Of a stretch of 23,341 bases of DNA, positions 1-23,341 are shown piece after piece. Made by a program: the position numbers and the translations under genes. The stretch covers positions 1-23,341 of IMG/VR virus record IMGVR_UViG_3300046777_001043; one strand, given 5' to 3'. Under the pieces are notes generated by a model. The model searched no databases. It saw only the letters and a program-made list of their open reading frames with translations, and was not told the DNA's origin. Each line of letters starts with the position of its first letter. Positions within the stretch are counted from its first letter, which is position 1. Origin of the DNA: a virus.

Positions 1-85
1 CTGGTCGCCCCATGCTTTGAGGCTGCGTTGGGGTTTTGCTAACGCCACTTAATTTCTCCCAGATCCAATCCCAAATGAATGGCAT
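1..85 (-). CDS. Partial hypothetical protein, N-terminal end only
   Basis: An open frame starts at an ATG whose A is the last base of the TAA stop of the upstream gene (TAATG junction at 83-87) and runs off the left edge without a stop. It gives 28 residues beginning MPFIWDWIWEKLSG. The Trp-rich start could be amphipathic or membrane-associated. The junction type matches the portal/coiled-coil junction elsewhere in this leftward gene run, which is the main support. No strong Shine-Dalgarno is visible, so translation would depend on re-initiation. Function is not recognised. Confidence 0.5.
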   Translation of the reverse strand, partial: MPFIWDWIWEKLSGVSKTPTQPQSMGRP

Positions 86-354
86 TACTTCTTTAGCTTC
101 GACAGAGTCTGAGCTAACCTCGCACGTTGACCCATTTTGCCAGGCTTTTTAGCAGCCGCAGCAAGTTTCTTAGCGGGGATCTTTTCACCTTTTTTAACGC
201 CCATAGATGCTCTTAGGGCACCTGGTTTTTTAATAGCAGATTGAATCCATTTGCTGGTCGACCCACCTTTTTTCATGGCAACGCCACGCCCTTTAAGGAT
301 GTCGGCTTTAGTTACTTCACCATCATTATTTAAATCTGGAAACGATTTAGCCAC
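85..354 (-). CDS. Small basic phage protein with an N-terminal EF-hand-like loop
   Basis: The chosen start is the GTG at 354, giving MAKSFPDLNNDGEVTKADIL and 89 residues; a longer GTG start at 366 is possible. Residues 7-18 fit a canonical 12-residue EF-hand/dockerin calcium loop, with Asp7, Asn9, Asp11, Gly12, Val14 and Asp18 in the expected positions. The rest is Lys/Ala-rich, with KKPGALRASMGVKKGEKIP and then GQRARLAQTL. I remember similar proteins as common hypothetical proteins near head genes of environmental phages. The start overlaps the end of the upstream gene by 8 bases (GTGGCTAA). A virion or morphogenesis role is inferred from position only. Confidence 0.75.
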   Translation of the reverse strand: MAKSFPDLNNDGEVTKADILKGRGVAMKKGGSTSKWIQSAIKKPGALRASMGVKKGEKIPAKKLAAAAKKPGKMGQRARLAQTLSKLKK

Positions 355-637
355 GATAACCCCCACCTTTTTCTTTGTAACGTTTTGCTAAGAGCTGCGC
401 TTTCCTAGCTGACCATTGACCCGCCGCAGTACCCTGCACAGCTGACGCTTTAATACTTTCAAATAAAGCCTTGCGCATACCAGGCTTCGTATAGTTACCA
501 GCCTGATTAACCTTGGATTTAACTTTGCCACCTTCTGCATAGTAATTAACTTTATCGGGGTTATCCTTACGGGTAATCACCTTTTTCTTAGGCATTTTTG
601 ACGGGCTTATTGCCCCCATACCCCGACTAGCTCTCAT
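347..637 (-). CDS. Conserved phage protein with GQWSARKAQLLAKRYK motif
   Basis: This 96-residue basic protein starts at an ATG overlapping the upstream stop as ATGA. Its N-terminus RGMGAISPSKMPKKKVITRK is followed by YYAEGGKVKSKVNQAGNYTKPGMRK, and it ends in GQWSARKAQLLAKRYKEKGG. This pattern is a widespread hypothetical family in aquatic phages and some large DNA viruses; from memory it resembles DUF5872, which I cannot verify here. A second in-frame Met (MPKKK) is an alternative start but has a poorer ribosome site. The high Lys/Arg content suggests nucleic-acid contact or capsid-interior location, which is inference. It lies in the run of small genes downstream of the capsid genes. Confidence 0.75.
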   Translation of the reverse strand: MRASRGMGAISPSKMPKKKVITRKDNPDKVNYYAEGGKVKSKVNQAGNYTKPGMRKALFESIKASAVQGTAAGQWSARKAQLLAKRYKEKGGGYRG

Positions 638-1125
638 ACCATCCGCCCTTTGGTTTTACCTCGAACAGCACAACCGTCAGCTCGTTTAGAAGCTGTACCG
701 CCAGCCCTGTAGTTATCTGGCATGTCTTGGTTTGATTTACCACGAACTTTATCAAGCATGTCTTTAAATCCAGGATCAGCAGGTTTTTTACTAACTTTGT
801 CCGTTGGGTTTGGATTTTGTTTAGCAGGAGTTGCTGGGACTTTTGGTACTGGATTAACCCGACCAAGTCCGCCTGTGTTCATAGCTTTAACCTTACCGCC
901 TTTTCTGTACCCGGCACTTTCATAAGCTTCGCCCTCACGAGCAGATGCTGGCACTGACTCACGTAATGCTTTACCAGCTCTTATGTCGTCACGAGCAGCT
1001 TTGGCAGCTGTAGTAGAGATTCTAGAAAGAAAATCTTTTTCGCCTTCAATCCCCTGAACCATTAGTCCCCGAGCTTTTTCAAGCTTTTTTGCTTCTTTTT
1101 CAGTGGGTTGTCTGTAAGAACGCAT
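634..1125 (-). CDS. Hypothetical protein with RADGC...GKTKG C-terminal tag
   Basis: This 163-residue protein has a charged helical N-terminal half (MRSYRQPTEKEAKKLEKARG onward). The middle is low-complexity and rich in Pro, Lys and Asn (about residues 85-130). The C-terminus reads GGTASKRADGCAVRGKTKGRMV. The same tail ends or nearly ends three other proteins in this run (1128-1601, 1603-1791, 2048-2368), so it is a shared module rather than a domain of one protein. The start codon lies two bases past the upstream stop, and the ribosome site AAAGGACGG lies inside the coding sequence of the upstream tag. A minor virion protein is a guess from location. Confidence 0.7.
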   Translation of the reverse strand: MRSYRQPTEKEAKKLEKARGLMVQGIEGEKDFLSRISTTAAKAARDDIRAGKALRESVPASAREGEAYESAGYRKGGKVKAMNTGGLGRVNPVPKVPATPAKQNPNPTDKVSKKPADPGFKDMLDKVRGKSNQDMPDNYRAGGTASKRADGCAVRGKTKGRMV

Positions 1126-1127
1126 GA

Positions 1128-1601
1128 TTAAATTATCCGTCCTTTAGTTTTACCTTTAACTGCACAACCGTCAGCACGACTAGAAGCTGAAGATACAGAG
1201 CCGCCTGATTTATAGCTAGTAATGCCAGCTTTTCTACGTAAAAAACGTGTTACATCAGATAAATTGTAGCCTTTTGTGCCTTTAAGAAAAGATGGTTCTT
1301 CGCCAGCAGCTTTTTGTTTTTCGCTTCTTCTGTCGTTACCATAAGTTTCTTTTTTTGGTTCTGCTTTTGGTGCTGGTTTTGCCACCGCTGCTTTTGGTTT
1401 AGCCTTTGGCATATCTGTGCTGTATAGTTCACCAGTCTCAGTGTTTCGTCGTATCTTAGATTCTTTACCGGTTTCATCCTGTAAAGTACCTGCTACGTAA
1501 GCTTTTGCACGAGCACGAGTGTCATCATCAATCCCAGGATTTTGCCCTTGCGTTGACTCTATGTCACCACCTTCTTCAAATTTACGCATTTTACGTTTCA
1601 T
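1128..1601 (-). CDS. Hypothetical protein with RADGC...GKTKG C-terminal tag
   Basis: This 157-residue protein begins MKRKMRKFEEGGDIES. It has an Ala/Lys/Pro low-complexity stretch (PKAKPKAAVAKPAPKAEPKK, about residues 65-84), a short possibly folded segment YNLSDVTRFLRRKAGI, then GGSVSS and the tail RADGCAVKGKTKGRII. The tail shares a 14-base identical stretch with the tail of the neighbouring 634-1125 gene (1162-1175 and 668-681 on the plus strand), so the two ends are recently related at DNA level. The start is preceded by GGAAAGG. Function is unknown. Confidence 0.7.
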   Translation of the reverse strand: MKRKMRKFEEGGDIESTQGQNPGIDDDTRARAKAYVAGTLQDETGKESKIRRNTETGELYSTDMPKAKPKAAVAKPAPKAEPKKETYGNDRRSEKQKAAGEEPSFLKGTKGYNLSDVTRFLRRKAGITSYKSGGSVSSASSRADGCAVKGKTKGRII

Positions 1602-1602
1602 G

Positions 1603-1791
1603 TTAACAAGCCTTTCCGCCGTAAGCCATCTTAATCATTTTGCCTTTTGTGTGGCCTTTAGTTACGCAGCCATCAGCACGGGTTACTCCACCCCCAGCCA
1701 TTTTGTGCATACGCTTTTCATGTCCCTTAACAGCCTCAGCTGCAACCTTCTTCATCATGGGTTTGTCTTTAGCCATATCTGAATGTTTCAT
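1603..1791 (-). CDS. Small phage protein with internal RADGC...HTKG tag
   Basis: This 62-residue protein begins MKHSDMAKDKPMMKKVAAEA and continues KGHEKRMHKMAGGGV. It carries the shared tag as TRADGCVTKGHTKGKMI, followed here by an extra KMAYGGKAC end with a second Cys. The MAKDKPMMKKVA...GHEKRMH pattern recurs, to my memory, in small hypothetical proteins of aquatic phages. The ATG overlaps the stop of the upstream gene as ATGA, with an AAGGA ribosome site in the expected place. An internal start at MAKDKP is possible. Function is unknown. Confidence 0.7.
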   Translation of the reverse strand: MKHSDMAKDKPMMKKVAAEAVKGHEKRMHKMAGGGVTRADGCVTKGHTKGKMIKMAYGGKAC

Positions 1792-2048
1792 GCTACTAAT
1801 CCTTTCTGGATAAGTTGGTCAATTTTTGCTTCAAGCTTATTAAAGCGTTGATCAATATGAACCATAATCTTGTCAATTTCTGCTTGAGTAACGTTATCAC
1901 GAGCCACCTCCACTCTGGTTGCATTTAGCTTCTCATCTAATTCTTTAATCTTGTCCAATTTCTCTCTCACTGCGTATCCAATAATAGATAGCACTACGCT
2001 GATAGCCAAAGACCACAGACCTAATGCTGCACTAATCATCATTTCCAT
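1788..2048 (-). CDS. Single-pass membrane protein with coiled coil
   Basis: The preferred start is the ATG at 2048, overlapping the upstream TGA by one base (TGATG). This gives 86 residues beginning MEMMISAALGLWSLAISVVL. Residues about 4-25 form one hydrophobic segment. After it comes a charged heptad-like helix (REKLDKIKELDEKLNA, then IDQRFNKLEAKIDQLIQK) that predicts a coiled coil. Small membrane proteins of this layout in phages may serve in lysis or membrane contact, but nothing identifies a holin or spanin. A longer start at 2126 would read through the upstream gene in another frame and is rejected. Confidence 0.7.
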   Translation of the reverse strand: MEMMISAALGLWSLAISVVLSIIGYAVREKLDKIKELDEKLNATRVEVARDNVTQAEIDKIMVHIDQRFNKLEAKIDQLIQKGLVA

Positions 2049-2368
2049 CAGATCATCTTCCCTTTGGTTTTGCCACGAACTTCGCAGCCACCACCACGAA
2101 CAGAACCACCTTCTTTGCAGTTCCAAGCCCGTAGGGACTTATTAATCCGTGAGTTTGGATCATTAGCGGTTTTGGCTGAAGTTAATTTCTTCTTCATACC
2201 TTTCATACGGGCGCAGAATGAGTCACGGCGAGGACCGCCCTCTGGTTGTGGACGCTTTAAACCAGGCTTGCCAGGATTGGCTGCATTGTAAGAAGCACGA
2301 CCTTTAGCGTTTAGACCACCACTAGGGTTCTTACCTTCTTTGCGAGTCCACGCAGGGGTCTTAGCCAT
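2048..2368 (-). CDS. Conserved phage protein AWTRKEGK...PEGGPRRDSFCARM, tagged C-terminus
   Basis: This 106-residue basic protein contains AWTRKEGKNPSGGLNAKGRA, then PEGGPRRDSFCARMKGMKKK and a helical region. The pattern belongs to a widespread family of aquatic phages and large DNA viruses, which I associate from memory with DUF6321 (unverified). It ends with GGSVRGGGCEVRGKTKGKMI, a variant of the tag shared with three downstream proteins, with RGGGC in place of RADGC. It overlaps the upstream gene by 8 bases (ATGGCTAA). Its biochemical function is unknown; a virion role is plausible from neighbourhood. Confidence 0.8.
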   Translation of the reverse strand: MAKTPAWTRKEGKNPSGGLNAKGRASYNAANPGKPGLKRPQPEGGPRRDSFCARMKGMKKKLTSAKTANDPNSRINKSLRAWNCKEGGSVRGGGCEVRGKTKGKMI

Positions 2369-2651
2369 AAAACACCGTAACCGTCATATTGGCTGGGGTG
2401 GTTGCATAAATACCATTTTCGCAGCGAATACCTTCACCAGGAATAACAATATTGGAAGCGCCACCAGCGTTTGCTGGGATTACGACTGAAAACACCGTAG
2501 TACCACCAGAGCCATTTTTTAAAGTCAAAGTGCCACCCGCTGTAGGGACGCCAATAACCATACCTTTAATGCGAGCAGAACCCGCAAATACGGCTGCATC
2601 CGTTTGAGCGGCAGCTATCGCTGTCGACTTTACGTCATATTGCATGCCCAT
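2361..2651 (-). CDS. Small beta-rich putative virion protein
   Basis: This 96-residue protein begins MGMQYDVKSTAIAAAQTDAA and consists of alternating hydrophobic stretches with Gly/Thr/Asn turns (GTLTLKNGSGGTTVFSVVIP). That composition suggests a small beta-sandwich such as a decoration or tail-accessory subunit. An AGGAGG ribosome site sits five bases before the chosen ATG; the next in-frame ATG two codons later is possible. It follows the 2664-3152 gene in the same direction. No family is recognised, and the structural role is inferred from composition and position. Confidence 0.7.
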   Translation of the reverse strand: MGMQYDVKSTAIAAAQTDAAVFAGSARIKGMVIGVPTAGGTLTLKNGSGGTTVFSVVIPANAGGASNIVIPGEGIRCENGIYATTPANMTVTVFYG

Positions 2652-2663
2652 AAGAGCCTCCTA

Positions 2664-3152
2664 TTAGACGTTTTGTTGTCCAGCGTCGTATACGTGGTAA
2701 CGAATAATTCCAGAAACAGTACCAGAAGAAGTGCCGTTAGCAGCGCTAGTAACAACAACTAAATTGGTTGCGTTAGCTACATTACCCAAAGAAGCACCAC
2801 CACCTGTACCGCCAGTAGCAATAGTTACACGGGTACCCATGGTTAAGTTAGCCACAAAACCTTGAGGAACATTGGTGCCAAGAGTAGTGGTTTGACCAGG
2901 ACCAACACCAATTAGTGGGGTAAACCCTATGTCAGCACGTCCAGTGCCAGTAGCGCTAACAATAACTTCGGTTACTACTGCGCCAGCAGGAAGAATTAAA
3001 GCTGATCCACCAGAAACATTAAGTACGTTTGCAGTTGCTGCTAAGTTAGCAATATGGAAGGGGGCTGCCATAACCATGGAGCCTGCTTCTGCAGTGCGTG
3101 TTTGATCTCCACCAGTGGAGCGCCATACGGCTGAGGTAGTTGCTAATGCCAT
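2664..3152 (-). CDS. Putative virion protein, Ala/Gly/Thr-rich
   Basis: The start is placed at the ATG giving MALATTSAVWRSTGGDQTRT (162 residues) because AAGGA lies nine bases upstream. An ATG seven codons earlier has no ribosome site. The protein is rich in Ala, Gly, Thr and Val in short beta-like segments (VLNVSGGSALILPAGAVVTE and IATGGTGGGASLGNVANATN), typical of phage decoration or minor structural proteins. It is the first gene after the terminator that follows the capsid gene, so it may have its own promoter in the 3153-3271 gap. No specific family is recognised. Confidence 0.7.
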   Translation of the reverse strand: MALATTSAVWRSTGGDQTRTAEAGSMVMAAPFHIANLAATANVLNVSGGSALILPAGAVVTEVIVSATGTGRADIGFTPLIGVGPGQTTTLGTNVPQGFVANLTMGTRVTIATGGTGGGASLGNVANATNLVVVTSAANGTSSGTVSGIIRYHVYDAGQQNV

Positions 3153-3179
3153 AATAAATTGTCCTTCATACAAAGTTCA

Positions 3180-3222
3180 GCCTATCAATCGTGTATGCGT
3201 CCGCTGGGGCGGTTTGACAGGC
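3180..3222 (-). other. Imperfect stem-loop in a leader region
   Basis: GCCTATCA at 3180-3187 pairs with TGACAGGC at 3215-3222 in 7 of 8 positions, with a short inner CCGC/GCGG pairing. It lies in the 145-base gap between the capsid terminator and the 2664-3152 start, so a leftward transcript would carry it in its 5' leader. It may be a leader structure or chance. Confidence 0.3.
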
Positions 3223-3242
3223 GATTCACCCAGATAAATCAA

Positions 3243-3270
3243 ATCTTACATCAAATAAAAATAAATGCAA
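3243..3270 (-). promoter_or_regulatory. Weak candidate sigma70 promoter, leftward
   Basis: On the minus strand a TTGCAT box is followed after 16 bases by TAAGAT. The match to consensus is moderate. The position just past the capsid-gene terminator is where a promoter would be needed to express the 2664-3152 gene and those beyond it. Read-through of the terminator is the alternative. Confidence 0.3.
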
Positions 3271-3271
3271 C

Positions 3272-3296
3272 AAAAAAGGGGACCGAAGTCCCCTTT
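3272..3296 (-). terminator. Rho-independent terminator after the major capsid gene
   Basis: Read leftward, a perfect GGGGAC / GTCCCC stem with a TTCG loop (extended by AAA/TTT) is followed by six T residues. It begins three bases after the capsid gene stop. The stem is flanked by A and T tracts, so it could also act on the other strand. It divides the leftward operon into a packaging/head part and a small-protein part, probably lowering expression of the latter. Confidence 0.9.
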
Positions 3297-3298
3297 CT

Positions 3299-4207
3299 TT
3301 AGGCTCCTGCGGAACCGAACATTCCGAGTGGATCGGACCAGCCGAAGCTGTAACGCTCACGAGACTTGTAACGTACGTTACCGGTGTCGAAGTCGCCGTC
3401 CATCGAGTTCTGTAAAGGAACACGAACGAAGTGCTTCATACCGTTAGGTACATCAGTGGTCAAGTACCAAGCATTGGTGTCGGTCAAGAAGTGGTTAATG
3501 GTGTAACCCTCTGGAATCGAACCGTTGTTCTTGATAGCGTTGATGTCATTGTCGTTAGTACCAACACGGAGTTCGGTTTCTAGCAAACGAGTTGCAACGA
3601 ACTGTAGTGCAGGTGGAACGATCAATTTACGTGGCTTAGCAGCGATCAAAAGCGAACGCTCGTCTGTCCACAAGCTGATTTGAATAACGGCGGCTTCTAA
3701 AGAAGTCTCGTTAAGGTCAGCAGCGGTCGTAGGAATGTTGCTGTTGGTGCCACCAGAAACGAGTGGGTGGTTGTTTGCGAACAAAGCAACACCGTCACCG
3801 CCTGGATAGCTAGCGCTAAAGCCGTTGTTTAATACAGAAGCAGCACGAACTTGCTTGGTATAAGCCATGGAACGAGCTAAAGCCTTGGTATAACGAGCAG
3901 ACAAGGAGTCATACAAGTTATCTTCAATTGCTTCTTCGGTCAGAGAGAAACCCTGAGCGATCGTTACGTGGGTATAGCGAGCTGTCCAAGCCTCTTGACC
4001 GTTGTCATAAGCAATCGGTGCACCCTCGTTCTTCACGGGAGCGGCACTGAAACCTGATAACTTGGTCTCTTCTTCGAATGAACGCTCAGAGGTCTCTGTT
4101 TCATAGATCTCTTTATGTTCTTCACCATAGCGAGCATACTCAAGACCGAACAAAGCGTTCAAGCCTGGGAGGAGCTCTTTTAGTAGTTGGGCACGAGAAA
4201 TAGCCAT
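3299..4207 (-). CDS. Major capsid protein, HK97-type / Mu gpT-like
   Basis: This 302-residue protein begins MAISRAQLLKELLPGLNALF. It contains WTARYTHVTIAQGFSLTEEA, NLYDSLSARYTKALARSM, GGDGVALFANNHPLVSGG and a C-terminal RYSFGWSDPLGMFGSAGA. These stretches match the Mu-like head subunit type of capsid protein that I know from aquatic phages. In the virion it would form the icosahedral shell through an HK97-like fold. The context is right: terminase, portal, scaffold and a head protein lie upstream on the same strand, and a strong terminator follows directly. A ribosome site AGGAGCTTAG precedes the ATG. There is no sign of a cleavable N-terminal delta domain, so the separate scaffold gene probably drives assembly. 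Confidence 0.9.
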   Translation of the reverse strand: MAISRAQLLKELLPGLNALFGLEYARYGEEHKEIYETETSERSFEEETKLSGFSAAPVKNEGAPIAYDNGQEAWTARYTHVTIAQGFSLTEEAIEDNLYDSLSARYTKALARSMAYTKQVRAASVLNNGFSASYPGGDGVALFANNHPLVSGGTNSNIPTTAADLNETSLEAAVIQISLWTDERSLLIAAKPRKLIVPPALQFVATRLLETELRVGTNDNDINAIKNNGSIPEGYTINHFLTDTNAWYLTTDVPNGMKHFVRVPLQNSMDGDFDTGNVRYKSRERYSFGWSDPLGMFGSAGA

Positions 4208-4219
4208 AATCTAAGCTCC

Positions 4220-4849
4220 TTAAGCTGCGTAATCCACACCCTCACCAGGTGTTAGATATTGATGGTTGTTAAACTTAACGATAACTTCACGGAATGTAGT
4301 TGCAGTCGCAGCGGTATCAGGAACTACAGCGATAACACGAACTGGAAGAACTGCTGCATTGCCTTGTGCATCGGTTGCATAGACAGATACACCAGAATCA
4401 CCAGTGGTGTTAGAACCAGTACCTTGGCGAATCGAGAAGTTAGCGCCAACAGCGCTTTGGTTAACAGTAGTTACAGTAGCATTGCCACTGAAAGTTACTG
4501 CAACTTTAAACGCAGCCATAGGATCATCAACTACATAAGCGACAGCGCTGGTAGCAGCGGCGTTGCCTGGATAGTATTGAGCCTGAACGGTTTGACCTTG
4601 GCTATTGACATACTGAACACCAACAAAAACACCAACGGTGTTATTTGCAGCTGCGGTAGTAGAGTCAACGGTTACGGTTGATTTTTGAATTGTGCCACCA
4701 GCGGCAATACGCACGATGTCGCCGTTGTAGATTGCGGTGTTATATGTGGATGCAATTGGAATCTGACGAACTGCACCTGCATATGGCAAGCCATCTACAC
4801 GGTTGATCGGCTGTAAGCCGTAGGGAGCGTCAACGGTTGGATAAGCCAT
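4220..4849 (-). CDS. Putative head decoration or minor capsid protein
   Basis: This 209-residue protein begins MAYPTVDAPYGLQPINRVDG and continues PYAGAVRQIPIASTYNTAIY, then YNGDIVRIAAGG. Its middle is a Thr/Ala/Val-rich beta region, with a late YATDAQGNAAVLPVRVIAVV. I recall proteins with this YGLQPIN...GAVRQIPI opening next to capsid genes of aquatic phages. The gene sits between the 4872-5321 gene and the capsid gene, with 12 bases to the latter, so stoichiometric co-expression with capsid is expected. Decoration or capsid-stabilising function is inference. Confidence 0.75.
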   Translation of the reverse strand: MAYPTVDAPYGLQPINRVDGLPYAGAVRQIPIASTYNTAIYNGDIVRIAAGGTIQKSTVTVDSTTAAANNTVGVFVGVQYVNSQGQTVQAQYYPGNAAATSAVAYVVDDPMAAFKVAVTFSGNATVTTVNQSAVGANFSIRQGTGSNTTGDSGVSVYATDAQGNAAVLPVRVIAVVPDTAATATTFREVIVKFNNHQYLTPGEGVDYAA

Positions 4850-4871
4850 TTAAATACTCCTAATTAATAAG

Positions 4872-5321
4872 TTAAGAACCTTTACCAAAGGAGCTGGTCG
4901 TCTTTCCCTCATTAAAGAGAGGCATACGAGGATCGCTTTGGCGCATAAGAGTGTTCTCTACAGCATCCATCTGAGCATCGGCTTGATTAGAGTAATATTT
5001 ATTACGCTGTTGCACGAACTCTTCAGGGGTTTTGCAAAGTAACAATCCGCCAATCTCAATGTTGTCTTTGTATCGACTATTGGGATCAACTAGCATTTGA
5101 AATTTTGGTTGTTCTTCAATTCTTACTGGCTCCCAACCTTCTCTGAGTTTGGCAGATAAGTTGCGTGGGTCAGCTTGATTTAAAGATGCAACACGAATCC
5201 ACCGGTAAGCATAACCAGCCTGTTTGTCGGGTTCTGGTAATAGCTCTGGAGGAGCCCAATGCGTGGGGCGCTCCACTGCGGTGCGTTTGTCTAATTCACG
5301 GGTCAGTCTGTTTTCAGCCAT
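4872..5321 (-). CDS. Conserved phage protein of the head gene cluster
   Basis: The start is set at the ATG giving MAENRLTRELDKRTAVERPT (149 residues), because GGAGG lies seven bases upstream. The longer ATG at 5348 has no such site. The protein has a mixed sequence with YAYRWIRVASLNQADPRNLS, AKLREGWEPVRIEEQPKF and IEIGGLLLCKTPEEFVQQRN, and a disordered Ser/Gly end. It overlaps the scaffold gene end by 8 bases (ATGGCTGA), so translation is coupled. No family is recognised. A head-assembly or head-completion role is inferred from its place between scaffold and capsid. Confidence 0.75.
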   Translation of the reverse strand: MAENRLTRELDKRTAVERPTHWAPPELLPEPDKQAGYAYRWIRVASLNQADPRNLSAKLREGWEPVRIEEQPKFQMLVDPNSRYKDNIEIGGLLLCKTPEEFVQQRNKYYSNQADAQMDAVENTLMRQSDPRMPLFNEGKTTSSFGKGS

Positions 5322-6300
5322 TTGAAGCCTCCAATTTGTTTTGTTCACGGGCGTAGATCTCTGGGGTAAGGCCTAACTTCTTAATTAAGGCCATTTGTGA
5401 CTGCTTTAACCGTACCTGTTTGGAGGACGTTGAGCGAGTCGCCGGAGCTACAACCGTACTTGGCTTCGCTTTCGGAGCTGTTTGGGGCTCTGGTTCTGGC
5501 TCAGCCTGACTACCTTCTTCCATAGTTTCAAAGTACTCTGGAAACTTTTTGCGCATTGTTTTGTCAATGTGCTTGAAGTACTGATCGGTACCTACGACTT
5601 TTGGGCCATACTCATCGATCAACTCTTCATGTATCCCTACAGCAAAATTGGACATAGCTTTTTTGGAACCATACCAAGGATTATCATCCAACCAAGCTTG
5701 CGTTTTGGCGTCAACCTTGGGTTGTTGCTGCGATTGGGGTATTTGTACCTCATTTTCTGTTTCTTGTAAAGCAGTAGGTTTAAATTCTTTTGCCTGCTGT
5801 GCTTTATATGTTGCTTCTGAGAGAGCGGCTTGTGCTTCAACGATGCGATCTGCGTCACCAGACTCTAGCGCTTCTTTATATTCACGCTTAGCCATATTTA
5901 ATGTGGTGTCGGCAGCGCTTTGAACAGTCTCAATATAGGTTTTTTCACCAGCACTATATTGTGCTTTGAGCTTTTTGTTCTCTTCGATCACTCGTTTTGC
6001 CAGTTCAATCGCTTCTTGTTGCTCACGCAAAGCGGCTTCTTTAGCACGACGCTCATCGTTCCAGACCTTTTTATACTGTTTAATACGCTCTTTCTGTGCC
6101 TTGGGATCTAGTTCTTCCTGATCTTCATCAGCAACTTCTAGCTTTTTAACGACCTCTTCGGGCATTGGCTTCTGGCCTTTATCCTCTGGAGGGGTGTCGT
6201 CCTCGACAATATATTCGACTTCATCAGCTGCTTCTAAGGGTTTACCCTTAGTTTCTGCTTCATCGGGGAACTTAAATTCTTCTTTTTCAAATTCAGCCAT
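5314..6300 (-). CDS. Putative head scaffolding protein
   Basis: This 328-residue protein has a strongly acidic N-terminal region (residues 1-60, e.g. EVEYIVEDDTPPEDK). A long charged helix predicted to be a coiled coil follows at about residues 65-180 (NDERRAKEAALREQQEAIEL and ALESGDADRIVEAQAALSEA). Next comes a short folded piece around WLDDNPWYGSKKAMSNF, a Pro/Glu/Ala low-complexity linker, and a basic C-terminus (SSKQVRLKQSQMALIKKLG). That order matches phage scaffolding proteins, whose basic tail contacts the coat protein. Its place between portal and capsid genes fits. No protease motif is visible. Confidence 0.8.
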   Translation of the reverse strand: MAEFEKEEFKFPDEAETKGKPLEAADEVEYIVEDDTPPEDKGQKPMPEEVVKKLEVADEDQEELDPKAQKERIKQYKKVWNDERRAKEAALREQQEAIELAKRVIEENKKLKAQYSAGEKTYIETVQSAADTTLNMAKREYKEALESGDADRIVEAQAALSEATYKAQQAKEFKPTALQETENEVQIPQSQQQPKVDAKTQAWLDDNPWYGSKKAMSNFAVGIHEELIDEYGPKVVGTDQYFKHIDKTMRKKFPEYFETMEEGSQAEPEPEPQTAPKAKPSTVVAPATRSTSSKQVRLKQSQMALIKKLGLTPEIYAREQNKLEASNG

Positions 6301-6311
6301 GATTTAGCTCC

Positions 6312-6737
6312 TTAAATAAATTTACGGGTTATGCCACGAGGATCTTGAACAACGGCTTCAACTGAATCGTCATTAATAATCCTAAACTCCCGACCATGTA
6401 TTACTAGGCGGGTGCCAGCATTCGGTCTAACCAGAACAAAGTCGCCTTCTCGGCACCAGGGTCCGCTTGGGAACCTAGACTCGTCTTTATAGCAATCAGG
6501 TCCAAGAGCCACCACGAACAATACTGTGGTTAGGATCTCGTCCTTCTTTACTAGGTCATCCGGCTTAACTAAATCAGAACCTTCAAACTTTTGTTCTACT
6601 TCTGGAATCGCACACAAAATGCGGTAGCCAGATGGAATCGGAAGCTGGCGAGCTTTCTCTTCTACGGCTTTTGCAAAATCTACTGCTCCTATTACTTGCG
6701 GTTTATCGGGGTTTGTGCCGATAAGGATTTCACTCAT
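6312..6737 (-). CDS. Phage GroES-like co-chaperonin
   Basis: This 141-residue protein has the Cpn10 beta-barrel pattern. About 30 N-terminal residues precede PSGYRILCAIPEVEQKFEGS. The mobile-loop region contains GSDLVKPDDLVKKDE, then ILTTVLFVVALGPDCYKDES, GPWCREGDFVLVRPNAGTRL and HGREFRIINDDSVEAVVQDP. Cellular GroES is about 97 residues, so this form is longer at the N-terminus and in the GPWCREGD insertion, as I recall for virus-encoded versions. It would cap the host GroEL ring and adapt it to fold phage proteins, as T4 gp31 does for its capsid. It overlaps the upstream gene by 8 bases, with a GGAG site, and sits directly before the scaffold gene. Confidence 0.85.
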   Translation of the reverse strand: MSEILIGTNPDKPQVIGAVDFAKAVEEKARQLPIPSGYRILCAIPEVEQKFEGSDLVKPDDLVKKDEILTTVLFVVALGPDCYKDESRFPSGPWCREGDFVLVRPNAGTRLVIHGREFRIINDDSVEAVVQDPRGITRKFI

Positions 6738-6921
6738 CAGAGTTCTCCATTTTTTGTTTAAGGTCTGTTATTTCCTGCCGTGCAATGAGAAGACCGTGAA
6801 TCTCACCACACATTCTTTGGTAGTCGGCAAAGTCTTTGGCTTGACCAGAAGCTACCCAATCTCGCTTTTGGGCGATATCTTTATCGAGTTCTATTAATAG
6901 AACGTCAAACGTTTTATCCAT
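6730..6921 (-). CDS. Small coiled-coil protein between portal and co-chaperonin
   Basis: This 63-residue charged helical protein (MDKTFDVLLIELDKDIAQKR, ending ARQEITDLKQKMENSDE) starts at an ATG that shares one base with the portal stop (TAATG). It ends with an 8-base overlap into the co-chaperonin gene. The tight coupling on both sides suggests a conserved place in the head operon. The sequence reads as one or two helices with a short central turn. Function is unknown. Confidence 0.75.
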   Translation of the reverse strand: MDKTFDVLLIELDKDIAQKRDWVASGQAKDFADYQRMCGEIHGLLIARQEITDLKQKMENSDE

Positions 6922-9425
6922 TACTTGGTTTTCTCCTTAGTAACGTCTTTACTGCGGGTTTGCTGCATTTGCATTTGAGCTCTAGATTTGGCTAGGTCAA
7001 TGCCTAACTTAGCGCCAAGTTCACCTTCTTTTGCAAGGCGGTTCTTGGCATCTTCGTTAACTTTGATTGTTGCGTTCATAGCAGCAATCTTCTCTTGCGA
7101 GTCGATGCGGTCACGTTCAATCTGTAATTGGTCGGCTTTAGCTGCGGCATCTGTAGCCAGCTTCTTGCTCTTGAGCTCCAACTCACCTTGTTTAATCTGC
7201 AACTCTTGTTGTTGCATTTGAACGATCGGATCATTCTGAGCTGCTTGAGCTTGCTGTGCACGTACCTCGTTAGTATCACGCTGGAGCAATGCTTGCGATG
7301 CTTGGGCCGCCATTTGCGAGATGCGTACTTCAAGTGCTTCTGGCATAGCTTTCTCATCGGAGTCGTCTTCATCTGGATGGAACGGTAACTCAATACCCAT
7401 TTCTGCTTCCATCTGTTTGCGGTACTCGTAGGCAATATGCTCATTAATATGAGCCATCATTGCAGCTTGCATAGCCTGTGCTTGTGGGTTCTGCCCAACC
7501 AACTGCATGATTTTTGGATCTTGCATTGCAGCCATATGTGTTGTGATATGGGCTTGATGATCTTGGTAGTAAAACGCTTTGACTGGCTTCATCATGAGAA
7601 TGTTTGTGTTCTCAGTGATAGGATCCTCGGGCTTTTGGTCCTCGGGCAGTTTAACCAGCTGTTGAGCATTTTTAATACCCAACACGTCTAACATTTGACG
7701 GTGTAGTTTAGGCAAGTTGTAAATCTGGGGTGCACCTTGCGCTAGTTGTAACACAGCTTGGTACTGCGTAATTTTCTGAGCCATGGTTGCAGCGTTTGGA
7801 TCAGACACTGGGATGACATCGACATTGTCGTAGTCAGACTTCTTCGCCCGTGGTGAACCTTCTACTGGCTCGTATGTGTAGGTATCTGGAGTGTAATCTC
7901 TAATGATGTCTCGAAGTAACTTCAGCTCCTCTTTAAATGAGTAGTGGATGCGGGCTTGTACAGCGGACATTACCTTGAGCGTACGCTCCAGAATAGCTAG
8001 GGTTGTGCCAACAGGAGCCTGTGCACTCATGTCACTGATCTGCAAATCAGCTGCAGATGCGAAGCGACGTCCCTCTTCAATAATCTTTTCCATCAACTGA
8101 GCCAATACCATGCTTGGCTCTTTGTACGGCAGTGGCATGACGTTGTCACGCATTGTGCCGCTTGGTACATCTACGTCACGGAACTCTCCGGGTGCTATCG
8201 GTGTGTCATCACCTTTAATTCGCAATCCACGGGTCTTAAAGCCACCAGGCAAGTTCGCCAATGATCCGGCATCAACGAGTTGGCGGAGGATACTAGTACC
8301 TGATTTAGCAAAAGCCCCGATGAGGTGAATAAGACCAAAGCAATAGAAACCAAAACCGGGAATATAACCGTAATGCACAAAATGCGAACGCTTCTTTTTA
8401 TGTTCATCTTCTGGTCTCCAGTTGCGACGAATAGCAAGAATAGTACTATTTGCTTTGTCCATGGTAACGATGTATGGCAATGCTATGCCAGTAGGTTTAC
8501 CATCTTCTTCGTCTTCATAGCCAGGCAAGTCAAGATCAACTTGCATTTCAAGAATCTTATACCGATCGTCTGTAGTAGCTCTAAAGCCTTGTTTTTCAGC
8601 AATCTTCTTCTCAACTTCATCAAACGAATCAACAGGCTCTGGCAAGTCTACATCACGCCAAAAGCCTGCTACTTGTAGTTTGCGCAACTCATTAGGAGTC
8701 TTACGCATAACATGTGTAACCCTTGGAGCACTAGCTAAGTCAGACGCTCCGTATGGAACAACTAAATCTTCTGCAGGTACAAATATAGATACCTGACGTC
8801 CAATGCTTGGGTCGTAGTAGACTTTTTTGAACGCATTACCAGATAGTCCCAAGCCCCAGAGCATGCGCTCATGCTCAGGTCTGAACTCGTGCATCTTGTC
8901 TGTTAACTGATAGTTCATATCATCAGCAACACGCTCTGCAGCGTCTTTCTTTTCTTGCGTCTCTTTACCAACGATCTGTGTCTTTACCGGACCAGAGGCA
9001 GGGAATGTCTCCATGATGGTCTCTGCTTGAAAGCGCACTAGCGTCTCGCTAAGTAGTGGGTGATATACACCGCAAGCGCCTTCCCATGGTTCTGCCCGCT
9101 CTTCAATAGTCATACCTAATAACTGAATGCCATCTACATAAGTCTGCATCCAGTCTTTGCGTGAGCTGATGTCGTCATCAAAGTCACCAACTAAATCTGA
9201 AGCCAACGTCTGCAGTTGGTCTTCACTCATGTACTCTGCTAGGTTGGCATCAAAGTCTTCATCACTTGGCTCTGCTTCTTCCATGCGCAGGATAGGCATA
9301 CCGTCAATGCCAATCTCAACTGACTCGGGATCCTCAATCTCGATCTCAATCTCTGGACCCTCTTCCATCATAGGAATTGCGTCTAATCCCATCGGGGCCT
9401 GTGATAGTGCTTTGTCTATTGCCAT
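6921..9425 (-). CDS. Portal protein, P22-like
   Basis: This 834-residue protein has an acidic N-terminal extension (residues 1-60), then a portal core. Recognisable stretches are SSRKDWMQTYVDGIQLLGMT, EPWEGACGVYHPLLSETLVR, ERMLWGLGLSGNAFKKVYYD and VSIFVPAEDLVVPYGASDLA. The C-terminal region (from about residue 680) is a long Gln/Ala-rich helix with repeated charged heptads, resembling the barrel helix of P22-type portals. It would form the dodecameric ring at one capsid vertex through which TerL threads DNA. It lies directly downstream of terminase, the classic order, and a small gene overlaps its stop. Slightly longer than the P22 protein, mainly by the acidic start. Confidence 0.9.
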   Translation of the reverse strand: MAIDKALSQAPMGLDAIPMMEEGPEIEIEIEDPESVEIGIDGMPILRMEEAEPSDEDFDANLAEYMSEDQLQTLASDLVGDFDDDISSRKDWMQTYVDGIQLLGMTIEERAEPWEGACGVYHPLLSETLVRFQAETIMETFPASGPVKTQIVGKETQEKKDAAERVADDMNYQLTDKMHEFRPEHERMLWGLGLSGNAFKKVYYDPSIGRQVSIFVPAEDLVVPYGASDLASAPRVTHVMRKTPNELRKLQVAGFWRDVDLPEPVDSFDEVEKKIAEKQGFRATTDDRYKILEMQVDLDLPGYEDEEDGKPTGIALPYIVTMDKANSTILAIRRNWRPEDEHKKKRSHFVHYGYIPGFGFYCFGLIHLIGAFAKSGTSILRQLVDAGSLANLPGGFKTRGLRIKGDDTPIAPGEFRDVDVPSGTMRDNVMPLPYKEPSMVLAQLMEKIIEEGRRFASAADLQISDMSAQAPVGTTLAILERTLKVMSAVQARIHYSFKEELKLLRDIIRDYTPDTYTYEPVEGSPRAKKSDYDNVDVIPVSDPNAATMAQKITQYQAVLQLAQGAPQIYNLPKLHRQMLDVLGIKNAQQLVKLPEDQKPEDPITENTNILMMKPVKAFYYQDHQAHITTHMAAMQDPKIMQLVGQNPQAQAMQAAMMAHINEHIAYEYRKQMEAEMGIELPFHPDEDDSDEKAMPEALEVRISQMAAQASQALLQRDTNEVRAQQAQAAQNDPIVQMQQQELQIKQGELELKSKKLATDAAAKADQLQIERDRIDSQEKIAAMNATIKVNEDAKNRLAKEGELGAKLGIDLAKSRAQMQMQQTRSKDVTKEKTK

Positions 9426-9433
9426 ATATTTAC

Positions 9434-10996
9434 CTATACGTTGTAGTAGCCTTTGTTCCTACGTGACTTAAACGGCGTTGGCTCATCTTCATAGTCTGAA
9501 TCCAACGATACAAAGCCACCCCTTCTAAACCGTAACATTGCCTGAGTCATCGAGTCCACCAAGTCATCATGGTCGCCACTGGGGAAGCTTGCAACTTCTT
9601 CAACTAACTCATCAGCCCAGTGCGTATTTGGAACCCATACCCTCCCAGATGCAAATATATCAGCAACTGCGTTCAAACGGGCAATTTTATCGCTCCCTTT
9701 ACTTGGAACATATTCCTGAACAGGTATACCCATCGCACGTAACTCGAACACTAGCGGAGCTCCAGAGGCTTTTGCCTCGACGATCAGAGCATCAGGTTCC
9801 CACTCTTTATAGTGTTCCATCGCTTTTTGCTTTAGTTCTGGAAACTCCATGCGTTCTTTAAATGAGTTGAGCAATATGATGTTTGCGACGTCTACCCCCC
9901 TGCTGTTGGCTTGGTAGAACACTCCCCAAGTAGTACAAGCGCAGTAGTCTGACCTCTGAGTCTTTAGGAACGCCGTATCCCAAGACTGAATAGTAAACTC
10001 ACAGAACGGCGGGGTCTCATGCTCCCAGATCTGCCACCATTCCCGCTTCACAATAGCTGAGACGTCTGATGTCGGCGCCTGCATATACTGCGCCATCCAC
10101 TTGCCGTTTGGCAATTCCTGCTTTAAAGCCTGTAGTTCTTCTAGTTTCCAAAACGCAGGCCACAAAGGCTGTCCATCATCCAAAATTGCAGGAAACTCAA
10201 TGACTTCCCACTGTTCCCCAGATCTTTGCTGGGCAGCTTTGACCACCTGGGCAGTCAAATCCCGCTTAGACCACCGGGTCATAACAATAATGATCGAACC
10301 ACCTGGCTGTAGACGCTGACGAGGACCAGATGTATACCACTCATAGGTCTTGTCATACACCTCTGGATTGTTCTCAGCTAGAGTTGCCTCTTGTTCCGAA
10401 TGCGGGTCGTCAATAATGAGAATATCTGCGCCTTTACCAGTGACCGCTCCGCCAACACCGATTGCAAAGTAATCTCCGCCTTTATTAGTTGCCCAACGAC
10501 CTGCAGCCTTTGAGTCTGCTTGGAGTCCAACTCCCGGAAATATTGACTTGTATACCTCTGAGTCGACCAAATTACGGACTTTGCGTCCGAAGCCCACAGC
10601 AAGCTCAGCGGTATGGCTGGTTTGAATAACCTTCTTCTCAGGAAATTTACCCAAAAACCAAGCAGGAAGGAGGTAACTAGCAAATTCAGATTTTGTATGC
10701 CTAGGTGGCATATTAATAATAAGTCTTTTAGTCTGTCCATTGGCTACCCTTTCAAATGCGGCAGCCATTTCCTCATGATGACCACCATCAATGAAGTTAG
10801 GCCACACTTTATGAACAAAATCCATGAAATTTTCTTGGCAATTCTCTTTTTGGACTGCATCTACGGTGCTATCTAGCTCGTCTTTGAGTACTCTTAACTG
10901 AGAATCTGTTAAAGAATCGATGTTATCGAGCAAATATTGCAGGTCTTCAGGTCCTAGCCGAGGTTTTTCACCGTTTTGGGCTGTTATTACGCTCAT
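9434..10996 (-). CDS. terL: Terminase large subunit (ATPase and nuclease)
   Basis: This 520-residue packaging motor protein has an N-terminal ATPase with Walker A-like PPRHTKS (residues 97-103), an adjacent adenine-side helix SEFASYLLPAWFLGKFPEKK, and Walker B ILIIDDPHSEQEA (192-204). The C-terminal RNase H-like nuclease includes IQSWDTAF with a catalytic Asp at about 340, LIVEAKASG and DHDDLVDSMTQAMLRFRRGG with late acidic residues. It cuts concatemeric DNA and drives it through the portal. The start overlaps the end of the small subunit gene as ATGA. Its length and motif order are complete. Confidence 0.95.
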   Translation of the reverse strand: MSVITAQNGEKPRLGPEDLQYLLDNIDSLTDSQLRVLKDELDSTVDAVQKENCQENFMDFVHKVWPNFIDGGHHEEMAAAFERVANGQTKRLIINMPPRHTKSEFASYLLPAWFLGKFPEKKVIQTSHTAELAVGFGRKVRNLVDSEVYKSIFPGVGLQADSKAAGRWATNKGGDYFAIGVGGAVTGKGADILIIDDPHSEQEATLAENNPEVYDKTYEWYTSGPRQRLQPGGSIIIVMTRWSKRDLTAQVVKAAQQRSGEQWEVIEFPAILDDGQPLWPAFWKLEELQALKQELPNGKWMAQYMQAPTSDVSAIVKREWWQIWEHETPPFCEFTIQSWDTAFLKTQRSDYCACTTWGVFYQANSRGVDVANIILLNSFKERMEFPELKQKAMEHYKEWEPDALIVEAKASGAPLVFELRAMGIPVQEYVPSKGSDKIARLNAVADIFASGRVWVPNTHWADELVEEVASFPSGDHDDLVDSMTQAMLRFRRGGFVSLDSDYEDEPTPFKSRRNKGYYNV

Positions 10997-11580
10997 TTGA
11001 CCTCTTTAACGTCTGCGTCAATGACCTCTAACTGCTTTTGGGCCTTACTTTTGTTATCAAGTTGCTGGGTTTGCATCAATAATTTGATACGTTCCTTGAT
11101 TGCAGCCTTCAATTCGTCGCTAGTTTGGTGGGTAATGGTGATTTCTGAGCGTTCAGTGAACAGATCCGACGCTTTTCCTAATAATTCCAAGGCTTTAAGG
11201 GCAACTTTGTTGTCTTCATCCTGGCTTATTTCCATAAGCCTATTGACAACAACGGTCCTAACTTGAACTTTGTCTGCAACTATCTGCTTCTCGTACTCAC
11301 TTATATAGCTACCAATAGCCATTGCGACTTTTGGATTCTTAAGTGGCTTCTCTTCTTCAGTAGGTACAGTATGTTTAGCATCTGCTGGCTTTAATTTATC
11401 CATCATTTGCTTAGCTTGAGCTAGTTCTTCTGGGGACAAGTCATCATCCGCCCCTAACTCATTTAAGAGTAGAGCAGTGTTGCCGGCAACTTTTAGCCGA
11501 TCTTCATACGTCCTGCCTGTTTGAGGCTGGGCTAGTACTGGTACAGGTTTGTCGAGGTTTGGCTCAACAGGTATTTGCAT
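10993..11580 (-). CDS. terS: Putative terminase small subunit
   Basis: This 195-residue protein lies immediately upstream of, and overlaps by four bases, the large subunit gene. After a Pro-rich start (MQIPVEPNLDKPVPVLAQPQ) it is mainly helical: AGNTALLLNELGADDDLSPE, VRTVVVNRLMEISQDEDNKV, ALKALELLGKASDLFTERSE, then a C-terminal helix KERIKLLMQTQQLDN. The KALELLGKASDLF stretch is typical of small terminases, whose N-terminal helices recognise the packaging site and whose ring contacts TerL. It is first in the operon, 31 bases from a good promoter. The call rests on position and partial motif, so moderately sure. Confidence 0.8.
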   Translation of the reverse strand: MQIPVEPNLDKPVPVLAQPQTGRTYEDRLKVAGNTALLLNELGADDDLSPEELAQAKQMMDKLKPADAKHTVPTEEEKPLKNPKVAMAIGSYISEYEKQIVADKVQVRTVVVNRLMEISQDEDNKVALKALELLGKASDLFTERSEITITHQTSDELKAAIKERIKLLMQTQQLDNKSKAQKQLEVIDADVKEVK

Positions 11581-11610
11581 ACAACCTTCTTGTCAGGTTT
11601 ATATGCGTGG

Positions 11611-11639
11611 AGTGTAACAAAGGTGGGGAGCAATGGCAA
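11611..11639 (-). promoter_or_regulatory. Sigma70-type promoter for the leftward packaging/head operon
   Basis: On the minus strand, TTGCCA (11634-11639) and TACACT (11611-11616) are separated by exactly 17 bases, matching consensus in 5/6 and 4/6 positions. A start near base 11604 would leave a leader of about 25 bases to the TerS ATG, with AGAAGG as ribosome site. This is the only strong leftward promoter I found ahead of the structural genes. Confidence 0.7.
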
Positions 11640-11722
11640 CAATAGAACAAGTATTGGTTGATAAAAATCCACTGCCCCCCGTGTCCACGTGAAGGACAAG
11701 AAAATTATATTTTAAAAATATA

Positions 11723-11734
11723 CCCCCCGGGGGG
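11723..11734. repeat. Perfect C6G6 palindrome
   Basis: Six C followed by six G, directly next to a 15-base A/T palindrome (ATATTTT, A, AAAATAT). The abrupt switch between pure A/T and pure G/C palindromes is unusual. A second run of six G follows at 11757-11762. Confidence 0.7.
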
Positions 11735-12134
11735 TGGAGTCCCAAAATTTTTGATAGGGGGGTGTTTACTAAAAACGTGTTGTGGTGTGTTTGTGGATAA
11801 ATATTGCTAGGGCATAGGATGATTTTAATGGCGCCTTGAACATGTTGAGCACCTTAACGTTCACATAAGCCATTTTCGCAAGCCGGCTAGCGATGTTATT
11901 TATTGCGTGAGCATACGATAGTTTTACATCATAAGTGGTGAATTTTTAAAAATGAAGTATTGGTTGTGCAGAACATTGTGTACAGGTGTTAGCCGGGTCC
12001 CATTTTTACAAACTGGGGGGTTGGGGGTAGGTGGGGTAAGGCTTGGCGGGTTGTTTGGGCCCTGGTGGTCCAGCTGCCTAACTGCCCAGGACTCTTCCGA
12101 CCAGCTGGGCCGGATCCCATAAAACCTAGATTTG

Positions 12135-12171
12135 AAGCGTCGGTCTAGCGCCAGTAAAGCGTCGGTCTAGC
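12135..12171 (+). repeat. Two 15-bp direct repeats at 22-bp spacing
   Basis: AAGCGTCGGTCTAGC occurs at 12135-12149 and again at 12157-12171. The period of 22 bases is two helical turns, so proteins bound at both copies would lie on the same face of DNA. They are upstream of the candidate -10 box of the 12280 gene. This fits a tandem operator or activator site. Confidence 0.65.
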
Positions 12172-12215
12172 TGGTGGGAAAAAATAAAATATTTACTGTA
12201 TTTATTTTATTTTTA

Positions 12216-12224
12216 TGGTAAGAT
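12216..12224 (+). promoter_or_regulatory. Candidate extended -10 promoter for the 12280 gene
   Basis: TGG followed by TAAGAT forms an extended -10 element in a very A/T-rich stretch. No good -35 box lies at 17 bases, which would fit an activator-dependent or extended -10 promoter. It is about 55 bases upstream of the ATG. Confidence 0.4.
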
Positions 12225-12232
12225 TATTCTTA

Positions 12233-12253
12233 GCTAGTGAATTGGTCGCTAGC
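12233..12253. promoter_or_regulatory. Inverted repeat, possible operator ahead of the 12280 gene
   Basis: GCTAGTGA (12233-12240) and TCGCTAGC (12246-12253) pair in 7 of 8 positions around a 5-base centre. It lies just downstream of the candidate start of transcription and upstream of the ribosome site, a typical repressor position. Confidence 0.45.
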
Positions 12254-12279
12254 AATTAACCTTAATCGGAGATTCAAAA

Positions 12280-12924
12280 ATGAATGAAATTACATTCAAG
12301 CTTGATGATGTGCAAGTAGCAGTATTTAGCAATATCGGTGATTTGTTTGCAGTCAGTGAAGTAGACGCCGATCAGGCAGTAGAGGATTTTGCAAGGGCTG
12401 TTGAAATCGCTATTGAGATTGACGGCAAAATTGTGAAGCAAGCTGATTACCATTTATGGGTAGCTGGTAGCGAAGTAATGAAGCAAGCTTACGCCAATAA
12501 AAAAGGTGTCCCCTTAGATTCTGACGCCGTTAAAGGTATGTGGAAGCGCTTTACCCGTCGGCTGGAAGAAAATTACGCTTTAACCAAACCAGCCAGCCCA
12601 TCGACCGAAGGGCAAAAGAAAGCCAGCCAGCGCACTAAAGCCCAGCAAGTAATGGATGAATTGAAAGCCAAACCAATTTCAGAATTGCAAGACGAAATCG
12701 CTATGCTTACAGCTAAAGCTACTCCTGAAAACCTAAAGCAAGCAACCAAGCTGGCTAAAGCTATCAAGCAAAAAAATCAGGATATGCTCAAAGATCGCAT
12801 GGCTGAGATTAAAGATTTACAAAAGCAAGTAATCGAAGCTACTAAGAATTGCTTAGACGAAAGCTTGCTTGATGAAGCTTTAAGCTTGCTTGAGCAGTAT
12901 CAACCGGAAGATTCAGTAATCTAA
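12280..12924 (+). CDS. Hypothetical protein, probable distant paralogue of the 13850 gene
   Basis: This 214-residue protein starts after a CGGAGATT ribosome site. Its first 100 residues look globular, ending in DAVKGMWKRFTRRLEENYAL. A basic linker (GQKKASQRTKAQQVMDELKA) leads to a charged helical half (KATPENLKQATKLAKAIKQK onward) and an acidic leucine-rich end (LLDEALSLLEQYQPEDS). The 13850-14437 protein has the same plan: a D-A-[VI]-x(2-3)-[MK]-W-K-R block, a QRxKA start of the second half, and a helical tail. No function is recognised. As the first gene rightward from the divergent region it may be expressed early. Confidence 0.75.
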   Translation: MNEITFKLDDVQVAVFSNIGDLFAVSEVDADQAVEDFARAVEIAIEIDGKIVKQADYHLWVAGSEVMKQAYANKKGVPLDSDAVKGMWKRFTRRLEENYALTKPASPSTEGQKKASQRTKAQQVMDELKAKPISELQDEIAMLTAKATPENLKQATKLAKAIKQKNQDMLKDRMAEIKDLQKQVIEATKNCLDESLLDEALSLLEQYQPEDSVI

Positions 12925-12932
12925 AAAGGGCT

Positions 12933-12950
12933 GGGCTGGGAAACCAGCCC
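12933..12950 (+). other. Intercistronic hairpin with GAAA loop
   Basis: GGGCTGG and CCAGCCC form a perfect 7-bp stem closed by a GAAA tetraloop, eight bases after the 12280 gene stop. The following ATTAAAAATAC lacks a T run, so a weak terminator or an mRNA-stabilising stem is more likely than a strong terminator. It is 12 bases from the next ATG. Confidence 0.6.
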
Positions 12951-12962
12951 ATTAAAAATACT

Positions 12963-13202
12963 ATGAAATCACTAATACTTATCCCAGCATACGGCAGGGA
13001 TTACAAAAGCCAGTCGGCATTGTATGACGATTTGAAATCCGGTAAGGATTTTAGGATTGTGGATTACTTTAATGGGCTTGATGGTCGATATATAAACCGA
13101 TCACAATTTAGCCAGCTAGCACAAGCTGGGTTTACTAATCTTGAAATTAGATACGCCAAGAAAACCCGTTGTGTGTTTATTGATATAGCTAAATACATTT
13201 AG
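12963..13202 (+). CDS. Small conserved phage protein with PAYGRDYKS motif
   Basis: This 79-residue protein begins MKSLILIPAYGRDYKSQSAL and continues DLKSGKDFRIVDYFNGLDGR, YINRSQFSQLAQAGFTNLEI. I recall small proteins with this LxLxPAYGRDYKS...GKDF pattern from many phages, of unknown function. The start agrees with that pattern, yet no Shine-Dalgarno is visible before it. The preceding sequence is the GAAA hairpin and an A-rich spacer. A strong terminator follows 22 bases after the stop, so the 12280 and 12963 genes form one unit. Confidence 0.75.
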   Translation: MKSLILIPAYGRDYKSQSALYDDLKSGKDFRIVDYFNGLDGRYINRSQFSQLAQAGFTNLEIRYAKKTRCVFIDIAKYI

Positions 13203-13224
13203 TTGTTCCAATGGTAGTAATTTT

Positions 13225-13249
13225 GCCCAGCTTCGGCTGGGCTTTTTTT
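13225..13249 (+). terminator. Rho-independent terminator after the 12963 gene
   Basis: GCCCAGC / GCTGGGC form a perfect 7-bp stem around TTCG, followed by seven T residues. It ends the two-gene unit that begins at 12280. Confidence 0.95.
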
Positions 13250-13298
13250 ATTTCAAAAAATGAAGGGAACTGGTTGTAAGCGACGCACTAGCCACATG

Positions 13299-13327
13299 GG
13301 ACATTGTGTCATCGTGACACTTTGTCC
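13299..13327 (+). promoter_or_regulatory. 29-bp palindromic element, copy 1
   Basis: GGAC, ATT, GTGTCA, TCG, TGACAC, TTT, GTCC. It is the only copy whose left A/T triplet is not A-rich. A T-rich run (TTTTTGTTTTTG) follows, so in RNA it may also act as a terminator. It is not next to any start codon. Confidence 0.85.
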
Positions 13328-13339
13328 TTTTTGTTTTTG

Positions 13340-13362
13340 TTATGCTCTGGCTCAGAGCATAA
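13340..13362. repeat. Perfect 10-bp inverted repeat
   Basis: TTATGCTCTG and CAGAGCATAA flank a GCT centre. Without a downstream T run it reads better as an operator or mRNA stem than a terminator. It is unrelated in sequence to the 29-bp element. Confidence 0.65.
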
Positions 13363-13401
13363 TCCACTTTGCCCACTCGGTCAACTAGGGGAAACCCTGA
13401 T

Positions 13402-13697
13402 ATTGTTCTTGTAATGTTCTGTGGCATGGAACAATAGAAACGCTTTGTAATCAAGGACTTACACGCAATGTTCCAAATGTTCCAAATGTTCCAAAATTTT
13501 AACTTCGGAAAATTATTTTTGCAGGGGACAAAGACCCCCTACGCATAGTGTTAAAAAGATCCTCGTTCTTATCTTAATCTATATAGAACAATAGAACATT
13601 ATATCTAAACTAACCGCAAACCCAATACCAGCATGGTTTTCTAATGTTCCAACCCAACAGAACATTACGGAACATTACCCCTCGTTTTCAGAACATT
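13402..13697. repeat. AATGTTC / GAACATT repeat array
   Basis: Nine exact copies of the heptamer AATGTTC or its complement GAACATT occur at 13413, 13467, 13476, 13485, 13594, 13643, 13660, 13670 and 13691. Three one-mismatch copies (ATTGTTC/GAACAAT) lie at 13402, 13429 and 13586. Copies at 13467-13493 form three perfect tandem 9-mers AATGTTCCA. Copies at 13643 and 13660 form an inverted pair. Chance expectation in 300 bases is well below one. The layout resembles replication iterons or a cooperative operator array. Confidence 0.8.
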
Positions 13698-13720
13698 ATC
13701 CATGTTGGTAGGACAACTAC

Positions 13721-13749
13721 TTGACAAATCCCACCACCTATGTTAAACT
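13721..13749 (+). promoter_or_regulatory. Sigma70-type promoter for the 13850 gene, with flanking inverted repeat
   Basis: TTGACA (13721-13726) and TAAACT (13744-13749) are 17 bases apart. CCCAC and GTGGG flank the -10 box (13730-13734 and 13756-13760). The 18 bases ending in the -35 box (13708-13725) match those of the promoter at 14640 in 16 positions, so the two promoters are copies of one module. Confidence 0.75.
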
Positions 13750-13785
13750 GTATTTGTGGGTCAGAAATGTTTTTTGGCTCATGCG

Positions 13786-13814
13786 GGACAAAGTGGCGGA
13801 GTGACACTATGTCC
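13786..13814 (+). promoter_or_regulatory. 29-bp palindromic element, copy 2 (degenerate left core)
   Basis: GGAC, AAA, GTGGCG, GAG, TGACAC, TAT, GTCC. The left core is GTGGCG instead of GTGTCA, making this the most diverged copy. It lies in the leader of the 13850 gene, about 30 bases after the expected transcription start. Confidence 0.75.
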
Positions 13815-13849
13815 CAACCCTAAACCCTCACTCTATGGAGATTGTAAAA

Positions 13850-14437
13850 ATGGATAATTCCAAAACTGTTGTAAAAACCGCCGAGATGTTATCTCAATTC
13901 GACGAGCATGAAAATGCTCAGTTGGTGTCCGCAACCCTTGCCATGGACGAAGGCGAGGACGCCATTGCCGAGGCTATATCAACCATTGCCGTAGTGCTAG
14001 GCACAAAGCCGTCATGGGCTAGGTATTCCATGGGACGCATTGTTTTTTGGGAAACCCTTTCAAATGCGGGTAAGTCCGAGGACGCTATCAGATCCAAATG
14101 GAAACGGGTTTGTAAGGACTCGGCTATTACTATCCCTGAGTCTGATGACCCTGACGCTAAACGCAAAGCAGAGCAAAGGGCAAAGGCGAGAGCGGTTTTC
14201 GCTGAGAAGTCTGACGAGCAACTCAAAGCCGAAATGGCTCAGTTGTTGGCAAACCCTACCATTGCCAAATTAGACTCTGCTAAGAAAATTAGCAAGGAAT
14301 TAGAGGCTAGGCAAAAAGCATTGGGCAAGGACGCAAAGGCGGAATTACTCGCATTGCGTAAAGAGGTGAAGTCCGAGATCGACAAAATTGATGACATGGA
14401 CTTACTTGCCGATTTATTGGCTCAGTTGCAATCGTAG
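13850..14437 (+). CDS. Hypothetical protein, probable distant paralogue of the 12280 gene
   Basis: The start is set at MDNSKTVVKTAEMLSQFDEH (195 residues), because GGAGATTGTAAAA precedes it exactly as GGAGATTCAAAA precedes the 12280 gene. An ATG five codons earlier lacks a ribosome site. The N-terminal half ends in DAIRSKWKRVCKD. A basic linker with AEQRAKARAVFAEKSDEQLK follows, then a charged helical tail (AKKISKELEARQKALGKDAK) and an acidic leucine-rich end. Its plan matches the 12280 protein. The gene has its own promoter, with palindromic elements before and after it. Function is unknown; DNA binding is possible but not shown. Confidence 0.75.
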   Translation: MDNSKTVVKTAEMLSQFDEHENAQLVSATLAMDEGEDAIAEAISTIAVVLGTKPSWARYSMGRIVFWETLSNAGKSEDAIRSKWKRVCKDSAITIPESDDPDAKRKAEQRAKARAVFAEKSDEQLKAEMAQLLANPTIAKLDSAKKISKELEARQKALGKDAKAELLALRKEVKSEIDKIDDMDLLADLLAQLQS

Positions 14438-14447
14438 TATCTGCTAG

Positions 14448-14476
14448 GGACAAAGTGTCATTTTGACACTTTGTCT
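14448..14476 (+). terminator. 29-bp palindromic element, copy 3, terminator-like
   Basis: GGAC, AAA, GTGTCA, TTT, TGACAC, TTT, GTCT. Both arms pair perfectly over 12 bases and TTTTTATTTTT follows, so this copy should work as a rho-independent terminator for the 13850 gene, whose stop lies ten bases upstream. It still keeps the conserved blocks of the family. Confidence 0.8.
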
Positions 14477-14709
14477 TTTTATTTTTGCTTTGCAAAAACC
14501 ACCAGTTCCCCCTCTAGCGACACGCCAACCCCAAAATTTTTTAAGCGACGCAACAGAATCAAAATAAATTCAGCAAGTCCGCCATCGGTAATACCTGCCC
14601 GCCGTGTGCAAATGGCGGTCTTCAAAGTAGGACATCTCCTTGACTTTTCCCACTAGGTGTGGTATACTAATAGAGTGGGAATTCGCCCATTTTTTGCATA
14701 TTTTTAACA
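14477..14709 (+). other. Non-coding leader region with the second promoter module
   Basis: No gene is visible. The stretch contains a CCGCCAT / ATGGCGG inverted repeat (14579-14585 and 14612-14618) and the promoter at 14640-14668. An A/T-rich spacer then leads to the next palindromic element. Confidence 0.55.
14640..14668 (+). promoter_or_regulatory. Strong sigma70-type promoter for the rightward early operon
   Basis: TTGACT (14640-14645) and TATACT (14663-14668) are 17 bases apart. TCCCACT and AGTGGGA (14648-14654 and 14674-14680) form a perfect inverted repeat around the -10 box, with the same 27-base start-to-start distance as at 13721. The upstream box GTAGGACATCTCCTTGAC is shared with that promoter. 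It should drive 14755 and the genes beyond. Confidence 0.8.
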
Positions 14710-14738
14710 GGACAAAGTGTCATCATGACACTAAGTCC
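14710..14738 (+). promoter_or_regulatory. 29-bp palindromic element, copy 4
   Basis: GGAC, AAA, GTGTCA, TCA, TGACAC, TAA, GTCC. It lies in the leader of the 14755 gene, 16 bases before the ATG and about 35 bases past the expected transcription start. The ribosome site CGGAG lies between. Confidence 0.85.
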
Positions 14739-14754
14739 CAACAACGGAGATACT

Positions 14755-14913
14755 ATGACAAGTAAAGAACAAGCCCAAGTTGCAGGAACTTTGCAGAAAG
14801 TATTTATGCTCTGCTTGAAATACCCAACGGCTGAGAACCTTGCACTAGCCAAGGAAGTAATGGAAGCAATCAACATTGCAAGTATCCAAACCAAAGAACA
14901 GGCCCAAGTATGA
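14755..14913 (+). CDS. Small hypothetical protein
   Basis: The start is placed at MTSKEQAQVAGTLQKVFMLC (52 residues) behind an ACGGAGATACT ribosome site. An in-frame ATG ten codons earlier falls inside the palindromic element and is unlikely. The protein is a mix of short amphipathic helices (KYPTAENLALAKEVMEAINI), and the EQAQV motif occurs at both ends. It is the first gene of a chain joined by ATGA overlaps. Function is unknown. Confidence 0.7.
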   Translation: MTSKEQAQVAGTLQKVFMLCLKYPTAENLALAKEVMEAINIASIQTKEQAQV

Positions 14914-15146
14914 AAGCGACGCACCAATCGCACCGCTACCTATGCACAAATTGCTACGGCAGACAGGTAGACGAGGACAGAGCCGAGCATCTCAAAGCAA
15001 ATGGTTTGCGTATGACTTGCCATTTTTGTGGTGAGGAACTAGCCAAAGAACGCAAGTTCACCATTGCACCGCTAAACAAATCAAACTATGTTTGTATAAC
15101 AGATATAGCGATGCTCAAGCAACTCAACCCCAAGAGGACAACATGA
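14910..15146 (+). CDS. Small zinc-ribbon protein
   Basis: This 78-residue protein starts at an ATGA overlap with the 14755 gene. Two CxxC pairs, CTNC at residues 12-15 and CHFC at 37-40, are spaced as in a zinc ribbon, with basic residues around them (KATHQSHRYLCTNCYGRQ). It ends LKQLNPKRTT and overlaps the next gene as ATGA. Such small zinc ribbons in phages may bind nucleic acids or host proteins such as RNA polymerase, which is only a possibility here. Confidence 0.75.
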   Translation: MKATHQSHRYLCTNCYGRQVDEDRAEHLKANGLRMTCHFCGEELAKERKFTIAPLNKSNYVCITDIAMLKQLNPKRTT

Positions 15147-15406
15147 GTGAACCAAACGAACCAAGATTCGAAGACGACTTTGACTGCGACGAAGAACCAC
15201 AGGAAATAACAATAATGGGCGAAGACGAGATAACCATTTATAGCATTGCAGTAACCAAAGCCCACAACTACGCACAGGAATACAACCCAAGCACAGGCAC
15301 AGTCGAAGACAAGGCTAATTACCACGCTCTCAGGGAAGGCTACATGGCGGGATTCCTTGAGGGCTTTTCCCACCGCTTTACAACCAACGACAAAGTGTCA
15401 GAGTGA
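15143..15406 (+). CDS. Small acidic hypothetical protein, stop codon inside a palindromic element
   Basis: The start is the ATG overlapping the upstream stop (ATGA) with AAGAGGA before it, giving MSEPNEPRFEDDFDCDEEPQ and 87 residues. The first third is very acidic. The rest (NYHALREGYMAGFLEGFSHR) looks helical. The last residues DKVSE and the TGA stop are encoded by the left half and centre of a palindromic element. An upstream in-frame ATG at 15092 would extend it into the 14910 gene in another frame and is not favoured. Function is unknown. Confidence 0.7.
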   Translation: MSEPNEPRFEDDFDCDEEPQEITIMGEDEITIYSIAVTKAHNYAQEYNPSTGTVEDKANYHALREGYMAGFLEGFSHRFTTNDKVSE

Positions 15407-15416
15407 CACTAAGTCC
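15388..15416 (+). promoter_or_regulatory. 29-bp palindromic element, copy 5
   Basis: CGAC, AAA, GTGTCA, GAG, TGACAC, TAA, GTCC. Its first 19 bases are coding sequence of the 15143 gene, and the centre plus right core supplies the stop TGA. The next ATG is 16 bases away with AGGAG between. Confidence 0.85.
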
Positions 15417-15432
15417 CAACATAGGAGAAACC

Positions 15433-15648
15433 ATGACTACTTTTACAACCGAGGATAGGCAAAAAGCCTACGACATTGAGGATCGGGAAGACCGAGAGCG
15501 TATGTTGCGTGACCAAAACCGCATACTCAACGAGGAAATCCAAAACCTCAAAGTCAAACTAGCCCAAGCCAACAGGCGTGCCGACTCGTGGCAAGAAGCC
15601 TACAACAATGCCATGGACACCATGAGCAAGATGAGGGCAAAACCATGA
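15433..15648 (+). CDS. Small coiled-coil hypothetical protein
   Basis: The start is set at MTTFTTEDRQKAYDIEDRED (71 residues) after an AGGAG site. An ATG inside the palindromic element ten codons upstream is rejected for lack of a ribosome site. The protein is strongly charged with a heptad pattern from about residue 22 (RDQNRILNEEIQNLKVKLAQ), so a coiled coil or bZIP-like dimer is expected. It ends in an ATGA overlap with the 15645 microprotein. Function is unknown. Confidence 0.7.
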   Translation: MTTFTTEDRQKAYDIEDREDRERMLRDQNRILNEEIQNLKVKLAQANRRADSWQEAYNNAMDTMSKMRAKP

Positions 15649-15734
15649 AAGGCTATTTACAGGTGGGGATTTTTATGTTGGTTCTTGCCGTATGCGTAGT
15701 GCTTTGGTCGATTAAGGTGGAGTATGGGCTATGA
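15645..15734 (+). CDS. 29-residue single-pass membrane microprotein
   Basis: A 29-codon frame (MKGYLQVGIFMLVLAVCVVL then WSIKVEYGL) exactly fills the gap between two genes. It overlaps both by ATGA. Residues about 5-22 form one hydrophobic transmembrane segment with a basic N-terminus. The double overlap in an otherwise gap-free gene chain is strong evidence that it is translated. Function is unknown; membrane signalling or host-protein inhibition is conceivable. Confidence 0.65.
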   Translation: MKGYLQVGIFMLVLAVCVVLWSIKVEYGL

Positions 15735-15919
15735 CCGCTGAGTATTACAAAGGGCAACGCATTAGCGAACTTCTTAGCAAAATCAACGAGTTGCAAGTTG
15801 TGCTTGAACTACATAAAGATAGCATAACCACAGCCGAAGAATTTGCAGAGTATGTGCAAGGGGAAGCGACGCTTGCGATTATGAAAGCAAAACTAACCGC
15901 ATTACAGGCAGACAAATGA
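15731..15919 (+). CDS. Small helical hypothetical protein
   Basis: This 62-residue protein (MTAEYYKGQRISELLSKINE, then AEYVQGEATLAIMKAKLTAL) is predicted to be mostly helical with leucine heptads. It starts by ATGA overlap with the membrane microprotein and ends by ATGA overlap with the 15916 gene. It has no recognisable family. Its place in the coupled chain supports expression as part of one mRNA from the 14640 promoter. Confidence 0.65.
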   Translation: MTAEYYKGQRISELLSKINELQVVLELHKDSITTAEEFAEYVQGEATLAIMKAKLTALQADK

Positions 15920-16116
15920 CCAACGGCGATAAGTTAGACCAAATGATATCCAATGCTAAAGCAATGGTTGTTGCATTGGGATTGACTCGTGCTCGTGGTG
16001 TGACTAGAAACCATGCCAACTTGATTATTTTCAATGTTATTCACAGGCTTGATGAAATGACTAACCAACTGAAGGAGATGAAGAATGAAACCGAAAAAAG
16101 CAAAGATGTTTGTTGA
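15916..16116 (+). CDS. Small hypothetical protein
   Basis: This 66-residue protein (MTNGDKLDQMISNAKAMVVA, GLTRARGVTRNHANLIIFNV) starts by ATGA overlap. A basic RARGVTRNH segment sits between two helices, and the end (EMTNQLKEMKNETEKSKDVC) is charged. Its last 32 bases overlap the next gene in another frame, and they include that gene's ribosome site AAGGAGATGAAGA. Function is unknown. Confidence 0.65.
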   Translation: MTNGDKLDQMISNAKAMVVALGLTRARGVTRNHANLIIFNVIHRLDEMTNQLKEMKNETEKSKDVC

Positions 16117-16351
16117 AGGTTTGGATATGCGAACCTATCGTGGTGTTGAAGACCCACACCATGTGGTGGGTAGAACCTTTCGTAGCACCAGCGAAGCGTT
16201 CAAAGACGCAACCTATGCGTGTGCAATAGAAAGGCACAAGTCCGACTACCGGCAAGCACTTGAGTGGTTCTCAGAGTTGTTTATGTTTTTCTTTTGGGCG
16301 GGTGCTGCCATAGCCCTCCCAGTGTTGTTTGTTTTATGGCTATTTAGATAG
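16085..16351 (+). CDS. Small protein with C-terminal membrane anchor
   Basis: This 88-residue protein has a basic start (MKPKKAKMFVEGLDMRTYRG), a His-containing soluble part (VEDPHHVVGRTFRSTSEAFK) and a C-terminal hydrophobic segment at about residues 66-86 (FMFFFWAGAAIALPVLFVLW). The layout is that of a tail-anchored membrane protein. The ribosome site lies inside the upstream gene. The stop TAG shares its final G with the first base of a palindromic element. Function is unknown. Confidence 0.7.
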   Translation: MKPKKAKMFVEGLDMRTYRGVEDPHHVVGRTFRSTSEAFKDATYACAIERHKSDYRQALEWFSELFMFFFWAGAAIALPVLFVLWLFR

Positions 16352-16379
16352 GACAAAGTGTCATGGTGACACAAAGTCC
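16351..16379 (+). promoter_or_regulatory. 29-bp palindromic element, copy 6
   Basis: GGAC, AAA, GTGTCA, TGG, TGACAC, AAA, GTCC. Left and right A/T triplets are both AAA, so they cannot pair in RNA. This argues for recognition as DNA. Its first G is the last base of the preceding TAG stop. The next ATG is 25 bases away. Confidence 0.9.
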
Positions 16380-16404
16380 CTCAACCTTAACTAAAGGAGT
16401 TGTT

Positions 16405-16950
16405 ATGAAACCCGAAGTAAACGCAGTATTAGCAGAAGTAAAAGCCCAAATGAATAGCATGGACAATGCTATTTCAAAGCCACAACCACTATCTACAACG
16501 CCCGACTTCAAGGCTATGTCGATCATGGAAGCAACCAAGTGGTGCGTGGGGAACGGCATCACCTCACCAAGCGAGATTGCCAAAACCACAGGCAAGTCTT
16601 CAAATACAGTCAGCACCGCCTTGTGGAAAATGCGTAATCCAAAGCGGGTCAAGATGTTGGCTCGTCGTGCCAAGAAAATCAAGGATCTCAAGGCAGGGAT
16701 AGTCAAAGAAGGGGTAAAAGCGACAAAGCCGACCAAAGTTAAAAAGCCAAAGATTGTCAATGGCTTATACGACGATGGCATGGAAACCCCATGGAGAGAT
16801 GCACTACAACGGCAAGGTGTATTCCCTGAGTTGCAAATCCCCATTGAAACCAAAACCACCACGATTCACAACGAACTCATGGCAGAGAACCGCAGGCTCA
16901 AGATTCTTGTCGAGCATTACGAATCAATCCTATTCAAGGGAGGTAAATGA
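16405..16950 (+). CDS. Helix-turn-helix DNA-binding protein with C-terminal coiled coil
   Basis: The start is set at MKPEVNAVLAEVKAQMNSMD (181 residues) behind AAAGGAGTTGTT. Residues 51-77 (ITSPSEIAKTTGKSSNTVST then ALWKMR) fit a helix-turn-helix in which TVSTALWKM would be the recognition helix. A basic stretch follows (RVKMLARRAKKIKDLKAG and PTKVKKPK). The C-terminus (ELMAENRRLKILVEHYESIL) predicts a coiled-coil dimer. This is a candidate transcription factor of the early region and one of two candidate binders of the palindromic elements, one of which stands directly before the gene. That link is inference. Confidence 0.7.
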   Translation: MKPEVNAVLAEVKAQMNSMDNAISKPQPLSTTPDFKAMSIMEATKWCVGNGITSPSEIAKTTGKSSNTVSTALWKMRNPKRVKMLARRAKKIKDLKAGIVKEGVKATKPTKVKKPKIVNGLYDDGMETPWRDALQRQGVFPELQIPIETKTTTIHNELMAENRRLKILVEHYESILFKGGK

Positions 16951-17918
16951 TGCGATTTCATCAGGGCTACAACTCAGCCCGTATCAAACCAATATCAACC
17001 TATGATGAAGCAAAGGAACGATATGAAAAAACCACACCGATCAGGGGGAGTGACAATGTTCGCCCTCTTGGTGATATGCGACGATACAGGTGGATTCAGA
17101 TTAAGCACAAACAGGCTAGTATCGAATCGCCTGATAATCCACTTGGCGAGTTTGTTGATACTTATGTTTGCCATATGTGGGGAACGGACTACATCACCTA
17201 CTACCCCAACGGCGACTTGATAATCAACGCACAACACTATCGTGGTGTATCTGTAATGAATATGCTTACCTATGCTCTAGCAGGTGTAGGTAGGATCGGT
17301 TCAAAGCGGGGTAAGTGGTATTTCGTCAACAAGCAAAACCAAAGTTTTGTTATCAATGACTATGAGCCGACAGTATTTCGTCGTGATGGTGAAACGCTTG
17401 TGCCTGTTGATACTAGAGCCGAGTATGTTTACAGACTTAATCGTAAAGAGATGAATGCTTTGCGTAAGAAATACAAAGCGTTTGTCGACTACGCAACCAC
17501 TGCTCTTGCAATAGATAGCAGAGTTGGCTCTGATACTTCTCATGGTAATGATGGTAGAGAAATAACTGCGGTCAAACAGTATTTCAAAATGAACGATAGT
17601 GAGTTGCTACCAACAAACTATTGGAACAGGCGACCTGATACCAAAGCCAATCGCACTACTGTTATTCAAGCATTGGATAAGTTTGTTGAATCTGGTGATT
17701 TGGAATTAGGCTACAACCTAATGTATCTGATTGCTTTCAATGCGGGTAAGTATTCGTATCGCAACCATTCTATACATTGTTCGCCACAAGCGTTCAAGAA
17801 ATATTTTGAAGAGGTTCTGAAGTATCACTTCAGTGAATCGTTATTCAAAGAAGAAGAAGTAGTAATCGGTATGCCGTTCCACGATGGCAACGAGAAGTAT
17901 ATTAGTAGCAAGGAGTAG
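16950..17918 (+). CDS. Conserved phage hypothetical protein with YxNGDLIINAQHYRG segment
   Basis: This 322-residue protein begins MRFHQGYNSARIKPISTYDE. Of two adjacent ATGs, the second (TGATG junction) lies at a better distance from GGAGG. The N-terminal third contains YEKTTPIRGSDNVRPLGDMR and YITYYPNGDLIINAQHYRGV, a pattern I remember from early genes of many phages and never with an assigned function. The middle has VYRLNRKEMNALRKKYKAFV. The C-terminal part is mixed and acidic at the end. The stop TAG again shares its G with a palindromic element. Confidence 0.75.
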   Translation: MRFHQGYNSARIKPISTYDEAKERYEKTTPIRGSDNVRPLGDMRRYRWIQIKHKQASIESPDNPLGEFVDTYVCHMWGTDYITYYPNGDLIINAQHYRGVSVMNMLTYALAGVGRIGSKRGKWYFVNKQNQSFVINDYEPTVFRRDGETLVPVDTRAEYVYRLNRKEMNALRKKYKAFVDYATTALAIDSRVGSDTSHGNDGREITAVKQYFKMNDSELLPTNYWNRRPDTKANRTTVIQALDKFVESGDLELGYNLMYLIAFNAGKYSYRNHSIHCSPQAFKKYFEEVLKYHFSESLFKEEEVVIGMPFHDGNEKYISSKE

Positions 17919-17946
17919 GACAAAGTGTCATGGTGACACAATGTCT
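17918..17946 (+). promoter_or_regulatory. 29-bp palindromic element, copy 7
   Basis: GGAC, AAA, GTGTCA, TGG, TGACAC, AAT, GTCT. Its first base is the last base of the preceding TAG stop. It stands 31 bases before the AAA+ ATPase start, with AAGGA between. Confidence 0.85.
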
Positions 17947-17977
17947 TTGATTAAATATAACCTTAAGGAAATTAAAA

Positions 17978-19072
17978 ATGGCTGAAGTATTACTTAGTAA
18001 ATCCGCAACCCTCAAAGAAGCAGAGGATATGATTATTGCATTGGGCGGTGAGGGGACTATTCACTTGATGGGTGAGATGGGTGTGGGCAAGACCTCGATG
18101 TTCAAAAACATTGTGGCACGCACAGGCTATCGTGGTGTGTATATCGACGCACCAAACATTGAGTTGGGCGAGTTGGGTGTGCCAATCCCTGACCATTCAA
18201 CCAAGACCACTCGCATTTATCCTAATGAGATGTGGGGATTCCACTTGAACGAGCCACTCGTTGTCTTCATCGACGAGATCACCAAAGCACCATTGGGTGT
18301 GCAGAATATGTTGCATCCAATGCTCAACCACCCTCGCATGGTTATGGGTATCCCATTGCACAAGCAAACGATAGTCGTAACGGCAGGTAATTACACCACC
18401 GATGGTGTCAACGATGTAATGCGTAACCATACACGCAATCGTGTGAGTGTCGTGCATATCAAGAAACCATCTGCGGGCTTCAATGCCGATGGATCTATTG
18501 AACCAAACTCATGGGGTGAGTGGGCAGTCAAAAGCGATATTGTTCCTGAAGTTCTAGCATGGGTTAAGCAGAACCCCCAAGTTCTAGCGTCATACCTCGA
18601 TCCATCACAGGCGGGCAACAAGCATATCTTTCAACCCAAAGAAACGCAGAAGTCTTTTGTTAGCCCTCGTTCCCTTGAGAGAGCATCAAATATTCTTAAG
18701 GTCCGCAGCTCATCGACTACTAATGCAATCTTGTGTGCATTGGAAGGCACTATCGGTGCATACTCTGCTCGTGAGTTGATGGCATTCGTTGATGTGGCAG
18801 ATTCGTTGCCATCGTGGGAAGACATTATCAAGAATCCCAAGACTGCTCAAGTGCCAACGAGTCCTTCAGCATTGTGTTTACTAGCGTTCTCGGCAGTTCA
18901 GCGTGTCGATAGAGAAACAATTAATAAGTTCTTTGAGTATCTAAAGCGGACTCCGAAGGAGTTGCAGTCAGTATTTTGCTTGACAGGTATGAAGAACGAC
19001 GACAAGAAAAAGACTTTCTTAACAAGCCAATCGTTCTGTGATTGGATGCGTGAGAATCAATACTTGTTCTAA
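17978..19072 (+). CDS. MoxR/CobS-type AAA+ ATPase
   Basis: This 364-residue ATPase has Walker A GEMGVGKTS (residues 32-40), Walker B VVFIDE (95-100) and a sensor 1 Asn in VTAGN (about 138). MRNHTRNRV (about 147-155) carries candidate arginine-finger residues, and a helical lid domain follows. MoxR-type ATPases form hexamers that remodel protein partners and usually work with a von Willebrand A protein encoded next to them, as in RavA/ViaA or CobS/CobT. Such a partner lies at 19386-20585. The pair therefore probably acts as a chaperone or metal-insertion-like machine on an unknown target. A palindromic element precedes the gene and another follows. Confidence 0.85.
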   Translation: MAEVLLSKSATLKEAEDMIIALGGEGTIHLMGEMGVGKTSMFKNIVARTGYRGVYIDAPNIELGELGVPIPDHSTKTTRIYPNEMWGFHLNEPLVVFIDEITKAPLGVQNMLHPMLNHPRMVMGIPLHKQTIVVTAGNYTTDGVNDVMRNHTRNRVSVVHIKKPSAGFNADGSIEPNSWGEWAVKSDIVPEVLAWVKQNPQVLASYLDPSQAGNKHIFQPKETQKSFVSPRSLERASNILKVRSSSTTNAILCALEGTIGAYSARELMAFVDVADSLPSWEDIIKNPKTAQVPTSPSALCLLAFSAVQRVDRETINKFFEYLKRTPKELQSVFCLTGMKNDDKKKTFLTSQSFCDWMRENQYLF

Positions 19073-19073
19073 A

Positions 19074-19102
19074 CGACAGAGTGTCATCGTGACACTTTGT
19101 CC
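19074..19102 (+). promoter_or_regulatory. 29-bp palindromic element, copy 8
   Basis: CGAC, AGA, GTGTCA, TCG, TGACAC, TTT, GTCC. It begins two bases after the ATPase stop and ends 20 bases before the 19123 ATG. A G interrupts the left A/T triplet. Confidence 0.85.
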
Positions 19103-19122
19103 CACTTAACTAAGGAAAAACT

Positions 19123-19398
19123 ATGCAAGATAATGAATTTGAAAATAAACGAGAGCAGATGGAACAGATATCCGAAGCTCTTGGCTCTTACTTTGAAAAA
19201 GAAGAAATGGAAGTAGGCATGGTCATGTCTGTGTTGTTCACCATGCTTATCAACACCATGCTAGGGCACGCTAATGTGCCACCGCAAGAAGCTATCCGAC
19301 TCTTTACTAACGCAGTATGTGACTATGTAGATAGAGAAGGGGAAGAAGTTGATGTTGAAGTTAAACCTAACGAGGAGAAAATGCAATGGCTCAACTAA
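19123..19398 (+). CDS. Small acidic protein between the AAA+ and VWA genes
   Basis: This 91-residue protein starts after AAGGA. It begins charged (MQDNEFENKREQMEQISEAL), has a helical centre (MVMSVLFTMLINTMLGHANV, PPQEAIRLFTNAVCDYV) and a very acidic end (REGEEVDVEVKPNEEK). The last 13 bases overlap the VWA gene, so the two are translationally coupled. Position inside the ATPase/VWA pair suggests an adaptor or regulatory subunit, but no family is recognised. Confidence 0.7.
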   Translation: MQDNEFENKREQMEQISEALGSYFEKEEMEVGMVMSVLFTMLINTMLGHANVPPQEAIRLFTNAVCDYVDREGEEVDVEVKPNEEKMQWLN

Positions 19399-20585
19399 CG
19401 GCAGAGCAACGGATTGAACGAATCCATGTGCAACTGATGAAACATCCAAACTTTTGTTTGTTCTCAGGCTTGTTCATGATTGGTAAGGTCGAAGTCAAAG
19501 ACAAGACTTCTAGTGGCACGGCTCAAACTAATGGTGTTGATGTGGTGTATGACCGAGCATTTGTCGACAACCTGAACGACAAGCAACTAGCGTTCTTGAT
19601 CTTGCACGAGAATATGCACAAGGCTTATCGTCACCTAGTAGTGTGGCAATCGTTGCGTAAGAAGAACGCCAAACTTGCGAACATGGCTTGCGACTATGTC
19701 ATTAACTTGCAGATCAGGGACTATGACCCCAACAATGAGATGACTGATTTCCCTACCGACGCACAAGGCAATGTGCTAGGACTTATTGACGAACGCTTTC
19801 GTGGCATGGACTCAGCACAGGTGTTCAAAATACTTGAGGAAGACCAGCAAGGTGGTGGCGGTCAAGGCGAAGGCAAAGACTCACTTGATGGGCATGAGTG
19901 GGACGAGGCTCAAGATATGTCAGATCAGTCCAAGGAAGAAGTAGCCAAAGAGATAGAGCAAGCATTGCGTCAGGGTTCTATGCTCGTGGGTAAGATGGGC
20001 GGTAATGTATCTCGTGAGATAGGCGATATGCTCGTGCCTAAGATAGATTGGCGAGAAGCATTGCGTGACTTTGTTAAGACTGCCATGCAAGGCAAGGACA
20101 AGACCACATGGAAACGATTGCATAAGCGATACATTGCATCGGACTTAATCATGCCATCGTCTTACTCAGAACAAGTGGGTGGTATTGCTATCGGTGTCGA
20201 CACATCAGGCTCTATCGGTGGGGAAGAACTTAATCAGTTCTTATCTGAGGTTAAGTCAATATGTGATGAGGTCAGCCCTGAACAGATTGATCTTCTGTAT
20301 TGGGATACCCATGTTGCGTCACGAGAAACATATCAGGGCAATGAGTTATCCAACCTCGTAGAGTCCACAAAGCCTGCGGGTGGTGGTGGGACTCAGCCCG
20401 CTTGTGTGCCTAAGTATATGAAGAAGCACGACATAAGACCTGAGTGCCTAATCATATTGACCGACGGCTACATTCCGTATCAAGACCCAAGCGATTGGTC
20501 TATTGAAGCACCTGTCTTGTGGTGTATCAAAGGCAATAGTAATTTTAATGAATCAGTAGTAGGCAAAATTGTTCATGTTGAATAA
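19386..20585 (+). CDS. HEXXH metallopeptidase-like and von Willebrand A domain protein (DUF2201/CobT-like)
   Basis: This 399-residue protein has two domains. The N-terminal one carries LILHENMHKAYRH with the zinc-type HEXXH at residues 74-78 and NMACDYVIN at about 99-107, as in DUF2201-type putative metallopeptidases. A Gly/Glu/Asp-rich acidic linker covers about 150-195. The VWA domain has the metal-ion site DTSGS (272-276), Thr336 in GGGTQP and Asp360 in LTDG, so all MIDAS positions are present. Such proteins partner MoxR/CobS ATPases. It overlaps the upstream small gene, with GAGGAG as ribosome site. Whether the HEXXH site cleaves peptides is not known. Confidence 0.85.
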   Translation: MAQLTAEQRIERIHVQLMKHPNFCLFSGLFMIGKVEVKDKTSSGTAQTNGVDVVYDRAFVDNLNDKQLAFLILHENMHKAYRHLVVWQSLRKKNAKLANMACDYVINLQIRDYDPNNEMTDFPTDAQGNVLGLIDERFRGMDSAQVFKILEEDQQGGGGQGEGKDSLDGHEWDEAQDMSDQSKEEVAKEIEQALRQGSMLVGKMGGNVSREIGDMLVPKIDWREALRDFVKTAMQGKDKTTWKRLHKRYIASDLIMPSSYSEQVGGIAIGVDTSGSIGGEELNQFLSEVKSICDEVSPEQIDLLYWDTHVASRETYQGNELSNLVESTKPAGGGGTQPACVPKYMKKHDIRPECLIILTDGYIPYQDPSDWSIEAPVLWCIKGNSNFNESVVGKIVHVE

Positions 20586-20594
20586 GGAGAAATC

Positions 20595-20804
20595 ATGACT
20601 ACAAAAATACCGAAAGGTCGTGCCAGTGATGGCAAAGTAAACATCAGTCTTAATCCTGAGACTGTTGCGTTGCTCGCTGAAGTAAAAGATGAGATGGGTA
20701 AAACCTTGGGGTTTAACTTATCCTATTCTCAAGCAATACAGCATCTTGTTAAGTTTTACCAAAGCAGTGATTTTTATAAACAAAGAGACAAAGTGTCAGA
20801 GTGA
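20595..20804 (+). CDS. Ribbon-helix-helix-type putative transcription regulator
   Basis: This 69-residue basic protein is nine bases from the VWA gene and has an AAGGAG site. Residues 14-20 (KVNISLN) fit the DNA-contacting strand, 21-35 the first helix (PETVALLAEVKDEMG) and 43-55 the second helix (SYSQAIQHLVKFY), as in Arc/MetJ/CopG proteins. These bind palindromes as dimers of dimers. The C-terminal residues DKVSE and the stop are encoded by a palindromic element, so autoregulation is an attractive inference. Identification rests on pattern only. Confidence 0.6.
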   Translation: MTTKIPKGRASDGKVNISLNPETVALLAEVKDEMGKTLGFNLSYSQAIQHLVKFYQSSDFYKQRDKVSE

Positions 20805-20814
20805 CACAATGTCC
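20786..20814 (+). promoter_or_regulatory. 29-bp palindromic element, copy 9
   Basis: AGAC, AAA, GTGTCA, GAG, TGACAC, AAT, GTCC. It overlaps the end of the ribbon-helix-helix gene and supplies its TGA stop, as copy 5 does for the 15143 gene. The next ATG is 23 bases away. Confidence 0.85.
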
Positions 20815-20837
20815 CTCAACTAACTAAAGGAATACAA

Positions 20838-21734
20838 ATGAATAACTCAATCAGTATTGCATCATCAGCCGTGCTAGTCGAACTAAGTATCAGCAGTTGG
20901 ACTGCACGCAAGTTGGACAAGAAAGTATCCGCCGAGGTCGACAACGCAAAGAACACCAAGGTATCCACAGTCAATGTGAACAAGAACCTAATGGCAGGCA
21001 CAGGTGTATTGGAGTCAATCCTCAAATACGCATCGGGTGCTAGAACATGGCACTTGGCACAGACTCTACCTTGGTCAGACAACGGCTCACGCTTACTACC
21101 GATGTCTAACTTTGTAGCATACAAGGAACAGTTGGGTGTGCTTGAAACTAACTACATGGCTCTAGTCGATAAGTTTATCGAGTCGTATCCAAACTTGGTT
21201 ATCGCCGCCGCCTTTCAGTTGGGTGATTTGTTTGACAGGGCTGAGTATCCCGAAGTCCATACGCTGAAGAACAGATTCAAGTTCTCGTATAACTTCTTTC
21301 CTGTGCCGACTGCGGGTGACTTCCGCATTGACATTAACGAAGATGCTAAGGCAGAGATACTAGCAAACTGTGACTCAGCATACCAAGAGCGTCTTAACAA
21401 CGCAATGCGTGACGCTTGGGCTAGGTTGCACGACTGCCTTACCCGCATGAGTGACAGACTTCAATACGACGAGGTTGCAAGCGACGACCCCAATACCCAT
21501 GGGACTGTGCTAAAGCCACGCATATTCCGTGACTCACTGATAGACAACGCTACTGAACTTATCAATATGCTGAAGCACTTGAACATAACTCAAGACCCCA
21601 AACTAGAGTTGGCTCGTGCTGAACTAGAAGGTAGTATCAAGGGCTACGATGTATCAGACTTGCGGGAATCATTTACTGCTCGTGAAGCAGTTAAGCAAAA
21701 GGTCGACGCAATATTATCTAAATTTAACTTTTAA
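20838..21734 (+). CDS. Helical protein, possibly DUF3150-like, linked to the AAA+/VWA module
   Basis: This 298-residue protein begins MNNSISIASSAVLVELSISS and continues WTARKLDKKVSAEVDNAKNT, NKNLMAGTGVLESILKYASG and ARTWHLAQTLPWSDNGSRLL. The rest is largely helical (YMALVDKFIESYPNLVIAAA; AWARLHDCLTRMSDRLQYDE). The SSWTARKLDKKVS... opening and the association with a CobS-like ATPase and CobT-like VWA protein recall DUF3150 proteins of phages and plasmids. This is from memory and unverified. A role as third partner of the module is inferred. The ribosome site is AAAGGAATACAA. Confidence 0.7.
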   Translation: MNNSISIASSAVLVELSISSWTARKLDKKVSAEVDNAKNTKVSTVNVNKNLMAGTGVLESILKYASGARTWHLAQTLPWSDNGSRLLPMSNFVAYKEQLGVLETNYMALVDKFIESYPNLVIAAAFQLGDLFDRAEYPEVHTLKNRFKFSYNFFPVPTAGDFRIDINEDAKAEILANCDSAYQERLNNAMRDAWARLHDCLTRMSDRLQYDEVASDDPNTHGTVLKPRIFRDSLIDNATELINMLKHLNITQDPKLELARAELEGSIKGYDVSDLRESFTAREAVKQKVDAILSKFNF

Positions 21735-21742
21735 GGAAATGT

Positions 21743-22651
21743 ATGACAAGCATGGTTAAAATTGACAGATCTCTTCTGCCGACTAAGGACAGGGACATAG
21801 AAGTAAACCTTAGACTAGAAGAGTTCTTGGCACAAGTGCAGTTAATAAAACCACTAATTAGTTTTGTGGCTTGTGACAAGGGGAGTTATATACAAACAAT
21901 CCACGAGAACAATGCCAATAACGACGGCTACGATACCAAGAAAGTTATCATTGGGGTCAAAGCCTTTGAAGATGGTGAGGAAATCGGTGGGTTGTTTGTG
22001 GGAACTCGTCACTACAACGGCAGACATGACACCTACGAAGTAAGTAGTTTTCGTATCAACAAGATGCGAGGGGACGAGAACACTACTTCAACAACTAACA
22101 TAAAAGTTGCCTTACGCAAAATCAAAAAGTTATTCATTGGTAAAGCAGATCAAGAACTAATTGATGAGATTAAGCATAGGGTTAGTAATAAGGTTTCAAA
22201 TTTGCACGGCGAGTGTAGGAACGAAGTCAGGTGGTCTTTTGACGACGACGAAGAAGGTCTTAACTATGCTCTACTAGCACATCTTTCTAGGTGTAAGGGA
22301 GATAGCACGGTGTCTTTGCCAGTGATGCCTAGCACAGTGAAAGACCAAAAGCGACATACTGACGCTTGTGCTGGTTATTACGAAACCAAAGAGTTAGTGG
22401 ATTTGCTAAATGCCGATAAGGGTTATGGTGCAATATTGCGTCCTGATAACGCATACATTGTTTATAACTACGCTACCCAGACGCTTGCTAGGTATAAAGA
22501 CTTTACCGCTATGCCGACAGACTTGCAAACAAAGTTGGGTGTGTTCAAACTTTTGAAATCGGGTGAGGTGTGTCAGTTTGGTGTGATGTTCAAACCTGAA
22601 AGTTATGAGGTTGAGAAGTATCCGAACACTTACTTCTACATCAAAGAATAA
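21743..22651 (+). CDS. Hypothetical protein downstream of the AAA+/VWA module
   Basis: This 302-residue protein begins MTSMVKIDRSLLPTKDRDIE behind AAGGAAATGT; a start three codons later is possible. It is a mixed alpha/beta protein with FVGTRHYNGRHDTYEVSSFR, KVALRKIKKLFIGKADQELI and a C-terminal RPDNAYIVYNYATQTLARYK. No motif is recognised. It is eight bases after the 20838 gene with no palindromic element between, so the two form one translational unit. The candidate structured RNA and terminator follow it. Confidence 0.7.
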   Translation: MTSMVKIDRSLLPTKDRDIEVNLRLEEFLAQVQLIKPLISFVACDKGSYIQTIHENNANNDGYDTKKVIIGVKAFEDGEEIGGLFVGTRHYNGRHDTYEVSSFRINKMRGDENTTSTTNIKVALRKIKKLFIGKADQELIDEIKHRVSNKVSNLHGECRNEVRWSFDDDEEGLNYALLAHLSRCKGDSTVSLPVMPSTVKDQKRHTDACAGYYETKELVDLLNADKGYGAILRPDNAYIVYNYATQTLARYKDFTAMPTDLQTKLGVFKLLKSGEVCQFGVMFKPESYEVEKYPNTYFYIKE

Positions 22652-22671
22652 AATAAGTCTTGTATTTCCGA

Positions 22672-22771
22672 TGGTTGTTCTTGCTAGCCTAGTAGATGTG
22701 ATGCAAGTCAAGGCGTAAGCCAACAATCTCCCAATACCGCAAGTGGGATGCGGAATCTACTTAGCCCACAC
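22672..22771 (+). ncRNA. Candidate structured RNA ahead of a terminator
   Basis: This 100-base gene-free stretch has several complementary segments. TTGTT/AACAA (22675, 22722), CTTGC/GCAAG (22680, 22703), GGC-GTAA-GCC with a GNRA loop (22712-22721) and CTAGTAGAT/ATCTACTTAG with one bulge (22689, 22755) all pair. Two mutually exclusive hairpins, TCCCA/TGGGA (22729, 22744) and CCGCA/TGCGG (22737, 22749), overlap. It ends at a strong terminator. It could be a small RNA or a 3' UTR structure. No known class is recognised and no good promoter is visible in front. Confidence 0.4.
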
Positions 22772-22797
22772 AAGCCACCTTCGGGTGGCTTTTTTAT
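22772..22797 (+). terminator. Rho-independent terminator of the rightward operon
   Basis: AAGCCACC and GGTGGCTT form a perfect 8-bp stem around a TTCG loop, followed by TTTTATT. It would end transcripts of the 20838-21743 genes and of the structured RNA. Confidence 0.95.
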
Positions 22798-22799
22798 TG

Positions 22800-22828
22800 G
22801 GACAAAGTGTCATCGTGACACTATGTCC
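22800..22828 (+). promoter_or_regulatory. 29-bp palindromic element, copy 10
   Basis: GGAC, AAA, GTGTCA, TCG, TGACAC, TAT, GTCC. It lies between the terminator and the promoter of the nuclease gene, so unlike most copies it is upstream of a promoter rather than in a leader. Confidence 0.9.
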
Positions 22829-22857
22829 TACCTCGGGTTTGTCCTAATAAAAATAAC

Positions 22858-22885
22858 TTGCAAAAGTGTAATTAACGATTATACT
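22858..22885 (+). promoter_or_regulatory. Sigma70-type promoter for the VRR-NUC gene
   Basis: TTGCAA (22858-22863) and TATACT (22880-22885) are 16 bases apart in an A/T-rich stretch. The ATG follows about 35 bases after the -10 box, with AAGGAAG as ribosome site. A palindromic element ends 29 bases upstream of the -35 box. Confidence 0.7.
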
Positions 22886-22920
22886 GTGTCAATAATTACA
22901 TAAAAGGAAGTCAAAACCCA

Positions 22921-23225
22921 TGCCCACACCTGAGTCAAAGGTAAAGGATGCCGTCGTCAAAATATTAAAAGACTACGGAGTCTACTACTTCTTTCCCGCT
23001 ACACACGGCTATGGTCGTAGCGGTGTCCCCGATATTATCTGTTGCTATATGGGTGCGTTCATTGCCATCGAGTGCAAGACCATCAAAGGCAAACTAACTG
23101 CATTACAAGAACGAGAACTGCTACGCATACGGCGGGCGGGCGGGCAATCCTTTGTAGTCAATGAAGATTTGCTTGAAGACTTGAAATTATACTTTGCGTC
23201 CTTTGACGAGGAGGGGCGAGGATGA
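22921..23225 (+). CDS. VRR-NUC domain nuclease
   Basis: This 101-residue protein is a complete stand-alone VRR-NUC domain of the PD-(D/E)XK superfamily. After MPTPESKVKDAVVKILKDYG come the catalytic-type stretches RSGVPDIICCY (motif Asp) and FIAIECKTIKGKLTALQERE (ExK and the Gln). RRAGGQSFVVNEDLLEDLK follows. Stand-alone VRR-NUC proteins in phages act on branched or flap DNA and are often encoded beside a SNF2-type helicase. The start of the next gene overlaps its stop as ATGA but is too short to identify. The length is typical for the phage form. Confidence 0.9.
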
Positions 23226-23341
23226 ATATGCCACCAGTTCCCCATCGTCTTCGCCCTAGCCACTTCTTGAAAACTTTTTGCCATGATCAAGTAAAACTTT
23301 TGCTTGAACGCATGGACTCGCACCCCGAAGAGTTTATTGAA
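23222..23341 (+). CDS. Partial protein, truncated at the right edge
   Basis: An ATG overlaps the nuclease stop (ATGA) with GAGGAGG upstream. The frame stays open for 40 codons to the edge: MNMPPVPHRLRPSHFLKTFC then HDQVKLLLERMDSHPEEFIE. The strong ribosome site and overlap support it. The VRR-NUC neighbour would suit a helicase or other DNA-metabolism gene, but the visible part does not show a domain. Confidence 0.65.
   Translation, partial: MNMPPVPHRLRPSHFLKTFCHDQVKLLLERMDSHPEEFIE

Follow-up and report, generated by a model that had tools for sequence, protein, structure and literature searches.

Lineage-specific palindromes in a phage gene block vary in step with P200, a candidate DNA-binding protein

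The window analysed here, the whole of a 23,341-base IMG/VR virus record, carries leftward genes for terminase, portal and capsid proteins and rightward genes for a MoxR-type ATPase, a DUF2201 metallopeptidase/VWA protein, a DUF3150-like protein and a VRR-NUC-like nuclease. A DNA-level search of the window against cultured phages gave no match, and no bacterial genome encoding a relative of the MoxR protein was confirmed. The genes and promoter-like sites needed below, among them two members of a family that we call P200, are:

12280–12924, plus strand: P200 copy 1, 214 amino acids, helical, of an unannotated family
13721–13749, plus strand: sigma-70-like promoter TTGACA-17-TAAACT, a consensus match only
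13850–14437, plus strand: P200 copy 2, 195 amino acids, whose helices 56–72 and 77–90 track the element type
14640–14668, plus strand: sigma-70-like promoter TTGACT-17-TATACT, a consensus match only
17978–19072, plus strand: MoxR-type AAA ATPase, the anchor gene for finding relatives
19386–20585, plus strand: metallopeptidase/VWA-like protein (DUF2201)
20838–21734, plus strand: DUF3150-like protein, below the Pfam cut-off, with another match annotated DUF3150

The long intergenic region that separates the divergent terminase and P200 copy 1 genes contains two direct copies of AAGCGTCGGTCTAGC (12135–12175), and GGGAACTGGTnG occurs three times in the window, at 13265–13276 on the plus strand and at 14499–14510 and 23231–23242 on the minus strand.

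Searching the window with the pattern GGACnnnGTGTCAnnnTGACACnnnGTCC and allowing up to three mismatches, we obtained exactly ten matches, and none in 100 shuffles. These are the ten copies that a first-pass annotation had listed, and the leftward structural half is indeed free of them:

13299–13327, minus strand: element 1, GGACATTGTGTCATCGTGACACTTTGTCC, in opposite orientation with the AAA half on the right
13786–13814, plus strand: element 2, ~37 bp downstream of a -10 and ~20–35 bp upstream of the start of P200 copy 2
14448–14476, plus strand: element 3, downstream of P200 copy 2, with fully paired arms followed by TTTTATTTTTG
14710–14738, plus strand: element 4, ~42 bp downstream of the second -10, at the start of gene 14725/14755
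15388–15416, plus strand: element 5, preceding a start at 15433
16351–16379, plus strand: element 6, preceding gene 16405
17918–17946, plus strand: element 7, preceding the MoxR-type ATPase gene
19074–19102, plus strand: element 8, between the MoxR gene and gene 19123
20786–20814, plus strand: element 9, over the 3' end of gene 20595–20804 and preceding the DUF3150-like gene
22800–22828, plus strand: element 10, following a terminator and lying ~30 bp ahead of a promoter-like site that precedes gene 22920

Nearly all ten copies are intergenic and fall within one ~10-kb block of genes; the copy at 20786 runs over the last codons of gene 20595–20804. As first described, the left triplet is AAA in eight of the ten, and the centre and the right triplet vary freely. 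The accompanying claim that the cores are nearly invariant needs refining for the inner core, where half-site positions 11 (T/G) and 13 (A/G) vary; in the 13786 copy, for example, the left inner half reads GTGGCG.

We gathered relatives by a scan of the collection and by protein-anchored scans. About a dozen contigs carry the same motif at orthologous places, and in whole relative records of 55–67 kb the copies are confined to one ~10-kb block; random positions inside genes, the pattern that the first-pass annotation had named as speaking against its claim, were not seen. Many relatives with a MoxR protein 72–78% identical have no such motif and display a different palindrome in the same place before MoxR (versions include CAC-tac-CTGACA, GGAC-aaa-CTTAG, TAC-ttg-GCGACA, GGAC-aaa-GTTACA and GAAC-aaa-ACCGTG). 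A blind search with a generalised layout recovered 3–11 mutually alike palindromes in 53 of 55 non-redundant related contigs, against none in the 55 reversed contigs and none in 110 Markov-shuffled ones. The common layout consists of an outer 4 bp, three A/T bases, an inner 6 bp, a centre of 3–5 bp and the mirror image; given that the search required an outer AC, the inner six bases are the most changeable part. The motif originally described is real, and it is one among many lineage-specific versions, which could not have been seen from a single sequence. We count 19 type-label classes among 43 contigs, with the sequence uniform inside each genome (a single-linkage grouping merged too many types and was discarded), and between lineages the copies in orthologous slots have all changed in concert. 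Most of the elements (235 of 342) lie mostly outside open reading frames, where 17% would be expected, at a median of 23.5 nt from the next start where one is found, and the sequences between element and start have little in common beyond a Shine-Dalgarno-like stretch. The AAA spacer is on the left only in 69 of 157 copies and on the right only in 28, a biased rather than strict preference. In 25 loci the longer sequence GGGAACTGGTnGnnnGCGACGC is conserved next to the first element; these include lineages of type E, whose palindromes are different.

A palindrome may be read as double-stranded DNA or fold as RNA, and the pattern of substitutions distinguishes the two. Among 89 distinct type-A copies, no variable pair showed pairing above that of shuffles, except one position that rests on a single copy. 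Pair 13/17 is G.T in 10 copies, A.C in 10 and G-C in none, and pair 11/19 is mismatched in 33 (G.A in 19, T.C in 14) and compensated to G-C in two. Identical half-site substitutions turn up in both halves, which is what a double-stranded site would show. In 157 near-symmetric copies the A/T spacers pair below chance and are anti-correlated (z -5.7 and -4.9). Because changes in the arms go uncompensated, we read the element as double-stranded DNA and, on the strength of these pairing tests, reject the RNA hairpin. This is in line with the earlier proposal that DNA contact blocks, not paired RNA, are conserved; covarying arms, named there as the contrary outcome, were looked for and not seen. 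It is therefore very unlikely that the elements act as RNA, that is, as leader hairpins controlling translation, processing or termination, even though their arms are able to pair, most copies lie 10–35 nt ahead of a start codon and copy 14448 resembles a terminator: pairing at variable positions is at or under chance, A.C mismatches are as common as G.U pairs, the spacers avoid pairing, and a plain hairpin would not need a uniform sequence within each genome. Five type-A copies are fully paired, four of them in the 14448 slot with T-rich sequence next. A compensatory arm change together with a T-run, the criteria for an intrinsic terminator, was found only in copy 14448 and its close orthologues, and judging from its sequence this element is probably a combined operator and intrinsic terminator.

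Which protein might read a site that changes from lineage to lineage? We compared pairwise distances between element half-sites with distances between proteins for 15 families, holding MoxR and VWA distances constant, and one family clearly tracks the element. On a common set of contigs P200 reached a partial r of 0.52 (z 6.9), and all other families stayed at or below 0.24 (best z 3.8): TerS 0.24, 14910 0.23, the ribbon-helix-helix (RHH)-like protein 0.20, 16947 0.20, 21743 0.12, TerL 0.10, the nuclease -0.01 and DUF3150 -0.19. The 16947 and 21743 proteins evolve as fast as P200, yet do not exceed 0.20, and the right-hand control genes give values near 0. The signal is strongest at P200 residues 51–90 (r 0.60, z 8.2), which in the predicted structure correspond to the helix pair 56–72 and 77–90; in single-copy genomes these residues give r 0.52, and any 40-residue stretch elsewhere 0.40 or less. 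Many genomes carry two P200 copies, both of which track the element, and the correlation appears separately in each paralogue and in the single-copy genomes. P200 is encoded in every locus that reaches more than ~4.4 kb upstream of MoxR. The element type is largely inherited, and tree-based parsimony fails to tell the genes apart (extra changes: P200 2, MoxR 3, VWA 2, TerL 2); only the distance test singles out P200. The AlphaFold model (pLDDT 90) has helices over residues 19–90 followed by a long helix at 138–179. Neither the full-length model nor the head alone found a structural match at E≤0.001 in PDB or BFVD, and a sequence search of cultured phages with P200 gave none; the protein's putative DNA binding thus draws no support from its fold. 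P200 copy 2 (13850–14437) is the best candidate for the binding protein, though copy 1, or both, may serve.

It is possible, though we consider it doubtful, that a different DNA-binding protein, of the phage or of the host, uses the elements as operators and that P200 merely travels along. An RHH-like protein such as the product of 20595–20804, which the first-pass annotation had put forward as a binder, would suit a multi-block palindrome; it is, however, absent from the element-bearing lineages B, C, D and E and has a partial r of 0.20. The second protein proposed there, that of 16405–16950, looks HTH-like by eye at about residues 40–75 but occurs in only 15 of 84 loci; neither suggestion is supported. 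Outside the window, the replication part of most long relatives (among records L119–L144) encodes a conserved small XRE-type protein of ~80 amino acids. It is a genuine member of the HTH_3 family, but we rejected it as the specificity partner, since its recognition helix (VSRMTxYxWF) is nearly invariant across lineages with different elements and its partial r is 0.00; on the 16 contigs shared with it, the P200 value drops to 0.32. The genes adjacent to P200, TerS and 14910, also correlate somewhat. A host protein would fail to account for one version per phage lineage.

Elements at gene boundaries where relatives differ in gene content might also be recombination or boundary linkers for module exchange, or spreading palindromic repeats with no regulatory role, and the 17-bp repeats of phage Corndog do flank such indels (PMC4351075). 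We regard this as highly improbable, as the elements are confined to one block, their distances to start codons have a narrow spread, and the concerted change of the copies in orthologous slots is matched by a correlated protein.

The placement of the elements bears on how they might act. Elements 13786 and 14710 come 37–42 bp after the two promoter-like sites, and further elements lie inside the following operon with no promoter nearby; promoter-like matches are no more frequent in the window than in shuffles. Both promoter-like sites (13721–13762 and 14640–14682) share TTGACnnnTCCCAC and a GTGGG after the -10. An inverted CCCAC/GTGGG flanks the -10, one such site being kept in L012, L017, L031, L032 and L049, and these sites are perhaps a second operator.

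The sites, their placement, their substitutions of the double-stranded type, their lineage specificity and the correlation with P200 are observed directly. Our preferred reading is that the ten copies are operators of a phage-encoded regulator, most likely P200, which would govern one ~10-kb non-structural block in a stoperator-like manner; we put its probability at about 0.6. For P200 binding, its oligomeric state, the roadblock effect and its timing, and the cause of the unpaired spacers, we infer the following scheme. The helix pair in the helical head of P200 would read the half-sites, and its coiled-coil-like tail could link subunits, placing two or four heads on the GAC-n5-GTC-n5-GAC-n5-GTC array. 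Because the sites lie mostly after promoters and directly before groups of genes, we favour a roadblock over promoter occlusion or activation: bound P200 would act mainly as an obstacle to elongating polymerase, shutting down the block and limiting its own synthesis. The position of element 13786 ahead of P200 copy 2 fits such autoregulation, and element 10, which lies upstream rather than downstream of its promoter-like site, counts against the roadblock order. The A/T spacers may be kept unpaired so that sites within the operon avoid becoming strong hairpins, and the perfectly paired copy at 14448 sits where termination would be acceptable. We propose that the elements change from lineage to lineage because the regulator and all its sites drift together.

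If so, apparently non-temperate phages may hold an immunity-like code, in which a hitherto undescribed class of DNA-binding protein and its roughly ten operators switch specificity together and so divide a single phage family into many mutually blind groups, a notion that we advance only tentatively. In a co-infected cell, the P200 of one phage would then silence only phages of the same group. Across the relatives, at least 19 operator sequences occupying orthologous positions form a natural series, together with their most likely reader protein, and thereby provide a ready data set of a regulator and some ten targets shifting specificity in step, outside temperate phages and known repressor families. 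In addition, a protein found throughout a large phage group but so far unannotated gains a testable function. Annotation pipelines miss this genome-scale regulatory motif because each lineage has its own version.

The nearest published cases are stoperators, extended start-associated sequences (ESAS) and the Corndog repeats, none of which has this layout or breadth; the initial analogy to dispersed stoperators and start-associated sites was apt. Stoperators of Cluster A phages (L5, Bxb1) are many per genome, mostly off promoters, and have a subcluster-specific consensus correlated with repressor distance (PMC6550527). Stoperators also point in the direction of transcription, and the phage repressor bound to them blocks elongation. 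Like them, our elements are multi-copy and lie between genes, mostly away from promoters. Stoperators, however, are 13 bp and asymmetric, whereas the elements here are 29-bp dyads with a conserved four-block layout, a much wider sequence range and an unrelated protein family. Stoperators also belong to temperate phages, and here no match to integrase, resolvase or ParB domains (PF00589, PF00239, PF02195) was found in 11 long, possibly incomplete, records, on which basis we rejected a classical temperate repressor system. In Cluster K, SAS and ESAS are found immediately ahead of start codons within the non-structural half, and each subcluster has its own consensus for the ESAS inverted repeats, whose two halves are unequal (PMC3203893). 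Our elements likewise precede starts in the non-structural half, but their layout differs, the same slots bear many versions, and a candidate protein is at hand; the 13-bp SAS GGGATAGGAGCCC that stands beside the start codon in Cluster K is absent from the element-to-start sequences. The 17-bp palindromes of Cluster O (Corndog) have a 3-bp free centre, many copies and an unknown binder in phages that are not obviously temperate; one sequence serves all members, with 34 copies genome-wide and about a third inside genes (PMC4351075). With these our elements share the multi-copy dyad, the 3-bp free centre and the not obviously temperate phages, and differ from them in keeping to one block and in their lineage versions.

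In its modelled shape, P200 resembles KfrA of plasmid RA3, an autoregulator at repeated sites with a helical head and a long helical tail (PMC7783346). The likeness of globular helical head and long tail suggests a similar way of working, not homology: the KfrA_N domain was not among the matches listed for 33 P200 members (25 of 52 weak ones), and the RA3 operator consists of five 9-bp direct repeats at KfrA's own promoter only. No similar palindromes were found in HTVC027P and DSL-LC04. The cultured Synechococcus phage MinM2 (L114, OQ594354), like the window, combines a MoxR/DUF3150/VWA block with intergenic palindromes ahead of starts: it has ~15 intergenic copies of GGTTCAGnCTGAACC, many 22–23 bp before a start codon, plus some inside genes, and its feature table annotates none of them. 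It differs in that its motif is 15 bp long and present elsewhere in the genome too, and in having no detectable P200; its protein MM2_92, tried as a homologue of P200, showed no homology. Since such palindromes occur in a phage with no detectable P200, this kind of arrangement may extend beyond genomes that encode the protein.
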